The position numbers were made by a program, and so were the translations under genes. A DNA stretch of 64,000 nucleotides from Actinokineospora sp. NBRC 105648 (lineage in GTDB: Bacteria; Actinomycetota; Actinomycetes; Mycobacteriales; Pseudonocardiaceae). Location: NCBI RefSeq assembly GCF_030269645.1, contig NZ_BSTR01000005.1:1-64000 (forward strand), written 5' to 3'. This document shows, piece by piece, positions 1-64,000 of this stretch. The notes beneath the pieces were generated by a model. The model saw nothing but the letters and a program-made list of their open reading frames with translations, was not told where the DNA came from and ran no database searches. Each line of letters begins with the position of its first letter. Position 1 is the stretch's first letter.

Positions 1-299
1 TCCACTGTGGTCACCGTCAGAGCCCGGGTGAGCGCGTAGGAGACGATCAACGCCGGCAGGCCCAGCACGGCGACCACGGCCCACCCGCTCACCGAGGGCC
101 GGGTGAGCACCAACCACTGAACGCCCACGATCACTGCGGCGGTGAGCACCACCCGCCCGGCCAACGACACCAACCGCGCACCCGAGCGCGCCGAGTCCGC
201 CGCCGCCCTCGCGCGGCGCGCGCTCGCACGCCACACCCACGCCGAGACCACCAGCACACCCACACCGGCCACCACCTGGACAGCGGTCAACTGCGGCAT
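1..299 (-). CDS. partial membrane protein of the accessory island
   Basis: This gene begins at the ATG at 299 and runs off the left edge, so only about 99 codons are visible. It opens with MPQLTAVQVVAGVGVLVV, a hydrophobic stretch followed by an Arg/Ala-rich cytoplasmic-looking segment (WRASARRARAAADSARSG). Two more hydrophobic segments follow (VVLTAAVIVGVQWLVL and WAVVAVLGLPALIVSYAL). That pattern fits an integral membrane protein with at least three helices. Its ATG overlaps the stop of the WhiB-like gene as TGATG, so it is probably translated from the same mRNA as the two genes upstream. Small membrane proteins beside Wbl and HTH genes are common on actinobacterial conjugative elements, but nothing visible proves a transfer role. 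The function is unknown. Confidence 0.7.
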   Translation of the reverse strand, partial: MPQLTAVQVVAGVGVLVVSAWVWRASARRARAAADSARSGARLVSLAGRVVLTAAVIVGVQWLVLTRPSVSGWAVVAVLGLPALIVSYALTRALTVTTV

Positions 300-664
300 C
301 ACGCCCGACCACCACCCTCGGTGCCACGACGCGCGCGACGCTCACACCACACCGGATGCAAAGCCCGCACATCCTCAGCCGGCAGAGCACCCCACACCCC
401 CAAGGTCTGCGCGCCCGAGGTACGCAGCTCGACCTCAAGACACTCCCGCCGCACCGGACACGACCCACAGATCACGGCCGCCGTCCCCCGGTCGGTCATC
501 TCCCGCCCGGACCACTCCGGCTCCAGGCCCGACCGGTAGAGGGACATGCACGCCCCGTCCCGAGTGACCACCTCGAACAACACCCCGTCCGGCACCAGCT
601 CGACCCCGTCGAGACCAACCGCCAGACCCTCATAGAAACCATCGGGATTCACCGCGCCCATCAC
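299..664 (-). CDS. WhiB-like (Wbl) Fe-S regulator
   Basis: The protein has about 121 residues and carries the four-cysteine pattern of the Wbl family: one Cys in GACMSLYR, then CGSCPVRREC (C-x2-C-x5-C), followed by GVWGALPAEDV, which matches the family's G-V/I-W-G turn. A basic tail (RRARRGTEGGG) could contact DNA. Wbl proteins bind a [4Fe-4S] cluster and usually act with a sigma factor. The N-terminus before the first Cys (about 38 residues) is longer than in small Wbl proteins and looks unrelated to known extensions. Translation can start at GTG 664 or ATG 661; both overlap the stop of the HTH gene, so the two are coupled. The membrane-protein gene follows with a TGATG overlap. Wbl genes on mobile elements are common; the target is unknown. 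Confidence 0.85.
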   Translation of the reverse strand: MMGAVNPDGFYEGLAVGLDGVELVPDGVLFEVVTRDGACMSLYRSGLEPEWSGREMTDRGTAAVICGSCPVRRECLEVELRTSGAQTLGVWGALPAEDVRALHPVWCERRARRGTEGGGRA

Positions 665-873
665 GCCTCACCCCGCACGACCAGCGCACCGGCGTCCAAA
701 GCCAGATGCGCCACCACATGCGCCGGAACCAACACCCGACGCCCCCGCCGAACCACCGGCAACACACCCAGCCGAATAGCACGACACACACGCGAACTAT
801 CGACACCGAGAAGCCACGCAACCTCAGCGATGGACAGCAGACAACGCGAATTGCTGAAAGCTTTATTCTTCAT
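661..873 (-). CDS. small excisionase-like helix-turn-helix protein
   Basis: This 70-residue protein has a MerR/excisionase-type winged helix: LLSIAEVAWLLGVDSSRVCRAI, then a wing with VVRRGRRVLVPAHVVAHL. That is the usual pattern of small HTH_17 proteins, which either direct excision of mobile elements or regulate neighbouring genes. It is the first gene of a leftward coupled triad (HTH, Wbl, membrane protein). Its ATG at 873 lies immediately beside an AATATT box at 875-880, the same box that occurs three times near 1025-1060, so it may control its own promoter. No integrase is visible next to it, so whether it is an excisionase or only a regulator is open. Confidence 0.75.
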   Translation of the reverse strand: MKNKAFSNSRCLLSIAEVAWLLGVDSSRVCRAIRLGVLPVVRRGRRVLVPAHVVAHLALDAGALVVRGEA

Positions 874-1338
874 GAATATTTGATCCTGACCCTAGGCTGC
901 GACTCACGGGCTGCGAACCGCTGCCTCAAGTAAGACCAAGACACGACGATGTCTCCATATCGACCAGGAATGCCCTCATTCCACCCCGGAATAAGCCCAG
1001 GTAAACGCCCCGCGGTGACTGATCAATATTCTGAGAACGAATATTTTGAGGCGAATATTCGCCCCTGGAATAATGATCTATAGAGCGGGCCTCTCGTGTT
1101 CCGCCACGGCCTGACCGCAGGCGCTAACTACTGCTCAGTACGCGGTAACCCATGCCCGCTCTGAAACGCGGCCGGACCACTTAACTAGCACCTCAAAGTG
1201 GCTCTGACCTGGCATTATTCAGGACCGGAATGAAACATTCCAAACTCGCATAGACGTCGACCACCCGCGCCATGACAGTGGTGCTGTCCCTCTCAGCAAC
1301 CCACCGGGTCCAGCTTCAAGGCAGGTAGGCCCCTTACG
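874..1338. other. AT-rich non-coding region of the island
   Basis: I find no convincing gene here. The stretch separates the leftward HTH-Wbl operon from the rightward Imm1 gene and must hold both promoters. Its base composition is clearly richer in A and T than the surrounding chromosome. It contains the cluster of AATATT boxes listed separately. Confidence 0.6.
1025..1060. promoter_or_regulatory. three AATATT boxes, possible operator or iteron
   Basis: The hexamer AATATT starts at 1025, 1040 and 1054, spacings of 15 and 14 bp. The last copy is embedded in GCGAATATTCGC, a perfect 12-bp palindrome. The second copy has CGAATATT in common with it. A further GAATATT sits at 874-880, next to the HTH start codon. 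Regular spacing suggests a repressor or replication-protein binding array. The role is inferred only from the pattern. Confidence 0.45.
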
Positions 1339-1839
1339 ATGACCCCGTACCGCGAGTCTCCCGAGCGTCCAGTTCTCACAGCACTACTGACTGGCGGAGT
1401 AGCCCGCGACGGCATAGCCCGCGTTGCGTGCGGGATGCCGGAGTCCACAAGGCTGATAGATGAAATCTTGACTCTTGACCACGTGGACTCCGAAACCACT
1501 CTCTCCGTAGGGGACGTGGAGTTTCACCAAACCAAAGACGGTCCGTTCCCTAACCATCAATTTCGCATTAGTGTTCGTCCACAGGCGGACTGCGCAGCCC
1601 TCAACTACATGGACGACTGCGACCCTGTAATGCCAATCGCGAACTCTCACAGTCCGACAGGGCATCTCTTTGGCGTCGACCTTGTATTCAACGGTCTGAG
1701 CGGATTGATGTTCCCGCGCTCCGCTGTCATTCCAATGACCAATGCACGCAGCGCCCTATTGGAATGGCTACGCACGCGCAAACGCCCCAACTGCATTGAC
1801 TGGCGCCCGTACGACATTCACCTGCTACGCCCCGACTAG
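1339..1839 (+). CDS. Imm1-family immunity-like protein
   Basis: This 166-residue protein ends with the arrangement typical of the Imm1 family as I know it: a strand ending in a short loop, then SALLEWLRTRKRPNCIDW, which matches the family pattern of an Ala-rich helix, a basic residue, P-x-C and a Trp near the C-terminus. Imm1 proteins neutralise polymorphic toxins such as secreted deaminases and nucleases. No toxin gene with a matching architecture is visible in this island, so this is an orphan immunity gene. It could protect against toxins of neighbours or be the remainder of a pair. The ATG at 1339 is the first in frame, and a small gene follows 51 bp downstream. Family assignment is from pattern memory, not from a search. 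Confidence 0.6.
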   Translation: MTPYRESPERPVLTALLTGGVARDGIARVACGMPESTRLIDEILTLDHVDSETTLSVGDVEFHQTKDGPFPNHQFRISVRPQADCAALNYMDDCDPVMPIANSHSPTGHLFGVDLVFNGLSGLMFPRSAVIPMTNARSALLEWLRTRKRPNCIDWRPYDIHLLRPD

Positions 1840-1890
1840 CACACGGAGACGTTCCGTACACGATTTAGTCTTGCGACCGGATGGGCCACG

Positions 1891-2088
1891 ATGGGCAAGA
1901 AGAAGACAGCGAAAACAGTGGCGCTGACGGTGGAACTGACAACCACCGAGTTGGCTGCATTGAGCGTAGCTACCGTGCTGGTGACGTCTGCTGCTGAACA
2001 ACCGATGGTCAATAGCGCTGACCGGGCACTTCGCAAGGTCCGCGCGGCTGCAAGACAACACCCGGACCTGCCGCCGGTTACGAAGTAG
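1891..2088 (+). CDS. small protein of unknown function
   Basis: This is a 65-residue reading frame with a basic start (MGKKKTAKT), a Thr/Val/Ala-rich middle and a basic tail. It lies between the Imm1-like gene and the resolvase-like gene on the same strand, 51 bp after the former and 32 bp before the latter. The spacing suits an operon, but no strong ribosome-binding site is visible. I do not recognise it, and it could be spurious. Confidence 0.4.
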   Translation: MGKKKTAKTVALTVELTTTELAALSVATVLVTSAAEQPMVNSADRALRKVRAAARQHPDLPPVTK

Positions 2089-2120
2089 GCCCTACCCGCT
2101 ACCAAACTTGGAGTCTGGTC

Positions 2121-2471
2121 ATGCCCTATCCATTGGTGTACGGCTACGTCCGGAGCATTGCTGACGATTCCGAATTCGTCCACTCTTGCCGCGATCGACT
2201 GGCGGTCTGGTGTGTCCGAGAGGGCTGGAACCTCGGAGCTGTCTTCACCGATGTCGGTTCGCCATTGGACGTTGAGAACCGGGTGGGGTTTCGTGGCCTG
2301 CTCGACGCAGCGGCAATGCCGGCGGCTAGTGCCGTAGTGCTCTTGGACGAGGGGCACCTGTCATCCCGGGCGGACGTGGTTGACGACTTGAAGCGACAGC
2401 TTCGACGTACCGGCGTAGCCGTACGTGTCCAGAACGCTCGGGATGAGAGTTTGGACGGGGACAACGCATGA
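2121..2471 (+). CDS. resolvase-fold protein lacking the usual catalytic Ser position
   Basis: This 116-residue protein resembles only the N-terminal catalytic domain of serine recombinases. It has GYVRS at the first strand, R-x2-L-x-WC-x3-GW, then VFTDVGSPLDVENRVGFRGLLDA, then AVVLLDEGHLSSRADVVDDL, the order seen in resolvase domains. In active enzymes the first motif reads Y-A-R-V-S, with Ser as nucleophile. Here the Ser directly follows the Arg and the normal Ser position is Ile, so it may be inactive or realigned. No DNA-binding domain follows. Similar stand-alone domains occur beside DUF5753 regulators in actinobacteria and may have a regulatory role. Its stop overlaps the next start (ATGA), which implies coupling. 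Confidence 0.6.
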   Translation: MPYPLVYGYVRSIADDSEFVHSCRDRLAVWCVREGWNLGAVFTDVGSPLDVENRVGFRGLLDAAAMPAASAVVLLDEGHLSSRADVVDDLKRQLRRTGVAVRVQNARDESLDGDNA

Positions 2472-2695
2472 GCACCGAACCGACTACGGGAAAGCACCGG
2501 GGCGGGCGGGAGCGACCTGTGTGGGTAGCGGAATTGGTGGCGCGTCAAGTCCAAGACTGCCAGCCCCTACGGCTCAATTGGCGACCGGACGATCTAGACA
2601 GAAGCGGGATGGTGGTGGCCGCTCACCACGACGATACGCCCACCGGGGAACTACCCCGAATCACCCCCGACATGCTGCGCAAGACAGGGACCTGA
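2468..2695 (+). CDS. small unknown protein coupled to the resolvase-like gene
   Basis: This 75-residue protein starts in a 4-bp ATGA overlap with the preceding gene and stops 35 bp before the DUF5753 regulator. It is Arg/Asp/Thr-rich (VWVAELVARQVQDCQPL, then LPRITPDMLRKTG) with no membrane segment or known motif. Its position makes it likely to be real and co-expressed with both neighbours. I do not recognise a family. Confidence 0.6.
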   Translation: MSTEPTTGKHRGGRERPVWVAELVARQVQDCQPLRLNWRPDDLDRSGMVVAAHHDDTPTGELPRITPDMLRKTGT

Positions 2696-2730
2696 GCGGT
2701 TGTGACGGCACGCTGTTGAGAAATGGAACG

Positions 2731-3531
2731 ATGAGAGATCCAAGAGCAGTCCTTTTGGGCGCTGAACTTCGCCGTGTTCGAATCGCGAACAGTTTTTCTA
2801 TCAGGCGGACTTGCGAGGTCACCCACGTTGACCCTGCGATGTTGTCGCGATGGGAATGCGGGGAACGGATGCCCAGTTCCGAGCATGTCGCTCGCCTCTT
2901 GATGGGATACAGAGCCGACAAGATAACGTACAACCAAATAATAGGGTATTCGCGCAATGTGAATGACAGGCTTTGGACGGCAAAGACCGACATTGAGCGC
3001 GAACAGCAGAATGCGGCCATGGGCGTGTTCGAGTGCGTGGCATCACAGATATCGATCATGGCGCCGATCTCGATTCCCTGCCTACTGCGCACTTCCGACT
3101 ATTCCAATGCCGCAGACGGACCAGTTTTCAATAGATGGCCGCTCAAGAGTTCGGGTATGGACACAGACACCAAATTGTTTGTCGTGCTTGGGCAGGCGGT
3201 TATTCATCAGCAAGTGGGAAACTTGGCTGTGATGATCGAACAACTACGACGACTTGTCGCATTGTCCGAGCTTCCATCCGTCGACATTCGGATCATTCCT
3301 TTTACCTCGGGTTGGTATGCAGGAATGGAAGGCGCATTTGAGCTGGTTGAGTCGAGTCGGTTTGAGGCCGTGCTGATGGAGACCCGGACTTCGCTTTCAT
3401 GGACTCACGACCGTGACGCTGTCGACATGGCACGAGAAGATTTCGACAACGCCAAGGCGATAGCGTTCAACGCCGCGACGTCTCGCAAGATTATCACTGA
3501 AGCCGTTGCCCACCTCGAAAGGCAAGGATGA
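2731..3531 (+). CDS. XRE-family regulator with C-terminal DUF5753 (Scr1-type)
   Basis: The protein has 266 residues. An N-terminal helix-turn-helix (LGAELRRVRIANSFSIRRTCEVTHVDPAMLSRWECGERMP) is followed by the larger C-terminal domain common to actinobacterial Scr1-like regulators, with markers such as LLRTSDYSN, AVIHQQVG, VDIRIIPFTSG and FELVE. These proteins usually pair with small DUF397 proteins, but none is seen here, unlike the second copy at 26483. The ATG at 2731 gives the family's usual length and places the HTH at residues 5-55; an upstream extension would have low-complexity sequence. The stop overlaps the next ATG by 4 bp. It probably regulates the local cluster; targets are unknown. 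Confidence 0.85.
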   Translation: MRDPRAVLLGAELRRVRIANSFSIRRTCEVTHVDPAMLSRWECGERMPSSEHVARLLMGYRADKITYNQIIGYSRNVNDRLWTAKTDIEREQQNAAMGVFECVASQISIMAPISIPCLLRTSDYSNAADGPVFNRWPLKSSGMDTDTKLFVVLGQAVIHQQVGNLAVMIEQLRRLVALSELPSVDIRIIPFTSGWYAGMEGAFELVESSRFEAVLMETRTSLSWTHDRDAVDMAREDFDNAKAIAFNAATSRKIITEAVAHLERQG

Positions 3532-3977
3532 ACAAGGGCATTGGTTGGAGGAAGACAGACGTGAATCGAGCCCACGGCACCGACGCTGCCCTGACTCGAC
3601 TATCGACGATGATCTCCGCAATGAAGCGGCACGTGGCTATGACCAACGTCCCAGACGTTCAACTTGCCACCGTAAATGCGAGCAACACAGATGCGATCAA
3701 CGTCGTACTGACTCTGCCGACGGCCGTACTGTGGAAAACCTGCCTAGACATCTTGTCTTGGCGAGCGAGTCTGATTTCCCTACGGTTGTCTGTTCGCCCT
3801 TCTACAGCGAACAGCGTCGCGCGGCTACGCCTTGAGGGCCGATTGCCGGATGGCACAGCAGTAGTGTTGGAGAGTTATCCTCGCGAAAGCGAGATGATCG
3901 GTCTTCCCGCCGAACTCACCGGTAGATCAGCCCTCGACTGGCTTCTACACAATTCGCGAAGCGCCCTGTCTCACTAA
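3528..3977 (+). CDS. unknown accessory protein, similar in layout to the 4300 gene
   Basis: This 149-residue protein starts in an ATGA overlap with the DUF5753 regulator; a GTG at 3561 is an alternative start. Its core reads VVLTLPTAVLWKTCLDILSW, followed by an Arg-rich strand region and LPDGTAVVLESYP. The gene at 4300 has the same order of marks (LVLPGT, C-x3-LAW, then a hydrophobic strand), so the two may be diverged copies of one family. There is no membrane segment and no catalytic motif I can name. Base composition is less GC-rich than that of the chromosomal genes. Confidence 0.6.
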   Translation: MNKGIGWRKTDVNRAHGTDAALTRLSTMISAMKRHVAMTNVPDVQLATVNASNTDAINVVLTLPTAVLWKTCLDILSWRASLISLRLSVRPSTANSVARLRLEGRLPDGTAVVLESYPRESEMIGLPAELTGRSALDWLLHNSRSALSH

Positions 3978-4011
3978 TTGGTATTCAGAGAAGAATCGGA
4001 TATGTCAAGAA

Positions 4012-4263
4012 ATGGCACTAGATGACTTTAAAGCAAAAATCAACAGCTTGACCCTGGCAATGCTCCCCGAGGCGCTTGCCGTCGCGCGACGCGAAATGAG
4101 CGAAGCAGTCAACCAGCTCCGCATAGAAGCCGAATCAAGCAATGACATCGGATTCATGCAAGCAGTATCGACAGCTTATGAGGCAATCCAAAGTATCGAT
4201 GCCGCGATGAGGGCCGCAGGACACGCATCTGAGGAAATCTCAGCCTACTTGAACCGAGTCTAG
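4012..4263 (+). CDS. small helical protein
   Basis: This 83-residue protein is predicted all-helical by composition, with heptad-like runs (EALAVARREMSEAVNQL and YEAIQSIDAAMRAAG). It resembles the small helical proteins with a short C-terminal helix that are abundant in actinobacteria, possibly a DUF6244-like family, but I cannot confirm that. It starts 34 bp after the preceding gene and ends 36 bp before the next ATG, so it probably belongs to the same rightward operon. Confidence 0.55.
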   Translation: MALDDFKAKINSLTLAMLPEALAVARREMSEAVNQLRIEAESSNDIGFMQAVSTAYEAIQSIDAAMRAAGHASEEISAYLNRV

Positions 4264-4299
4264 ATCGCGACGTTGACCCGGACAGAAGAAGCGAACCCC

Positions 4300-4713
4300 A
4301 TGAATCAACCCGTTCCCGCTGCGTCCGACCAGATGTTCAACCTCACCACTCAGGTCGCCGATCGCATTCGTGAACACATTGCCGCTCATCCGACATTGGC
4401 CACCCCAACCTATGTCTCCATACATTCCACCGAACGGCGTGCCTGGGCAGCTCTGGTGCTGCCAGGCACGACAGGTGCTGAAGTGTGCGCCAACGTACTG
4501 GCTTGGGTCTCGACTCTGCGTGAGCCGTACGCCCGCGTCACAGCCTCCGGAGCACACGGCTGCCCACAGGCAGATGTCATGACCTACCTCGACCATGAGA
4601 CCATTGTCTGCATCATCGGCGACGTATGGCGCCCGTCATCTGGCCAGACCATCAAGCGTAACTTGAATGGCACACAGGCCATGAAATGGATTCGGCTACA
4701 GGCAGCGAGTTAA
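4300..4713 (+). CDS. unknown accessory protein, possible paralogue of the 3528 gene
   Basis: The protein has 137 residues from the ATG at 4300, chosen because AGAAGAAG lies about 10 bp upstream; a TTG at 4273 is also in frame. It contains WAALVLPGTTGAEVCANVLAW followed by a strand-rich part and TYLDHETIVCIIGDVW. The LPG/T element, the Cys and the L-x-W spacing match the gene at 3528. It is convergent with the 2H phosphoesterase gene, and the two stops share the bases TTAA at 4710-4713. The function is unknown. Confidence 0.6.
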   Translation: MNQPVPAASDQMFNLTTQVADRIREHIAAHPTLATPTYVSIHSTERRAWAALVLPGTTGAEVCANVLAWVSTLREPYARVTASGAHGCPQADVMTYLDHETIVCIIGDVWRPSSGQTIKRNLNGTQAMKWIRLQAAS

Positions 4714-5336
4714 CGTCCAATGGAGACACTCGACAGTTCAACCCACTCGTAGCGTTTTCTGTCGCGGTTCAAGTTGATCAGGGATACCCGGTCGACACTC
4801 ATTGTGACACTCAGGGGCGGGAACCCTGCCAGAGCGGAAGCCAGCGATTCACTTGACCATTCTGCGTTTGAATAGGCAAGGGTCACGTGAGGTTGAAATT
4901 TCTCCTCCCTTTCGGGTACGTTCGCATGTCCCCAAACTTCCGCGATAGCTTCGCGAAGGACCAATCGAACTTCGTTTAATGGTTCGGTTGGCGCAACGTG
5001 CATCTGTACCGTTTCCGGATCGATGTGCGCCGGACCGATTCGCACGGAAAACGGCTCCAGCAAGGCTAGGCGATGCCGGGATGCCACAGCAATCAGGTTG
5101 GCATCTTCAATGGAAACCTCGTCGGCAAAACCAAGGCCCTGCACCGTCAGATGCAACCCGGCAATACCCACCTGATCCAGTTGCCTAAAGTTATCAAGTA
5201 GTGGCGCGTAGTGGCGAACAAGACTTGAAGCACCCGCATTGCCTTCAAATGTGATGTGCCACGTGTAGAACGATCTGCCAACTGCCCAACCGGGGCGCCA
5301 CCACCAATGATCCCGCATATCCGGAACGCTATTCAC
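4710..5336 (-). CDS. 2H phosphoesterase / 2'-5' RNA ligase-like protein
   Basis: This 208-residue protein has two H-x-T motifs in the correct order for the 2H phosphoesterase superfamily: LHLTVQGL near residue 62 and PHVTLAYSN near residue 149. Members hydrolyse or form 2'-5' and cyclic phosphodiester bonds in RNA or nucleotides. Its GTG start at 5336 overlaps the stop of the upstream regulator (GTGA), so the two are coupled. Pairs of an HTH-TPR regulator and a 2H protein recur in actinobacteria. The substrate cannot be read from sequence. Confidence 0.8.
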   Translation of the reverse strand: MNSVPDMRDHWWWRPGWAVGRSFYTWHITFEGNAGASSLVRHYAPLLDNFRQLDQVGIAGLHLTVQGLGFADEVSIEDANLIAVASRHRLALLEPFSVRIGPAHIDPETVQMHVAPTEPLNEVRLVLREAIAEVWGHANVPEREEKFQPHVTLAYSNAEWSSESLASALAGFPPLSVTMSVDRVSLINLNRDRKRYEWVELSSVSIGR

Positions 5337-6805
5337 ATGTCCTCCGAAGATCGCGCTTCAAGCGCCTCTATTCGTGATGACGTCTTAAACTCGCGAATCG
5401 CTTCTCCGAGCTCAACAACCCGCTTGTCTTTACCGATGGGCAAGGCGATAGCGAGTTCGGCTATCTCCGAAACTCGCCGGAGAAGCGGCCTCACCCGATT
5501 GTCCGGGTCCGTAAGCAGGATCGGTTTCAGCGCTTCTCGCGCACCGTCAAGCTCGCCGAGTGTCAGATGTGCTTTGACAACTTGGCACCGTGCCATTCGC
5601 TCAGAGCCAAGGTTGCGAGTGGCTGGCTCGGCACGTTCGAATAGCCGGACCGCTTCGATCGCTTGCGCTAGGGCTGGTTGCGCATTGCCCGTAGCAAGGT
5701 GAACGTCCGACCAAAAGCCCGCAGCCCGCGCTACAGAGCAGGTGAAGGGTCCGCCGAGGAAATCACTTCCAACCGCGAAGCTCTCTGCATTCCTTTGGGC
5801 AGTTGTCAGCGCACTGGTAGAAGACTCCACATTGCCGGTTCGGGCGATATCGAGCGCAAGTGCGCTTGACAAGAAAAGTTTCGAAGTTCCAGTTTGAGCA
5901 TATTGAAGGCCATCTTGAGCATTCTTCGCTGCTTGCTCAAAGTCGCCATCCCAGAACGAGACTGTGTGTTGGCACGCGCGTACCCACGCTTTGAGCTCGT
6001 CAAGTTCGGCGTTGTCTGCGCACGCCCACGCTGCCCGTAAGTGGCTCTTGGCGGCATGAGCGGCGCCAATGTCCGTTGATATCCACCCGAGTAGTGAAAG
6101 ACACCAACCAGCCGCCGCGTAGAGCTCAGCCATCCGCGATGGCCTTCTACATGTCGGAATCAGATCGAATATCCGGTTACGCAAAAGTCGAATCCGATTG
6201 AACAGAGGAGGAGTGGGCACCCGAAGATAGTTTCGCGAAGCCCACTGAATCTCTTCAACCATCTGCTCAATGGTCAGGTCGCCTATCGCGCCGGACTCCG
6301 TCCACGATAGCAGGCGAGCAGATTCGTTTGCGGCTTCCACGATCGCGTCCTCCACGATCTCGTCAGCTTGAGCCCTCATTCGATGGCCCGGCAGGGCAAA
6401 CCACAGCTTGTTAGCTGGAAGGTGCAACGCTGCTGCGTAAGCAGTCAGAAACTCGATATTTTGCTCCGCCTTGCCGTTCTCTAATCTACTTACGTGACCT
6501 TGAGTGATATTAAGCCACCGCGCCAGCACCTCTTGACTTAGCGGCTTTCCGAACATCCTCAAATAGTGTGGATGGTTTCGATAAGCTTTGAAGACTTTTC
6601 CAATATGCCAGCTATCGAACGCGGCCGAAAATTCATCGGTCTCGAAGAAGCCGCTTTTGACATCGGCGGGCCTTAGCTGTTGGTCGCGCCGCTCCCTGTG
6701 GCAGCGTCCGCACATGCGCGCGCTGTTATCTGTGGCGAGGGGTGATCCACACCCGGTGCAGCGGCGGCCGGGCGCGGTCGAGCCTGCTTTCCCGACATCG
6801 CTCAT
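5333..6805 (-). CDS. zinc-ribbon, XRE HTH and TPR regulator
   Basis: The protein has 490 residues. At the N-terminus CTGCGSPL and CGRCHRE form a C-x2-C / C-x2-C zinc ribbon (residues 16-36). An HTH follows around residues 85-130 (SQEVLARWLNITQGHVSRLENGKA), then a long helical part rich in Ala/Leu repeats that looks like tetratricopeptide repeats. Such regulators bind DNA through the HTH and sense partners through the TPR part. The gene is co-directional and overlaps the 2H phosphoesterase gene by 4 bp. Its ATG at 6805 leaves about 220 bp of upstream region before the broken phoD gene. Confidence 0.8.
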   Translation of the reverse strand: MSDVGKAGSTAPGRRCTGCGSPLATDNSARMCGRCHRERRDQQLRPADVKSGFFETDEFSAAFDSWHIGKVFKAYRNHPHYLRMFGKPLSQEVLARWLNITQGHVSRLENGKAEQNIEFLTAYAAALHLPANKLWFALPGHRMRAQADEIVEDAIVEAANESARLLSWTESGAIGDLTIEQMVEEIQWASRNYLRVPTPPLFNRIRLLRNRIFDLIPTCRRPSRMAELYAAAGWCLSLLGWISTDIGAAHAAKSHLRAAWACADNAELDELKAWVRACQHTVSFWDGDFEQAAKNAQDGLQYAQTGTSKLFLSSALALDIARTGNVESSTSALTTAQRNAESFAVGSDFLGGPFTCSVARAAGFWSDVHLATGNAQPALAQAIEAVRLFERAEPATRNLGSERMARCQVVKAHLTLGELDGAREALKPILLTDPDNRVRPLLRRVSEIAELAIALPIGKDKRVVELGEAIREFKTSSRIEALEARSSEDM

Positions 6806-7027
6806 AGGCCAGTCCTAACCGGTTGTCACAGCTTGCCGCGCGTGTGACCAGCGTACATTCGCCTAGCGTAGTCGTGCCATCGCTTACAACAACTGGCGCA
6901 GAGGTGATCACTATCGCCACCCGTCGCAACCAGGTGCAGCGCCAGCAGCGCAGCGGGTACTACGCAGCGTTGCGCCCCACCGCTCGGCTTTTGGCTGTTC
7001 GGGTGCGGTATAGTGTTGTTGGCTGAC
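6806..7027. other. island edge and promoter of the HTH-TPR regulator
   Basis: This stretch carries the promoter for the leftward regulator and the junction with phoD. The bases immediately left of the junction read GTGTTGTTGGCTGACACAC, with imperfect GTGT/ACAC symmetry that could be part of an attachment site. No integrase gene lies beside it. The remaining in-frame extension of phoD into this region is foreign sequence. Confidence 0.4.
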
Positions 7028-7778
7028 ACACTTGGTGGTCGTCCCACTGGACGATGGAGGGGACGCGGGCCGCGAAGGCGCGCACGTTGTCGTCGAGCAG
7101 GTTGTAGGCGAACTGGCCGCGGTACTCGGCCAGGGTCTCGGCGACCTTGGACTTCTCCGGGGTGACGATGTTCCGCCAGACGCGGCCGTCGGGGAGGGTG
7201 ACGCTGGCCTGCAGCGGGCCGTCGGAGTAGACGGTGTCGCCGCTGTGCAGGAAGAAGTCGGGGCGGCGGGCGGCCATCGCGGCGTAGGCGGTCATGCCGC
7301 CGGTGTCCGGGTTGATGCCCCAACCCTGGCCCGCGACGTCACCCGACCAGGTGAACCGCACGTCCGCCCGGCCCACCGGGGCGGTGCGGAACGAGCCGAC
7401 CAGGGGCTCGCTGGCGGTGCGGCCGTCGAGGTCCTCGGCGCGCACCCGGTAGTGGACCTCCTGGCCGGGGGCGAGCCCGGTCAGCCGGAGCCGCCCGGTG
7501 CCGTCGGTGTCCGGGGTCAGCACGGGGCCGCGCAGGCAGCGGGCGTGCCGGAAGGACGGGTCCCGCGACACCTCCACCAGCATGCGGGAGGGCCGGTCGG
7601 CCCGGGTCCACACGATCGCGCCGTCACTGGTGACGTCGCCGGTCTGCACCCCGTGGGTCAGCACCGGCCGGGCCTTGGGCGTCGCGTAGGCGACACCGGG
7701 CAGCACGATCCCGGCGGCGACGGCACCGGCGCCGATCCCCCCGGCGCGCAGCAGGGTCCTGCGGTTCAGTTCGGTCAT
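7028..7778 (-). pseudogene. phoD: PhoD-type alkaline phosphatase, 3'-truncated at the island edge
   Basis: The gene opens with a Tat signal (NRRTLLRAGGIGAGAVAAG), then PVLTHGVQTGDVTSDGAIVW, a fibronectin-like domain, FTWSGDVAGQGWGINP and FFLHSGDTVYSDGP, all typical of PhoD phosphatases/phosphodiesterases. It reaches VQWDDHQV, part of the metal-binding WDDHE motif, and then switches to CQPTTLYRTR and meaningless sequence that stops at 6960. Only about 249 of the family's roughly 500 residues remain, and the second half of the metal site is missing. It cannot encode a working enzyme. The rest of the gene is not in this window and may lie at the other end of the inserted element. Confidence 0.85.
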
Positions 7779-7842
7779 GGCCTGGTTTGTAATCCGCGGT
7801 CACAGCGCTCGGACCAACCGCAGTTGACCAGCGGATGACGCT

Positions 7843-8238
7843 TCAGCTCAGCACGCTCTGGGTCTGGGTGGTCCGCGCGACCCGCTTGCCCGCGGCGTCC
7901 CAAAGGTCCGTCTCGACGACGATCGTCGTGCGCCCGACGTGCAAGGGCGTGGACACGGCTTCGACCCGCCCTTCGCGTACCGCGCGGAACAGGTTGGTCT
8001 TGGTCTCGATGGTGGAGGTCCCGGTGGCGCCTTCGGGGAGGTTGAGGAAAGCGCAAACGGCACCCGCGCTGTCAGCCAGCGTGATCAGCGCACCGCCGTG
8101 CAAGACACCCCCGACGGTGCAACGGCTCTTGTCCCAGTCCATCACCGCGCGCACCTCTTCGGGCGCTGCGCTGGTGATCACGACGCCACAGGTCTCAGCG
8201 AACGGCATGGAGGCGGTCAACTGCTCGACAGTCAGCAT
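7843..8238 (-). CDS. PaaI-family hotdog-fold thioesterase
   Basis: This 131-residue protein has the hotdog signature GGVLHGGALITLADSAGA (residues 43-60), where the His-Gly-Gly turn and the following acidic residue form the thioester-hydrolysing site of PaaI/YbgC-like enzymes. A second strand reads GTSTIETKTNLFRAV, typical of the dimer interface. It probably hydrolyses a small aromatic or acyl-CoA ester. It lies between truncated phoD and the DUF4233-folC pair; the neighbours give no clue to the substrate. Confidence 0.85.
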   Translation of the reverse strand: MLTVEQLTASMPFAETCGVVITSAAPEEVRAVMDWDKSRCTVGGVLHGGALITLADSAGAVCAFLNLPEGATGTSTIETKTNLFRAVREGRVEAVSTPLHVGRTTIVVETDLWDAAGKRVARTTQTQSVLS

Positions 8239-8301
8239 GCCGTCCAGCCTCGCAGGGCGGGTTCAAGAACCACAGCGCGAGCAAACACCGGCCCGCATCG
8301 G

Positions 8302-8673
8302 TTACCCCTGCTGCTGGCTGCGCAGCGTCCCCTCGGCCATCCGCTTGAGCACGTCGTTGCGGGCCCAGAGCATCCACGCCCAGCCCAGCCCGAACAGCAC
8401 GCCCACGATCCCCAGCGCCGGGAAGACGAAGAAGCCCGCGAGCATCACCACCTGCAGCCCCACCGCAGCGCCGATTCCCCACGGCTTGCCCACGACTCCG
8501 CACGCCAGGACCAGCAGGAGGGCCATCAGCCCGACCAGCCAGCCCTGCCAGGTGCCGACCCCGTCGCCGAGCTTGGCGACGACCAGCAGGGCGAGCAGGA
8601 CGACGATGGCCTCCAGGACCAGCATCGCCGACATCACCCCGCGGAAGCCCTTCATCGGGTCCGGGGCGCTCAC
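8302..8673 (-). CDS. DUF4233 membrane protein downstream of folC
   Basis: The protein has 123 residues from the GTG at 8673, which overlaps the folC stop (GTGA). Four hydrophobic segments are visible (MLVLEAIVVLLALLVVA; LVGLMALLLVLACGV; AAVGLQVVMLAGFFVF; LGIVGVLFGLGWAWML), ending in a short basic/Gln tail. It matches the DUF4233 protein found after folC in many actinobacteria, often with ndk next; ndk is absent here. The function is unknown, but translational coupling to folC is clear. Confidence 0.85.
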   Translation of the reverse strand: MSAPDPMKGFRGVMSAMLVLEAIVVLLALLVVAKLGDGVGTWQGWLVGLMALLLVLACGVVGKPWGIGAAVGLQVVMLAGFFVFPALGIVGVLFGLGWAWMLWARNDVLKRMAEGTLRSQQQG

Positions 8674-10034
8674 GCGGGCTCCTTGCCGAACAGCGTGCGG
8701 ACCTCGCCCGCGGTGACGACCGAGCCGGTGGCGATGACGCCGCCGCCCGCCACCGGTTCGTCGGGGTTGTCGGTCTCCTCGGCGAGCTGGATGGCGGCTT
8801 CGAGGGCGTCGTCCAGGCGCGGGTACACCGAGACGCGGTCGTCGCCGAAGATGTCGGTGGCGATGTCGGCGAGGTGGTCGGGGTCCATCGCGCGCGGGGA
8901 GGAGTTGGTGGTGACCACCAGGTCCGAGAGCACCGGTTCGAGCGCGGACAGGATGCCCTTGGCGTCCTTGTCCGCCATGACCGCGACGACGCCGATCAGC
9001 CGGCGGAAGCCGAACTCCTCGTCGATGGCCTTGGCGAGGGCGACGGCGCCGTGCGGGTTGTGCGTGGCGTCGGCGAACACGCTCGGGGCCATCCGGACCC
9101 GCTCCAGGCGGCCGGGCGAGACGACGGAGGCGAAGGCCTGGCGGATGGCGCCGACGTCGAGCTGCCGGTCCGGCCCGGCACCGAAGAACGCCTCGACGGC
9201 GGCCAGCGCCAGGGCGGCGTTGTCGGCCTGGTGGGCGCCGTGCAGGGGCAGGAAGACCTCGTCGTAGACGCCGCCGAGGCCCTGGATCTTGAGCACCTGG
9301 CCGCCGATGGCCACCTCGCGCGAGAGCACGCCGAACTCCTGGCCCTGCCTGGCCACGGTCGCGTCGACCTCGGTGGCCCGCTCGATCAGCACCCGGGCGA
9401 TCTCGGGGGTCTGCTCGGCCAGCAGCGCGATGGCGCCGGGCTTGATGATCCCGGCCTTCTCCCGGGCGATGCCGAGCACGTCGGACCCCAGGTACTCGAC
9501 GTGGTCGAGGGCGATCGGGGTGAGCACGGCGATCCGGCCGTCGGCGACGTTGGTCGCGTCCCAGGCGCCGCCGAGGCCGGTCTCGACCACGGCGACGTCG
9601 ACCGGGGCGTCGGCGAAGGCGGCGTAGGCCATCGCGGTGAGCACCTCGAACTTGCTCATCCGCACGTCCGAGCGGGAGTCGACGATGGTCAGGTAGGGCT
9701 CGACGTCGCGGTAGACCTCGATGTAGCGCTCGGGGTCGATCGGCGCGTTGTCCAGGCTGATCCGCTCGGTCACGACCTGCAGGTGCGGGCTGGTGTAGCG
9801 GCCGGTGCGCAGGCCGACCCGGGTGAACAGGGCGTCGACCATGCGCGTGGTGGAGGTCTTGCCGTTGGTGCCCGCCAGGTGCACGACGGGGTAAGCCCGC
9901 TGCGGCGACCCGAGCAGGTCCACCAGCGCGGCGACCCGGTCCAGCGTCGGCTCGATCTTGGTCTCCGGCCACCGGGTGTCCAGCTCGGACTCGACCTGCC
10001 GCAACTCGTCCAGGACCGCTGGCTCCACACTCAC
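8670..10034 (-). CDS. folC: folylpolyglutamate / dihydrofolate synthase FolC
   Basis: FolC adds glutamate to folates and, in many bacteria, also joins glutamate to dihydropteroate, using ATP. The 454-residue protein has the Mur-ligase P-loop HLAGTNGKTST at about residue 52, then TGRYTSPHL, VVETGLGGAWDATN and LTPIALDHVEYLG, and a C-terminal domain with DATHNPHGA and VVAVMADKDAKG. Length and motif order are normal. In most relatives valS precedes it; here an intergenic region and a divergent membrane-protein gene replace valS, which indicates rearrangement. It is coupled to the DUF4233 gene. Confidence 0.95.
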   Translation of the reverse strand: MSVEPAVLDELRQVESELDTRWPETKIEPTLDRVAALVDLLGSPQRAYPVVHLAGTNGKTSTTRMVDALFTRVGLRTGRYTSPHLQVVTERISLDNAPIDPERYIEVYRDVEPYLTIVDSRSDVRMSKFEVLTAMAYAAFADAPVDVAVVETGLGGAWDATNVADGRIAVLTPIALDHVEYLGSDVLGIAREKAGIIKPGAIALLAEQTPEIARVLIERATEVDATVARQGQEFGVLSREVAIGGQVLKIQGLGGVYDEVFLPLHGAHQADNAALALAAVEAFFGAGPDRQLDVGAIRQAFASVVSPGRLERVRMAPSVFADATHNPHGAVALAKAIDEEFGFRRLIGVVAVMADKDAKGILSALEPVLSDLVVTTNSSPRAMDPDHLADIATDIFGDDRVSVYPRLDDALEAAIQLAEETDNPDEPVAGGGVIATGSVVTAGEVRTLFGKEPA

Positions 10035-10461
10035 GGTTCGAGTCTAGGGACGCGGCCCGCACCGGGCCGAGCCGGGCGCGGGCTGCGCCGTCCGGACCAG
10101 CGCGTTCACCCCTTCGGGTGGAGAACTCTGCGCGCGAGCCGTCATTCTTTCGTCGGAATGGCAGCGGGGCGCGATTAGCCCGATCGAGCACTTCTGGTCA
10201 CCTGGACGGACGCAGGCGCACGCGGAGTGTGTTCAAGCTCGCCCGAATGTACCTACTTGCGCCGATCGGGTGACATAGCGCGACGGGTTCCGTGGCCGCC
10301 GACCGTTGGTCTGGCTTCGAGTGCCGCTCACCGCAGCACGAACGGTCACGGTGATCGGGTTGTTAACACCGACCCCGGCCGCATCGATGACCTGTGCACC
10401 AGGCAGTCGACACCTCAACCAGGACCGGTCCAGCCGGACCTGGATCGCCCTTGGGGGGCCG
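10035..10461. other. intergenic region between divergent folC and membrane-anchored protein
   Basis: About 430 bp without a convincing gene. It must carry the divergent promoters. Short open frames here have no start signal and no recognisable content. Confidence 0.5.
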
Positions 10462-11445
10462 GTGGACCAACGAGAGTACGGCGATCACGCGGCGTTACAC
10501 GACGCCGAGTGGCGCAGCCGCGTGCAGGAGTCTGCGCGGGCCGACGTGAAGGCGATGCTGCGCGCCACCAGGCGCAGGCGGGTCGAGCGCTGGCTCGTGG
10601 CGTCCATGGTGCTCGTGGCGATAGTCGCTGTCCTGATGCTCTTGGCCGGGGTCGGTGTCTTCGACCGGGTGTTCGCCGAGTCCAAGGGCGGCACGGCGGT
10701 CGGCGAGTCCGGCAACGCCGAGTCGGTGCTGCCCGCGGTCGACGCGAACCGCCCGTTCGCGCGCACCCCGGCGGCGGACTGGGCCGACGGCGAGGCGGGC
10801 ATCCAGGCGCCGCCGCCCATGCGGGTCGGCGAGTTCAGCGCCGAGGAGGTCGCCACCACCACCGCTCGGGTGCGCGAGGCGCTGATCGCCAGCAGGCTCG
10901 ACCCGGCGCTGCTCACCGGGCACGACCCCAACCGCTACCTGGGCCTGCTCGCCAAGGACGCCGCGGGCCAGTTGGCGCCGCTGTTCGGCACCGGCCGCGA
11001 GCCGCAGGCCCAGGCGCTGGTCAGCCTGATCGACGGTGACAGCAAGCTGCTCCCGGCCACGCCCAAGGTCAGCGGCTCGATGAAGGTCGAGGCAGGCGGT
11101 CCGGGCGAGCTGGTCGTGCGCACGAACTACCTGTTCGCGTACGCGTTCGCGGGCGACCCGGACTCGCCGCCCAAGGACCCGATGAAGATCGTGGTGCTCG
11201 TCCGGGCGGACGTGGAGTACATCTTGCGCCAAGGGTCCCGGTGGACGGCCGGTAGCCAGGGCCTCTGGTACGGCGACGACGTGGACGGTTTCGGGTACTC
11301 GATCGCCTGCGACGCGTACAAGAGGGGCTACCTGGCCCCCGCGTACCGCGACCGTGGCGCAACCCACGTCCCGCCCAAGCAGGACCGCACCGCGTACTTC
11401 GACGCCACCGCGGCCATTCCCGCCGAAAGTGGCTGTCCTGCCTAA
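10462..11445 (+). CDS. single-pass membrane protein with large extracytoplasmic domain
   Basis: The protein has 327 residues from the GTG at 10462, which follows a G-rich stretch; longer in-frame starts would add unlikely sequence. A basic cytoplasmic part (MLRATRRRRVERW) is followed by one membrane helix (LVASMVLVAIVAVLMLLAGVGVF), then an outside domain with no motif I can name. Markers are DANRPFARTPAADWADGEAGIQAP and FAYAFAGDPDSPP. A pair of cysteines near the C-terminus (IACDAY, SGCPA) could form a disulfide. It resembles conserved hypothetical proteins of Pseudonocardiales. It is convergent with the peptidase gene, and the two ends overlap by 4 bp. Confidence 0.75.
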   Translation: MDQREYGDHAALHDAEWRSRVQESARADVKAMLRATRRRRVERWLVASMVLVAIVAVLMLLAGVGVFDRVFAESKGGTAVGESGNAESVLPAVDANRPFARTPAADWADGEAGIQAPPPMRVGEFSAEEVATTTARVREALIASRLDPALLTGHDPNRYLGLLAKDAAGQLAPLFGTGREPQAQALVSLIDGDSKLLPATPKVSGSMKVEAGGPGELVVRTNYLFAYAFAGDPDSPPKDPMKIVVLVRADVEYILRQGSRWTAGSQGLWYGDDVDGFGYSIACDAYKRGYLAPAYRDRGATHVPPKQDRTAYFDATAAIPAESGCPA

Positions 11446-12812
11446 GAGGCCGGCTTGACCACCGCTTGGACGTGGTCGAACCCCAACTGGCCCTTGAGTT
11501 CGCCGGACAGGAACGCGCGCTCCGGTACCGCTACCGTGTCACCGCTCGTCGGTTCGTAGACCAAGACAACGCCGTCTTGGTGGCCCACCACGAGGACATA
11601 GTGTCGCGGGACTGGGCCGCCAACCAGCAGGGCCACGGGGTCACCACGGTCAACGGCGGTGACGATCTCGCGGAGGGTCGTCGAGATCGCGCGCCGGTCG
11701 GTGTCGTCAGCGAGGCTCCAGGTGTAGGAAGTGCCCGTATAACGCGTCAAGTAGGCCGCCATCCCCTTCGGGGAGGTCCCTATCGCCTGCGGGTAGACGA
11801 CATTCGTCTCGTTGTGCACGCGGGCGCGCTCGGCGGTGAAGTTCGCGATGAAGTCGCCGGTTGTAAGAGCGAGCGCATAGAGCGGGTCGTGCTCAGCGCG
11901 AGCAACGACAAGAGACGTCGTACCGCACGTGGTGTCCTCGTACTGGCGGACGTCGACGCCCAGCCTGCGTTGCGCGGCTGCCGCGCCGCGGTCGATCAGG
12001 GAGAGGTGTTCGTCGAGCCAGTCGGTGCTCTTACCGCGAATGGCTTGGGCGAACTCACTCAGCGCTGCCAGGTCATGCCCCGCCGCCAGCGCTTTGAACA
12101 GCCACGCGCGCTCGAAGTCGGTAGTGGCGAGGCGGTCGAAGTGTTCACGGTCAACGGGGCCGAGGTTCGCGTAAGCGGAACCTGCGCGCCGGAGTTGGCG
12201 ACGGGTCAGGACACCGTCGTCGTAGCCGTCGGCGAGCACCCCGACGCGTTGCTCAGCGAGCGTGATCGCGTCATACGGCGGGAGCCCGCTCGCCCCAGCC
12301 CTGGCCCGACCGCCGAGGTCGGTGAACCGGATGGCGGCGCGGTCGGCCGCGGCCAGGCTCTCGGTATAGACCTCGACACAGCCGGAGATCAGGCCTCCGA
12401 CAATCCTGGTCAGCTTTACCGCGCCGACTGGGTCTGGGATCGGTAGACCAAAGGCGTGCGTTGCGTCGTACGAAGCGTCTTGCAGGCTCTTACGGAGTTC
12501 GGCGTGCCTGCGTTGGAGGTCGCGGATGGTGGTCGCCAACTCGGTCAGCGCGTCCGCAGCACCCGTGAATACCTGCGGCGTTCGCGCTAGCGGCCCGTCA
12601 GTGACGGATCCAACAGGCGGGAGGTCTGCGATAGCGCTAGCGGACACGCGGTAAGCAGCAGCGAGTGCCATCAACCGGTCTGGATCACCTGGCGGCGGGG
12701 TGGCGATCGCGGCGACGACCTCGGCCACGGCGTCGACGAGCCGCAACGGGTTCAGCAGGCTGAGTTGCTCTCGGAGTCGGTGCACGACGGCGGTGACCTG
12801 GCGTTCACTCAT
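11442..12812 (-). CDS. C39-like cysteine peptidase with WXG-like helical N-terminus, possible secreted effector
   Basis: This 456-residue protein has three parts. Residues 1-170 are helical and Ala/Leu-rich, like the N-terminal domains of type VII-secreted proteins. Residues 175-285 form a helical middle with ITLAEQRVGVLADGYDDGVL and DREHFDRLATTDFERAWLFKAL. The C-terminal part has YEDTTCGTTSLVVA (Cys near 296), RHYVLVVGH (His near 404) and YEPTSGDTVAV, a layout of papain-like C39 peptidases, where Cys, His and an acid or amide form the active site. The start overlaps the stop of a 60-residue partner gene (ATGA). The pair looks like an effector and its secretion or folding partner, but no ESX genes are in the window. 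The export route is inference. Confidence 0.65.
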   Translation of the reverse strand: MSERQVTAVVHRLREQLSLLNPLRLVDAVAEVVAAIATPPPGDPDRLMALAAAYRVSASAIADLPPVGSVTDGPLARTPQVFTGAADALTELATTIRDLQRRHAELRKSLQDASYDATHAFGLPIPDPVGAVKLTRIVGGLISGCVEVYTESLAAADRAAIRFTDLGGRARAGASGLPPYDAITLAEQRVGVLADGYDDGVLTRRQLRRAGSAYANLGPVDREHFDRLATTDFERAWLFKALAAGHDLAALSEFAQAIRGKSTDWLDEHLSLIDRGAAAAQRRLGVDVRQYEDTTCGTTSLVVARAEHDPLYALALTTGDFIANFTAERARVHNETNVVYPQAIGTSPKGMAAYLTRYTGTSYTWSLADDTDRRAISTTLREIVTAVDRGDPVALLVGGPVPRHYVLVVGHQDGVVLVYEPTSGDTVAVPERAFLSGELKGQLGFDHVQAVVKPAS

Positions 12813-12991
12813 CGCGATTCCTGTTCCAGGCTAGCCGCGTAGACATCCAGCTCACGCAGCCAAGAAGTGCGCATGTCGTCGTGCGCTTGCCCGGCGAACG
12901 GCAGGCCGCACGCCGCGTCCGACTGCCCGGTCGCGGCCGCCAACACGGCCCGGACCTCACGCAGCGCGTCCGCCACCTCGTCCTGGCGCAA
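12809..12991 (-). CDS. small partner of the C39-like protein
   Basis: This 60-residue protein ends in an ATGA overlap with the peptidase gene. It is helical and acidic (RQDEVADALREVRAVLAAA, then SWLRELDVYAASLEQES), with a central GLPFAGQAHDD turn, reminiscent of one half of a WXG100-like hairpin. The start is uncertain: a TTG at 12991 sits after a GGGGGCGAGGGG sequence, and a GTG at 12976 is an alternative. Coupling and size suggest a chaperone or secretion partner for the downstream product. It faces the YdeP-like gene on the opposite strand, whose start is 66 bp away. Confidence 0.5.
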   Translation of the reverse strand: MRQDEVADALREVRAVLAAATGQSDAACGLPFAGQAHDDMRTSWLRELDVYAASLEQESR

Positions 12992-13056
12992 CCCCTCGCC
13001 CCCTGCCTGTGGACAACTTTTTGCAGCCTGCTCGCCGGAGGACGACTATTGGTCCC

Positions 13057-15381
13057 ATGGTCAGCAAACCACCCGAGCGCGACGTCGTCGAAGCCGAGCT
13101 GGACGTGACCGCGCCCAAGCACTGGGCCGCGGGCATACCCGGGGTCGCGGTGTCGCTCAAGCGCGGCGTCGAGCAGATGGGGGCGGCGCGCACGGCGGGC
13201 ACGCTGCGCCTGCTCAACCAGCGCGAGGGGTTCGACTGCCCGGGCTGCGCGTGGCCGGAGCCGCAGGGGCACCGCAAGCTGGCCGAGTTCTGCGAGAACG
13301 GCGCCAAGGCGGTGGCCGAGGAGGCGACCAGGCGGCGGGTGGGGCCGGAGTTCTTCGCCGAGCACCCGATCGCCGAGCTGGCCGAGCGCACCGACTACTG
13401 GCTCGGCCAGCAGGGCCGGATCACCGAGCCGGTGGTGCTGCGCCCGGGCGCGACGCACTACGAGCCGGTGTCCTGGGCGGCGGCGTTCGAGCTGATCGCC
13501 GATCAGCTGCGCGCGCTGTCCACCCCGGACGAGGCGGTGTTCTACACCTCTGGGCGCACCAGCAACGAGGCCGCGTTCCTCTACCAGCTGATGGTCCGCT
13601 CGTTCGGCACGTCGAACCTGCCCGACTGCTCGAACATGTGCCACGAGTCCTCCGGCGCCGCGCTGGCCGAGACGACCGGGATCGGCAAGGGCTCGGTCAC
13701 GCTGGCCGACATCACCGAGGCCGACCTGATCGTGGTGGTCGGGCAGAACCCGGGCACCAACCACCCGCGGATGCTCAGCGCGCTGGAGGAGGCCAAGGGG
13801 GCCGGGGCCAAGATCGTCGCGGTCAACCCGCTGCCGGAGGCGGGGCTGCTGCGGTTCAAGAACCCGCAGAACGTGCGCGGTGTGCTGGGCAAGGGCACGC
13901 AGCTGGCCGACGAGTTCCTGCAGATCCGGCTCGGCGGCGACCAGGCGCTGTTCCAGGCGATCGGGCACCTGCTGCTGCGCTGGGAGGCCGAGCGGCCGGG
14001 CACCGTGGTCGACCGCGACTTCGTGGACACGAGCACCGAGGGCTTCGAGGACTACGCCGAGCACGTGCGCGACCTCGACTGGTCGGCCGTCGACACCGCG
14101 ACCGGGTTGTCCCGCGCCGAGATCGAGCAGGTCGCCCGGATGTTCGCCGAGTCGGAGCGCACCATCGTGTGCTGGGCGATGGGGCTGACGCAGCACCGCC
14201 ACTCGGTGCCGACCATCCGTGAGATCGCCAACGTGGTGCTGCTGCGCGGGATGATCGGCAAGCCGGGGGCGGGGCTCTGCCCGGTGCGCGGCCACTCGAA
14301 CGTCCAGGGCGACCGCACGATGGGCATCTGGGAGAAGATGCCGGAGAAGTTCTTGTCCGCGTTGGAGTCCGAGTTCGGCGTCACCGTCCCGCGCAAGCAC
14401 GGGCACGACACCGTGGCCGCGATCCGCGCTATGCGCGACGGTCAGGCGAAGGTCTTCCTGGCCGTGGGCGGCAACTTCGTCTCCGCCGCACCGGACACCG
14501 AGGTCACCGAGGCCGCGCTGCGCTCGTGCGACCTGACGGTGCACGTGTCGACCAAGTTGAACCGCTCGCACGTGGTGCACGGCCGCACCGCACTGATCTT
14601 GCCGACGCGCGGCCGCACGGAACGCGACCTGCAAGAGGGCGGCGAGCAGTTCGTCACGGTCGAGGACTCGATGTCGGTGGTCCACCGATCGCGCGGCAGG
14701 CTCCAACCAGCGTCCGAGCACCTGTTGTCCGAGGTCGGCATCATCTGCGGTCTCGCACTCGCGCTGTTCGGCCCGGACCACCCGGTCCCCTGGGCGGACT
14801 TCGCGGGCGACTACGACCTGATCCGCGACCGCATCTCGCGCGTCGTCCCCGGCTGCGCCGACTACAACGAGAAGGTCCGCCGGCCCGACGGCTTCGTCCT
14901 GCCGCACGCTCCCCGCGACGCCCGCGAGTTCACCGGCACCCGTCACGACCGAGCAGTCTTCACCGCCAACGAGCTGACTGTCCTGAAGGTGCCGCCAGGA
15001 CGGCTGCTGCTGCAGACCCTCCGCAGCCACGACCAGTACAACACCACCATCTACGGCCTGGACGACCGCTACCGGGGCATCAAGAACGCCCGCCGCGTCG
15101 TAATGCTGAACGCCGACGACATCACCGAGCTGGGCCTGGCCGACGGCCAACTCGTGGACCTCGTCAGCGAGTGGCCCGACGCAACATCCGGCACCACCGA
15201 AGAGCGCCGCGCCCCCAGCTTCCGCGTCGTCCCATACCCCACCCCACGCGGCTGCGCCGCCGCCTACTTCCCCGAGGCCAACACCCTGGTCCCCCTCAAC
15301 TCCACCGCCGACGAGTCGAACACCCCCACCTCGAAGTCCATCGTCATCCGCGTGGAGGCACACGTTCACACCACCGAGTGA
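13057..15381 (+). CDS. YdeP/FdhF-type molybdopterin oxidoreductase
   Basis: The protein has 774 residues from the ATG at 13057, preceded by GGAGGACG. It carries CPGCAWPEP near residue 67, then VSWAAAFELIADQLRAL, YTSGRTSNEAAFLYQLMVR, CSNMCHESSG, VVVGQNPGTNHPRM and a C-terminal molybdopterin-dinucleotide domain (LRSHDQYNTTIYGLDDRY). These are features of the FdhF/YdeP branch of the DMSO-reductase family. E. coli YdeP is linked to acid stress, but the substrate of this branch is not settled. A matching sulfur-insertion factor, FdhD, is encoded at 23037. The gene is isolated with no electron-transfer partner beside it. Confidence 0.9.
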   Translation: MVSKPPERDVVEAELDVTAPKHWAAGIPGVAVSLKRGVEQMGAARTAGTLRLLNQREGFDCPGCAWPEPQGHRKLAEFCENGAKAVAEEATRRRVGPEFFAEHPIAELAERTDYWLGQQGRITEPVVLRPGATHYEPVSWAAAFELIADQLRALSTPDEAVFYTSGRTSNEAAFLYQLMVRSFGTSNLPDCSNMCHESSGAALAETTGIGKGSVTLADITEADLIVVVGQNPGTNHPRMLSALEEAKGAGAKIVAVNPLPEAGLLRFKNPQNVRGVLGKGTQLADEFLQIRLGGDQALFQAIGHLLLRWEAERPGTVVDRDFVDTSTEGFEDYAEHVRDLDWSAVDTATGLSRAEIEQVARMFAESERTIVCWAMGLTQHRHSVPTIREIANVVLLRGMIGKPGAGLCPVRGHSNVQGDRTMGIWEKMPEKFLSALESEFGVTVPRKHGHDTVAAIRAMRDGQAKVFLAVGGNFVSAAPDTEVTEAALRSCDLTVHVSTKLNRSHVVHGRTALILPTRGRTERDLQEGGEQFVTVEDSMSVVHRSRGRLQPASEHLLSEVGIICGLALALFGPDHPVPWADFAGDYDLIRDRISRVVPGCADYNEKVRRPDGFVLPHAPRDAREFTGTRHDRAVFTANELTVLKVPPGRLLLQTLRSHDQYNTTIYGLDDRYRGIKNARRVVMLNADDITELGLADGQLVDLVSEWPDATSGTTEERRAPSFRVVPYPTPRGCAAAYFPEANTLVPLNSTADESNTPTSKSIVIRVEAHVHTTE

Positions 15382-15964
15382 GCCCAGACGACACCGCAGG
15401 GGTTGAGGGCAAAACAGGGGATCCCTGACCGGTCCGAACCCGGTCGACCGGGCCGAGATCGGCTCCAAGATCCCTGTGCTCGACAACCGCACTGGGCCGC
15501 CTGTGGTGGCGTCTTGGGACCGATCTCAACGATCAACGGGCGCTGCCCACCTTCGTCGAGGCGATCCGTCTCGATTCGCACCGAGTCGGACACGGCGGTT
15601 CCGGCCGAACGAGCCCACGCGGACAATGCCTCCGACCTGCGCGAACTACGACGATGGCTGATTGAGCGGGAGTCATGGTCCGCCCGGGCGCAAGACCCTG
15701 CACCACCACCCGACTCGGCCGCCACCGATGTGTGGTGGAGCGCATCCCGGCCTGCCTCACCGGCCACTACCGCCGCGTCGGCGCCCGCCGACCGCCAAGT
15801 GCGCGGTGAACTCGTCCTCGTTTCAGCCCACCGACGCCGCAGACCGGGAACGCCGCGGCCACCTCGGCTTCCGCGCCCTCGCCGCGACCCGCGCCTGATC
15901 AAAGAAGCACACGAGATCAGCCCCGACGAGGGCCCGCGATCCCGCTTGTCCCCCGACGTTTCCG
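15382..15964. other. non-coding or decayed stretch after the oxidoreductase
   Basis: I can support no intact gene here. One frame between about 15488 and 15660 reads like real protein for about 40 residues (GRLWWRLGTDLNDQRALP and EAIRLDSHRVGHG) and then stops. Another frame carries DLRELRRWLIERESW. These pieces may be the remains of one or more dead genes, but I cannot name a family. Confidence 0.4.
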
Positions 15965-16144
15965 TCAGGCCAGTCGGTGGGCTCGCCTGGTGGGTTCGCG
16001 GTCTGGCAACGGTTCCCGGCTCACCGCGGGCTCGGTCGGTGCCACGGAGCGCTTGGCCAGCCGGGACAGGCGCCAGCGGGTGGCGGTTTGCTGGTCGTCG
16101 AGATGGCGGTGCTGCGCCACCTGGAAGGCCTGGTCGGGGTGCAT
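15965..16144 (-). CDS. small protein downstream of the ArsR-type regulator
   Basis: This 59-residue protein starts at the ATG at 16144 behind a clear GGAGGAG ribosome-binding site. It opens with MHPDQAFQVAQHRHLDDQQ and continues with TRWRLSRLAKRSVA, a basic helix, then a Pro/Glu/Arg-rich tail. It is co-directional with the ArsR-like gene and begins 38 bp after it, so the two probably form an operon. Small His/Arg-rich proteins of this length occur widely in actinobacteria; no function is known to me. Confidence 0.6.
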   Translation of the reverse strand: MHPDQAFQVAQHRHLDDQQTATRWRLSRLAKRSVAPTEPAVSREPLPDREPTRRAHRLA

Positions 16145-16182
16145 GGTCTCCTCCGTGTGTCCACAACAGACAGATGGGGCGG

Positions 16183-16758
16183 TCAGGGGATCTCCGTGGT
16201 GCCCGGCACGACGTAGTTGCTGAGGGTGAACCGGACGGGCCGCGAGCCGCTCGGGCGCTTCGCGGCGTCGTAGGCGCGGTCTCGGTAGCGTTCGAACAGC
16301 GCGCGGATCTCGGCGGCCAGGTCGGCGGACTCGGTAGCGGTGAGGTAGCTGAGGAGAACCGTGATTCCGGTGGCCTGCTGCCACTCCGGCGGTTCGTGCC
16401 GCTGCTGACGCACCTGCTCCACCAGCCGCGCGGACTCGTTGGAGATGAAGGCCTCGGTTGCCGCCTCGGCTGCCAGTTGGCTCTCGCCCTCGAGTTCTTC
16501 CGGGTTGAGCGTCGTGCGCTTCACCTTGCGCCGCCACGGTTTTTCCCGACCCGGGACGTCCACCGGCTCCACGTAGCCGTACTTGGCCAGCATGTTCAGG
16601 TGGTAGGAGCAACTGGCCACGCTCTCCCCGATCGCCGCCGCGCACTGGGTGGCCGTGGCGGTCTCGGTGAAGAGCAGCAACTCCAGAAGTTGCCACCGCA
16701 CGGGGTGGGCCAGCGCGCGCAGCGCCTTGGGGTCGGTGATCGGCGCCGGGTCGGTCAT
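16183..16758 (-). CDS. ArsR-type winged-helix regulator
   Basis: The protein has 191 residues from the ATG at 16758. The winged helix lies at the N-terminus (ALAHPVRWQLLELLLFTETATATQCAAAIGESVASCSYHLNMLAKYGYV), as in HTH_20/ArsR proteins with a long C-terminal helical dimer part (LVEQVRQQRHEPPEW, EIRALFERYRDRAYD). No metal-binding Cys pair is obvious in the recognition helix region apart from one Cys in SCSYH. It is divergent from the mycoredoxin gene, and the 50-bp nested palindrome between them begins at its start codon, so it probably represses itself and perhaps the divergent gene. No ribosome-binding site precedes the ATG, so the message may be leaderless. Confidence 0.85.
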   Translation of the reverse strand: MTDPAPITDPKALRALAHPVRWQLLELLLFTETATATQCAAAIGESVASCSYHLNMLAKYGYVEPVDVPGREKPWRRKVKRTTLNPEELEGESQLAAEAATEAFISNESARLVEQVRQQRHEPPEWQQATGITVLLSYLTATESADLAAEIRALFERYRDRAYDAAKRPSGSRPVRFTLSNYVVPGTTEIP

Positions 16759-16759
16759 G

Positions 16760-16809
16760 TATATCAAGGTATCTTGCTCAAGACATCTTTAGCAAGACTT
16801 CTTGATATA
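16760..16809. promoter_or_regulatory. nested inverted-repeat operator between arsR-like and mycoredoxin genes
   Basis: Three inverted repeats share one centre at 16784.5: TATATCAAG (16760-16768) with CTTGATATA (16801-16809), TCTTGCT (16772-16778) with AGCAAGA (16791-16797), and AAGA (16780-16783) with TCTT (16786-16789). The site touches the regulator start codon. This is the expected place and shape for the binding site of the adjacent winged-helix dimer. Confidence 0.75.
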
Positions 16810-16908
16810 GTCGGTGTGACGCGCACCTCACCTCGGGCGGGGCATGCGCGGACCGATCCGGGCGTTGAGCCCAGTGACCAGGCAACCCCGACGCCCAGGA
16901 GCCCAGCG

Positions 16909-17157
16909 ATGTCCGCCCCCACCACGCTGACCATGTACTCCACCACCTGGTGCGGGTACTGCCGCAGGCTCAAGACCCTCCTCGACGCCGAGGGCATCGA
17001 GTACGTCGAGGTCGACATCGAGGAGACCCCCGGCGCCGCCGACTTCGTGATGAGCGTCAACGGCGGCAACCAGACGGTCCCGACGCTGCACTTCCCGGAC
17101 GGGTCCGCGCTCACCAACCCGTCGGTCGCCCAGGTCAAGGCGCAGCTGAGCAACTAG
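16909..17157 (+). CDS. mrx1: mycoredoxin (glutaredoxin-like, CGYC)
   Basis: The 82-residue protein has the glutaredoxin fold: LTMYSTTWCGYCRRLKTLLD with the CGYC active site, then EYVEVDIEE, GGNQTVPTLHFPDG with the cis-Pro loop, and a short last helix. CGYC and this length are typical of Mrx1, which reduces mycothiol mixed disulfides in actinobacteria, fitting the Rv2466c-like protein encoded at 43418. It stands alone and is divergent from the ArsR-type regulator, whose operator lies upstream, so redox-linked control is possible. A hairpin terminator follows. Confidence 0.9.
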   Translation: MSAPTTLTMYSTTWCGYCRRLKTLLDAEGIEYVEVDIEETPGAADFVMSVNGGNQTVPTLHFPDGSALTNPSVAQVKAQLSN

Positions 17158-17169
17158 CTGCCGCACCAG

Positions 17170-17202
17170 GAGCCGGAGCTGCCACCAAGGGCGCTCCGGC
17201 TC
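17170..17202 (+). terminator. hairpin terminator after mycoredoxin
   Basis: GAGCCGGAGC (17170-17179) pairs perfectly with GCTCCGGCTC (17193-17202), a 10-bp stem with a 13-nt loop, followed by a T-rich tail (TTCGGCTTTC). It begins 13 bp after the mycoredoxin stop. Confidence 0.7.
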
Positions 17203-17262
17203 TTCGGCTTTCAGACACCCGACCGCGAGCTGACGGGGGCACGCGCCCGGCCGGGGCCGCGG

Positions 17263-17562
17263 TCAGGGACGGAGCCTGCGACCCCGGAACATCAGCCACA
17301 GCACCCAGGCTTGCAGGAGCGCGGCGCCCACGAGCACGACGCTGGCGACGACGCCGTTCCAGGGCAACGGGAACTGCGGCAACAGGATGATCACCAGGGA
17401 CGCGGGCAACGTCACGACGACGGCCGCGACCGACGCGAACGACCCGTCGGCGGAACTGTCCCGCGTCGCCAGCACCACCGCGACCACGGCGAACACCACC
17501 ACCACGGTGCCGATGTAACCGAGCACCACCTTGCGCGCCACGCGCTGATTGCTCCAGGCCAC
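17263..17562 (-). CDS. small three-helix membrane protein
   Basis: The protein has about 99 residues from the GTG at 17562; the start is uncertain because no good ribosome-binding site is visible. It has three hydrophobic helices (VVLGYIGTVVVVFAVVAVVLA; VAAVVVTLPASLVIILLPQF; VVASVVLVGAALLQAWVLWLMF) and ends with RGRRLRP. The layout resembles the SCO4225-type small membrane proteins of actinobacteria. Function is unknown. The leftward gene is convergent with mycoredoxin. Confidence 0.6.
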   Translation of the reverse strand: MAWSNQRVARKVVLGYIGTVVVVFAVVAVVLATRDSSADGSFASVAAVVVTLPASLVIILLPQFPLPWNGVVASVVLVGAALLQAWVLWLMFRGRRLRP

Positions 17563-17738
17563 CGCCAGAGGATCACATGCCCGCGCCCCGCCTGCCCAAT
17601 GACCCATCCCCCGGGCCTGCACGCGCCCCCGACTGCTGTGGGACAGCACCATGTGTCGGAGCACAACGGCGCCGGGCCAATCCTCACCGGCCGCGGGTCA
17701 AGGCTCCTCGTGGGGAATGTGGCCGAGCAGCAGGGCGC

Positions 17739-19262
17739 CTACCCGGTCCGGCCGAGCAGGGCCATGGCCGCGTTGTGGCCGCCGATCCCGCTCACCCCGC
17801 CACCTCGCCGGGCGCCCGCGCCGCAGACCAACACCGTCGAGACGTCGGTCTCCACGCCCCAGCCGCCGCCATCGGCGTAGGGCCAGGAAAGATCCGCGTG
17901 GAAGATGTTGCCGCCGGGCATCCTCAGTTCCGACTCCAAGTCCACCGGCGTTCGCGCCTCTACGCGCGGGGTGCCGAACGTGTCGCGCGCGAGGCACTCC
18001 TCCAACGGGTCCAGCAGGTACCGGTTCATGCCCGACAGGTAGCGCTCGACCACGTCCGCGCGCACCGCGTCGTTGTCCGCGAACAGCGAACCAGGCATGT
18101 GCAGGCCGAAGAGAGTCAGCGTGTGCGCCTCTGCACCATCCACAATGGACCTGTCAGTCAAGGTGTGGCAGTACGTCTCCCCCGGCAACCGCGCCGGGAT
18201 CGAGCCCGCGGCGGTCAGGCGGTAGGCCGCTTCCAGCGCGGAGTACGACTCGTCCAGGTGGAAGGTGCCCGCGAAGGCCAGGGAGGCGGGGACGCCCGAC
18301 CGCAGGCGTGGTAGCCGGTCCAACAAGATATTGATCTTGAACTGGGCGCCGACCGGTGGCACGGCGGGCCTGCCGCGCAGTCGATCGAGCTCCGCGGGCG
18401 CCACGCCGGCCAACACATGGGCAGCGTCGACGACCACCTCGGTGTCGCGGTGCGCGTACCGGACCTGGGCGGACTCATCATCGGCGTCGATCGCCAGCAC
18501 GTCGGCGCCGGTCAGGATGGTGGCTCCCGCCGACCGCGCGACGCGCTCGAGTTCCCTGGTCACGCAGCCCATACCGCCTACCGGAACACGCCACTCGCCG
18601 GTACCGTTACCGATCAGGTGGTACAGGAAACAGCGATTTGCCAAGAGATCCGCAGACTCCAGTGATGTGTGCGTGCCGATCAGCCCGTCAGTCGCCACGA
18701 CCCCGCGCACGGTGTCGTCGGTGAACGTCTGCAGAAGCGTTCGGCCAAGAGGCTGTTCGAAGACGTCTTGCCAGACATGTTCACCGACCGCGCGTACCAC
18801 GACCTCGCGAATCTGCTCTCGGGTAGGAAGAGGCTCCAGCAGCGTCGGCGCCAATGCAGCTGCCATGCGCGAGAGGTCTGCGTAGAACCGGTTCCAGCGC
18901 TCGTACTCAGCGTCAGATCCCGTAAGAGCGCGGAAGGAGTCAGCGGTAGCCGCTCCGGGCGTGCGCTCTACCAGCAGGCCGGTGTGCACGCCGTCGCGCT
19001 CGATCGGCGTGTAAGAGGACACCGCACGCGAACGCAGCTGAATGCGAAGACCCAAGTCGGAGACGATGCGGTCCGGCAGCAGACTCACCAGGTAGGAGTA
19101 CCGGGACAAACGCACACCCGGGAACGGGCTAGCGCTAACCGCGGCCCCACCAACATGTCCTAGCCGTTCCAGGACGAGCACCGACCGACCCGCACGCGCC
19201 AGGTAAGCAGCGGCGACGAGCGCGTTGTGACCGCCGCCGACCACGACCACGTCGTATCTCAT
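17739..19262 (-). CDS. FAD-dependent oxidoreductase, phytoene-desaturase-like
   Basis: This 507-residue protein starts with the dinucleotide-binding motif MRYDVVVVGGGHNALVAAAY and VLVLERLGHVGGAA, typical of the phytoene dehydrogenase/PYROXD2-like flavoprotein superfamily. A second family block near the C-terminus reads [20 protein letters not shown], which closes the FAD site. Middle markers include DGLIGTHTSLESAD and WRVPVGGMGCVTREL. No carotenoid genes are nearby, so the substrate is unknown and carotenoid desaturation should not be assumed. It lies in the same direction as the TetR gene, 21 bp after it, and may be controlled with it. Confidence 0.85.
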   Translation of the reverse strand: MRYDVVVVGGGHNALVAAAYLARAGRSVLVLERLGHVGGAAVSASPFPGVRLSRYSYLVSLLPDRIVSDLGLRIQLRSRAVSSYTPIERDGVHTGLLVERTPGAATADSFRALTGSDAEYERWNRFYADLSRMAAALAPTLLEPLPTREQIREVVVRAVGEHVWQDVFEQPLGRTLLQTFTDDTVRGVVATDGLIGTHTSLESADLLANRCFLYHLIGNGTGEWRVPVGGMGCVTRELERVARSAGATILTGADVLAIDADDESAQVRYAHRDTEVVVDAAHVLAGVAPAELDRLRGRPAVPPVGAQFKINILLDRLPRLRSGVPASLAFAGTFHLDESYSALEAAYRLTAAGSIPARLPGETYCHTLTDRSIVDGAEAHTLTLFGLHMPGSLFADNDAVRADVVERYLSGMNRYLLDPLEECLARDTFGTPRVEARTPVDLESELRMPGGNIFHADLSWPYADGGGWGVETDVSTVLVCGAGARRGGGVSGIGGHNAAMALLGRTG

Positions 19263-19283
19263 CGCTCCGACCCTAACGGACCG

Positions 19284-19871
19284 CTAAGAGACCCCCGCAA
19301 GGATGGCGGCGACGATCTTGTGCACGGAGGCGAAGTCCGGCGGAGTGCCCTCTCGGTCCGAGAACGGGAGGTGCGCCGCCCCGATCAGCGTCGGCGCGAG
19401 CGTGTCGACATCGGCATCCGCCGCGATGCGCCCCAGGTCCCGCTCCGCCGTGAGGTAGGCGGCGATCATCTGAGCCGCCTCCGTGAGGACCGGGAGCCCA
19501 CCCGCGGGCCGCGCCTGACGCAGCCGACGGCGCAGCTCGTCCCGGAAGGTGACCAGACCGACGATCGCCACCGCGACCGACTGGAACAGGGACAGCAGCG
19601 CGTCCGTGAGGTTGCCCGCCACGGTGCCCGTTCCAGCGGATTCGCACAGGGCAGCGGATTGACCATCGATGCGGGCGGCGCGATCCAGTACGAGCTCGGT
19701 GAGGAACCCGTCGAAATCGGGGAAGTACCTGTGCAGGACACCTTTCGCGCAGCCCGCCTCGGTGGTCACCGCACGGCTGGTCAGCGCGTTCGGCCCGGCG
19801 CGGAGCAGGACGCGCTCAGCGGCGTCGAACAGCTGCCCGCGCGCGTCACGAAGTTGGACCCCGGTCGGCAC
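19284..19871 (-). CDS. TetR-family repressor
   Basis: The N-terminal HTH reads QLFDAAERVLLRAGPNALTSRAVTTEAGCAKGVLHRYFPDFDGFL, the standard TetR layout with a Y-F motif in the recognition region. The C-terminal ligand domain is helical and Ala/Leu-rich. I chose the GTG at 19871 (195 residues) because the longer start at 19916 would put the N-terminus inside the palindromic operator region and add residues unlike TetR proteins. It is divergent from a methyltransferase gene and followed by the flavoprotein gene, so it probably controls one or both. Confidence 0.85.
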   Translation of the reverse strand: MPTGVQLRDARGQLFDAAERVLLRAGPNALTSRAVTTEAGCAKGVLHRYFPDFDGFLTELVLDRAARIDGQSAALCESAGTGTVAGNLTDALLSLFQSVAVAIVGLVTFRDELRRRLRQARPAGGLPVLTEAAQMIAAYLTAERDLGRIAADADVDTLAPTLIGAAHLPFSDREGTPPDFASVHKIVAAILAGVS

Positions 19872-19887
19872 CGCGCCTCCATCGACG

Positions 19888-19927
19888 AGTGGGCACGCGC
19901 CCACTAGAGTGGGCACATGCCCACTCT
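19888..19927. promoter_or_regulatory. tandem palindromic TetR operators
   Basis: Two inverted repeats lie side by side. At 19888-19905, AGTGGGC and GCCCACT flank ACGC. At 19906-19927, AGAGTGGGC and GCCCACTCT flank ACAT. Both share GTGGGC-N4-GCCCAC. The second covers the first ATG of the methyltransferase gene at 19917, so binding would block its start region. The neighbouring TetR protein is the obvious ligand. Confidence 0.8.
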
Positions 19928-20693
19928 ACCGTCGGAGCAGCCGTCGCACCGCCGGCGCGGGATGGCCGAGTCGTTCGGGTCGAACCCGGAACGCTACGAC
20001 CGGACCCGCCCGAGCTACCCCGACGAGCTGGTGGTGGCGGTCGTCGCCCGGGGTCGCGACATCCTCGACGTCGGCTGCGGCACCGGCATCGCCGCCCGGC
20101 AGTTCCAGGCCGCGAGCGCCCAGGTGCTCGGCGTGGACGTCGACCCGAGGATGGCCGAGTTCGCGCGCCGCACCGGGGTGGAGGTCGAGGTGTCGGCGTT
20201 CGAGGCGTGGGACCCGGCGGGCCGGACGTTCGACGTGGTCACCGCCGGGCAGACCTGGCACTGGGTGGGCCCGGTCGCGGGCGCCGCCCAGGCAGCGCGG
20301 GTGTTGCGCCCCGGCGGGCTGCTCGCCTTGTTCTGGAACGTTTTCCAGCCGGCGCCGGAGGTGGGCGAGGCGTTCGCGGAGGTGCACCGACGGGTCGCCC
20401 CCGACTCGCCGCTCAACCCGTGGACGGTCAGCGACGGGTACTCACGACTGCTGACCGCGGCGACCGACGGGATAAGCCAGGCAGGCGCGTTCAGCAGTCC
20501 CGAGCAGTGGCAGTTCGACTGGGAGCGGACCTACACCCGCGACGAGTGGCTGGACCAGATGGCCACCAGCGGCGGCGCGGGCGAGCTGCCGCTGGCAGAC
20601 CTGCAAGCTGCCACCGGATCCGTCATCGACGGATTCGGTGGCAGCTTCACCATGGGCTATCGCACCCAGGCGATCACCGCGACCCGCGACTAG
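19917..20693 (+). CDS. SAM-dependent class I methyltransferase
   Basis: This 258-residue protein has the SAM-binding motif ILDVGCGTGIAARQF, then VLGVDVDPRMAEFA, DVVTAGQTWHWV and AARVLRPGGLLALFW, the order of a type 11 methyltransferase. The beginning (FGSNPERYDRTRPSYP) is typical of a large actinobacterial family acting on unknown small molecules. The ATG at 19917 lies inside the operator; if the message is not leaderless, the ATG at 19962 is the better start. Its stop overlaps the stop of the SDR gene at CTAG. Control by the divergent TetR is likely. Confidence 0.9.
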   Translation: MPTLPSEQPSHRRRGMAESFGSNPERYDRTRPSYPDELVVAVVARGRDILDVGCGTGIAARQFQAASAQVLGVDVDPRMAEFARRTGVEVEVSAFEAWDPAGRTFDVVTAGQTWHWVGPVAGAAQAARVLRPGGLLALFWNVFQPAPEVGEAFAEVHRRVAPDSPLNPWTVSDGYSRLLTAATDGISQAGAFSSPEQWQFDWERTYTRDEWLDQMATSGGAGELPLADLQAATGSVIDGFGGSFTMGYRTQAITATRD

Positions 20694-21475
20694 TGCAGAT
20701 AAGAGGCGCCGTTCAGGTCCAGAACCGCGCCTGAGGCCCACAACGCCTCCCGGGACGCCAGGTAGATCACCGCCGAGGCGATCTCCGACGGCTCGGCCAC
20801 CCGGTCGAACGGGCTCTGCGACCGGATCACCTGTCCCTGCGCGCCGGACAGCCGCCCGGACACCCGGTCGGTCTCCACGAACCCCGGCGCCACCGACGTG
20901 ACCGCGATCCTGTGCGGCGCCAGCGCGACCGCGAGTGACTGCCCGAGCGAGTGCAGCCCCGCCTTGCTCGCGCCGTACGCGGGGTGTTCGGGCTCCCCGC
21001 GAAGAGCGCCGCGGGAACCTACGTTGACCACGCGACCACCGGTGCCCTGCGAGATCATCTGCGCTGCCACCTGATGGGTGAGGTTGGCTGCCCCCAACAG
21101 GTTCACCGCGAGCACGTCGCGCCACGCCGTTACCCAATCCGGGTACGCCGTGCCCACGGGCGGGTGCGCGGGCGTCAGCACAGCCGCGTTGTTGACCAGT
21201 ACGTCGATCCCGCCCAGCGAGGCCACGACCGAGGCCACCAACGGCGGGATGGCGGCCGGGTCCGCCAGATCGGCACGCACGGTGACGTGCCCGTCCCCGG
21301 GTAGACCAACCCTCACCTGATCAGCGCGTTCCGGACTCGATGAGTAGTGCACCGCGACGCGGTCGCCGAGGGCCGCGAAGGCGTGCGCGATCGCGGCGCC
21401 GATACCGCCGGACGCGCCGGTCACCAGGACACGGCGGGTCGGCGGGGTGCCGCCGGGAGCGGGGATGTCATTCAT
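20690..21475 (-). CDS. short-chain dehydrogenase/reductase (SDR)
   Basis: The 261-residue protein is a classical SDR: VLVTGASGGIGAAIA (TGxxxGxG cofactor motif), DVLVNNAAV, a Ser in VVNVGSRG, and catalytic YGASK, then SVAPGFVETD. It should reduce or oxidise a carbonyl/alcohol with NAD(P). The substrate is not readable. It is convergent with the methyltransferase gene and ends in an overlapping stop, and it is divergent from the secreted protease gene. Confidence 0.9.
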   Translation of the reverse strand: MNDIPAPGGTPPTRRVLVTGASGGIGAAIAHAFAALGDRVAVHYSSSPERADQVRVGLPGDGHVTVRADLADPAAIPPLVASVVASLGGIDVLVNNAAVLTPAHPPVGTAYPDWVTAWRDVLAVNLLGAANLTHQVAAQMISQGTGGRVVNVGSRGALRGEPEHPAYGASKAGLHSLGQSLAVALAPHRIAVTSVAPGFVETDRVSGRLSGAQGQVIRSQSPFDRVAEPSEIASAVIYLASREALWASGAVLDLNGASYLH

Positions 21476-21602
21476 GTTGCCACCTTCCCAGTAGTGCGGG
21501 AAAAGGGAGATATGACCTTATTGGTATGTACCAATACGGGCTATCAGCCTCCTACCGTCGGGGTTCCTACCCTGCACAACTCGCCCTCGTTTGGAGAGCG
21601 TG

Positions 21603-22949
21603 ATGAATCGGAAGCTCACCGCTGCCGCCCTGGCAGCACTCACGGCGGGCGGTCTCGTGACCGCGATCGCCCTGACCCCCGCCGCGACAGCCGGGCAGTC
21701 CACCCCGGCCGCCGCCGCGGACACGGCCAACGCCGACATGCTGGCCGCGCTCGGCCGCGACCTCAAGCTCAGCCCCGACCAGGCCCGGCAGCGCCTGGAC
21801 CGCGAGCACAAGGCCGCCCGCACCGAGAGCGCCCTGCGCGGCACCCTCGGCAACACCTTCGGCGGCGCCTGGCTGGACCAGGGCGCGAACACCCTGACCG
21901 TCGCGCTCACCGACCCGGCCAAGGCCGACCAGGTCCGCGCGCTCGGCGCCGTGCCGAAGACGGTGGGCCGCAGCCAGGCCCAGCTCGACGCCCTCAAGGG
22001 CAAGCTGGACAGCACCTCGGTCAAGGCGCCCAAGTCGGTCCCCGGCTGGTACGTCGACGTCAACACCAACGCGGTCGTGGTGCTGACCAAGCCGGGCAAG
22101 CAGGACGCGGCCAAGGCATGGGCCGCCGCCAGTGGTGTCGACGCGAGCGCCGTTCGGTACGAGAACTCGTCCGAGGAGCCCCGGCCGCTCATCGATGTCA
22201 TCGGTGGCAACGCCTACAACTTCGGCGGCGGCAGCCGGTGCTCGATCGGCTTCTCGGTCAACGGCGGGTTCGTGACCGCGGGCCACTGCGGCACCACCGG
22301 CACCCAGACCTCCAACCCCAGCGGTTCGGTCGGCGGCTCGAGCTTCCCGGGCAACGACTACGGCTGGGTCCGCGTCGCGGCGGGCAACACCCCGCGCGCG
22401 CTGGTCAACCGCTACCCCGGCACCGTCCCGGTCGCCGGCTCCACCGAGGCCGCCGTCGGCGCGTCGGTCTGCCGCTCGGGCTCCACGACCGGGTGGCACT
22501 GCGGCACGATCCAGCAGAAGAACGCCTCCGTCACCTACCAGGAGGGCACCGTGTCCGGACTGACCCGGACCAACGCGTGCGCCGAGCCCGGTGACTCCGG
22601 TGGCTCGTGGCTCGCGGGCGACCAGGCCCAGGGCGTCACCTCCGGCGGTTCGGGCAACTGCACCTCCGGCGGCACGTTCTACTTCCAGCCGGTCAACGAG
22701 ATCCTGCAGGCGTTCGGCCTGCAGCTGCTGACCTCGGGCACCACCCCGCCCACCAGCACCACCCGCCCGACCAACCCGACGACCACCACCACGGGCAACC
22801 CGGGTAACACCACCTGGGCGGCGAACACCAACTACGCCACCGGCGCGACCGTGACGTACGCGGGTGTCAGCTACCGCTGCCTGCAGGGGCACTACTCCCT
22901 CACCGGCTGGGAGCCGCCGAACGTTCCGTCGCTCTGGCAACGGAGCTAG
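21603..22949 (+). CDS. secreted streptogrisin-like serine protease with C-terminal carbohydrate-binding module
   Basis: This 448-residue protein begins at the ATG at 21603 behind GGAG. Residues 1-31 form a Sec signal. Residues 40-185 are an alpha-lytic-type propeptide. The mature S1 domain has catalytic His 228 in TAGHCG, Asp 252 in DYGW and Ser 332 in GDSGGSW. The cysteines in SRCSI and GHCG, VCRSG and HCGTI, and ACAEP and GNCTS fit three disulfides. A Thr/Pro linker (GTTPPTSTTRPTNPTTTT) leads to a module with TWAANTNYATGATVTYAG and YRCLQGH, ending in W, like CBM5/12 chitin-binding domains. It should be an extracellular protease that sticks to chitin or other polymers. A strong terminator follows. 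Confidence 0.92.
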   Translation: MNRKLTAAALAALTAGGLVTAIALTPAATAGQSTPAAAADTANADMLAALGRDLKLSPDQARQRLDREHKAARTESALRGTLGNTFGGAWLDQGANTLTVALTDPAKADQVRALGAVPKTVGRSQAQLDALKGKLDSTSVKAPKSVPGWYVDVNTNAVVVLTKPGKQDAAKAWAAASGVDASAVRYENSSEEPRPLIDVIGGNAYNFGGGSRCSIGFSVNGGFVTAGHCGTTGTQTSNPSGSVGGSSFPGNDYGWVRVAAGNTPRALVNRYPGTVPVAGSTEAAVGASVCRSGSTTGWHCGTIQQKNASVTYQEGTVSGLTRTNACAEPGDSGGSWLAGDQAQGVTSGGSGNCTSGGTFYFQPVNEILQAFGLQLLTSGTTPPTSTTRPTNPTTTTTGNPGNTTWAANTNYATGATVTYAGVSYRCLQGHYSLTGWEPPNVPSLWQRS

Positions 22950-22967
22950 GAACCGGCAGTTCCCCCA

Positions 22968-23009
22968 GGGGGCCGCTCTCGACGGACGCAGGCGTCGAGG
23001 GCGGCCCCC
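22968..23009 (+). terminator. terminator after the secreted protease
   Basis: A 17-bp stem is formed by GGGGGCCGCTCTCGACG (22968-22984) and CGTCGAGGGCGGCCCCC (22993-23009), with one G-T wobble and an 8-nt loop, followed by GTCCTTTTG. It begins 19 bp after the protease stop. Confidence 0.85.
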
Positions 23010-23036
23010 GTCCTTTTGCCCGCCTAGGCTGGGGGC

Positions 23037-23858
23037 ATGGGACGGGTGACAGTGCGCAGGCCGGTGGTCAGGCTCGGCCCCGGCGGACGGCGGTCGCGGC
23101 TCGACTCGCTGGCCGCCGAGGAGCCGCTGGAGCTGCGCGTCGGCGGGAAGGCCCTGGCGGTGACCATGCGGACGCCGGGCCACGACGTCGAGCTGGCGCA
23201 CGGGTTCTTGCTCACCGAGGGTGTGATCGGCGCACGGTCCGATGTGGCCGTCGCGCGCTACTGCGACGGCGTGGACGATTCTGGGCAGAACACGTACAAC
23301 GTGCTCGACGTCGCGCTCGCCGATGGTGTTCCCCCGCCGGAAACCGGTGTTGAGCGGAACTTCTACACAACGTCCTCTTGCGGCGTTTGCGGGAAAGCGG
23401 CGTTGGACGCGGTGAAGCTGAAGACACGCTTCTCGCCCGCAGGAGACCCTGTCCGCGTTTCGTCGGCAGTGCTATCTGGCTTGCCAGATGTCTTACGGGA
23501 GAAGCAAAAAGTCTTCGCCAGCACAGGTGGTCTGCACGGCGCGGGGTTGTTCACCGCCGACGGCGCTGAACTTGTTGTGCGAGAAGATGTTGGTAGGCAC
23601 AACGCGGTAGACAAGGTGCTCGGGTGGGCGCTCTTGCAAGACCGGGTGCCGTTGCGCGGGATGGTGCTCTTGGTGTCCGGTAGGGCGTCGTTCGAGTTGG
23701 TGCAGAAGGCCGCGATGGCAGGCGTACCGGTCCTCGCGGCGGTGTCGGCGCCGTCGTCGCTGGCGGTGTCGTTGGCGGACGAGCAAGGGATGACCCTGGT
23801 GGGTTTCCTGCGCGGCGACAGCATGAACCTCTACACGGGCGACGGACGGGTCGAGTGA
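23037..23858 (+). CDS. fdhD: formate dehydrogenase accessory sulfurtransferase FdhD
   Basis: FdhD carries sulfur to the molybdenum cofactor of formate-dehydrogenase-type enzymes. The 273-residue protein has the conserved [10 protein letters not shown], the redox Cys pair in SSCGVCGK (residues about 114-117), [27 protein letters not shown] and [14 protein letters not shown]. Its likely client in this window is the YdeP-like oxidoreductase at 13057. The stop overlaps the GTG of the CoA transferase gene (GTGA), so the two are coupled, though the link in function is not obvious. Confidence 0.95.
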
Positions 23859-25030
23859 GACCACTCGAAGGTGTGGTCGTGCTGAGCCTCGAACAGGCCG
23901 TCGCCGTGCCGTACGCGACCCGGCTGCTGGCCGACCTCGGTGCGCGGGTGATCAAAGTGGAGCGACCGGGGGCCGGGGACTTCGCCCGCGCCTACGACTC
24001 CTCGTGCGGCGAGGTGTCGAGCTACTTCGCGTGGACCAACGTCGGCAAGGAATCGCTGGCGGTCGATCTCAAGGCGCCCGAGGGCGCTGCCGTGATCGCG
24101 GCGCTGGTGGCCCGGGCGGATGTCGTGATGTGCAACCTCTCCCCCGGCGCGGCTCGCCGGTTGCGGCTGGACCCGGAGAGCCTGCGGGCCGCGCACCCGA
24201 AGTTGATCGCGGCCGAGCTGTCGTCGTACGGCGAGGGCGGCCCGTACAGCGACCGCAAGGCGTTCGACGCGTTGGTGCAGTCCGAGACGGGTCTGATCGC
24301 GGCGACAGGTGATGGTGAAGTCGTCGCCCGCGCTGGGATCTCCGTGGCGGACATCGCCGCCGGCGTGCAGCTGCACGCGGCGGTCTTGGCGGCGTTGGTG
24401 CGGCGCGGCCGGACGGGCGAAGGCGCGACGCTGCGGCTGACGTTGATGGAGGCGCTGGCCGAGTGGATGCACCAGCCCGCCCTGTACGCGTTCGGCACCG
24501 GTCAGGCGCCTGAGCGGCACGGTTCGCACCACCCCACAATCGCGCCGTACGGGGTCTTCACCTGTGCTGACGGCACGGTGCACCTCGCGGTGCAGAACGA
24601 CGGCCAGTGGCGGCGGCTCTGTGCGGTGCTCGACCCGGCCCTGGCCGAGGACCCGCGGTTCGACACGGTGTCCGGTCGGGTCGACCACCGGGCCGAGCTG
24701 CACGCCCGGCTGCAGCCACGGCTCGACGCCCGGACGACGGACTTCCTGGTGGCCGCGCTCGACGCCGCCGACGTCCCGGTGGCCAGGACCCGGTCGGTCG
24801 CCGAACTGCGCGACCACCCGCAGTTGACCTCGCGGGGCCGCTGGGCCGAGGTGGCGGTGCCGGGCGGTTCGGTGCCGATGCTGCGCCCACCGGTCGACGC
24901 GGACGCCTGGACCTGGGACCCGGCGGCCGTACCAGCGCTCGGCGCGCACACCGAGGCCGTCCTGGACTGGCTGGGCTACCCGGCCGCCGCGATCGCCGAT
25001 CTCCGGTCCCGAGGGGTCGTCGGCGCCTGA
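23855..25030 (+). CDS. class III CoA transferase (CaiB/BaiF family)
   Basis: The 391-residue protein has [45 protein letters not shown], the typical N-terminal block, then LDLK-like [14 protein letters not shown], and the catalytic-region [28 protein letters not shown]. Family III enzymes move CoA between carboxylic acids through an Asp-bound intermediate; the Asp in KAFDALVQ is the expected one. The donor and acceptor are unknown. The GTG start at 23855 overlaps the fdhD stop. Confidence 0.92.
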
Positions 25031-25230
25031 GCACGGGCGCGACCGGAGTGACTCCCGCCACGACGCGTGGGCTGGTTGGGGGAACTTCCCCTGGTTGTGG
25101 CCACGTTCAGTCACTGAACCGAGAAACGTATCGCGGTCTTCTCACGATGGGGTGGTCAGGGGGCGGCATCCGCCGCAACGCGAGCGTGCCTTGGTACGTC
25201 TTGTGGGTAGTCGGGGAGCGTGGAGGGGTC

Positions 25231-26121
25231 ATGGCGGGTGCCGCGCGGATGCGGGTGACCAGGCGGTCGTTGATGATCGCCGGGGCCGCGGGGGCCGCCA
25301 CCGCCGGGATCGCCCTGGGGGCGGCCAGCGGTCGCCTGCCGGTGCTCCAGACGTTGGCGCAGGTCTTCGACCCCGCGCCGGAGCCGGTGGTGCGCACCGA
25401 GCGGGTGCGGTCGGCGGCGCGCGGCGCGGACGTGGACCTGGTGACCATCCTGCCCAGCGAGCTGCCCGCGAAGAACCTGCCGGTGTGCCTCTTCCTGCAC
25501 GGACTGCGCGGCGACGCCCGGCGGGCGGCGCCGACCGGGCTGGCGAAGTCGTTGGCCAGGGAGGTCGAGGCCGGGACGCTGCCACCGTTCGCGTTCGTCG
25601 CGATCGATGGCGGCGACAACTACTGGCACGAGAACCACGTCGGCGACAACCCGATGGCGATGCTGCTCGACGAGGTGCCCAAGTGGCTCCGCGAGCGCGG
25701 GCTCGGCGACGCCAACGGCACGCCGTTCGCCTGCGCGGGGGTGTCGATGGGCGGGTTCGGCGCGCTGCTCTACGCCCGCCGCAGGCAGGAGTTGAACCGC
25801 CCGGTCAGCGCGGTGGCGGCCATCTCGCCGGGGCTGCTGATGTCGTGGCGCGAGATGAGCAGCAGGCGGGCGTTCAAGAACAACCACGAGTGGGCCTCGC
25901 TGGACCCGCTGCGCAACGTGGACAAGCTCGGGCGCACCCCGGTCGGCATCTGGTGCGGGACCGAGGACCACTTCATCGAGGGTGCCCGCAAGTTCATCCG
26001 GCTGGCCACGCCCGAGGTCGCCTTCACCGGGCCCGGCGGGCACGGGGATGGTTTCTACCGGGGCGTGGTGCCGGACGTGCTGCGGTTCGTCGGCAGGCAC
26101 GCGCCGCTGACGCGCGCCTGA
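25231..26121 (+). CDS. Tat-exported esterase, alpha/beta hydrolase
   Basis: The protein has 296 residues from the ATG at 25231 behind GGAGGGG. A twin-arginine signal (VTRRSLMIAGAAGAATAGIALGAA without the final residues) covers residues 9-33. The hydrolase has CLFLHGLRGD, nucleophile Ser 172 in GVSMGGFG, an acidic residue in GTEDHF and a His in GGHGDGF, as in esterase D/antigen-85-like proteins. It probably acts on acyl esters outside the cell. It stands alone. Confidence 0.85.
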   Translation: MAGAARMRVTRRSLMIAGAAGAATAGIALGAASGRLPVLQTLAQVFDPAPEPVVRTERVRSAARGADVDLVTILPSELPAKNLPVCLFLHGLRGDARRAAPTGLAKSLAREVEAGTLPPFAFVAIDGGDNYWHENHVGDNPMAMLLDEVPKWLRERGLGDANGTPFACAGVSMGGFGALLYARRRQELNRPVSAVAAISPGLLMSWREMSSRRAFKNNHEWASLDPLRNVDKLGRTPVGIWCGTEDHFIEGARKFIRLATPEVAFTGPGGHGDGFYRGVVPDVLRFVGRHAPLTRA

Positions 26122-26134
26122 CGCCGCCTCTCCG

Positions 26135-26347
26135 TCAGTCCTCGTAGGGCTGCTCTCGCACAGATGCGAGCGCTTTCGTGGTCACCTCGATCAGGTTCTC
26201 CAGCCCCTCCTCGGTGGTGACGATCTGAATGTCGCCACCGTCGGGGCCGAGCGCGAACTCGATCTCACCTCCGATGACCGAATATTCAATCTGACAGTCT
26301 TTGCCCAGGTTGAACCACGTGCTGACCTTGAACCCGGTTACGGACAT
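26135..26347 (-). CDS. small protein beside the DUF5753/DUF397 cluster
   Basis: This 70-residue protein is strand-rich and acidic (FKVSTWFNLGKDCQIEYSVIGGEIEF, cut here) with a C-terminal helix (EEGLENLIEVTTKALASVRE). It is divergent from the DUF5753 regulator at 26483. A single Cys is present. The family is unknown to me, but small proteins of this kind sit beside DUF397 clusters in other actinobacteria. The ATG at 26347 has a weak GGCGG-type upstream sequence. Confidence 0.65.
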   Translation of the reverse strand: MSVTGFKVSTWFNLGKDCQIEYSVIGGEIEFALGPDGGDIQIVTTEEGLENLIEVTTKALASVREQPYED

Positions 26348-26482
26348 GTGCGGCCGCCTTCCAACGGTCGGTGTGCGAACGGTTACCCGATGTCGCTATG
26401 GTGTGGGCGATCGCCTCGCCCGGCTGACCCGCTCAGCATAGGATGCGATTAACCAAGTTAACGGCACCCGATGGAGTGAATC

Positions 26483-27337
26483 GTGGCAATCGGACAGCGA
26501 CGCACCGCAGACCGGATCCAGGTCGGCGCGACCCTCAAGCGCATGCGCCTGGAGGCCGATATCAGCCGAGAGGAGGCGGCGGAGAAGCTGGACTGCACGA
26601 TCACCACGATCTCGAACATCGAGCAGGGCCGGACCCGGGTCAGCCAGGGCAACCTCACGCTCCTGCTGGAGCTGTACCGCTCCCCCGACGACCAGGTGGC
26701 CGACCTGCTCGCGGTGAACCGCCAGGCGCACCGAGCGGTGGCCCGGATCTCGGGAGGCATGGACATCCAGCCCCACCAGCGCCGCGCAGGAGACCTGATC
26801 CGAGCCGCACGCCAGATGCGCTTCTACAGCCCAGAGGTGTTCCACGGAATCCTGCAGGCAGAGAGCTACGCCCGGGCGATCATGGCCCCAAGCGGGCATG
26901 TCACTCCGCTCGTGGAGACCAGATTGCGATACCGGCTCAGCTTGGCGGATGTCCTCACGCGAGAGACGGAGTCACCGCTTCAACTGTGGGCTGTAGTTGG
27001 TGAAGCCACGCTGCGGAAGAACATCGGTGGTCCGGTGGTGATGCGTCAGCAACTCCGCCACGTGGCTGAACTCTGCCGAACGAGGGAGAACGTCACCGTC
27101 CAGGTACTACCGCTCGGGGCCCGTGAGCATGAGCTGATCGGCGCCACGGTCACCATCTACAACTTCGACCGAACGATCCACGAGATCGCCAGCGTGGATA
27201 CGACACTCGGCGACCTGTTCTTCGAGCGAGATTCAACAGTCACCGAGGCGATCAACAAGTTCGATGACGTCCGGTTGAAGGCTCTGGACCCGCTCACGAG
27301 CGTTGATATGATGGAAGACCTCAGTGGCGATCAGTGA
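26483..27337 (+). CDS. XRE-family DUF5753 regulator (Scr1-like) heading three DUF397 genes
   Basis: The protein has 284 residues from the GTG at 26483. The HTH is at residues 10-65 (VGATLKRMRLEADISREEAAEKL and TTISNIEQGRTRVSQGN), followed by a DUF5753 domain with LIRAARQMRFYSPEVFHGIL, QLWAVVGEATLRKNIGG and VTVQVLPLGAREHELIG. In Streptomyces the Scr1/Scr2-type and BldB-linked systems pair such a regulator with a DUF397 protein. Here three DUF397 copies follow directly. A GTG for a longer first DUF397 product overlaps the 3' end of this gene, so they are co-transcribed. Confidence 0.9.
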   Translation: MAIGQRRTADRIQVGATLKRMRLEADISREEAAEKLDCTITTISNIEQGRTRVSQGNLTLLLELYRSPDDQVADLLAVNRQAHRAVARISGGMDIQPHQRRAGDLIRAARQMRFYSPEVFHGILQAESYARAIMAPSGHVTPLVETRLRYRLSLADVLTRETESPLQLWAVVGEATLRKNIGGPVVMRQQLRHVAELCRTRENVTVQVLPLGAREHELIGATVTIYNFDRTIHEIASVDTTLGDLFFERDSTVTEAINKFDDVRLKALDPLTSVDMMEDLSGDQ

Positions 27338-27350
27338 ATCGGGTGACACG

Positions 27351-27554
27351 ATGGCCTTGCGGCCCCACACGTGGACGAAATTCTCCTCCAACGGCAGCTC
27401 CTGCGTCGAGGTCATGCTGACCAGCAGCGAAGTCCTGGTGCGGAACTCCAACCACCCGGACTCAGGCACCGTCGCCTTCACCTTCGCCGAGTGGCAGGCC
27501 CACACCGAAGGCCAGAAGCTCGGCGTCTTCGACCTCCCCGCAGGCACCCTGTAG
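27351..27554 (+). CDS. DUF397 protein, copy 1
   Basis: The 67-residue product starts at the ATG at 27351; a GTG at 27324 would add nine residues and overlap the regulator. It has the family pattern TWTKFSSNGSSCVEVMLTSS, VLVRNSNHPDSGTVAFTFAEW and a final GVFDLPAGTL. DUF397 proteins are thought to bind and modulate the paired DUF5753 regulator. The same leader (GGGTGACACG) precedes all three copies. Confidence 0.85.
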   Translation: MALRPHTWTKFSSNGSSCVEVMLTSSEVLVRNSNHPDSGTVAFTFAEWQAHTEGQKLGVFDLPAGTL

Positions 27555-27575
27555 CCAACCGGATCGGGTGACACG

Positions 27576-27779
27576 ATGGCCTTGCGGCCTCACGTTTGGA
27601 CGAAGTACTCGGACAACGGGAGCAACTGCGTCGAGGTCATGCTGGCCAGCAGCGAAGTCCTCGTCCGCAACTCCAACCACCCGAAGTCCGGCACCGTGGC
27701 CTTCACCCTCGCTGAATGGCGGGCGCACACCGAAGGCCACAGGCTGGGAGCATTCGACCTGCCCGCAGGCACGCTCTAG
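27576..27779 (+). CDS. DUF397 protein, copy 2
   Basis: This copy is 67 residues long and 204 bp including the stop, exactly as in copies 1 and 3. It reads VWTKYSDNGSNCVEVMLASS and NSNHPKSGTVAFTLAEW. It starts 225 bp after copy 1, behind the same leader sequence. It probably binds the same regulator; small differences (YSD, LAEW) may alter affinity. Confidence 0.85.
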   Translation: MALRPHVWTKYSDNGSNCVEVMLASSEVLVRNSNHPKSGTVAFTLAEWRAHTEGHRLGAFDLPAGTL

Positions 27780-27800
27780 TCGACCGGATCGGGTGACACG

Positions 27801-28004
27801 ATGACCTTGCGGCCCAACACATGGACGAAGTACTCCTCCAACGGGAACAACTGCGTCGAGGTCATGCTGACCGACGGCGAAGTCCTCGTGCGCAACTCCA
27901 ATCGGCCCGAGGCGGGTTCCGTGGCCTTCACCTTCGCGGAGTGGCGGGCCCACACCGAGGGCCAGAAGCTCGGGGTCTTCGACCTGCCAGCGGGCACGCT
28001 CTAA
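27801..28004 (+). CDS. DUF397 protein, copy 3
   Basis: The third copy is again 67 residues and starts exactly 225 bp after copy 2. It reads TWTKYSSNGNNCVEVMLTDG and NSNRPEAGSVAFTFAEW. It is followed at once by a bidirectional terminator shared with clpX. The three copies differ at many third codon positions, so the duplication is not very recent. Confidence 0.85.
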   Translation: MTLRPNTWTKYSSNGNNCVEVMLTDGEVLVRNSNRPEAGSVAFTFAEWRAHTEGQKLGVFDLPAGTL

Positions 28005-28022
28005 CCCCCCGCACCAACGGAA

Positions 28023-28048
28023 AAGGCCGTGCGTTGCCGCACGGCCTT
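28023..28048. terminator. bidirectional terminator between DUF397 and clpX
   Basis: AAGGCCGTGCG (28023-28033) pairs perfectly with CGCACGGCCTT (28038-28048) around a TTGC loop. A's precede it and T's follow it, so it can end transcription from both sides; the flanking genes are convergent. Confidence 0.85.
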
Positions 28049-28090
28049 GGTTCCGTCTTGCCGCCCGCCCACTACCTCAGGCGGGATACC

Positions 28091-29383
28091 TCAGGCGGAC
28101 TTCTCCCGGCGCTCGCGGCGCGAGGGCTGCCGGGACACGATCGTCGGGTTCACGTTCTCCCGGACCGTCTGCTCGGTGATGACCACCTTCGCCACGTCGG
28201 TGCGGCTCGGGATGTCGTACATGACCGACTGGAGCACTTCCTCCATGATCGCCCGCAGGCCGCGCGCACCGGTGCCGCGCAGGATCGCCTGGTCGGCGAC
28301 CGCCTCCAGCGCCGTCTCGGTGAACTCCAGCTCCACGCCGTCCATCTCGAAGAGCCGCTGGTACTGCTTGACCAGCGCGTTGCGCGGCTCGGTGAGGATC
28401 TGGACCAGGGAGACCTTGTCCAGGTTCGTCACGCTCGCCAGCACCGGCAGCCGGCCGATGAACTCCGGGATCAGCCCGAACTTGATCAGGTCCTCGGGCA
28501 TCGTGTCGGAGAAGAAGTCGGCCGCGTCGATGTCGGCCTTCGAGCGGATCTCGGCGCCGAAGCCCAGGCCGCGCTTGCCGACCCGGTCCTGGATGATCCG
28601 CTCCAGGCCCGCGAACGCGCCCGCCACGATGAACAGCACGTTCGTGGTGTCGATCTGGATGAACTCCTGGTGCGGGTGCTTGCGACCGCCCTGCGGCGGC
28701 ACGCTCGCGGTGGTGCCCTCCAGGATCTTCAGCAGCGCCTGCTGCACACCCTCGCCCGACACATCGCGGGTGATCGACGGGTTTTCACTCTTTCGAGCGA
28801 TCTTGTCGACCTCGTCGATGTAGATGATGCCCGTCTCAGCGCGCTTGACGTCGTAGTCCGCGGCCTGGATGAGCTTGAGCAGGATGTTCTCGACGTCCTC
28901 GCCGACGTAGCCCGCCTCGGTGAGCGCGGTGGCGTCGGCGATGGCGAACGGGACGTTGAGCAGCTTGGCCAACGTTTGCGCCAGGTAGGTCTTGCCGCAG
29001 CCCGTCGGGCCCAGCATCAGGATGTTCGACTTCGCGAGCTCGACAGTCTCTTCACGAGACTCACGGCCCTCCGGCCGGGCGCGGTCACCGGCCTGGATGC
29101 GCTTGTAGTGGTTGTAGACGGCAACGGCCAACGAGCGCTTGGCATCGTCCTGGCCGATGACGTACTGGTCGAGGAACTCGTGGATCTCGGCGGGCTTGGG
29201 CAGCTCGTCGAGCTTCACGTCACCGGCCTCGGCGAGCTCTTCCTCGATGATCTCGTTGCAGAGGTCGATGCACTCATCACAGATGTACACGCCTGGGCCG
29301 GCGATGAGCTTCTTCACCTGCTTCTGGCTCTTCCCGCAGAAAGAACACTTGAGCAGGTCTCCGCCGTCACCGATACGTGCCAT
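28091..29383 (-). CDS. clpX: ClpX, ATPase subunit of ClpXP
   Basis: ClpX unfolds tagged proteins and feeds them to ClpP. The 430-residue protein has an N-terminal zinc-binding domain (Cys 13, 16, 35, 38 in CSFCGKSQ and ICDECIDLC), Walker [13 protein letters not shown], Walker [12 protein letters not shown], the pore loop region [14 protein letters not shown] and sensor GTGARGLR. The ATG at 29383 gives the usual length. It is separated from clpP2 by about 320 bp, as in mycobacteria where clpX also has its own promoter. Nothing is unusual. Confidence 0.97.
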
Positions 29384-29705
29384 GACCGCTGACCTCTGTC
29401 CCCTCCGGCGCACCTGGGGGAAGTGCGCCTGGCTGAATGTCCGGACCGCGTCCGCCCCGGTCACACCGCGGATCGCTCCGCTGCGTGGCCGGCCCGGTCG
29501 CGACCGTTGCCTCCGACGGTACCCGTCCACCCCCGCTCTGCGGGAGAACCTGGTACCCGACGCGGCCGAATCGGGTCGTTGGACCTCATCGCACACCGTA
29601 GGCCGATCCGGGCCGGTGTGTCGGCCCTTTTCGACCGCTCGTCCGCGTCGGGCGCAGGAAACTACGACGACTCGTGCTGCCTTGCCCGGCCGTGCTGGGC
29701 CTCGC
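29384..29705. other. clpP2-clpX intergenic region
   Basis: About 320 bp with no supported gene. It should hold the clpX promoter and possibly the terminator of the clpP1P2 message. I see no strong hairpin with a T-run. Confidence 0.5.
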
Positions 29706-30335
29706 TCAGGCCTTGGCCGAGAGCTTGCGGTAGGGCAGCACCTCGTCGATGATGCCGTACTCCTTGGCCTCGGCGGCGGTGAGGATCTTGTCCCGCTCGA
29801 TGTCGAGCCGGACCTGGGCCTCGTCCTTGCCGGTGTGCCGGGCCAGCGTGGTCTCCAGCGCGCGGCGCACCCGCTGGATCTCGGCGGCCTGGATCTCCAG
29901 GTCGGAGATTTGGCCGTAGACGCCCTCGGTGGAGGGCTGGTGGATGAGCACGCGCACGTTCGGCAGCGCGAAGCGCTTGCCCGGGGTGCCCGCGGCCAGC
30001 AGCACGGCGGCCGCGGAGGCGGCCTGGCCCAGGCAGAAGGTCTGGATGTCCGGGCGGACGTACTGCATGGTGTCGTAGATGGCCATCAGCGAGGTGAACG
30101 AGCCACCCGGAGAGTTGATGTACATCGTGATGTCGCGGTCGGGGTCGGTCGACTCCAGGTAGATCAGCTGCGCCATGACGTCGTTGGCCGAGGCGTCGTC
30201 GATCTGCACGCCGACGAAGATGACCCGCTCTTCGAACAGCTTGTTGTACGGGTTGGACTCCTTGACCCCGTAGCTCGTGCGCTCCACGAAGGACGGCAGC
30301 ACGTACCGGGACTGCGGGAGGTGAAGTTCACTCAC
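29706..30335 (-). CDS. clpP2: ClpP2, protease subunit
   Basis: The 209-residue protein carries the Ser-His-Asp triad of ClpP: Ser 107 in GQAASAAA, His 132 in IHQPS and Asp 182 in [26 protein letters not shown] is the family block. In actinobacteria ClpP1 and ClpP2 form a mixed barrel in which ClpP2 docks the ATPase. The GTG start at 30335 lies behind AGGAGCTTCCC and gives the usual N-terminus. It is coupled to clpP1, which ends 31 bp upstream. Confidence 0.96.
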
Positions 30336-30366
30336 GGGAAGCTCCTGTTTTCTGCGGCCGTGCTCG

Positions 30367-30975
30367 TCAGTTCGGGTTGGGCGCCTGGACGGCCCGGCTG
30401 ACCACGTGGTCGACGAAGCCGTACTCCTTGGCCTCCTCGGCGGTGAACCAGCGGTCGCGGTCGGCGTCGGCGGTGACCTTCTCGACGGTCTGGCCGGTCT
30501 GCTCGGCGGTGATGACCGCCATCTCCAGCTTCCACTTCGCGTAGACCTGCGCGCGGATGGCGATGTCGGAGGCGGTGCCGCCGACACCGGCGGAGGGCTG
30601 GTGCATCATCACGCGGGTGTGCGGGAGCACGTAGCGCTTGCCCGGGGTGCCCGAGGAGAGCAGGAACTGGCCCATCGAGGCGGCCAGACCCATGCCCCAG
30701 GTGGCCACGTCGGGGTCGATGAGCTGCATGGTGTCGTAGATCGCCATGCCCGCGGTGACCGAGCCGCCGGGGGAGTTGATGTAGAACGTGATGTCCCGCT
30801 CGGGGTCCTCGGCAGCGAGCAGCAGCAGCTGCGCGGTGATCCGGTTGGCGATGTCGTCGTCGACCTCGGAGCCGAGGAAGACGATGCGCTCACGGAGCAG
30901 CCGCTCGTACACCGAGTCGTTCAGGTTGAGCCCCGCGGTGGCGGACCGCATGTGGGGCGAGAGGTGCTGCGTCAC
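30367..30975 (-). CDS. clpP1: ClpP1, protease subunit
   Basis: The 202-residue protein has catalytic Ser 100 in GLAASMGQF, His 125 in MMHQPS and Asp 174 in DRDRW, with [20 protein letters not shown]. It is the partner of ClpP2, and both are expected to be essential. The GTG start at 30975 follows AAGGCAGGCAG. An intergenic region of 129 bp separates it from tig and probably carries the clpP1P2 promoter. Confidence 0.96.
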
Positions 30976-31104
30976 GTCTGCCTGCCTTCTCCCAAAAAAG
31001 TCTCTGGCCTGGGTGGTGCTTGGATCTCTCGACCGACATTAACGAAGGCGGGCGGCGCCGACTTCCCGACACCGCCCACTTTCGCTCAGAGCGTCAAACA
31101 GCGC

Positions 31105-32478
31105 TCAGTCGGCCGCCACCGTCTCCTCGGCGGGTGCCTGCTCGGCGGCGGGCTCCTCGACCGAGCCGAACAGCTCGGAGAGGTCGACCTTGTTGCCGGA
31201 GGCGTCGGTGACCACGGCCTGGCGCACGACCGAGGCCAGCGCCTTGCCGCGGCGGACGTCGGCGAAGATCGCGCCGAGCTGACCGGACTGCTGGGCCCGC
31301 TGGACGTACTCGTCCGGGCTCACGCCGAAGCGCTGGGCCTGGTAGATGATCCGCTCGGTGAGCTCGTTGTCGTCGACCGAGACCTGCTCGGCCTCGGCGA
31401 TCGAGTCGAGGATGAGCTGGGTGCGCACGGACTTCTCCGCGTCGGCCAGCACCTCGGCGTCGAACTCCTCGCGGGTCTTCTCCTGCGTGGCCAGGAACTC
31501 GTTGAGCTTGTCCTGGTCGTGGTCGAAGGAGTGCACGGCGTCGTGCTGGCGGGACTCGACCTCGGCCTCGACGACCTTGTCCGGCAGCGGGACCTCGACG
31601 GTCTCGAGCAGCGCGTCGAGGACCTTGTCGCGGGCCTGCACGCCCTGCTGCATCTTCTTCACCCGGGTGAGGCGCTCGCGCAGGTCGCCCTTGAGCTCGT
31701 CGATGGTGTCGAACTCGCTGGCGAGCTGGGCGAAGTCGTCGTCGGCGGCGGGCAGCTCGCGGACCTTGACCGTCTGCACGGTGACCGCGACATCGGCCTC
31801 CTTGCCCGCGAACTCGCCCGCGACCAGGGTCGTCTTGAAGGTCTTGGTCTCACCGGCGGACGCGCCGACGAGGGCGTCGTCGATGCCCTCGATCAGCTCG
31901 CCGGAGCCGACCTCGTAGGACAGGCCGGAGGTCTTGGCCTCCTCGACGTCCTGGCCGTCGACGGTGGCCGAGAGGTCGATGGAGACGAAGTCGCCGGTCT
32001 CGACCGGGCGGTCGGCGCCGGTCAGCGTGCCGAAGCGGGCGCGCAGCTCGTCGAGCTGCTCGTCGACCTCGGCGTCGGCCAGCTCGAGGTCGTCGACGGT
32101 GACGGAGAACTCGCCGTACGCGGGGATCGTGATCTCGGGCCGGACGTCCACCTCGGCGGTGAAGGCCAAGTGGTCGCCGTCCTCGAGCTTGGTGACCTCG
32201 ATGTCGGGCTGGCCCAGGGCCTTGACCTCGGCGGCGTTGACCGCCTCGAGGTACTTCGCCGGGATCGCCTCGTTGACGACCTCGTCGAGGATCGGCGCGC
32301 GGCCGATGCGCGACTCGATGACCCGGGCCGGGGCCTTGCCCGGACGGAAGCCTGGGATGCGGACCTGGCTCGCGAGCTTGCGGTATGCGCGGTCGAAGTT
32401 CGGCTTGAGCTCGTCGAACGGCACCTCGACGTTGATCCGTACCCGCGTCGGGCTCAGCTGCTCGACGGTGCTCTTCAA
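31105..32478 (-). CDS. tig: trigger factor, ribosome-bound chaperone
   Basis: Trigger factor meets nascent chains at the ribosome exit. The 457-residue protein has the ribosome-binding loop RIPGFRPGKAP (residues 41-51), a FKBP-type peptidyl-prolyl isomerase domain with ETGDFVSIDLSATVDGQ, and a helical C-terminal domain with an acidic tail (VEEPAAEQAPAEETVAAD). The start is a TTG at 32478 directly behind GAGGAGATCACG; no in-frame ATG or GTG lies in a better place. A rare start could lower or tune expression. Synteny with clpP1P2-clpX is conserved. Confidence 0.96.
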   Translation of the reverse strand: MKSTVEQLSPTRVRINVEVPFDELKPNFDRAYRKLASQVRIPGFRPGKAPARVIESRIGRAPILDEVVNEAIPAKYLEAVNAAEVKALGQPDIEVTKLEDGDHLAFTAEVDVRPEITIPAYGEFSVTVDDLELADAEVDEQLDELRARFGTLTGADRPVETGDFVSIDLSATVDGQDVEEAKTSGLSYEVGSGELIEGIDDALVGASAGETKTFKTTLVAGEFAGKEADVAVTVQTVKVRELPAADDDFAQLASEFDTIDELKGDLRERLTRVKKMQQGVQARDKVLDALLETVEVPLPDKVVEAEVESRQHDAVHSFDHDQDKLNEFLATQEKTREEFDAEVLADAEKSVRTQLILDSIAEAEQVSVDDNELTERIIYQAQRFGVSPDEYVQRAQQSGQLGAIFADVRRGKALASVVRQAVVTDASGNKVDLSELFGSVEEPAAEQAPAEETVAAD

Positions 32479-32562
32479 CGTGATCTCCTCGTGCGACTGA
32501 CTGGAACTGCTTAGGGGTACCTCCCGCCCGCGCGGCGCGGCGGCCGGGATCGACCCCCGAGT

Positions 32563-33636
32563 CTAGGCGAGCTTGCCCAGGTCGGACCCCGGCGGGGTGC
32601 CCAGGCACGCCACGGCCCGCAGCGCGTGCGCAGTCGTGCCGGTGGCCTCGACCATCGCGATGAGGTGACCGACCCCCGAGCGCTCGGCGCTCTGGGCCAG
32701 ACGGCGGGCGCAGTAGTCGGGATCGCCTACCGGGTGCAGGTCGCACAAGAGGCGTGCGTAGGCCACGGGATCGCGGGTGGGAGGTTGCCTGCCGTCTACG
32801 GGAACGTGCGCTCTTAGACCGTCACGCAGCCAACCGGGGGCGGCTTGCATGACCTCTTGGACTGCCTGTTCCCGGGAGTCCGCGACGTGCACGACGACTG
32901 TGGAGATGTGATCCGCATGCTCCGGTCCACCGTGTCGGCGGTAGTGGTTCACGAAGGCGCGTTTCTCGTCGTCGGACATGTGCATGCCTAGGAGCATCGG
33001 TAGGTGTTCTCGGGCGGCTAGCTCTACCGAGCGGAGCGAGGTGCAGGCGACGTGGACCGTGGGGGGCTCTTCGGGGGTGGGGACGAGCGGGACTTCGCGA
33101 AAAGGGAACCGGTCGGTGCCACGGACCGTGGGGCTGGCGAGGGCTTCCCGCAAGACAGCGAGTGTTTCGGGGAAACCGTGCTCGTAGCGGTCGACGGAAG
33201 AGCCGAAGACTTCAAGATCGACCCACGGGCCACCGCGGCCTACGCCTAGGCGAAACCGTCCCCGGCTGAGCACTGCGAGCAGTCGCGCGCGCTCGGCGAG
33301 AGCTACCGGGTGGGTAGTGCTCAGGACGCTCACTGCGGTCCCTACGGCGATGCGGGCGGTTGCGCCTAGGAGGTACCCGGCCAGAGCGGTGGCGTCGGGA
33401 CAAGTGCCGTACGGCATGAAGTGGTGCTCGGCGATCCAGAGGTCTCTTAGGCCACTTCGCTCCGCAGCATGGGCGATGTCGACGGCTCGTCTTAGGGCTG
33501 TCTGGTCGTCTTGGCCGGGGAAGCGGGGTGCGAGGAGGAAAACTCCGATGTTCACCTCTGGGGCAGTACTGACCGCACGCGGTAAGGGCAAGAGGTTGGG
33601 CTGAACCGGTGGCGTGTGCCCCGCGCTCTTGTCCAC
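32563..33636 (-). CDS. LLM-class flavin-dependent oxidoreductase (luciferase-like)
   Basis: This 357-residue protein has the bacterial-luciferase-like fold with NIGVFLLAPRFPG, LWIAEHHFMPYGTCPDATALAGYL, GTAVSVLSTTHPVALAERARLL and RFRLGVGRGGPWVDLEVFG. Such enzymes use FMN or F420 to oxidise or reduce organic substrates. The start is likely the GTG at 33636; a GTG at 33576 would remove a Pro-rich leader. It sits between tig and the SCO5389-like gene, where mycobacteria have lipP. The substrate is unknown. Confidence 0.88.
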   Translation of the reverse strand: MDKSAGHTPPVQPNLLPLPRAVSTAPEVNIGVFLLAPRFPGQDDQTALRRAVDIAHAAERSGLRDLWIAEHHFMPYGTCPDATALAGYLLGATARIAVGTAVSVLSTTHPVALAERARLLAVLSRGRFRLGVGRGGPWVDLEVFGSSVDRYEHGFPETLAVLREALASPTVRGTDRFPFREVPLVPTPEEPPTVHVACTSLRSVELAAREHLPMLLGMHMSDDEKRAFVNHYRRHGGPEHADHISTVVVHVADSREQAVQEVMQAAPGWLRDGLRAHVPVDGRQPPTRDPVAYARLLCDLHPVGDPDYCARRLAQSAERSGVGHLIAMVEATGTTAHALRAVACLGTPPGSDLGKLA

Positions 33637-33689
33637 CGTTCAAGTGGCGGGGTACGCAGTAAGAGAAGGCCCCCTATCTGGAGGTGCGG

Positions 33690-34076
33690 ATGTCTCTCGA
33701 TGTTCCCGCAGACCTGTTGGCACGAGCGGAGGCAGGACCGGTAGACGACGCGGCATTCGTCGACTGCGTGCGCGCGTCGCTCCCCTACGCCTGGGAGGTG
33801 ATCTCCGGCGTCGCCACGTCGGTCGACGCCACCGGCTTCGCCGACAACGAGATCCCCCCACCCAGCGAGACCGAACGGGGCCAACTGCTCCGCGCCCTCG
33901 CCTCCGACTCCATCCGCGGCGGCCTGGAGCGCCACTTCGGGGTGAAGCTCGCCTTCCAGAACTGCCACCGAGTCGCCGCCTTCACCCCGGCGGCGGTGGA
34001 CAGCGACCGCTACCGCGCCTTCATCTCGCCGCGCGGCCAACTGCTCAACCAGTCCCCAGAACTCCGGGACTGCTGA
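33690..34076 (+). CDS. SCO5389-family protein
   Basis: The 128-residue protein starts at the ATG at 33690 behind GGAGG. It reads MSLDVPADLLARAEAGPVDDAAFVDCVRASLPYAW, EIPPPSETERGQLLRALASDSIRGGLERHFGVKLAFQNCHRVAAF (only parts quoted), matching from memory a conserved family in Streptomyces and Pseudonocardiales with no known function. Two cysteines (VDCVRA and QNCHR) are conserved features. It is divergent from the luciferase-like gene. Confidence 0.8.
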   Translation: MSLDVPADLLARAEAGPVDDAAFVDCVRASLPYAWEVISGVATSVDATGFADNEIPPPSETERGQLLRALASDSIRGGLERHFGVKLAFQNCHRVAAFTPAAVDSDRYRAFISPRGQLLNQSPELRDC

Positions 34077-34225
34077 GGCCCGGCAGGGAGCGCGGCACTC
34101 CAGCCGGGAAGCGACCTCCCGCCCCCGCGCTCCCTGCCACCCCACTCCAGGTGTCCCCGCGACAGACTTCCCGGGCGCACAAGACAAGCATGGGCGGCAC
34201 CGGCACACTGGGCGATCTGTTCCGC

Positions 34226-34744
34226 ATGACAACGCCAACCGACCACGTGCCGGTCGAGAACCTGGCGATGCAGCAGCCGGCACCACCAGCCAACCGCGGG
34301 CTGAAGATCGCGCTCGCCGCCGCCGGAGTCGTCATCGCCTGCTTAGCCACCGCCCTCGGGGTCGTGGTGTCCAACAGCGACAATCCGCCACCCCAGGCGA
34401 GCGCACCGCCCGGCCCGCAGAGGTTCACGTTGCGCGGAACCTTCGAGCTCCACGCGGGCAGCAGTATGACCAGGGGGTCGGGGAACACCTGTGCGGGCAC
34501 GGGCGGGTACTCCGACATCGCTTCAGGCACGTCCGTGACCGTCTACGACGGCAGCGGCACGGTCCTCGGCGTCGACTACCTCGGGACGCCTCTGGCGGTG
34601 GGCTCGATCTGCACGTTCCAGTTCGGCGTGGCCGTCACAGCGGGCCACGACTACTACCAGGTCGAGGTGAGCCACCGCGGCAAGATCACCGTCACCGAGG
34701 CCGACGCGAAGGCCGGAAAAGTAAGCGCAACACTGGGCAACTAG
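34226..34744 (+). CDS. membrane-anchored extracytoplasmic protein
   Basis: The protein has 172 residues from the ATG at 34226 (a second ATG at 34190 is in frame). A short Pro-rich cytoplasmic part is followed by one membrane helix (IALAAAGVVIACLATALGVVV) and an outside domain of strands with FTLRGTFELHAGSS and SVTVYDGSGTVLGVDYLG. One Cys in NTCAGTGG and one in SICTFQF could form a disulfide. The domain resembles the beta-sandwich of small secreted proteins. No function is known. Confidence 0.7.
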   Translation: MTTPTDHVPVENLAMQQPAPPANRGLKIALAAAGVVIACLATALGVVVSNSDNPPPQASAPPGPQRFTLRGTFELHAGSSMTRGSGNTCAGTGGYSDIASGTSVTVYDGSGTVLGVDYLGTPLAVGSICTFQFGVAVTAGHDYYQVEVSHRGKITVTEADAKAGKVSATLGN

Positions 34745-35046
34745 CCCACCACACCAGCTCAACCACGACCCGCACAGCAGGCCCCCCACCCTGCGGCCAC
34801 CCGCAACGCGACCACCAAAGCCGCCAGCAAGCCCGCCCGGCTCGCCCGGCCCTCCGATGCGATCGCCGAAGGCGTGCGCGAGCCCACTTCGCTATCGACG
34901 CGATCGGCGAAGCCGTGAGCGAGCCCCAAGTAACCACGCCGGAACCGCAGCCGAACGCACCGTGGGGGTCTGGGGGCTCGGCCCCCAGGACAAAGGACGG
35001 GCGACCCGGTCCACGAACTCCGTGGACACGGGTCGCCCATCGCCCG
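34745..35046. other. non-coding region before the tRNA pair
   Basis: About 300 bp without a gene. It contains an imperfect direct repeat (about 28 bp at 34859-34886 and again at 34900-34927, both containing CGAA and ending in GAGCCC) and, at 34999-35038, a strong inverted repeat listed separately. No other signal is seen. Confidence 0.5.
34999..35038 (-). terminator. terminator of the tRNA-Pro gene
   Basis: GGGCGACCCGGTCCACG (34999-35015) pairs with CGTGGACACGGGTCGCCC (35021-35038), a 16-bp stem with a single bulged base and a 5-nt loop. It lies 8 bp downstream of the leftward tRNA-Pro. Confidence 0.7.
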
Positions 35047-35120
35047 TCGGGCTGACAGGATTTGAACCTGCGACCCTCCGCTCCCAAAGCGGATGCGCTA
35101 CCAAGCTGCGCCACAGCCCG
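35047..35120 (-). tRNA. tRNA-Pro (anticodon UGG)
   Basis: On the minus strand the acceptor arm CGGGCTG pairs with CAGCCCG, followed by discriminator A. The D arm (GCGCAGCTTGGTAGCGC), the anticodon loop TTTGGGA with TGG, and the T arm (GGTTCAAATCC) are all in place. The gene is 74 nt, and CCA is not encoded. It is divergent from the tRNA-Gly gene. Confidence 0.95.
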
Positions 35121-35177
35121 GGGTGGTGCGGGATCAGCCTAGCGTGACCCGCTAGGCTGTTTAACGCTCGGCCCTCC

Positions 35178-35248
35178 GCGGGCGTAGCTCAATGGTAGAG
35201 CCCTAGTCTTCCAAACTAGCTACGCGGGTTCGATTCCCGTCGCCCGCT
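35178..35248 (+). tRNA. tRNA-Gly (anticodon UCC)
   Basis: The acceptor GCGGGCG pairs with CGCCCGC (35241-35247), followed by discriminator T. The anticodon stem CTAGT/ACTAG holds loop CTTCCAA with TCC at 35210-35212. The T arm GGGTTCGATTCCC is standard. The gene is 71 nt with no encoded CCA. Confidence 0.95.
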
Positions 35249-35254
35249 CGGATC

Positions 35255-35282
35255 AACGGCCAGTCCCTCGGGACTGGCCGTT
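35255..35282 (+). terminator. terminator after tRNA-Gly
   Basis: AACGGCCAGTCC (35255-35266) and GGACTGGCCGTT (35271-35282) form a perfect 12-bp stem with a CTCG loop, followed by TCCTTAGG. It begins 7 bp after the tRNA. Confidence 0.8.
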
Positions 35283-35447
35283 TCCTTAGGTCACAAGGCC
35301 TTCTGGCCGTCGGACGTCCGGCCTTCAGGTCTTAACACCGAACGACGTGTCCTGCACCACAGCCAGCTGGGTGATTTACCGGCTCCGGCGCCAAGAACGG
35401 ATCAAAGGCCATGGTGCGGGTGGCCGCTGGTTCGGTAGGCAGGACAC

Positions 35448-35876
35448 ATGTCGCAATACGGCTATTCAGACACCGCCACGGCTTCTCGGGCGTCGGTGGG
35501 TGTGGGTGTCCTGGTCCTCGACGACGCCGGCCTGCTGCTCCTGCGCCACGACGGCCAACGTGACCGCTGCCACCGACTGCCGGGCGGCCCGCAACCCACC
35601 GGGGACACGCTGTCCGAGTCCGCCGTGCGGGCGGTGGAGGAGCAGACCGGGGTCCGGGTGGAGATCACCGGGCTGATCGGGGTGTACAGCGACGACTCGC
35701 AACCCTGGAGCACCGAGTTGGCGGTCTGCTTCCGCGGCAGGCCGGTCGGCGGCAGGCTGCGGACCGACCGGGCCCGGTGGGTCGAGCCCGAGCGGCCCGC
35801 CGAGCTGGCGCTGCCCGCCGGGTCCCGGGCGGTGGTCGAGCACTGCGTGGACGAGTCCGAGCCCTATTTCACCTGA
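35448..35876 (+). CDS. NUDIX-like protein with altered catalytic box
   Basis: This 142-residue protein has the NUDIX order: a strand VGVGVLVLDDAGLLLLRHD, then LPGGPQPTGDTLSESAVRAVEEQTGV, then strands and a helix. The NUDIX box normally reads R-E-x2-E-E-x-G; here it is R-A-V-E-E-Q-T-G, so the first Glu is Ala and the last is Gln. Two of the metal-binding Glu residues are missing, and activity may be lost or changed; it could be a binding protein or regulator. The ATG at 35448 follows GCAGGACA. It stands alone after the tRNA-Gly terminator. Confidence 0.75.
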   Translation: MSQYGYSDTATASRASVGVGVLVLDDAGLLLLRHDGQRDRCHRLPGGPQPTGDTLSESAVRAVEEQTGVRVEITGLIGVYSDDSQPWSTELAVCFRGRPVGGRLRTDRARWVEPERPAELALPAGSRAVVEHCVDESEPYFT

Positions 35877-36314
35877 TCCCGCGTGGCCGGGGTGGGGCGA
35901 GCGGCGACTCAGCGTGACGACGAGCCGATCTCACCTCAGCCCCGGGCGCCGGGGGAGTGGACCAACGGGTAGTTGATGACAGCGCGTGCGCGCGAACTCG
36001 GTCCTCGATAGGGCGACACCGACGCCCACGTACCCCATACCCGCGCCCGGACAGGGCACCTCGAGACGACAGGACGCGGACGCCGGGAATCCAAGTCCGG
36101 CGCGGCTACCTGCCGCCGAGCGCCCGACCGACCGGCTCGCTTACGTGCTGGTGCAGCCAAACGGCGAGGCACGCTGGCGCCGGGGAGTGCACACAGCCGA
36201 TCGGGCGGGTGGATCCAGTCAGTGACAACATGGCGGCAAAGCCCCCGTGCGACGCCGGTGGAGGCAACACCAGGCTCTGCGGGACGACGAACGCAGCGTG
36301 GCCGGCCGGGCGTG
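35877..36314. other. non-coding region between the NUDIX-like and GNAT genes
   Basis: About 440 bp in which I see no supported gene, RNA or repeat. Short open frames lack starts and family content. Confidence 0.45.
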
Positions 36315-36836
36315 TCAGCTCGGGTTCGGGGGTCTGCGGGCGTACTCCACCTCCAGCACCGGTCGGCCGTCCCCGTAGTCGCGCTCCCGGATCAGGCCGG
36401 TCTCGACGAAACCCGCGCTGGTGTAGAACCGCCGCGCGCGGTTGGCGCCGGTGAGGGTCCAGAGCCGCAACCTCCGGTAGCCGGCCGAGCCCTCCCAAAC
36501 ACCGTCGAGCAGGGTCTGGGCCACGCCGCTGCCCCAGGAGCCCGGGTGGGTGTAGAGGGCCCTCAGCTCGCCGTCGTGCGGGTTGTCCGGGTGGGTGCCG
36601 TGGCGGGCGAAGGCGACGACGCGATCGGTCCGCAGCGCCACCAGGACGGTGTCGCCGCGCAGATTCGCCAGTCGGGCGGGCCAACCGGTCCGGCGCCGCT
36701 CCACGAGCACGCGGAACAGGTCGCCCTCGAAGAGGTCTTGGTAGGCGGCGCGCCAGGCTTCGGCGTGGACTCGGCCGATCTCGGACGCGTCGGCCGGAGT
36801 GGCTTCGCGGACCAGGACCGGTGCGCCCACCCTCAC
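36315..36836 (-). CDS. GNAT-family N-acetyltransferase
   Basis: The protein has 173 residues from the GTG at 36836. It reads VLVREATPADASEIGRVHAEAWRAAY, then DTVLVALRTDRVVAFARHG, LRALYTHPGSWGSGVAQTLLDG (acetyl-CoA-binding motif, Q/R-x2-G-x-G/A-like), LRLWTLTGANRARRFYTSAGF and GLIRERDYGDGRPVLEVEY. It is a normal GNAT protein with an unknown acceptor. It is divergent from the Eis-like gene; starts further upstream would overlap that promoter. Confidence 0.88.
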   Translation of the reverse strand: MRVGAPVLVREATPADASEIGRVHAEAWRAAYQDLFEGDLFRVLVERRRTGWPARLANLRGDTVLVALRTDRVVAFARHGTHPDNPHDGELRALYTHPGSWGSGVAQTLLDGVWEGSAGYRRLRLWTLTGANRARRFYTSAGFVETGLIRERDYGDGRPVLEVEYARRPPNPS

Positions 36837-36939
36837 CGGACACCCGCCCGAAAGGTGATGGGTAACCCCATCGGGTAACTCTAACGGGTCACGCAATTGC
36901 CTGGCGCAATCCCCTGAACCCGCGTAGACACCTGGTGTC

Positions 36940-38142
36940 GTGGACACCTACACCTTGCGCGCGATCACCGAGACCGACCTGCCGGGCAGCGCCGCGCTGA
37001 TGGCACAAGCGTTCCTACTCGACCACCGGGCTGAGGAGTTCCAGGCCATGCTGGGGCCGATCCTCGGCAGCGGTCCGGCGACCGGCGCCTTCGACGGCGA
37101 CCAGATCGTCGGCTGCCTGTTCGTGCTGAACCGCACCGTCTGCCTGCCGGGTACCGGGCTGGTCCCGTTCGGCGGGGTCAGCAGCGTCGCGGTGGCCCCG
37201 GACCACCGCAGGCGCGGACTGCTCACGCGCATCATGCGGGCGACGCTCACCGAGTCGAGCCCGGCCATCAGCGGGCTGTGGGCCTCCGAGGCGCCCATCT
37301 ACGGCCGGTTCGGCTTCGGCCAGGCGACCGAGACCCAGGACGCCACGATCAGGTCGAAGGCGCCGTTCCGAGCCGGGATCGACCTCGGCACCGACCGGGT
37401 GCGGGAGCTCTCGCGCGAGCGGGCGTGGCCGCTGGTGCACGAGATCTACGACCAGTACGCCGCCACCCGCGTGGGGATGCTCGGGCGCGAGGAAGTGAAC
37501 TGGGAATACCACTACCACGACTCCGTCGCGGCCCGCCGCGACGCTTCGGCCTACCGGTTCGTGATCCATCCCGAGGGCTATGCGGCGTTCCGCGTGCGCG
37601 GTGTGTGGGAGGACAACGGGCCCGCGGGCAAGGTCTCGGTGCACGAGTTCGTCGCGCTGACCCCGCAGGCGCACGCCGCGCTGTGGCGGTACCTGCTCGA
37701 CCTGGACCACGCCGCGGAGCTCACCGCGAACCTGGCGACCGACGACCTGCTGCCGTTGATCTTGTTCGACCCGCGGGCCACCGTGCGCAAGACCCTGCAC
37801 GCCCTGCACATCCGCCTCACCGACGTGGCCCGCGCGCTGCCGATGCGGGGGTACTCGGCGCCGGTTGACGTCGTGATCGACGTCGCCGACGAGTTCTGCC
37901 CATGGAACGCGGGAAAGCTGCGGTTCACCGTGTCGGCGGGGGTGGCGACCGTCGAGCGGACCACGGCGGCGGCGGACCTGTCGACCAGTTCGACCGAGCT
38001 GGGCGCAGCCTTCCTGGGCGGCACGCGGCTCACCGCGCTGGCCGCGGCCGGGCGGGTCCAGGAGCACACCGCCGGGGCGGTGGCGGCGCTGTCGGCGGCG
38101 TTCCTCGCCGAGCGGGAACCGGTCTGCCAGGAAATCTTCTGA
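36940..38142 (+). CDS. Eis-like acetyltransferase (GNAT plus sterol-carrier fold)
   Basis: The 400-residue protein has a GNAT domain at the N-terminus (LPGSAALMAQAFLLDHRAEEF, VSSVAVAPDHRRRGLLTRIM, LWASEAPIYGRFGFGQAT), a second degenerate GNAT domain, and a C-terminal sterol-carrier-like domain. It ends in CQEIF: in Mycobacterium Eis the C-terminal Phe carboxylate acts as a general base, and the final F is kept here. Eis proteins acetylate many amines including aminoglycosides. The GTG at 36940 starts it. The role in this organism is unknown. Confidence 0.85.
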   Translation: MDTYTLRAITETDLPGSAALMAQAFLLDHRAEEFQAMLGPILGSGPATGAFDGDQIVGCLFVLNRTVCLPGTGLVPFGGVSSVAVAPDHRRRGLLTRIMRATLTESSPAISGLWASEAPIYGRFGFGQATETQDATIRSKAPFRAGIDLGTDRVRELSRERAWPLVHEIYDQYAATRVGMLGREEVNWEYHYHDSVAARRDASAYRFVIHPEGYAAFRVRGVWEDNGPAGKVSVHEFVALTPQAHAALWRYLLDLDHAAELTANLATDDLLPLILFDPRATVRKTLHALHIRLTDVARALPMRGYSAPVDVVIDVADEFCPWNAGKLRFTVSAGVATVERTTAAADLSTSSTELGAAFLGGTRLTALAAAGRVQEHTAGAVAALSAAFLAEREPVCQEIF

Positions 38143-38208
38143 CAGCGGGCCGGGAACCCCAGCGGTAGCGTCCTTCGTTGTCCGTGTCAGCCGGACTGAG
38201 GAGGCCGC

Positions 38209-38979
38209 ATGGACGGCACGCTGGTATTCCTGGTCATCCTGGTCGCCGTGGTGGCGATCGGCGTCCTGGTCGCGCGCAACCGGACCAGCGCGCGGGCCCA
38301 ACAGCTCGACGACGCCAAGGCCGAGGCCCGGCGCTGGGTGGAACGGCTGGGCGGGCAGGTGATGAGCCTGACCGGCACGGACGAGGCGTCCCGCCAGGCC
38401 CTGGCCGACGCCGCCGAGCGCTACACGGCGGCCGGGTCGCAGATGGACCAGGCGCTGACCGCCGAGCAGTGCAGGCTGGTCACCCGCACCGCGATGGAGG
38501 GGCTCTACTACGTGCGCGCCGCACGAACGGCGATGGGTCTGGACCCTGGACCGGAGCTACCGGTCGACGCCGAGCAGGAGCGGGCCGGACGGGTCGAGCA
38601 GGACCGGCGGGTGCGGGTCGAGGGGCACGAGTACGAGGCCTCGCCCGAACCCGGGCGCAGCACGCCGCACTACTACCCGGGCGGGCGCGTGGCCGGGCGA
38701 CCGGTGCCGCGGGGGTGGTACAGCGAGCCGTGGTGGAAGCCGGCGCTGGTGGCGGGCGCCTGGGGGCTGGGGACGGTGCTGCTGTTCGACGCGATGTTCT
38801 CGGGGATGGCGGGGATCCCGGACGCCTCGGCCTGGGAGTCGGGGTATGACGCGGGGCAGGCGGACGCGATGTCGGATGGGGGCGGGGACTGGGGTGGCGA
38901 CTCTGGGGCGGACTGGGGTGGCGACTCTGGGTGGGGTGACTCGGGTGGCGGGTTCGATGGTGGGTTTGACGGGTTCTGA
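38209..38979 (+). CDS. two-helix membrane protein with Gly/Asp-rich tail
   Basis: This 256-residue protein has an N-terminal helix (LVFLVILVAVVAIGVLVA), an Ala/Arg/Glu-rich helical section (QQLDDAKAEARRWVERLG), a Pro/Gly linker and a second hydrophobic segment (LVAGAWGLGTVLLFDAMF). The tail repeats GGDWGGDSGADWGGDSGWGD and ends in GGFDGGFDGF. Tails of this kind occur in actinobacterial TPM-like and DUF1542-like proteins. Function is unknown. The gene is followed by a long region with an inverted repeat. Confidence 0.75.
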   Translation: MDGTLVFLVILVAVVAIGVLVARNRTSARAQQLDDAKAEARRWVERLGGQVMSLTGTDEASRQALADAAERYTAAGSQMDQALTAEQCRLVTRTAMEGLYYVRAARTAMGLDPGPELPVDAEQERAGRVEQDRRVRVEGHEYEASPEPGRSTPHYYPGGRVAGRPVPRGWYSEPWWKPALVAGAWGLGTVLLFDAMFSGMAGIPDASAWESGYDAGQADAMSDGGGDWGGDSGADWGGDSGWGDSGGGFDGGFDGF

Positions 38980-39427
38980 TCGGGGTTGAGGGCTGGGGCT
39001 TCGGGCGGGTGCCGTCTAGGTTCGCTTGAAGCGGGTGCCGTCGGGGTTTGCTTTGGTGGGGGTGCTCGATTGGGTGGAGTGGCTTTGCTTGGGGCCCCTA
39101 AGAAAAGAGGCGCCGGGGTGAAGCGGGTGGGGAAGGGATCACCCACGCCGGGACCAGGCTAGCGCCTCTTTTCTCCCCAAACAAAGCCACTCCACCCAAT
39201 CGAGCAGACTGCTGATGAGTGCGGCTTCGGGGGTGGGCGGGTCTGGTGCACCCCGGATTTCTGGTGGGTTCCAGCGGTGTTGGCTTGGTGCACCACGGTA
39301 GTTGGTGAGGCTCGCTTGGCGCGGAATGGCTGCCTGGCGGGATTCCGGCGAGGCTGGGAGGGTCGCTCGGTTCGGCCCGGCTGGGCTAGCAGTGCGCTGG
39401 CGGTTCGTTCGGTGAACCTGCTGCTGG
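38980..39427. other. non-coding region with large inverted repeat
   Basis: About 450 bp without a supported gene. GCGGGTGCCGTC occurs twice early in the region. The main content is the inverted repeat at 39063-39206, listed separately. The right part up to the nei stop has no recognisable signal. Confidence 0.5.
39063..39206. repeat. inverted repeat with about 45-bp arms
   Basis: The left arm (39063-39113) begins TGCTCGATTGGGTGGAGTGG; the right arm (39162-39206) is its reverse complement over 25 bases without mismatch, then matches again through AGAAAAGAGGCGC after one substitution and a 6-base insertion in the left arm. The loop is 48 nt. It could be a hairpin terminator between two genes, a MITE, or an RNA gene. 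Confidence 0.85.
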
Positions 39428-40237
39428 TCAAGCAGGTTGGCAGGTTGGGCACCAGTAGTTGTTGCGTGCGGCCAAGACCTCGCCCATTACCGGTGTGCCG
39501 CAGACGAGGCAGGGTTGGCCGGTGCGGCGGTAGACGTAGACCTCTCCCCCGTGGCGGTCTTGGCGTGGGGCACGGCCGGTTGCCTCTGGGAGGTGTTCGT
39601 CGCGGACTGTGTCTATTCGTCCTCTTCGGACACCCAGGCGCATGAGGGTGGCCAGGTCTGGCCACATCTCCTTCCACACCGTGTGGTCCAGGGAGCGGCC
39701 GGGGATCAGGGGGTGGATTCCGTGGCGGAACAACAACTCTGCCCGGTAGATGTTGCCGATGCCTGCTACCACCGACTGGTCCATCAGCAGTACCGCGATC
39801 GAGGTGCGGGACTTGGCGATCTTGGTCCACGCCTTGTCCGGGTCCGCGTCGCGCCGTAGTGGGTCTGGGCCGAGACGGGCGTGGATTGCGGCTACCTCGT
39901 CTGGAGTCAGTACCTCGCAGGCGGTTGGGCCGCGTAGGTCTGTCCACTGTGTACTACTGACCAGGCGCATGCGGATCTGGCCGACGGGGGCCGGGGCCGG
40001 TGGGGTGCCGTCGGTGAACTTGCCGTAGAGGCCCAGGTGTATGTGCACCGTGTGGCCGTTTACGTAGTTGTGGAACAGGTGTTTGCCGTGCGCTTCCGCC
40101 TTCGCCAGGACCTGACCGTCCACAAGGGAGGCACCGCTGGCGAACCTGCCCTGGGGGCTGGTCACCGCCAGCGGTTGGCCCGCGTAGGTGCGTTGGTGGG
40201 AGCGGGCTAGTCGGTGGAGGGTGTGGCCCTCAGGCAT
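39428..40237 (-). CDS. nei: Nei/Fpg-family DNA glycosylase
   Basis: The 269-residue protein starts MPEGHTLHRLAR; the exposed Pro-Glu is the catalytic pair after Met removal. The H2TH region includes LLMDQSVVAGIGNIYRAELLF, and a zinc finger closes the protein (CLVCG, then CPTC, C-x2-C-x16-C-x2-C). P-E-G-H rather than P-E-L-P marks the Nei branch, which removes oxidised pyrimidines; the neighbour rpiB matches the mycobacterial Rv2464c-Rv2465c order. It overlaps rpiB by 8 bp, so the two are coupled. Confidence 0.92.
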   Translation of the reverse strand: MPEGHTLHRLARSHQRTYAGQPLAVTSPQGRFASGASLVDGQVLAKAEAHGKHLFHNYVNGHTVHIHLGLYGKFTDGTPPAPAPVGQIRMRLVSSTQWTDLRGPTACEVLTPDEVAAIHARLGPDPLRRDADPDKAWTKIAKSRTSIAVLLMDQSVVAGIGNIYRAELLFRHGIHPLIPGRSLDHTVWKEMWPDLATLMRLGVRRGRIDTVRDEHLPEATGRAPRQDRHGGEVYVYRRTGQPCLVCGTPVMGEVLAARNNYWCPTCQPA

Positions 40238-40703
40238 TCGGCAGTGCGGGCGGTTCGCCGGTGCGCTCGAACTCCGTCAGCAGGTTGATGCGGCGGATGT
40301 GGCGCTCGTCGCCGGAGAACGGGGTGGTCAGGAAGGCCTCGACGATCTCGGTAGCCTCCTGCGTCGTGTGCATGCGGGCGCCGACACCGATGACCTGGGC
40401 GTCGTTGTGCTGGCGGCACAGCTGGGCGATCTCGGTGCTCCAGGCCAGCGCGGCACGGCAGCCCTTGACCTTGTTGGCCGCGATCTGCTCGCCGTTGCCC
40501 GAGCCGCCGATGACCACGCCCAGGCTGCCCGGGTCGGCCACCACGCGGCGGGCGGTCTCGACGCAGAAGGGGGGGTAGTCGTCCAGGGCGTCGTAGGCAT
40601 GCGGTCCCACGTCCACGACCTCGTGCCCGGCGGCGGCGAGGTGGTCGACGAGGTGGGACTTCAGCTCGAAGCCCGCGTGGTCAGAACCCAGGTAAACGCG
40701 CAC
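40230..40703 (-). CDS. rpiB: ribose-5-phosphate isomerase B
   Basis: RpiB interconverts ribose-5-phosphate and ribulose-5-phosphate. The 157-residue protein has VYLGSDHAGFELKSHL (Asp and His in the active site), GVVIGGSGNGEQIAANKVKG, HNDAQVIGVGARM and IRRINLLTEFE. In actinobacteria the usual catalytic Cys is replaced by Glu in GSGNGEQ, seen here. It is followed by nei with an 8-bp overlap. Length and start (ATG at 40703) are normal. Confidence 0.95.
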   Translation of the reverse strand: MRVYLGSDHAGFELKSHLVDHLAAAGHEVVDVGPHAYDALDDYPPFCVETARRVVADPGSLGVVIGGSGNGEQIAANKVKGCRAALAWSTEIAQLCRQHNDAQVIGVGARMHTTQEATEIVEAFLTTPFSGDERHIRRINLLTEFERTGEPPALPNA

Positions 40704-40792
40704 CGCACCAGTGTCCCATCCGGGCGTTCGGGGGGCGCGGGCGGGCGAACCACGAACGGCGGACCGCCCGGCGCAGGGTGTAGAACCGGGCG

Positions 40793-41593
40793 ATGACGTG
40801 GATCGAACTGGAGGACGGGGTGTACGCCCGGCGCTACGCCGAACTCGACCAGACGCTGGGGCTGGTGGTCGGGGAGCGGCGGTGCGTCGTGGTCGACACC
40901 GGCACGGACGAGGTACACGGGGCCGAGTGGGCGGCGGCTGTGCGGGAGGTCACCGATCTACCGTGGACGGTGGTGATCACGCACGCGCACTGGGACCACT
41001 TCCTCGGGACCACCGCGTTCGAGGGCGCGCCGGTGTGGGCGCACCCGGGTTGCCGTACGGAAATGGTTGCGCACGGGCGCTACCAGGCCGAGAAGTGGGC
41101 GCAGACCTACCGCGAACAAGGAAAGGACGAACTCGCCGAGCGGTTGCTGGCCGCGCGGCTCGTGCTGCCAGACCACGAAGTGACCGATCCAGTGACCCTT
41201 GACCTGGGCGACCGGGTGGTCACCCTCGTGCACCCCGGGCGGGGGCACACCGACAACGACGTCCTGGTGCACGTGCCCGACGCGGCCGTCGTGTTCGCGG
41301 GTGACACCGTCGAGCAAGGGGCGCCACCCTCGATCGGGCGGGACGGGTACCCGCTCGAATGGCCAACGGCGCTCGACGCGCTGTTGGAACTGGGGCCGCG
41401 CACGGTTGTCCCAGGGCATGGGGAGCCTGTCGACGCGGGATTCGTCCGGGCGCAGCGGGCGGAGTTGGCCACCGTGGCCAGCCTCTTCGACGGCGTGCGC
41501 AGTGGTGAACTGACCGTCGAAGAGGCGTTGCGGCACTCCCCCTACCCCGAGGACGCCACCCGCCCCGCCCTGGAACACGGGCAGGTGGGGTAG
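40793..41593 (+). CDS. MBL-fold metallohydrolase
   Basis: The 266-residue protein has the metallo-beta-lactamase signature VVITHAHWDHFLGTT (H-x-H-x-D-H), then VHPGRGHTDNDVLVH, VVFAGDTVEQGAPP and TVVPGHGEPVD, which supply the remaining zinc ligands. It is a general hydrolase of the cyclase/glyoxalase-II type. The ATG at 40793 fits. A decayed reading frame begins immediately after its stop. It is divergent from rpiB. Confidence 0.9.
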   Translation: MTWIELEDGVYARRYAELDQTLGLVVGERRCVVVDTGTDEVHGAEWAAAVREVTDLPWTVVITHAHWDHFLGTTAFEGAPVWAHPGCRTEMVAHGRYQAEKWAQTYREQGKDELAERLLAARLVLPDHEVTDPVTLDLGDRVVTLVHPGRGHTDNDVLVHVPDAAVVFAGDTVEQGAPPSIGRDGYPLEWPTALDALLELGPRTVVPGHGEPVDAGFVRAQRAELATVASLFDGVRSGELTVEEALRHSPYPEDATRPALEHGQVG

Positions 41594-41596
41594 ACG

Positions 41597-41755
41597 ATCG
41601 AAGAGCCCGATCCGCAGCCCCTCGTTCGGCGGCTTACCGCTGAGGAGTTGGTCGAGCGGCACAAGAAGCTGCCGCGCGTCGACCACGACCGCATGCGGCG
41701 TGAGAACGACGAAGACTTCGGCGGCGAAGACCGCGTCGGTGCCGACGACCGCTGA
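41597..41755 (+). pseudogene. remnant resembling the C-terminus of an antitoxin
   Basis: In the same frame as the MBL gene but after its stop, about 52 codons read [20 protein letters not shown], then [18 protein letters not shown], ending in DDR and a stop. There is no start codon with a ribosome-binding site. The charged, helix-forming pattern with LP-x-VD resembles the C-terminal neck of Phd/VapB-type antitoxins that bind PIN or RelE toxins. No toxin gene is next to it. It is either a remnant or an unusual read-through product; I favour a remnant. Confidence 0.45.
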
Positions 41756-41846
41756 ATGGGAGCCTTGTGTTCAACCCGGGGCTGCTCGCGGCAGTGGTTG
41801 AGCTGTGCGGGGCGGGTCCGTGACGGCCCCGCCCGCCCCGGTTGCC

Positions 41847-43274
41847 TCAGCGCTGGATGGACTTGACCTCGGTGAACTCCTCCAGGCCGAACCGGCCCAG
41901 TTCGCGGCCGTTGCCGGACTGCTTGTAGCCGCCGAAGGGGGCTACCGGGTTGAACGCGCCGCCGTTGACGTCGACCTGGCCGGTGCGCAAGCGCTTGGCG
42001 ACGGCGAGGGCTCGGTCGGTGTCGGCGCTGAAGACCGCGCCCGCGAGTCCGTACACAGTGGAGTTGGCGATCGCGACCGCCTCGTCCTCGTCGGCGTACG
42101 GGAGGATCGACAGGACCGGGCCGAAGATCTCCTCCTGGGCGATGCGCATGTCCGAGCGCACGTTCGCGAAGACCGTCGGCGGAACGTAAGCGCCGCGCTC
42201 GGGGAGGTTGTCCCTTTTGCCGCCGTAGGCCAAGTCCGCGCCCTCGTCGATGCCGACCTGGATGTAGTCGAGCACGCGGTCGCGCTGGGCGGCCGAGGAC
42301 ATCGGGCCGATGCGGGTGGACTCGTCGAGGGGGTCGCCGACGGTGTACTTCGCGGCCGCGGCGGCGGCGAGTTCGACGGCCTGGTCGTGCAGGGCGGCCG
42401 GGACCAGCATGCGGGTCCACGCGGTGCAGGTCTGGCCGCCGTTGATGTAGGTGTTGGCCAGGCCGATCTTGACCGCGCGGGCGAGGTCGGCGTCGTCGAG
42501 GACCACGTTGGCGGACTTGCCACCCAGCTCCAGGGCGACCCGCTTCACCGTCTCCGCCGCGACCGCGGAGACGCGCTTGCCCGCGGCGGTGGAACCGGTG
42601 AAGGAGACCATGTCCACCCCGCGGTGGGCCGCGATGGCCTCGCCGACGACCGGGCCGGTGCCGTGCACCAGGTTGACCACGCCGTCCGGGATGCCCGCGG
42701 CGGCGAGGATCTCCAGGAACAGGTTGGCGTTGAGCGGGGCGACCTCGCTCGGCTTGAGCACCACCGTGTTGCCCGCCGCCAGCGCGGGGGCGACCTTGGC
42801 GACGATCTGGTGCAGCGGGTAGTTCCACGGCGTGATCGCGCCGACGACGCCGACCGGCTCGCGCAGCACCAGCGAGTTCCCGACCTCCTCGGCGAAGGAG
42901 TAGCCGCCCTCGACCAGGTCGGCGATGCCCGCGGACGTGGCGGCGGGCAGGGTCGCCTGGACCTTGGTGGCGAACCCGATCGGCGAGCCCATCTCGGCGG
43001 TGATCGTCGCGGCGATCTCGGCGCGCCGGGCGGTCAGGCCCTCGGACACCCGGCGGACGGCGGCGGCGCGCTCGGCGGGCGGCACCGCGGCCCAGGCCGG
43101 GAACGCCTCGGCGGCGGCGGCGACCGCGGTGTCCACATCGGCCGGTGTGCCCGCCGGGACGGTGGCGATGACCTGCTCGGTGGCCGGGTTGACCACCTCG
43201 ATCCGGTCGCCCGCCTGCTCGATCAGCCTGCCGCCGATGACGTGGCCGGTGCGGGTGGTGACGGGGGCAGCCAT
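41847..43274 (-). CDS. aldehyde dehydrogenase
   Basis: The 475-residue protein has [48 protein letters not shown] (general base Glu) and the catalytic Cys in [10 protein letters not shown], then [13 protein letters not shown] and [15 protein letters not shown]. All sites of an NAD(P)-dependent aldehyde dehydrogenase are present. Substrate cannot be told. It stands alone with its ATG at 43274 and about 140 bp to the next gene. Confidence 0.93.
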
Positions 43275-43417
43275 GAGTCCTCCAAGCCGGTTGTGACACC
43301 TGAACGCAAATCCGAGGGTCAGAGTGTCACATCGGTGGGCCGGACGGCACGGCCGGAAGGCACGCCCGCGGCGCGCCCGGGTGACCGGGCGCGCCGGGGG
43401 TGATCACCGGGCCGTGG

Positions 43418-44056
43418 TCAGTCGAACTTCAGCTCACCGGTGCGGCTGCGCTTGAGCTCGAAGAACTTCGGGTACGAGGCCAGCAGGCGGGCGCCGTCGA
43501 AGACCTTGAGCGCGTCGTCGCCGCGCGGGACCTCGGTGAGCACCGGGCCGAAGAAGGCCACCCCGTCGATGTGGATGGTCGGCGTGCCGACCTCGTCGCC
43601 CACCGGGTCCATGCCCTCGTGGTGGGACTTGCGCAGCGCCTCGTCGTACTCGGTGCTGGAAGCCGCGTCGGCCAGCTCGGCGGGCAGGCCCACGTCCTCC
43701 AGCGCCGCCTTGATCGCCTCGGTGTAGTCCTTGGTGCCCTCGTTGTGGATCCGGGTGCCCAGGGCTGTGTAGAGGTCGCGCAGGACCTCCTCGCCGTGCG
43801 CCTGCGCCGCGGCGATGGCCACCCGCACCGGGCCCCAGCCGCGCTGGAGCAGGTCGGCGTAGTTCTCCGGGAGGTCGGTCCGCTTCTCGTTGAGCACCGA
43901 AAGGCTCATCACGCGGAAGCGCAGGTCGAGGTCGCGGTGCTGCTCGACCTCGAGGATCCAGCGCGAGGTGATCCAGGCGAACGGGCAGATCGGGTCGAAG
44001 TAGAAGTCGACCTTGGTCCTGGTCCCGGGCTCGGGGGTGTCCCGCACAGCAGTCAT
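43418..44056 (-). CDS. Rv2466c-like DsbA-family protein, monothiol CPFA
   Basis: The 212-residue protein starts at the ATG at 44056 behind GGAGACG. It reads [80 protein letters not shown] and ends [14 protein letters not shown], closely following from memory M. tuberculosis Rv2466c, a mycothiol-dependent reductase. In that protein the active site is CPWC; here it is CPFA, so only one Cys remains and reduction would have to go through mycothiol/mycoredoxin. It is divergent from pepN. Confidence 0.9.
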
Positions 44057-44252
44057 CAAACGTCTCCAGGTGTCGCGAACAGCGCATGCCGAGGACGGCC
44101 ACCCGCCCCCGTGCCCGGTGCAACACACCCGCACTGGGAAAGCTTCCCGAGCGGGCTCGGCCACCACGGACGGGTGGGGCGTGATTGGATGCGATTGTCA
44201 GTTCCGTGCTTCCCCGCCCCAGTCCGTCCGACGAGTTCGCCGAGGTGTCGTA

Positions 44253-46823
<2,571 letters not shown>

Positions 46824-46838
46824 TCTCGTGGGACGGCG

Positions 46839-46867
46839 ACGGCCCGGTCCATTGTGGACCGGGCCGT
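46839..46867 (+). terminator. terminator after pepN
   Basis: ACGGCCCGGTCCA (46839-46851) and TGGACCGGGCCGT (46855-46867) form a perfect 13-bp stem with a TTG loop, followed by TTCTGTTG. It begins 16 bp after the pepN stop. Confidence 0.85.
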
Positions 46868-47032
46868 TTCTGTTGCGGCTCTGGTGGTGTTGGTCTGCGA
46901 GGTGCCGGGGTCTGACCAGCGAGGTGGCCCGGGGCCCTGGCCTGTGGTTGGCGCGGCGGGCCTAGTGGGCTCCGGCCAGGCGGCGCGCACGCATTGGGTC
47001 TAGCGAGTCCCGGCGGGGGTTGGGACTGGTGG

Positions 47033-47069
47033 GCTCCAGCGGTGTCCGGTGAGCGGAGACCGCTGGAGC
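47033..47069 (-). terminator. hairpin downstream of the DUF5130 gene
   Basis: GCTCCAGCGGT (47033-47043) pairs with ACCGCTGGAGC (47059-47069), an 11-bp stem with a 15-nt loop. It lies just past the leftward DUF5130 stop at 47080. No T-run is visible, so its strength is uncertain. Confidence 0.5.
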
Positions 47070-47079
47070 GCCGTCAGCG

Positions 47080-47580
47080 TCAGCGCTTGGGGGCGTGGCC
47101 CGCCTGGTCGGCCAGCATGCGCAGGGCGCTCACCAGGCCGCCGATCAGGTCGCCCTCCTTGAAGGACGCGACCATGCTCATGATCGCCAGGTTGCAGCCC
47201 CGGTCGGGCAGGCGGCGCGCCGCCTCGTTGCCCGTGACGATCTCCACCCGGCGCTGGCCGGGGGACACCGCGATCAGGACGGCGTCGGCGGAGCCGGGGA
47301 TGTCGGTGTGCAGGTCCTCGGCGCGTTCGCGGGTGTCCGCGCCCAGGTCGCCCAGGTAGACCGTGAAGCCGATGCCCGTGGCGCGGGAGGAGAGGGTCAG
47401 CGCCTCGTCCAGCCGGGTCAGGGCGACGGTGTTGAACGGGAGGCCGGGCTCGGGGCGGTGGTACTCCTTGGCCACCGAGATGCGACCGCTGGCGGTGCGC
47501 ACGGCGCCGTAGCCGTGTTCCGGGTCCTCGACGAGATTGTCTGTGTCGGCGTCGTGCCGAACGAGTTCACCAGCCACCAC
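47080..47580 (-). CDS. DUF5130 / TPM-domain-like protein (Rv2468c-like)
   Basis: The protein has 166 residues from the GTG at 47580 behind GGGAGGAGCCC. It has GYGAVRTASGRISVAKEYHR, FTVYLGDLGADTRERAEDLH, VLIAVSPGQRRVEIVTGNEAARRLPDRGC (partly quoted) and a C-terminal helix with SMVASFKEGDLIGGLVSAL. The strand-helix order matches the TPM (TLP18.3) fold used by DUF5130. Length matches the 167 residues I recall for Rv2468c. It overlaps the upstream ctaJ-like gene by 14 bp. Function is unknown. Confidence 0.82.
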   Translation of the reverse strand: MVAGELVRHDADTDNLVEDPEHGYGAVRTASGRISVAKEYHRPEPGLPFNTVALTRLDEALTLSSRATGIGFTVYLGDLGADTRERAEDLHTDIPGSADAVLIAVSPGQRRVEIVTGNEAARRLPDRGCNLAIMSMVASFKEGDLIGGLVSALRMLADQAGHAPKR

Positions 47581-47818
47581 GGGCTCCTCCCTTGGCGGTG
47601 CGCGGGCGCGCGGTGTCCGCGTGGTCCGCGTGCGGGGTGTGCTCGGCACCCAGGCCTGCCGGGTTGGCCGTCCACCAGACCGGCTCGTACCCCCACTCCT
47701 GGCCGGGGCGGTAGCGCGGGGCCTTGGCGAACTTGTCCCGCAGGGTCAGCAGGGCGATCACGCCGTAGAGGGCAAGCGGGATCGCCGCGAAGACGAGAAG
47801 GGTCTCGGCGAGCGTCAC
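47567..47818 (-). CDS. ctaJ: CtaJ-like small subunit of aa3-type cytochrome oxidase
   Basis: The 83-residue protein has one membrane helix (LAETLLVFAAIPLALYGVIALLTL) and then RDKFAKAPRYRPGQEWGYEPVWWTANP, a tail pattern I associate with the CtaJ subunit of the actinobacterial bcc-aa3 supercomplex. The GTG at 47818 has no good ribosome-binding site, and the message may be leaderless. It is coupled by overlap to the DUF5130 gene. The other oxidase genes are not in the window, as is usual for this subunit. Confidence 0.65.
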   Translation of the reverse strand: MTLAETLLVFAAIPLALYGVIALLTLRDKFAKAPRYRPGQEWGYEPVWWTANPAGLGAEHTPHADHADTARPRTAKGGARGGW

Positions 47819-48155
47819 AGGCGATACGGTAGCCGACAAGGCCCTGACCGGCCGCGAGGCCTCCTGTGGGTGTGGACACCGCACGGGAGCGAGCCCGCGG
47901 CGCCGCGCCCGTGATCGCGCCGGGTGAGCGGTTGGTGCTCTTTTGGTAAGGCTGATCGGCCGACTGACGTCGTGACTGGTAGCTCTTTGGGCCTATCGGC
48001 AAGGGGCGAACGGCCTCAACTGAGCACGCCGGGGCCCGGAGAGCGGGTTGACGTCTTGTCCGTTACGCATCTGGGTCATAGCTTTCACCTGTACGGCCCT
48101 TGCGAAGTCAACCTTCCGCTCTTTTGATGCGCAACTGCCCTCAGGAGGCTACTCC
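47819..48155. other. upstream region of the GTRVT-repeat gene
   Basis: About 340 bp without a supported gene between the leftward ctaJ-like gene and the rightward repeat gene. A TTGACG hexamer lies near 48049, but I see no well-spaced -10 box. The region ends with AGGAGG at 48143-48148, the ribosome-binding site of the repeat gene. Its length allows for a regulated promoter. Confidence 0.5.
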
Positions 48156-49430
48156 ATGTACACCATCGCTTCCCTCGACGTGGCCATGATCATCACCCAA
48201 ATGGATGACGACACGCAACTGGGTAGCCGGGCGGATCTGGCGACCCGGGGCACTCGGGTCACCAGGGGAACGCGGGTGACCGCAGGCGGCCGGGGCACTC
48301 GGGTCACCAGGGGGACCCGGGTGACCAACACCGAGCGTGGCACAAGGGTTACTCGCGGCACCAGGGTGACGTCGCTGGGCCACATCACGGACGTGCAACG
48401 GGGCGAGCGGCCGGTGAACGGGACCCGGGTCACGCGCGGGACCCGGGTGACGGCGCTGGAGAACGGCACCCGGGTGACCAGGGGAACGCGGGTGACCCGA
48501 GGGACCCGCGTGACCGCCATGGAGTGCGGCACGCGGGTGACCAGGGGTACCCGGGTCACGGCGCTGGCGGGCGAGGGCAAGTGGTTGTTGGAGAACGGGA
48601 CGCGGGTGACCAGGGGGACGCGAGTCACCCGCGGCACCCGGGTCACGGCACTGGAGAACGGCACTCGCGTGACTCGTGGGACCCGGGTAACTCGCGGAAC
48701 CAGGGTCACCGCGCTGGAGTGCGGCACCCGCGTAACCAGGGGAACTCGGGTCACTGCGCTGGAGTGCGGCACGCGAGTGACCCGCGGGACTCGCGTCACG
48801 GCGCTGGAGAACGGCACTCGCGTGACCCGTGGGACTCGCGTCACGCGCGGAACTCGCGTGACCGCATTGGAGTGCGGCACCCGTGTGACTGTGTTGGAGA
48901 ACGGAACTCGCGTGACCAGGGGAACTCGCGTCACGCGCGGCACCCGTGTCACCGCCCTTGAGAACGGCACCCGCGGAACTCGCGTGACCCGCGGGACCCG
49001 TGTGACCGCGTTGAAGAACGGCACCCGCGTGACCCGCGGGACTCGCGTCACGCGCGGGACCCGTGTGACCGCCCTTGAGTGTGGCACCCGTGTAACTCGC
49101 GGGACTCGAGTCACCGCTCTGGAGAACGGGACTCGGGTGACCAGGGGAACGCGTGTCACCCGCGGAACTCGCGTGACCGCGCTGGAATGCGGCACCCGCG
49201 TAACCAGGGGAACCCGCGTCACTCGGGGTACCCGCGTGACCGCGCTGGAATGCGGCACTCGCGTGACCCGTGGCACCCGCGTCACCGCTGAGGAGCGCGG
49301 TACTCGCGTCACCCGCGGTACCCGGGTCACCTCGCAGGAGCGGGGCACTCGCGTCACCCGTGGCACCCGCGTCACGCTGCGGGAACGCGGCACCCGGGTC
49401 ACCTCGGGCACTCGCGTCACCACCGCTTAG
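48156..49430 (+). CDS. GTRVT-repeat protein, unknown function
   Basis: This 424-residue protein starts at the ATG at 48156 with AGGAGG seven bases upstream. Residues 1-31 are unique and partly hydrophobic (MYTIASLDVAMIITQMDDD). From residue 32 to the end it consists of about 51 copies of GTRVT joined by single Arg or by short linkers such as ALEN, ALEC, NTER, AEER and SQER. One early linker is longer (SLGHITDVQRGERPVN) and one contains KWLLEN. Each GTRVTR hexad should favour an extended strand with alternating Thr/Val and Arg faces, so a repetitive beta structure with a very basic surface is plausible. About eight Cys occur, all in the EC linkers. Codons for the repeats vary mostly at third positions, which argues for selection on the protein. 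There is no export signal I would trust. No family is known to me. Confidence 0.8.
   Translation: MYTIASLDVAMIITQMDDDTQLGSRADLATRGTRVTRGTRVTAGGRGTRVTRGTRVTNTERGTRVTRGTRVTSLGHITDVQRGERPVNGTRVTRGTRVTALENGTRVTRGTRVTRGTRVTAMECGTRVTRGTRVTALAGEGKWLLENGTRVTRGTRVTRGTRVTALENGTRVTRGTRVTRGTRVTALECGTRVTRGTRVTALECGTRVTRGTRVTALENGTRVTRGTRVTRGTRVTALECGTRVTVLENGTRVTRGTRVTRGTRVTALENGTRGTRVTRGTRVTALKNGTRVTRGTRVTRGTRVTALECGTRVTRGTRVTALENGTRVTRGTRVTRGTRVTALECGTRVTRGTRVTRGTRVTALECGTRVTRGTRVTAEERGTRVTRGTRVTSQERGTRVTRGTRVTLRERGTRVTSGTRVTTA
48249..49427 (+). repeat. 18-bp hexad repeat array (GTRVTR)
   Basis: The DNA is built of 15-bp GTRVT units joined either by an Arg codon (18-bp period) or by 9-12-bp extra linkers. 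There are about 51 full units and one broken unit (GTR only, near 48970). Synonymous changes such as ACTCGGGTC, ACGCGGGTG and ACCCGCGTG alternate, so neighbouring units are rarely identical over more than about 15 bases. Confidence 0.9.
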
Positions 49431-49440
49431 TCCTCCCGGT

Positions 49441-50115
49441 TCAGGCCGCCGGCTCGCCCAGGTAGGGCAGCCACAGCGGATCAGCGTCGACCACCCCGGC
49501 CAGCAGCCGCCAGTGCGGGCCCCGTGGCGCCGTCGGAACGACGCGCAGCCGCCAGCCCAGTTCGGCGAGCATCTTGTCCGCTTTGCGGTGGTTGCACTTC
49601 GCGCAGCACGCCACGCAGTTCTGCCAGGTGTGCTGCCCCCCGCGACTGCGGGGAATCACATGATCTATGGTCTCCGCTCGACCACCGCAGTACGCGCAGC
49701 GGTAGCGGTCGCGGTGCATCAGACCTGCCCGGGTCAGCGGGACCCGGCCGCGGTAGGGCACGCGGACGTAGCTGCTGAGCCGGATCACCGAGGGGATCAC
49801 CACACTCGAGGTCGCCGAGTGCACGACCATGCCCGCCGGGTCACCGTGCACGACCTCGGCCTTCCCGCACACCACGAGCACGACGGCCCGGCGCAGCGAG
49901 AGCGCCGTGAGCGGCTCGAAAGTGGTGTTGAGCAGGAGAACCCGGCGCCTGCCCCAGGTGGTCACCGGGGGGATGAGCGGGGGTGGCGCGGGCACGCCGA
50001 CGAAGCTCGGGGCGTCTCGGGCGGGCGCGGGAGCGGGGCCCGGATCCGGGCACAGCGCTGGCCGCGGCACGTGCCCAGTGGGCGCGCCGAAGCGGGTCGG
50101 TTGTCGCTCTGGCAC
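49441..50115 (-). CDS. HNH endonuclease-domain protein (Rv2469c-like)
   Basis: The protein has 224 residues from the GTG at 50115 behind GGAGGTGGTCGA; this length is close to the 222 residues I recall for Rv2469c. After a Pro-rich N-terminal part it reads VLLLNTTFEPLTALSLRRAVVLVV, then the HNH module RYRCAYCGGRAETIDHVIPRSRGG, NCVACCAKCNHRKADK, with two C-x2-C zinc knuckles and the D-H of the active site. It may nick or repair DNA; the family has unknown biology. Its stop is 10 bp from the stop of the repeat gene, so the two are convergent. It is divergent from mscS. Confidence 0.88.
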   Translation of the reverse strand: MPERQPTRFGAPTGHVPRPALCPDPGPAPAPARDAPSFVGVPAPPPLIPPVTTWGRRRVLLLNTTFEPLTALSLRRAVVLVVCGKAEVVHGDPAGMVVHSATSSVVIPSVIRLSSYVRVPYRGRVPLTRAGLMHRDRYRCAYCGGRAETIDHVIPRSRGGQHTWQNCVACCAKCNHRKADKMLAELGWRLRVVPTAPRGPHWRLLAGVVDADPLWLPYLGEPAA

Positions 50116-50279
50116 TCGACCACCTCCACCGGTGCTGCCTAAGTCGACCACAAACCAGGCCCGGTGCGCACGTGTGTTATCCGACGTGTCCCGGATCACC
50201 CGGGAAAATCCCGGTGAACGGCTCCGCCGGGCGCACCCGTTTCGCCCCGTTCGACCGGGGCCGGCTATCGTCGGCGCCG

Positions 50280-51254
50280 ATGAATTCCACGCTCCCCTTC
50301 AACATGGAACCGCCCAAGTGCATCACCGAGGACGGCACCTGGTGCGCCGAGGTGTGGCGGCTGACCGGCAACGAGTGGCTGGCGGCCTCGGCGGGCTGGC
50401 TGGTGGCCAAACCGCTGAAGATCCTGCTGATCTTCGCCATCGCCTTCGCCATCCGGTTCGCGCTGCGCCGGGTGATCGACCGGCTCACCTCCGGCAACGG
50501 CAAGACCCCGGCGCTGCTGCGACCGCTCAAGGAGCGCGCCCCACAGGCGCTGGGCTCGCTGGTGTCCGAGCGGCGCCAGCAGCGGGCCAAGACCATCGGC
50601 TCGGTGCTCAAGTCGGTGATCACGTTCCTGGTCTACGGCCTGGCCTTCATCCTCGCCTTGGGCGAGCTGGGGGTGCAGCTGGGCCCGATCATCGCCTCGG
50701 CGGGCATCGTCGGGGTGGCGCTGGGCTTCGGCGCGCAGAACCTGGTGAAGGACTTCCTGTCCGGCATCTTCATGATGCTGGAGGACCAGTACGGGGTGGG
50801 TGACGTCGTCGACGTCGGCCCGGCCAGCGGCACGATCGAGGCGGTGGGGCTGCGGGTCACCACGCTGCGTGATGTCAACGGGACCGTCTGGTACGTGCGC
50901 AACGGCGAGATCCTGCGCGTGGGCAACTCCAGCCAGGGCTTCGCGGTCGCCGTGGTGGACCTGCCGGTGGGCTACGGCGCCGACGTGGACGCCGTGATCG
51001 ACGTGCTCGGCCGGGTCGCCACCCAGGTCACCGGCGAGGAGCCGTTCTCCTCCGACGTGATCGAGCCGCCGGAGATCCTGGGCGTGGAGAAGGTCACCCC
51101 GGAGAGCATCACCATCCGGATGACGGTGAAGGTGCGCCCGGGCAGGCAGTGGGCGGTCCAGCGGGCGCTGCGCGCGCGGGCCATGGGGGCCATGGAGGAA
51201 GAGGGCGTGCAGCCGCCGATGGGCCGGATGTTCCCCCCGTCACCGCCCGCCTAG
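50280..51254 (+). CDS. mscS: MscS-family mechanosensitive channel
   Basis: The 324-residue protein starts at the ATG at 50280. Three hydrophobic parts are seen (PLKILLIFAIAFAIRFAL; VITFLVYGLAFILALGELG; LGPIIASAGIVGVALGFGAQNLVKDF, the pore helix with the Gly/Ala pattern of MscS TM3). The beta domain follows with QYGVGDVVDVGPASGTIEAVGLRVTTLRD and NGEILRVGNSSQG. It releases solutes on osmotic downshift. In mycobacteria glbO directly follows the HNH gene, so mscS is an insertion here. Confidence 0.92.
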   Translation: MNSTLPFNMEPPKCITEDGTWCAEVWRLTGNEWLAASAGWLVAKPLKILLIFAIAFAIRFALRRVIDRLTSGNGKTPALLRPLKERAPQALGSLVSERRQQRAKTIGSVLKSVITFLVYGLAFILALGELGVQLGPIIASAGIVGVALGFGAQNLVKDFLSGIFMMLEDQYGVGDVVDVGPASGTIEAVGLRVTTLRDVNGTVWYVRNGEILRVGNSSQGFAVAVVDLPVGYGADVDAVIDVLGRVATQVTGEEPFSSDVIEPPEILGVEKVTPESITIRMTVKVRPGRQWAVQRALRARAMGAMEEEGVQPPMGRMFPPSPPA

Positions 51255-51278
51255 CCACCCGTGCGTAAGGATGGTGGG

Positions 51279-51662
51279 GTGGGCAATCCCGAGAACTTCT
51301 ATGACGCGGTCGGCGGCGAGGAGACCTTCCGCAAGATCGTCGCGCGGTTCTACGCCGAGGTGGCGCGCGACGAGGTGCTGCTGCCGCTCTACCCGGAGGC
51401 CGACCTCGGTCCCGCCGAGGAGCGGCTGCGGCTGTTCCTGATGCAGTACTGGGGCGGTCCGCACACCTACTCCGACCAGCGCGGACACCCCCGGCTGCGG
51501 ATGCGCCACCAGCCGTTCACGATCGGGCCCCTCGAGCGGGACGCCTGGCTGCGGTGCATGCGGGTGGCCGTCGACGAGGTCGGGCTGGCCGAGGCGCACC
51601 GGGCCCAGCTCTGGCAGTACCTGGAGATGGCCGCGAACAGCATGCTCAACAGCTGGACCTGA
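51279..51662 (+). CDS. glbO: truncated haemoglobin, group II (GlbO)
   Basis: The 127-residue protein starts at the GTG at 51279 (an in-frame GTG at 51261 is less likely). It reads [66 protein letters not shown] (partly quoted) and [16 protein letters not shown]. The proximal His is in RMRHQPF, and the YWGGP segment is the group II hallmark. It binds O2/NO through haem. Close match to mycobacterial trHbO in length and order beside the alpha-glucosidase gene. Confidence 0.93.
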
Positions 51663-51735
51663 CGGGTTCAAGATCACAGATCACCCGATCGGACTTCGGG
51701 GAGTCCGGCCACGGCCAATGGCAGGATGAACAATC

Positions 51736-53313
51736 GTGCGACGAACCACCGAGCCCGACCCGGCAGCGCTGTGGTGGCAGGGCGCGGTGTTCTACCAGGT
51801 GTACGTCCGCTCGTTCGCGGACTCCGACGGCGACGGCGTCGGCGACCTGGAGGGCATCCGCTCCCGACTGGGGTACCTCGAGCTGCTGGGCGTCGACGCG
51901 CTGTGGCTGACCCCGTTCTTCCGCTCCCCGATGGCCGACCACGGCTACGACGTGGCCGACCCGCGCGCGGTCGACCCGCTCTTCGGCGACCTCGCCGCCT
52001 TCGACCGGCTGGTGGCCGACGCGCACGCGCACGGCATCAAGGTCACCGTCGACGTGGTGCCCAACCACAGCAGCGACCAGCACCCCTGGTTCCAGGAGGC
52101 GCTGGCCGCTCCCCCGGGCAGTCGGGAGCGCGCCCGCTACTTCTTCCGCGACGGACGCGGCCCGGACGGCGCGCAGCCGCCGAACAACTGGACCAGCGTG
52201 TTCGGCGGGCCCGCGTGGACCAGGGCGCGGGACGGGCAGTGGTACCTGCACCTGTTCACCCCGCGGCAGCCCGACCTGAACTGGGACAACTCCGAGGTGC
52301 GCGCCGACCTGGTCGGCACCCTTCGGTTCTGGCTCGACCGTGGCGTCGACGGCTTCCGGATCGACGTCGCGCACGGCATGGCCAAGCCCGCCGGGCTGCC
52401 GGACATGCCCGCGTACCTGATCGGGATCACCGGGGCGCAGGCGCACCCGGCGGAGGACCCGCGGTTCGACAACGAGGACGTGCACGAGGTGCACCGGCTG
52501 ATCCGCAAGGTCGCCGACGAGTACCCGGGCAGCATGGCCGTCGGCGAGATCTGGGTCGAGAGCGACGAGCGGTTCGCCCGGTACGTGCGGCCCGACGAGC
52601 TGCACCTGGGGTTCAACTTCAACCTGGTGGCGGCGGACTTCGACGCCGACGCCGTGCGGCGGGCCATCGACCACTCGCTGACCGCGGCGGGCCAGTCACC
52701 GCCGACGTGGACGCTGTCCAACCACGACGTCTCCCGACACGTGACCCGTTACGGCGGGGGCGACCTGGGAGTGCGGCGGGCGCGGGCGATGGCGTTGGTG
52801 CAGTTGGCGTTACCCGGGGTGGCGTACCTGTACAACGGCGAAGAACTAGGGCTGCCGGACGTAGCACTACCGGACTGGGCGCTACAAGACCCGTTGTGGG
52901 AGCGGTCGGGGCACACCGACCGCGGCCGTGATGGGGCACGGGTACCGCTGCCGTGGGAAGGGTCAGAGCCACCGTTCGCCTTTACCGAGGGCGATAAGAC
53001 TTGGCTGCCGATGCCCCCGGAGTGGGCAGGACTGACGGTCGAGGCTCAGCTGGAAGACCCAGACTCGATGTTGTCGCTCTATCGGCAGGCGCTGGAACTG
53101 CGCAAGACGCACGCGGCGTTCAGCGGCGGCGAGCTGGAGTGGTACGGCGCCCCGCCGGGGTGCTTCGCGTTCCGCCGCAAGGGCGGCGGGCTTATCTGCG
53201 CGCTCAACACCTCTGGCGCACCGGTGCCGCTCCCGCCGGGAGAGATCCTGCTGTCCTCAGCGCCGGTATCGGACACGGAGCTCCCCCCGGAAACCAGCGT
53301 CTGGCTGGTGTGA
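51736..53313 (+). CDS. aglA: alpha-glucosidase, GH13 (AglA-like)
   Basis: The 525-residue protein has the GH13 regions: DVVPNHSSDQHPWF, GFRIDVAHGM (nucleophile Asp), VGEIWVES (acid/base Glu) and LSNHDVSRHVTRYG (third acidic residue). YQVYVRSFADSDGDGVGDLEGI marks the alpha-glucosidase/oligo-1,6-glucosidase branch. It should release glucose from short alpha-glucans or trehalose-related sugars in the cytosol. The GTG at 51736 starts it. Pairing with glbO is conserved in mycobacteria. Confidence 0.93.
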   Translation: MRRTTEPDPAALWWQGAVFYQVYVRSFADSDGDGVGDLEGIRSRLGYLELLGVDALWLTPFFRSPMADHGYDVADPRAVDPLFGDLAAFDRLVADAHAHGIKVTVDVVPNHSSDQHPWFQEALAAPPGSRERARYFFRDGRGPDGAQPPNNWTSVFGGPAWTRARDGQWYLHLFTPRQPDLNWDNSEVRADLVGTLRFWLDRGVDGFRIDVAHGMAKPAGLPDMPAYLIGITGAQAHPAEDPRFDNEDVHEVHRLIRKVADEYPGSMAVGEIWVESDERFARYVRPDELHLGFNFNLVAADFDADAVRRAIDHSLTAAGQSPPTWTLSNHDVSRHVTRYGGGDLGVRRARAMALVQLALPGVAYLYNGEELGLPDVALPDWALQDPLWERSGHTDRGRDGARVPLPWEGSEPPFAFTEGDKTWLPMPPEWAGLTVEAQLEDPDSMLSLYRQALELRKTHAAFSGGELEWYGAPPGCFAFRRKGGGLICALNTSGAPVPLPPGEILLSSAPVSDTELPPETSVWLV

Positions 53314-53319
53314 CCGCTC

Positions 53320-53967
53320 TTAGACCAAGAGCGGCAAGAGGGCGTGGCGGCGGCGCACGACGGCGCCGTAGCGGGCGTCGAGGCGCATCCAGGAGTCGGT
53401 GGCCGTCACGCGGATGACCTCGTCCGCGCCGTTGTCGGCCAGGAAACCCATTCCGGACAAGGCGAACAGGCAGCGCAGGGGGACCTTGATCTCCAGGCCG
53501 TCGCCGGTGACCGTCAGCACTGCCTGGTCGAGCAGCGACGCGGGCGGGGTGCCCTGAGGGCCCACGTTGTCCTTCGCGACCGCCAGGCCCTTGTCCGCCA
53601 GCTCCGACACCATCGCGGCGGGCAGCATGTCGACCAGCTGCCAGTGCTTGGTCGGCGGCAGCGCGGAACGCCACAGCATGTCGCGGGACGGGCCGGGGTC
53701 GAGGTGGTCGCCGCGGACCACGGCCAGCGCGGCCAGCAGCTCGTTGCCTGAGACTGTCATGTCCGACGGGTCGACCACGCCGCGCGCGGTGCGGGTGGCC
53801 AGGACGTCGAACGGGGTGGCCACCCAGGCGTCGACCAGGCCGCCCTCGCGGCCGCGCAGGCGCACGACGGCCTGCTGGTCGAGCCGGACCGCCCTGGCGA
53901 CGAACGCGCCCAGGTCCGCACGCTCGGACGGATCGTCGAAATGCAGGTCAGGCACCGTTTCCCCCAC
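53320..53967 (-). CDS. conserved protein (Rv2474c-like)
   Basis: The 215-residue protein sits in the place of Rv2474c (about 217 residues), between the alpha-glucosidase and thioesterase genes. It reads LGAFVARAVRLDQQAVVRLRG, VATPFDVLATRTARGVVDPSD, MTVSGNELLAAL and TATDSWMRLDARYGAVVRRRHALLPLLV. It has no membrane segment and no catalytic motif I can name. It overlaps the thioesterase gene by 20 bp, so the two are translated together, which suggests a shared role. Confidence 0.82.
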   Translation of the reverse strand: MGETVPDLHFDDPSERADLGAFVARAVRLDQQAVVRLRGREGGLVDAWVATPFDVLATRTARGVVDPSDMTVSGNELLAALAVVRGDHLDPGPSRDMLWRSALPPTKHWQLVDMLPAAMVSELADKGLAVAKDNVGPQGTPPASLLDQAVLTVTGDGLEIKVPLRCLFALSGMGFLADNGADEVIRVTATDSWMRLDARYGAVVRRRHALLPLLV

Positions 53968-54415
53968 TGTGGAACGCGGCCAGGAAGTCGCGTTCGGTGT
54001 CCGTGATCCGCCTCGGCTTCGCCCCGACCAGATCGTACGGGGCGAGCGTGGTCGAGGCGGTGACCCCGATCGGGTCGGCCTCGGTCGGGCCGGTGTGCAC
54101 CTGGTAGTCGAGCACGAAGTACGCCGCCCGGATCTCCCGCACCGACATGGCGACCCGCAGGCCGCTGCCGTTGGCGAACAGCGGCGCCCGGTAGTCCACC
54201 GTCAGCCGCGCCACGACCACGCCGCGGGCGAGGTCGTCGGCGCCGCGCAGGGCGGCCTCCCGGAAGAGCAGGTCGACCCGGGCCTCTTCGAGCAGGGTCA
54301 CCGTGTTGGCGTGGTTGACATGGCCGTAGAGGTCCATGTCCGACCAGCGCGGACGCACCTCGGTGACGAACACACCCAACGAATGTCCCTCCCACGTGCC
54401 GATCCCGGTGCGCAT
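53948..54415 (-). CDS. 4HBT-type acyl-CoA thioesterase (Rv2475c-like)
   Basis: This 155-residue protein has the 4-hydroxybenzoyl-CoA-thioesterase pattern: VRPRWSDMDLYGHVNHANTVTLLEEARVDLL with the catalytic Asp in SDMDLYGHVNH, then VVVARLTVDYRAPLF. It should hydrolyse an acyl-CoA. It is the first gene of a pair with the Rv2474c-like gene. The ATG at 54415 fits, and the pseudogene of an old yellow enzyme lies directly upstream, which mycobacteria do not have in this place. Confidence 0.9.
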   Translation of the reverse strand: MRTGIGTWEGHSLGVFVTEVRPRWSDMDLYGHVNHANTVTLLEEARVDLLFREAALRGADDLARGVVVARLTVDYRAPLFANGSGLRVAMSVREIRAAYFVLDYQVHTGPTEADPIGVTASTTLAPYDLVGAKPRRITDTERDFLAAFHSGGNGA

Positions 54416-54430
54416 GACCCTATCCCTGGG

Positions 54431-54838
54431 TCAGCCGCGGACCCGGCGCAGGGCGTGGAGCGGATCGGCGGTGACCGCGGTGACCAGCGACCGCAGCGCG
54501 CCGCGGCGCGGGTCGGCGGGTCTGCCGTGGGTGCCACTGGATCTCCACCCAGCTGTCGGTGAGCCGCACACCGGTCTTGCGGCAGGAGCGGGCGGCGGTT
54601 CCAGTGCCCGAGAGCAGGTCGAGCCCGGCCTCGCCCAGCGCGCGCACGACGTCAAGGGACTCGTCCTCGGTGAAGCCACCGCGCTGGGAGTCGGCGCTGT
54701 TGAGCTTGACCGAGGCCCAGTCGGAGTACTCGGCCGGGTCCGGATCGCGCGGGAGAGCCACGTTGCGCGGCTCCCTCAGCGCCGGTTGGGCAGGGTCGCC
54801 CCACAGGACAAGGTCAACGGCTCCGCGAGCAGTCCCAT
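54431..54838 (-). pseudogene. decayed old-yellow-enzyme (NADH:flavin oxidoreductase) gene
   Basis: From the ATG at 54838 the first codons read MGLLAEPLTLSCGATLPNRR and stop, matching the start of old yellow enzymes (EPL, then LPNR). A second frame then reads DWASVKLNSADSQRGGF and TEDESLDVVRALGEAGLDLL, which is the family's central KLNS-D-x-GG block. The last part, in two frames, reads DSWVEIQWH and GRPADPRRGALRSLV, ending with RRVRG, as at the family's C-terminus. About two thirds of a normal 350-400-residue gene are missing, and at least one stop and one frameshift are present. It is clearly dead. Confidence 0.8.
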
Positions 54839-54846
54839 CAGCCTGG

Positions 54847-54897
54847 CCTTCCTACCGCCGGTGATTACTTGTCAGTAGCTCACCGGCGGTAGGAAGG
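54847..54897 (-). terminator. strong hairpin after gdh
   Basis: CCTTCCTACCGCCGGTGA (54847-54864) and TCACCGGCGGTAGGAAGG (54880-54897) form a perfect 18-bp stem with a 15-nt loop. It lies 5 bp past the stop of the leftward gdh gene. No clear T-run follows on the minus strand, so it may also act as an mRNA-stabilising hairpin. Confidence 0.7.
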
Positions 54898-54902
54898 GTG
54901 GC

Positions 54903-57900
54903 CTAGCGGACCATGCTGCGGATCTGGCGCGCGGCCACCGACAGCGTGGCCAGGTCGAGCCTGCCCGCGGCGTGGATCTCCTCCAGCGCCGCGCGCGAGC
55001 GGCCCAGCCGGGAGGCGTTGGTGCGCTCCCAGGCCTCGATCTTGGCGTCGGCGGGCTCACCGGGATCGCCCTGCCGCAGCACGTCGAGCGTGATCGCCCG
55101 CAGCGACCCGTACAGGTCGTCGCGCAGCGCCAGCCGGGCCAGCGCGTGCCAGCGGTTGCCCCGCTCCAGCGCGCTGATCGAGGTCAGCATGGCGTCGATG
55201 TTGAGGTGGTCGGAGAGCGCGTAGTACAGCTCCGCGGTCTCCACCGCGCTGCGCTCGGTCTCCACCCCGGCGTCCTGCTCGGCCAGCTCGGCGACCTCGG
55301 TGATGTCCAGCAGCCCGAAGGCGTCCAGCAGCCCCGAGATCCGCTTGGCCAGCGCGGCGGGCACCCCGGCGGCGACCATCCGCTCGGCGTCGGCGGCGGC
55401 CTCCTCGCGGGCCTGACCGCGCAGCAGGTCACCGACCGAGGGCGCCAGCCCGGTGAGCACGTCGTGGAAGCGGCTGATCTCCGCGCCCACCGCCAGCGGC
55501 TGCGGCCGGTTCGACAGCAGCCACCGCGACGCCCGGTCGAGCAGTCGCCGGGTCTCGAGCACCATGGCGTCGGCGACCTCGGTGGGCACCACGTTGTCCA
55601 GCGCGTCGATCTCGGCCCACAGCGACGGCAGGTCGTAGATCCGGGTGACCACCGCGAACGCGCGCACCGCGTCGGTCGCGCTGGCACTGGTCTCCTCGGC
55701 CAGCCGGAACGCGTACGAGACGCCACCGCCGTCGACCACCTCGTTGACCAGCAGCGTGGTGGTGATCTGCCGGTGCAGCGGGTGGGCGTGGATGTCCGGG
55801 CCGTACCGCTCGCGCAGCTGGGTCGGGAAGTACTCCGGCAGCCTGCGGGCGAACACGTCCTGCTCGGGCAGCTCGCTGGCGAGCACGTCCTCCTTGAGCG
55901 CCAGCTTGACGTGCGCGAGCAGGGTGGCCAGCTCCGGCGAGGTGAGCCCCTCGCCCGCCTTGTCCATGGCCTTGAACTGCTCGCGGGAGGGCAGCGCCTC
56001 CAGCCTGCGGTCGAACCCGTCGCCCTGCTCGAGCGCGTCGATCAGCCGGGCGTGCACCGACAGCATCGGCGCGGCGTGCGCCCGGCTGACGCCGAGCACC
56101 GCGTTCTGCCGGTAGTTGTCGGCCAGCACCAGCTCGCCGACCTCGTCGGTCATCTCGGCCAGCAGCGAGTCGCGCTCCTCGCGGTGCAGGCCACCCTCGC
56201 GGACCAGGTGGTCCAGCAGGATCTTGATGTTGACCTCGTGGTCGGAGCAGTCCACCCCGGCGCTGTTGTCCAGCGCGTCGGTGTTGATCTTGCCGCCGGC
56301 CTGCGCGAACTCGATCCGGCCGCGCTGGGTGAGCCCCAGGTTGCCGCCCTCGCCGACGACCTTGACCCGCAGCGCCGAGCCGTCGACCCGCAGCGCGTCG
56401 TTGGCCTTGTCGCCGACGTCGGCGTGCGACTCGGTGCTCGCCTTGACGTAGGTGCCGATGCCGCCGTTCCAGAGCAGGTCGACCTCCGCCAGCAGGATCG
56501 ACTTCATCAGCTCCTGCGGCGAGAGCTTGCCGACGTCCGCGGGCAGGCCCAGCGCCGCCGCGACCTGCGGGCTGATCGGGATCGCCTTGAGGGTGCGCGG
56601 GAAGACGCCGCCGCCCTCGCTGATCAGCGAGCGGTCGTAGTCGTCCCAGGACGAGCGCGGCAGCTCGAAGAGCCGCTTGCGCTCGTTGAAGCCGACCGCC
56701 GGGTTGGGGTTCGGGTCGATGAACACGTGCCGGTGGTCGAAGGCGGCCACCAGGCGGATGTGCTCGGAGAGCAGCATGCCGTTGCCGAACACGTCACCGG
56801 ACATGTCGCCGACGCCGACCACGGTGAACGCCTCGGTCTGGGTGTCCAGACCGAGCTCGCGGAAGTGCCGCTTCACGCTCTCCCACGCGCCCTTGGCGGT
56901 GATGCCCATGGCCTTGTGGTCGTAGCCGACCGAGCCGCCGCTGGCGAACGCGTCGCCCAGCCAGAAGCCGCGGCTCATCGCGACCTCGTTGGCGATGTCG
57001 GAGAAGGTGGCGGTGCCCTTGTCCGCGGCGACCACCAGGTAGGTGTCGTCGGGGTCGTAGCGGACCACGCCCCTGGCGGGCACGACCTGCCCGGCCTGCA
57101 GGTTGTCGGTGAGGTCGAGCAGGCCGGAGATGAACATCCGGTAGCAGGCGATGCCCTCGGCCAGGAACGCCTCGCGGTCCAGGCTCGGGTCGCCGGTGGG
57201 CGCGGCCGGGCGCTTGACCACGAACCCGCCCTTGGCGCCGACCGGGACGATCACCGCGTTCTTGACCGCCTGCGCCTTGACCAGACCCAGGACCTCGGTG
57301 CGGAAGTCCTCCCTGCGGTCCGACCAGCGCAGACCGCCGCGGGCGACCGAGCCGAAGCGCAGGTGCACGCCCTCGACCCGGGGGGAGTAGACGAAGATCT
57401 CGAACCGCGGCCGCGGCTCGGGCAGCTCCGGCACCGCGCGCGGCTCCAGCTTCACCGCCAGGTACGGCCGGGGCGCGCCGTCGGCGTCGCGGACGTAGTA
57501 GTTCGTGCGCAGCGTCGCCCGGATGACGGTGAGCAGGCTGCGCAGGATCCGGTCCTCGTCGAGGCTGGTGACCCCGTCGATCAACTCGGTGATCTCGGCC
57601 GCCTGCGCGGTGGCGTGGCCGCCGCGGGCCTGCTCGGAGAGCGTGGGGTCGAAGCAGTTCTCGAAGAACCGGACCAGCGCGGTGGCGACCGGGGTGTGCG
57701 CCAGGACTGCGTCCTCGATGTACTCCTGCGAGTACGGCGTGCCCGCCTGGCGCAGGTAGCGCGAGTAGGCGCGCAGGATCGCGGCCTGGCGCCAGGTGAG
57801 GCACCCGCGCAGGACCAGGGCGTTGAACCGGTCCGGCTCGGCCTCACCGCGCCAGATCGCGGCGAACGCGTCCTGGAAGTCGACCTTGATCCGGTCGAGC

Positions 57901-59879
57901 TGCTCGGCCGTGCGGCCCTCGAGCACCGCGGGCTCGATGCGCAGCCCGAAGTCGTAGATCCACCAGCGGGTGCCGTCCTCGCGGCGCAGCTCGTACGGGC
58001 GCTCGTCGACGACCTCGACGCCCATGTTCTGCAGCACCGGCAGCACCTGCGAGAGCGTGACACCGCCGCCGGTCAGGTAGAGCTTGAAGCGGCGGTCACC
58101 CGGCGCGGCGTCCTTGGGGACGTAGAAGGACATCCCCAGGTCGTCGTCCGAGGACAGGCTCTGCAACCGGCGCAGGTCGGCGAGCGCCTCGGTGGCGGTG
58201 AAGTCCTCCTTGTAGGCCTCCGGGAACACGCTGGCGAAGCGCTGCCCCTGCTCGGTGGCCGACTCCACCCCGGTGCCCGACCCCGCGTCGAGCTGCCCCC
58301 GCTGCTCGGCGAAGACGGCCTCGACCATCCGGTCTTCCCAGCTGCGCACGGCCTCGGTGAGCCGCTCCTGGATGCGCTGCACGTCCGGGTCGACGTGCCT
58401 GCCCGGGTCGGTGTGCACGATGAAGTACACCTGCGCCAGCGGGGTCTCCCCCACCCGCGTGCTGAACTCCAGGTTCGTGCCGCCGAGCTCGTCGAGCAGC
58501 ACCTCCTGCATGGCGATGCGGGAGGTGGTCGTGTAGCGGTCGCGCGGGATGAACACCAGGCAGGAGAAGAACCGCGCGTACGGGTCGCGGCGCAGGAACA
58601 GGCGCAGCCTGCGCCGGTCGGCCAGGGCCAGCACGCCGGTGGCGGTGGCGTAGAGCGACTCGGCGCTGGTGGAGAACAGCTCGGTGCGCGGCCAGTTCTG
58701 GATGACCTCCAGCATCCGCTGCCCGGAGTAGGACTCCATCGGGAAGCCGGCCTGGTGGATCACCTCGCGCACCCGGCGGGCCACGACCGGGATGTCGAGC
58801 ACGTCCTCGTGCAGCGCGTTCGTGGTGAACACGCCGAGGAAGCGGTGCTCGCCGGAGACCTCGCCGTCGGGGCCGAAGGTCTTCACGCCGACGTAGTACG
58901 GGTAGGTCGAGCGGTGCACCGTGGACGGGGCACTGGCCTCGGTGAGCACTAACAGGCTCGGCGCGAGCGCGTGCGCCAGCGCGTCCGGGCCCGCGGTGAG
59001 GCTGCGCGCGGCCAGGCTGTCCTGGCGCAGCACCCCCAGGCCACTGGCCAGCACGGCGCGCAGGGCGGGCTCGCCGTCCTCGCCGCTGGGGACCAGCTCG
59101 TTCTTGCGGTAGCCCAGGAACGTGAAGTGGCCCTCGGCCAGCCAGCGCAGCAGGGCGGCGCCGTCGTGCACCTGCGCCGCGTCCAGCGGTGGCGGGTTCT
59201 CCTCCAGCTCGCGGGCCAGCGAGGTGGCGGTGGTCATCATCTTGTCGGTGTCCTCGACGACCTCGCGGACGTCGTTGAGCACGCTGAGCAGGCCGGTCTC
59301 GATCTCCCGGGCGCGGTCGGCGTCGGTGAGCAGGTCGACCTCGATGTACATCCACGACTCGGCGAAGGCGTCCGCGGGCGGCGCGTCCGGGTCGCAGGTC
59401 GGCAGGGCCTCCTTGAGGTCGCCGGTCAGGTCGCGGCGCACCACGACGATCGGGTGCACCACCCGCTGCACCTGCACCCCGCGGCGCACCAGCTCGGCGC
59501 TGACGGACTCGACGAGGTAGGGCATGTCGTCGGTGACGATCTGCACGACCGAGCCGTCGGCGCGCCAGCCGTCGGTGGCCGCGGTGGGGTTGAGCATCCG
59601 GACCGCGGGGCGGCCCTTCACCCGCCGCTCGGCGAGCTGCAGGTGCGAGCGGACGGCGCCGACGAGGTCCACCGGCTGGTCGTCGAGGACCTCCTCCGGC
59701 GGGACGTAGCGGAAGTACAGGCGCAGCAGGTCCGCGATGTCGGGCGCCTGCTGCGCGGCCCGCTCGATGAGGTCGTCTCTGGTCTGTTCCGGGCTGGTGT
59801 TGACCGGCCGTCCGGCCGACTCCGAGCCGTCGACGCTGACGGCTCCGTCGGTGCGGGACGAATATCCAGTCGAGGTCAT
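54903..59879 (-). CDS. gdh: large NAD-specific glutamate dehydrogenase (GDH-180 type)
   Basis: The 1658-residue protein starts at the ATG at 59879 behind AAGGACACA. It belongs to the large NAD-GDH family that deaminates glutamate to 2-oxoglutarate. N-terminal regulatory (ACT-like) domains include DMPYLVESVSAELVRRG; the catalytic part has GGLRWSDRREDFRTEVLGLVKAQ, VIVPVGAKGGFVVK (substrate Lys region), VVGVGDMSGDVFGNGML (nucleotide binding), and a long C-terminal helical domain. Length is normal for the actinobacterial type (Rv2476c). In mycobacteria it is controlled by GarA; no garA is seen here. Confidence 0.97.
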   Translation of the reverse strand: MTSTGYSSRTDGAVSVDGSESAGRPVNTSPEQTRDDLIERAAQQAPDIADLLRLYFRYVPPEEVLDDQPVDLVGAVRSHLQLAERRVKGRPAVRMLNPTAATDGWRADGSVVQIVTDDMPYLVESVSAELVRRGVQVQRVVHPIVVVRRDLTGDLKEALPTCDPDAPPADAFAESWMYIEVDLLTDADRAREIETGLLSVLNDVREVVEDTDKMMTTATSLARELEENPPPLDAAQVHDGAALLRWLAEGHFTFLGYRKNELVPSGEDGEPALRAVLASGLGVLRQDSLAARSLTAGPDALAHALAPSLLVLTEASAPSTVHRSTYPYYVGVKTFGPDGEVSGEHRFLGVFTTNALHEDVLDIPVVARRVREVIHQAGFPMESYSGQRMLEVIQNWPRTELFSTSAESLYATATGVLALADRRRLRLFLRRDPYARFFSCLVFIPRDRYTTTSRIAMQEVLLDELGGTNLEFSTRVGETPLAQVYFIVHTDPGRHVDPDVQRIQERLTEAVRSWEDRMVEAVFAEQRGQLDAGSGTGVESATEQGQRFASVFPEAYKEDFTATEALADLRRLQSLSSDDDLGMSFYVPKDAAPGDRRFKLYLTGGGVTLSQVLPVLQNMGVEVVDERPYELRREDGTRWWIYDFGLRIEPAVLEGRTAEQLDRIKVDFQDAFAAIWRGEAEPDRFNALVLRGCLTWRQAAILRAYSRYLRQAGTPYSQEYIEDAVLAHTPVATALVRFFENCFDPTLSEQARGGHATAQAAEITELIDGVTSLDEDRILRSLLTVIRATLRTNYYVRDADGAPRPYLAVKLEPRAVPELPEPRPRFEIFVYSPRVEGVHLRFGSVARGGLRWSDRREDFRTEVLGLVKAQAVKNAVIVPVGAKGGFVVKRPAAPTGDPSLDREAFLAEGIACYRMFISGLLDLTDNLQAGQVVPARGVVRYDPDDTYLVVAADKGTATFSDIANEVAMSRGFWLGDAFASGGSVGYDHKAMGITAKGAWESVKRHFRELGLDTQTEAFTVVGVGDMSGDVFGNGMLLSEHIRLVAAFDHRHVFIDPNPNPAVGFNERKRLFELPRSSWDDYDRSLISEGGGVFPRTLKAIPISPQVAAALGLPADVGKLSPQELMKSILLAEVDLLWNGGIGTYVKASTESHADVGDKANDALRVDGSALRVKVVGEGGNLGLTQRGRIEFAQAGGKINTDALDNSAGVDCSDHEVNIKILLDHLVREGGLHREERDSLLAEMTDEVGELVLADNYRQNAVLGVSRAHAAPMLSVHARLIDALEQGDGFDRRLEALPSREQFKAMDKAGEGLTSPELATLLAHVKLALKEDVLASELPEQDVFARRLPEYFPTQLRERYGPDIHAHPLHRQITTTLLVNEVVDGGGVSYAFRLAEETSASATDAVRAFAVVTRIYDLPSLWAEIDALDNVVPTEVADAMVLETRRLLDRASRWLLSNRPQPLAVGAEISRFHDVLTGLAPSVGDLLRGQAREEAAADAERMVAAGVPAALAKRISGLLDAFGLLDITEVAELAEQDAGVETERSAVETAELYYALSDHLNIDAMLTSISALERGNRWHALARLALRDDLYGSLRAITLDVLRQGDPGEPADAKIEAWERTNASRLGRSRAALEEIHAAGRLDLATLSVAARQIRSMVR

Positions 59880-60144
59880 TGTGTCCTTGGCTCCACGCTT
59901 GGCGGCACGCCGCTGTGCCGCATGCACCCCACACACTAGTGCCGTCCGGGCCCCGGCCCGCAGGTCGGGATCGAGCGGCCCAGCGGGTGAAATGCTGTTT
60001 TCCAGTACGGGAACTACCTGTTCCGCCTACCGTGGCACGTCGGTCACCTGCGCGTGTCCTGATGTCGAAAATCCACCTGAGACCGTGCCGCACCCGTTGC
60101 GCCGTCGGCAGCCGCTTTCCGCCCTCGTCCGCCTTTGTTCGCCG

Positions 60145-63100
60145 CTATCCGCCGCTGTCGATGTCCGCGGGCGCCCATTCGGACGAACGGTGCCTGCCGC
60201 GGATGCCACTGGGCGGGGTGGGCAACCCGGAGAGATCGGTCCGGCGCGCCTCCCCCGGGGCGGGCTCGGCGGCGCGCGCGTCGGTCGTCCAGCGATCGGA
60301 CAACCGGTCGGCGGGCTGCCAGTCGTCGGTGTCCCCGGTGGGGAAGGACCGCCACGTCCCGGTGGCCTGGCCCACGGGTTGCCCACCTCGCGCGTCGGTG
60401 GATCTTGCGTCGGTGTCTCTTGCGTCGGTGTTCGAGTCGGCGGAGTGCCTGCGTTGGGCGCGGGAGGTGGTGGAGCCCGGCCAGTTCGGCTGCGGATCCC
60501 GCTCGTCCGCCGATGCGCCGCGCGGGTCTGGCCACTCGGTGTGCGGATCTTGGGCGTGCGCCGAGCTTTGCCAGGGGGCGGAGTCCGCGCCTGGGTGATC
60601 CCGGTCGGCCTCGCCCGGCCAGGGCTCGGCGGGCGGTTCGGGGGCGCGCCTGCGGCCGGTACCGGGGGCGCGGTGGTGACCACTGCTCGACGGGTCGTCG
60701 GCGTGCGCGGGCGGGACTGCGGCGTGTGCGGACGGCGACTGGCGGTGCGCGCCGTCGGCGAGTGCGGGAGTGGACGGGGGGTCGGCGGGCAGGAGGTCGA
60801 GAGTCGAGGGGTTGGCAGGCGACGGGTTGGCAGGCGAGGGGTCGGCTGCGGGCCAGTGCTCGCTGAGCTGCCGCAACTCCGGCGAGCGGAGCAGGTCGGC
60901 CAGCTTCACAGGTTCAGTGAGGTCGTCGACGTCCTCGTCGTCGCCGGTGGACGTGTCGGGGGTGGGGGCCGGTGGCCAGCCCTCGTCGGACCAGCGGGCG
61001 GCGTCGGACTCGGCGTCACCGGTGGGCCCACCGTCGGGCTGGGTCGCCTGGAACGCGACCAGCGCCTCGGCGAGCAGCTCGGCGAGACCGCTGGAGTGGG
61101 TCCGGTCCCGCCTGCTGCTGGGCGGCCGCCGCCTGCGGGTGGGCAGGGTCTGGCGATCCGCCGCTGGATCGCGGGCGGGATCGTCCCGCTGGTCCGGATC
61201 GTCTCCCTGGTCCGGATCGTCACGGTGGGCTGGATCGTCACGGTGGTCAGCCGGACTCGCGTCCCCGGCTGTGGACGTGACCGGGGTCGGTGTGGGCTCG
61301 GGGTCGGGCGGCGCGGACAGCCGCGCGGAGTCGGGTTCGGCCGGGGTGGTGGCGGCGAGGGCGGACGCGCGCGGCAGGCCGCGCAACCGGGCCGCGAAAT
61401 CGATGGCCCGGCGGTCGGCGATGTCAGCCGCCCGGGCTGCCTCCGGGGTGGGCTTGGCGACAGTGCCCGCGTTGGCGGTGTTGGAGTTTTCCCTTGTGCC
61501 AGAGGGTTTCTGTTGCGTCGCGACCGGGTCAGCGGACTCCGGCCTGGCGCGACGACCAGTGGAAGAAGGCTCCGCGGTGGACTGCGGGTCTGGGTGGGTG
61601 GGCTCGGGTTGGACGCGACGAGCGGGCGCGTCTGCTGTCCTGGGTGCGCCGGGTGCCGCGGCTGTCTTGGGTGCGTCGAGTGCTGCGGCGGTCGGCAGCG
61701 CGGTGGATTCGGGTGCGTCGGGCTTGGCTCGACGACCGCCCGCGGCGGTGTGAGTGGTCGGCGGGGGGTCGACCTCGGGGGTGCCCGGGGCGCCGGGAGT
61801 GGGGATCTCGGACGGGTCCGGGGGTTCGGGGATCTCCGGAGTCGGGGGCTCCGGGGTCTCAGGGCTCACCGTGCGGCCGGGGGGCTGGGGGATGTCCGGC
61901 CCGACGGGCGGCTCGGGGATCGTGGCGCGGGCCTGGCTCGCGGGGGTGCTGGAAGCGGTGGACTCCTGGGCGGGAGTGTCAGCGGTTGACGTCGGGGCAC
62001 CTAGGCGGGGCGCGTCCAAAGGACCGGACAGGTGCGGCCCGGGCTCTGCGCGCCGGGCGATGACGGCGGAAGGGGTGAGGGGGGCGGTGGGGCCCTCGTC
62101 CCAGGGGAAGCTGTCGAACACCCCCATCGACGGGGGCAGCATCGGGGGCGCGGGCAGATCGGTGCCGACCAATGCGTTGGGGTCGAAGTAGTACTCGTCG
62201 TCGTCCGGGGCGCGACGCCTGCCGCCCGATCCCTCAGCGCTGACACCGAAGCGGCTCAGGACGGACTGGGCATCGGCGGTGCCCTCGGAGTCCTTCGGGG
62301 ACACCGAACCCGGATCATCCACAGTGGACTCACCGGCCGCCTTGGCTCGGCGGGCAGCCCGGCGACCGTGCGCGGTGGCGGCGTCGATCTCCTGCGCGCC
62401 AATGCCTCCAGGGGTGGCAGCCGTGGACGTGGCGGCGGGGATGTGCCCGACATCGCCATGTCGCGGAGTCGTGCCGGGGGTGTCAGAGGTGTCGCTACGC
62501 CGGGGCGTGCCAGCAGCGGTGTCGGGGACCGCACTACGCCCCGCGGGGACGGACGTATCGGCGGTATCGCTACGCCGCACCGTGGTGGCGGGGGTGTCGG
62601 CAGCGTCGCTACTCCGCGCCGTGCCAGCGGCTGTATCGGCGATGTCGCTGCCCCATGGTGTAGTGGCAGGGGTGCCGAGGGGATCGCCGCGTCGCGCGGT
62701 GGCAGCGCTATCGCTGCGGCGCGGTGAGGTGGCCGGCCGGTCGACAGCAGCGCTACGACGCGGCGTGCCGGCAGAGGCGTCGGTGGTGCCACTGCCCCAC
62801 TGCGTGGTGGCAGGAGTATCCGCGGTGTCGCTACGGCGTGGGGTGGTTGGCAGGTCTGCCGCGGCATTGCGCTGCGGCGTTCCTGCGGAGGGATCGGTGG
62901 TGTCGCTGCGCCACTGCGTCGTGGCAGGGGTGTCGAGGAGGTCGCTGCGGCGGGCCGGGGTATCGCTGGGGCTTGGCGTGGTGGCCGTGGCCGGTGGGTG
63001 GTGGGCACCGGAGGCGGTGCCGGTGTTGGGGGTCGGTTGGTCAGAGGTGTCCGGGGTGTTCGCCGGTGGTTCGGCGGCGTGGCTTCGGCGCACGCCGCCG

Positions 63101-64000
63101 GAGAAGTGGTGGACAGCGGCATCGCCGGCGGGTGAGCCCTGCCGAGGAATGGCGGTAGACCGGCGTGGGCGGCGGCGCTGTTCGTCCGACATCGGTGGCT
63201 GGTTGGTGTTGTCGGAGGTGAACTCCGCGTTCGCTCGGGCCCGCAGCTCGGACAGCAGGGCTTCGGCGGTGCCCTCGGTGGCCGAGTCGGCGCTCAGCCG
63301 TGCCTGTATCCCGGACGGCCTGGCGGTCTCCCGCGCGCGCCGCCCCGGCGGGTCGGCGATCGCCCAGGGACTGTCTTCGACCGGCGAGTCGACGGCGGTG
63401 TCCGCGGCCGCCTCGGCGGAGCGGGGTGGCCGGTGCGCCGTGGACGAATCACCGACGGGTTCGGACCGGTCGCGGCTCGACGACCACGATGGGGCCCTCG
63501 TGGAGTCGGCGGGCGCAGAACCGGCGAGCGCTGAGTCAGCGAGCGTGGAGTCGGCGGGCGCGGAACCGGCGGGCGTGGAGTCGGCAGGTGTGAAATTGGC
63601 GGGCTTGGAGTCGGCAGGCGCGTGCTCTGCCGACGGGTTGGCCGCTGGGCCGTGGCTCGGCGACCGGGATGAAGTTGTCGCGGGGTGTGTGGGTGTCTGC
63701 TCGGCGGGCGACTCGGCTATTGGTTCCGCGGCGGCGTGGCTCGGCGACCAAGGTGCGCGGGTGGTTGAGTCCGTGGGGGGCCCCACGTTCGACGAGTCCT
63801 TTGTCGACAGTGACGGGTCCGTGGTGTCGAACCGCCTTCTTGGCGATGGCCGCGAGTCCGAGGTGGCAGGGGTGAGCCGGTCGGGACCCTGGGCGGACGG
63901 CGAGCCAGCGGCTGCTGTCTGCTGGCGCAGGGCCTCGCGGGCCGCGAGGACGCCGGGGCTCGCGGCGCGTTTGCCGGGCAGGATCGGCAGGGTTGGTGAG
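60145..64000 (-). CDS. very long low-complexity protein, 5' end outside the window
   Basis: The frame is open from the right edge of the window to a stop at 60145, at least 1285 residues. The part nearest the edge reads LPGKRAASPGVLAAREALRQ. After that it is dominated by Ser, Thr, Pro, Ala, Asp and Glu. A block around residues 350-500 of the visible part repeats RRSDTADTPATT and SAGTPRR-like units of roughly 19 residues. Later parts have PEPPTPEIPEPPDPSEIPTP, then DDPAHRDDPDQGDDPDQRDD, a Q/R-D-D-P repeat. No membrane helix or catalytic motif is visible. It could be a disordered scaffold or surface protein. It is upstream of gdh on the same strand; whether it continues into a folded domain cannot be seen. 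Confidence 0.65.
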   Translation of the reverse strand, partial: SPTLPILPGKRAASPGVLAAREALRQQTAAAGSPSAQGPDRLTPATSDSRPSPRRRFDTTDPSLSTKDSSNVGPPTDSTTRAPWSPSHAAAEPIAESPAEQTPTHPATTSSRSPSHGPAANPSAEHAPADSKPANFTPADSTPAGSAPADSTLADSALAGSAPADSTRAPSWSSSRDRSEPVGDSSTAHRPPRSAEAAADTAVDSPVEDSPWAIADPPGRRARETARPSGIQARLSADSATEGTAEALLSELRARANAEFTSDNTNQPPMSDEQRRRPRRSTAIPRQGSPAGDAAVHHFSGGVRRSHAAEPPANTPDTSDQPTPNTGTASGAHHPPATATTPSPSDTPARRSDLLDTPATTQWRSDTTDPSAGTPQRNAAADLPTTPRRSDTADTPATTQWGSGTTDASAGTPRRSAAVDRPATSPRRSDSAATARRGDPLGTPATTPWGSDIADTAAGTARSSDAADTPATTVRRSDTADTSVPAGRSAVPDTAAGTPRRSDTSDTPGTTPRHGDVGHIPAATSTAATPGGIGAQEIDAATAHGRRAARRAKAAGESTVDDPGSVSPKDSEGTADAQSVLSRFGVSAEGSGGRRRAPDDDEYYFDPNALVGTDLPAPPMLPPSMGVFDSFPWDEGPTAPLTPSAVIARRAEPGPHLSGPLDAPRLGAPTSTADTPAQESTASSTPASQARATIPEPPVGPDIPQPPGRTVSPETPEPPTPEIPEPPDPSEIPTPGAPGTPEVDPPPTTHTAAGGRRAKPDAPESTALPTAAALDAPKTAAAPGAPRTADAPARRVQPEPTHPDPQSTAEPSSTGRRARPESADPVATQQKPSGTRENSNTANAGTVAKPTPEAARAADIADRRAIDFAARLRGLPRASALAATTPAEPDSARLSAPPDPEPTPTPVTSTAGDASPADHRDDPAHRDDPDQGDDPDQRDDPARDPAADRQTLPTRRRRPPSSRRDRTHSSGLAELLAEALVAFQATQPDGGPTGDAESDAARWSDEGWPPAPTPDTSTGDDEDVDDLTEPVKLADLLRSPELRQLSEHWPAADPSPANPSPANPSTLDLLPADPPSTPALADGAHRQSPSAHAAVPPAHADDPSSSGHHRAPGTGRRRAPEPPAEPWPGEADRDHPGADSAPWQSSAHAQDPHTEWPDPRGASADERDPQPNWPGSTTSRAQRRHSADSNTDARDTDARSTDARGGQPVGQATGTWRSFPTGDTDDWQPADRLSDRWTTDARAAEPAPGEARRTDLSGLPTPPSGIRGRHRSSEWAPADIDSGG

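Follow-up and report, generated by a model that had tools for sequence, protein, structure and literature searches.

Pentapeptide-repeat proteins are built from the unit A[DN]LxX, and in the precursors of multicore RiPPs and of peptide pheromones a short head precedes a series of many identical short segments. The Pseudonocardiaceae include the makers of erythromycin, rifamycin and vancomycin-type antibiotics. In style, the known protein nearest to the one considered here is AfsS of Streptomyces, 63 aa long and containing three 12-residue repeats that are considered crucial (PMC2267785); two further papers state that S. erythraea is without an afsS homologue (PMC6880422, PMC3733707). Here we describe a Pseudonocardiaceae family made of one repeated pentapeptide. 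Full-text searches of the open-licence literature, which are not proof of absence from print, returned no description of the family or its unit, and it is seemingly undescribed.

The array gene lies on the plus strand of Actinokineospora sp. NBRC 105648 at 48156-49430 of the window, by which we mean the whole stretch of 64,000 nucleotides that was analysed. It runs from an ATG at 48156 to a TAG at 49428-49430, encodes 424 aa and is preceded by the Shine-Dalgarno sequence AGGAGG (48143-48148, +), a similar sequence being kept in most orthologues. A head of residues 1-31 (48156..48248, +), in which no obvious signal peptide is seen by eye, leads into the array (48249..49421, +), and the protein closes with TA before the stop (49422..49430, +), the place at which many relatives carry an ssrA-like ...[DE][FYLV]xLAA ending. 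The first-pass annotation had claimed about 51 exact GTRVT pentads, a 31-residue head, an AGGAGG start signal, a single stop and a strongly positive net charge. All of this holds: exact counting gives 51 units, the first at residue 32, and the charge is +65. Shuffling the protein 1000 times produced at most three GTRVT (mean 0.12). Successive units are spaced by 6 (29 times), 9 (18 times) or, once each, 12, 17 and 21 residues, with spacers of one residue (29), four residues (18, mostly ALEN-, ALEC- or xERx-like) or more (three); the long spacers come after one, two or three units, at no fixed turn.

These 51 units are written in 40 distinct DNA spellings. Third codon positions show a mean pairwise difference of 0.51-0.70, whereas first and second positions differ by 0, except for 0.113 at the first base of Arg (CGN/AGG), which is synonymous. 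Because third positions vary between units while first and second positions do not, apart from the synonymous Arg base, the codon pattern points to selection acting on the peptide and not to a recent amplification of the DNA. In three units Arg is spelled AGG, and there the antisense frame reads VTLV, as against VTRV in the 48 others; it is therefore the plus frame that is kept exact. We also looked for homologues in which the frame is lost, but the orthologues keep it, and on sequence grounds the array gene is confirmed as a real protein-coding gene.

The initial view that the protein belongs to no known family was upheld. The window protein has nothing over cut-off in Pfam, matches only far below cut-off in NCBIfam, and no match at E 0.1 among PDB sequences. 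Of the three GTRVT members scanned, none falls under a Pfam or NCBIfam family, and across eight members all NCBIfam matches fell below cut-off while Pfam gave neither a Hexapep nor a pentapeptide match.

A search with the window protein matched 26 of 61 genomes: its own, 15/15 congeners, 10/21 other Pseudonocardiaceae genera and 0/24 other families of the order. One of the ten other-genera matches (G036, an 11,184-residue frame) is the wrong place, the promoter pattern finding the true locus elsewhere. In its own genome the array occurs at one place only, the other two matches being its own antisense. One congener, G003, agrees with the Actinokineospora spheciospongiae record (L193) in both head and copy number. 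Fetching loci by the promoter pattern with its -35 gave at least 118 named stretches, and among the matches listed the array is present in 115 of 118 (79/80 and 36/38). The array-less ones are chance sites in Pseudomonas (L168) and Oscillospiraceae (L208), and L205, which the locus end truncates. Charge, spacing, tails and promoters were counted in 79 named loci (L101-L180 without the chance match L168) or in their 74 complete proteins; the other 38 stretches were used for motif and tail ends only.

In the window, the array gene stands between a divergent DUF5130/TPM gene (47080..47649, -; Pfam PF17174, 2.5e-39) and a convergent HNH endonuclease gene (49441..50199, -; Pfam HNH_5, 5e-13), both of which serve as synteny anchors. 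Among the matches listed, 80 named loci have DUF5130 upstream in 70 cases and HNH downstream in 71, and loci without an anchor are cut by the locus end, except for the chance match L168 and for L136, where HNH was not found within 3.5 kb. The window flanks, which also hold MscS-, globin- and alpha-glucosidase-like genes, have homologues that recur at named loci, six neighbour genes doing so among the matches listed; in the same set, complete members stand alone and are 49-470 aa long. Gene order and similarity thus identify the array as an orthologous family of the Pseudonocardiaceae at one locus, DUF5130 < > array > < HNH, for which vertical inheritance is the best explanation.

Wide spread in actinobacteria was rejected on a class sample of 394 genomes, of which 18 matched, three of them family genomes; six of the 15 non-family matches were read (L270, L272, L273, L274, L278 and L280) and hold no array, with at most three motif-like matches in any frame. 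A mobile element was likewise rejected, a 53-residue array piece having no counterpart among 50,697 phage and 72,556 plasmid records, in which the BLAST low-complexity filter may hide repeats. Two records appear to be misnamed: L131, a contig labelled Candidatus Melainabacteria, has a family array beside family neighbour genes, and L152, labelled Nocardia sp. NRRL S-836, has the array and neighbour genes and looks like Lentzea.

Two other regions of the window are repetitive. Three tandem 225-bp copies (27338-28003), of which one frame reads WTKYSSNGSNCVEV-like segments, presumably as in DUF397 proteins, directly follow an XRE-type regulator-like ORF (26483-27337, +). A very long Ser/Thr/Pro/Ala-rich low-complexity ORF (60145-63999, -; 1213 aa from its GTG) overlaps several short tandem repeats and runs off the window.

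Each genome has a single, uniform unit, which is specific to its lineage. Among the matches listed, it follows the pattern [GS]-[TVI]-R-[VI]-x, with R-[VI] constant across all dialects. Specifically, and within the same set, GTRVT is used by Actinokineospora, Amycolatopsis, three of four Prauserella, Saccharomonospora, Actinophytocola and Herbihabitans; GTRIT by Gandjariella and one relative; SVRIT by Lentzea, Saccharothrix, Actinosynnema, Umezawaea, Goodfellowiella and Solihabitans; GVRIS by Saccharopolyspora, Actinopolyspora and Crossiella; GVRIH by Streptoalloteichus; GVRIE by one relative; GVRVT by Prauserella shujinwangii; and both GIRVN and GVRVN by Kutzneria. Placed on a quickly built HNH tree with 70 rows, in which 29 of 67 inner branches are under 80, the dialects need seven changes, the least possible being six; shuffled dialects needed 29.7 on average and were as low in 0/200 cases. 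Dialect therefore follows descent, and this, together with the agreement of the copies within one array, suggests one co-evolving reader.

Around the motif, much else is free to change. In 74 named arrays of at least eight units, 1233 of 1269 unit-like 5-mers (three of five residues matching with R, or four of five) are exact among the matches listed. Third-position diversity in the three main motif classes is 0.37-0.56 on average, compared with 0.008-0.037 at first and second positions, the Arg first base being left out. Copy number ranges from 2 to 60, and L012 and L016, congeners whose heads are nearly identical, have 27 and 60 units. Spacers vary across the family in chemistry, from Arg- to Asp-rich, and in length: spacing is mostly 6-10, with 6 dominant in GTRVT members and 8 and 9 in SVRIT and GVRIS orthologues, and spacings of 6-10 are mixed inside single proteins. 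Net charge in the SVRIT orthologues is negative in 15/21 and ranges from -10 to +23 among the matches listed. The idea that the Arg charge binds polyanions was not borne out: orthologues at the same locus keep the motif and not the charge, which argues against a general polyanion binder.

Upstream of the window gene lie a -35-like TTGTCC (48056..48061, +), a -10-like TAGCTT 17 bp further on (48079..48084, +) and a conserved 22-bp element, TTTCACCTGTACGGCCCTTGCG (48083..48104, +), which covers the expected transcription start. The family promoter can be written as TTGNNN-N17-TANNNT followed by the 22-bp element TTTCACCTGTACGGnCCTTGCG. At pattern-fetched loci the invariance of the element and the -35 is partly forced by the pattern; the unforced figures come from the 23 loci chosen by protein similarity alone, in which CTTGT and TTTCACCT are invariant upstream in 23/23. 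Among the matches listed, TTG[TC]-N16-18-TANNNT is present in 79/79 named loci (17 bp in 76, 18 bp in three), compared with 3/16000 random windows, and TAGCTT in 55/79; CTTGT belonged to the search pattern of these loci and the -10 did not. The element slides by 0-3 nt relative to the -10 and is therefore a separate signal over the expected transcription start, the simplest reading being that it is a probable operator. A known RNA element was rejected (Rfam gave five matches, the best at E 0.16 and none reaching gathering), as was a known promoter motif: CACCTGTACGG or its complement occurs in literature with titles on other subjects, none on actinobacterial regulation.

When two mismatches were allowed, 34/37 family genomes had exactly one element site and one site came up in the 24 others; the reversed element, as a control, gave 1. 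In a larger draw, exactly one site was found in 66/79 family genomes, as against 2/318 outside, with six sites for the reversed element in all 397 genomes. Both outside sites are without an array, while the 18 further family loci that were read have one. The array gene is thus present in most family genomes sampled, namely the 66/79 with the element and eight of the other 13, in which it stands beside HNH. Fifteen family genomes without an element site were considered. Eight still have the array beside HNH; in seven, the flank read showed none beside HNH, four of them (L251, L257, L260 and L261) having both DUF5130 and HNH in place. The array is therefore dispensable to some genera. At array loci without an element site, the best element match has three mismatches in two loci and 6-7 in four others measured. 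Three loci of genus g45 (L249, L250 and L253) have kept the array although their best match to the element has 6-7 mismatches, and they offer a natural test of what the element does.

The C termini hold a further signal. Among the matches listed, 39 of 74 complete named proteins end in LAA, as do 24 of 54 distinct ten-residue tails, 22 of these 24 in the form [DE][FYLV]xLAA. Only LAA was counted, because HNH neighbours also often end in AA (37/41). LAA ends 0/149 distinct tails of six neighbour genes (Fisher 1.5e-16 against the array tails, a value that ignores phylogeny). ARAGORN found 28 tmRNA tags in 28 family genomes, 28/28 ending in LAA; that of the window's own genome is AKTNSRADFALAA, and G016 has the tag ANKSRADFALAA and an array protein ending in GARGDFALAA. 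The window protein ends in RVTTA, without an LAA tail, and the tail is absent from the listed Actinokineospora and Saccharopolyspora members and from others; fast degradation therefore cannot be family-wide. Where it occurs (24/54 distinct tails), an encoded tmRNA-like ending would be an unusual natural case of a gene-built ClpXP signal. A clpX-like gene, recognised by eye, lies about 19 kb from the array (28091-29596, -), probably as old synteny of the chromosome region rather than as a link.

Collectively, the DNA points to a coding gene with orthologues at one locus, a motif uniform in each genome and changing with lineage, a promoter with a 22-bp element, and frequent ssrA-like tails. The best explanation, to which we give a probability of roughly 45%, is a vertically inherited multivalent array of one linear motif, [GS]-[TVI]-R-[VI]-x, read by a co-evolving partner. 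We favour it because the 5-mer is kept exact, spacers, copy number and charge drift, and the copies change together in each genome. The array protein would stay in the cytosol, and a dedicated regulator would act on the 22-bp element as its operator. A single motif copy may bind one copy of a folded, putative partner whose groove co-evolves with the motif, and the array would titrate or cluster this partner. Where an LAA tail is present, ClpXP would destroy the array and make its effect a pulse; the promoter element would keep supply tight, and the ssrA-like tails would make for fast removal in part of the family. Against a linear-motif array, AlphaFold predicts strands at many motifs, which a disordered array need not show, and charge-hydropathy places one of six members tested among folded proteins. 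More tentatively still, we suggest a new class of bacterial hub protein, in which a lineage code word is repeated 2-60 times and read by a co-evolving intracellular receptor, supply is set by a once-per-genome 22-bp switch, and imitation of the tmRNA tag in many lineages would see the protein soon destroyed. With its conserved promoter and place, its presence in most family genomes sampled and no description found in open-licence print, the array gene is a candidate regulator or scaffold of Pseudonocardiaceae biology. Because the code word differs by lineage, it should lead directly to the putative partner, home and foreign dialects serving as mutual controls.

A folded rod is the alternative that fares best, and we consider it unlikely. 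Each motif would form one short strand of a beta-solenoid or beta-prism, in which every second residue points inward and G/S sit at the corners; the length of the rod would follow from copy number, and the protein would be structural or filament-forming. AlphaFold modelled the window protein with a mean pLDDT of 61.8 and a pTM of 0.43, placing short strands at many units, with pLDDT 70-90 for 156 of 424 residues, block values of 73-82 near both array ends and a low-confidence helix at residues 5-20 of the head (block pLDDT 56). The strands, the 156 residues and the pTM speak for a rod; the low to middling confidence (113 residues under 50) and the irregular unit spacing do not. The repetitive beta fold proposed in the first-pass annotation is neither borne out nor refuted by these results. 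Profile comparisons also favour it at first sight. Left-handed hexapeptide helices (3fsx, E 0.0026) are a weak match to the Amycolatopsis-type GTRVT profile A2, and VgrG in the PDB (E 0.043) is a weak match to the SVRIT profile; two of eight scanned members, both SVRIT, exceed the Pfam cut-off of 30.7 for DUF2345 (L140, 50.9 bits; L142, 38.6 bits), which we take to be the VgrG C-terminal region. Since two different folds are matched for one family, we read the DUF2345 and hexapeptide-helix matches as probable period matching of short repeats. Such repeats give chance profile matches: L140 is also just over DUF3540 (28.0 vs 27.9) and L142 over Spiralin (28.3 vs 25). Further, orthologues would need two solenoids, of period 6 and of period 8-9, spacings of 6-10 are mixed within proteins, the long spacers of the window protein come at no fixed turn, and five of the six members plotted lie on the disordered side of charge-hydropathy.

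We regard as improbable a polyprotein precursor, cut by ClpXP or another protease into lineage-specific peptides that would be exported or modified and act as a pheromone or RiPP. The short variable head, the many identical pentads, the lineage dialects and the protease-tag-like C termini would suit such a precursor. However, the window flanking genes (DUF5130, HNH, MscS-, globin- and alpha-glucosidase-like) include none known to encode a modifying enzyme, a transporter or a receptor, the spacers differ in length and residues and so offer no constant site for cleavage, and a signal peptide is not obvious.

Slightly more doubtful again is that the array is the Pseudonocardiaceae counterpart, unrelated in sequence, of AfsS as a small repetitive regulator of secondary metabolism and nutrient stress. 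The repetitive nature of AfsS and the stated lack of a homologue in S. erythraea fit this, and 10 Saccharopolyspora/Halosaccharopolyspora-type loci carry the array among the matches listed, a set that does not include S. erythraea itself. AfsS-type proteins in three genomes taken to be probably Streptomyces (L264, DAHAT; L265, NNHGT; L266, DFHAT) likewise have nearly one unit per protein, differing between proteins. Against this, their units share by eye no pattern with [GS][TVI]R[VI]x; AfsS-type genes come, again by eye, after a gene ending in AfsR-like TPR sequence, which the array does not; and upstream of L264 and L266 are GTTCATC/GTTTATC repeats, not the 22-bp element. Homology to AfsS was rejected, as unit, locus (DUF5130/HNH neighbours, not afsR) and upstream DNA all differ.

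Least credible by far is that the array is no gene, being tandem-repeat DNA open by chance or coding on the opposite strand: an antisense ORF of 424 aa does lie at 48149-49423, but variation in the plus frame is synonymous only, including the Arg CGN/AGG usage, Shine-Dalgarno sequence and promoter are kept, the orthologues are in frame, and in the 74 complete named orthologues among the matches listed the antisense frames are fully open in at most 30 (30, 22 and 0; other sense frames, 10 and 26), and a DNA-level artefact or an antisense gene was rejected on the codon-position pattern and the open-frame counts.

Compared with described systems, the array family shares single features with several. 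Left-handed hexapeptide beta-helices such as that of DapD resemble it in the period of 6 of most GTRVT arrays and in the weak profile match, but a strict six-residue period is not kept, since SVRIT and GVRIS orthologues have 8-9 and none of the eight members has a Pfam Hexapep match. DUF2345 is matched by the two SVRIT members and not by GTRVT members, and array proteins stand alone, without other spike domains, so they are not part of a T6SS spike protein. Unlike multicore RiPP and pheromone precursors, the array is without a constant processing site, and no biosynthetic or transport gene was recognised next to it. Its [DE][FYLV]xLAA termini are like the genomes' own ssrA tags on ClpXP substrates; in contrast to tmRNA tagging, the tail is gene-encoded and present in part of the family only, and degradation by ClpXP is putative. 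AfsS/AfsR2 is likewise a small actinobacterial short-repeat protein, with a unit near-uniform in each protein and differing between the three found, but it has three or four units where the array family has up to 60.
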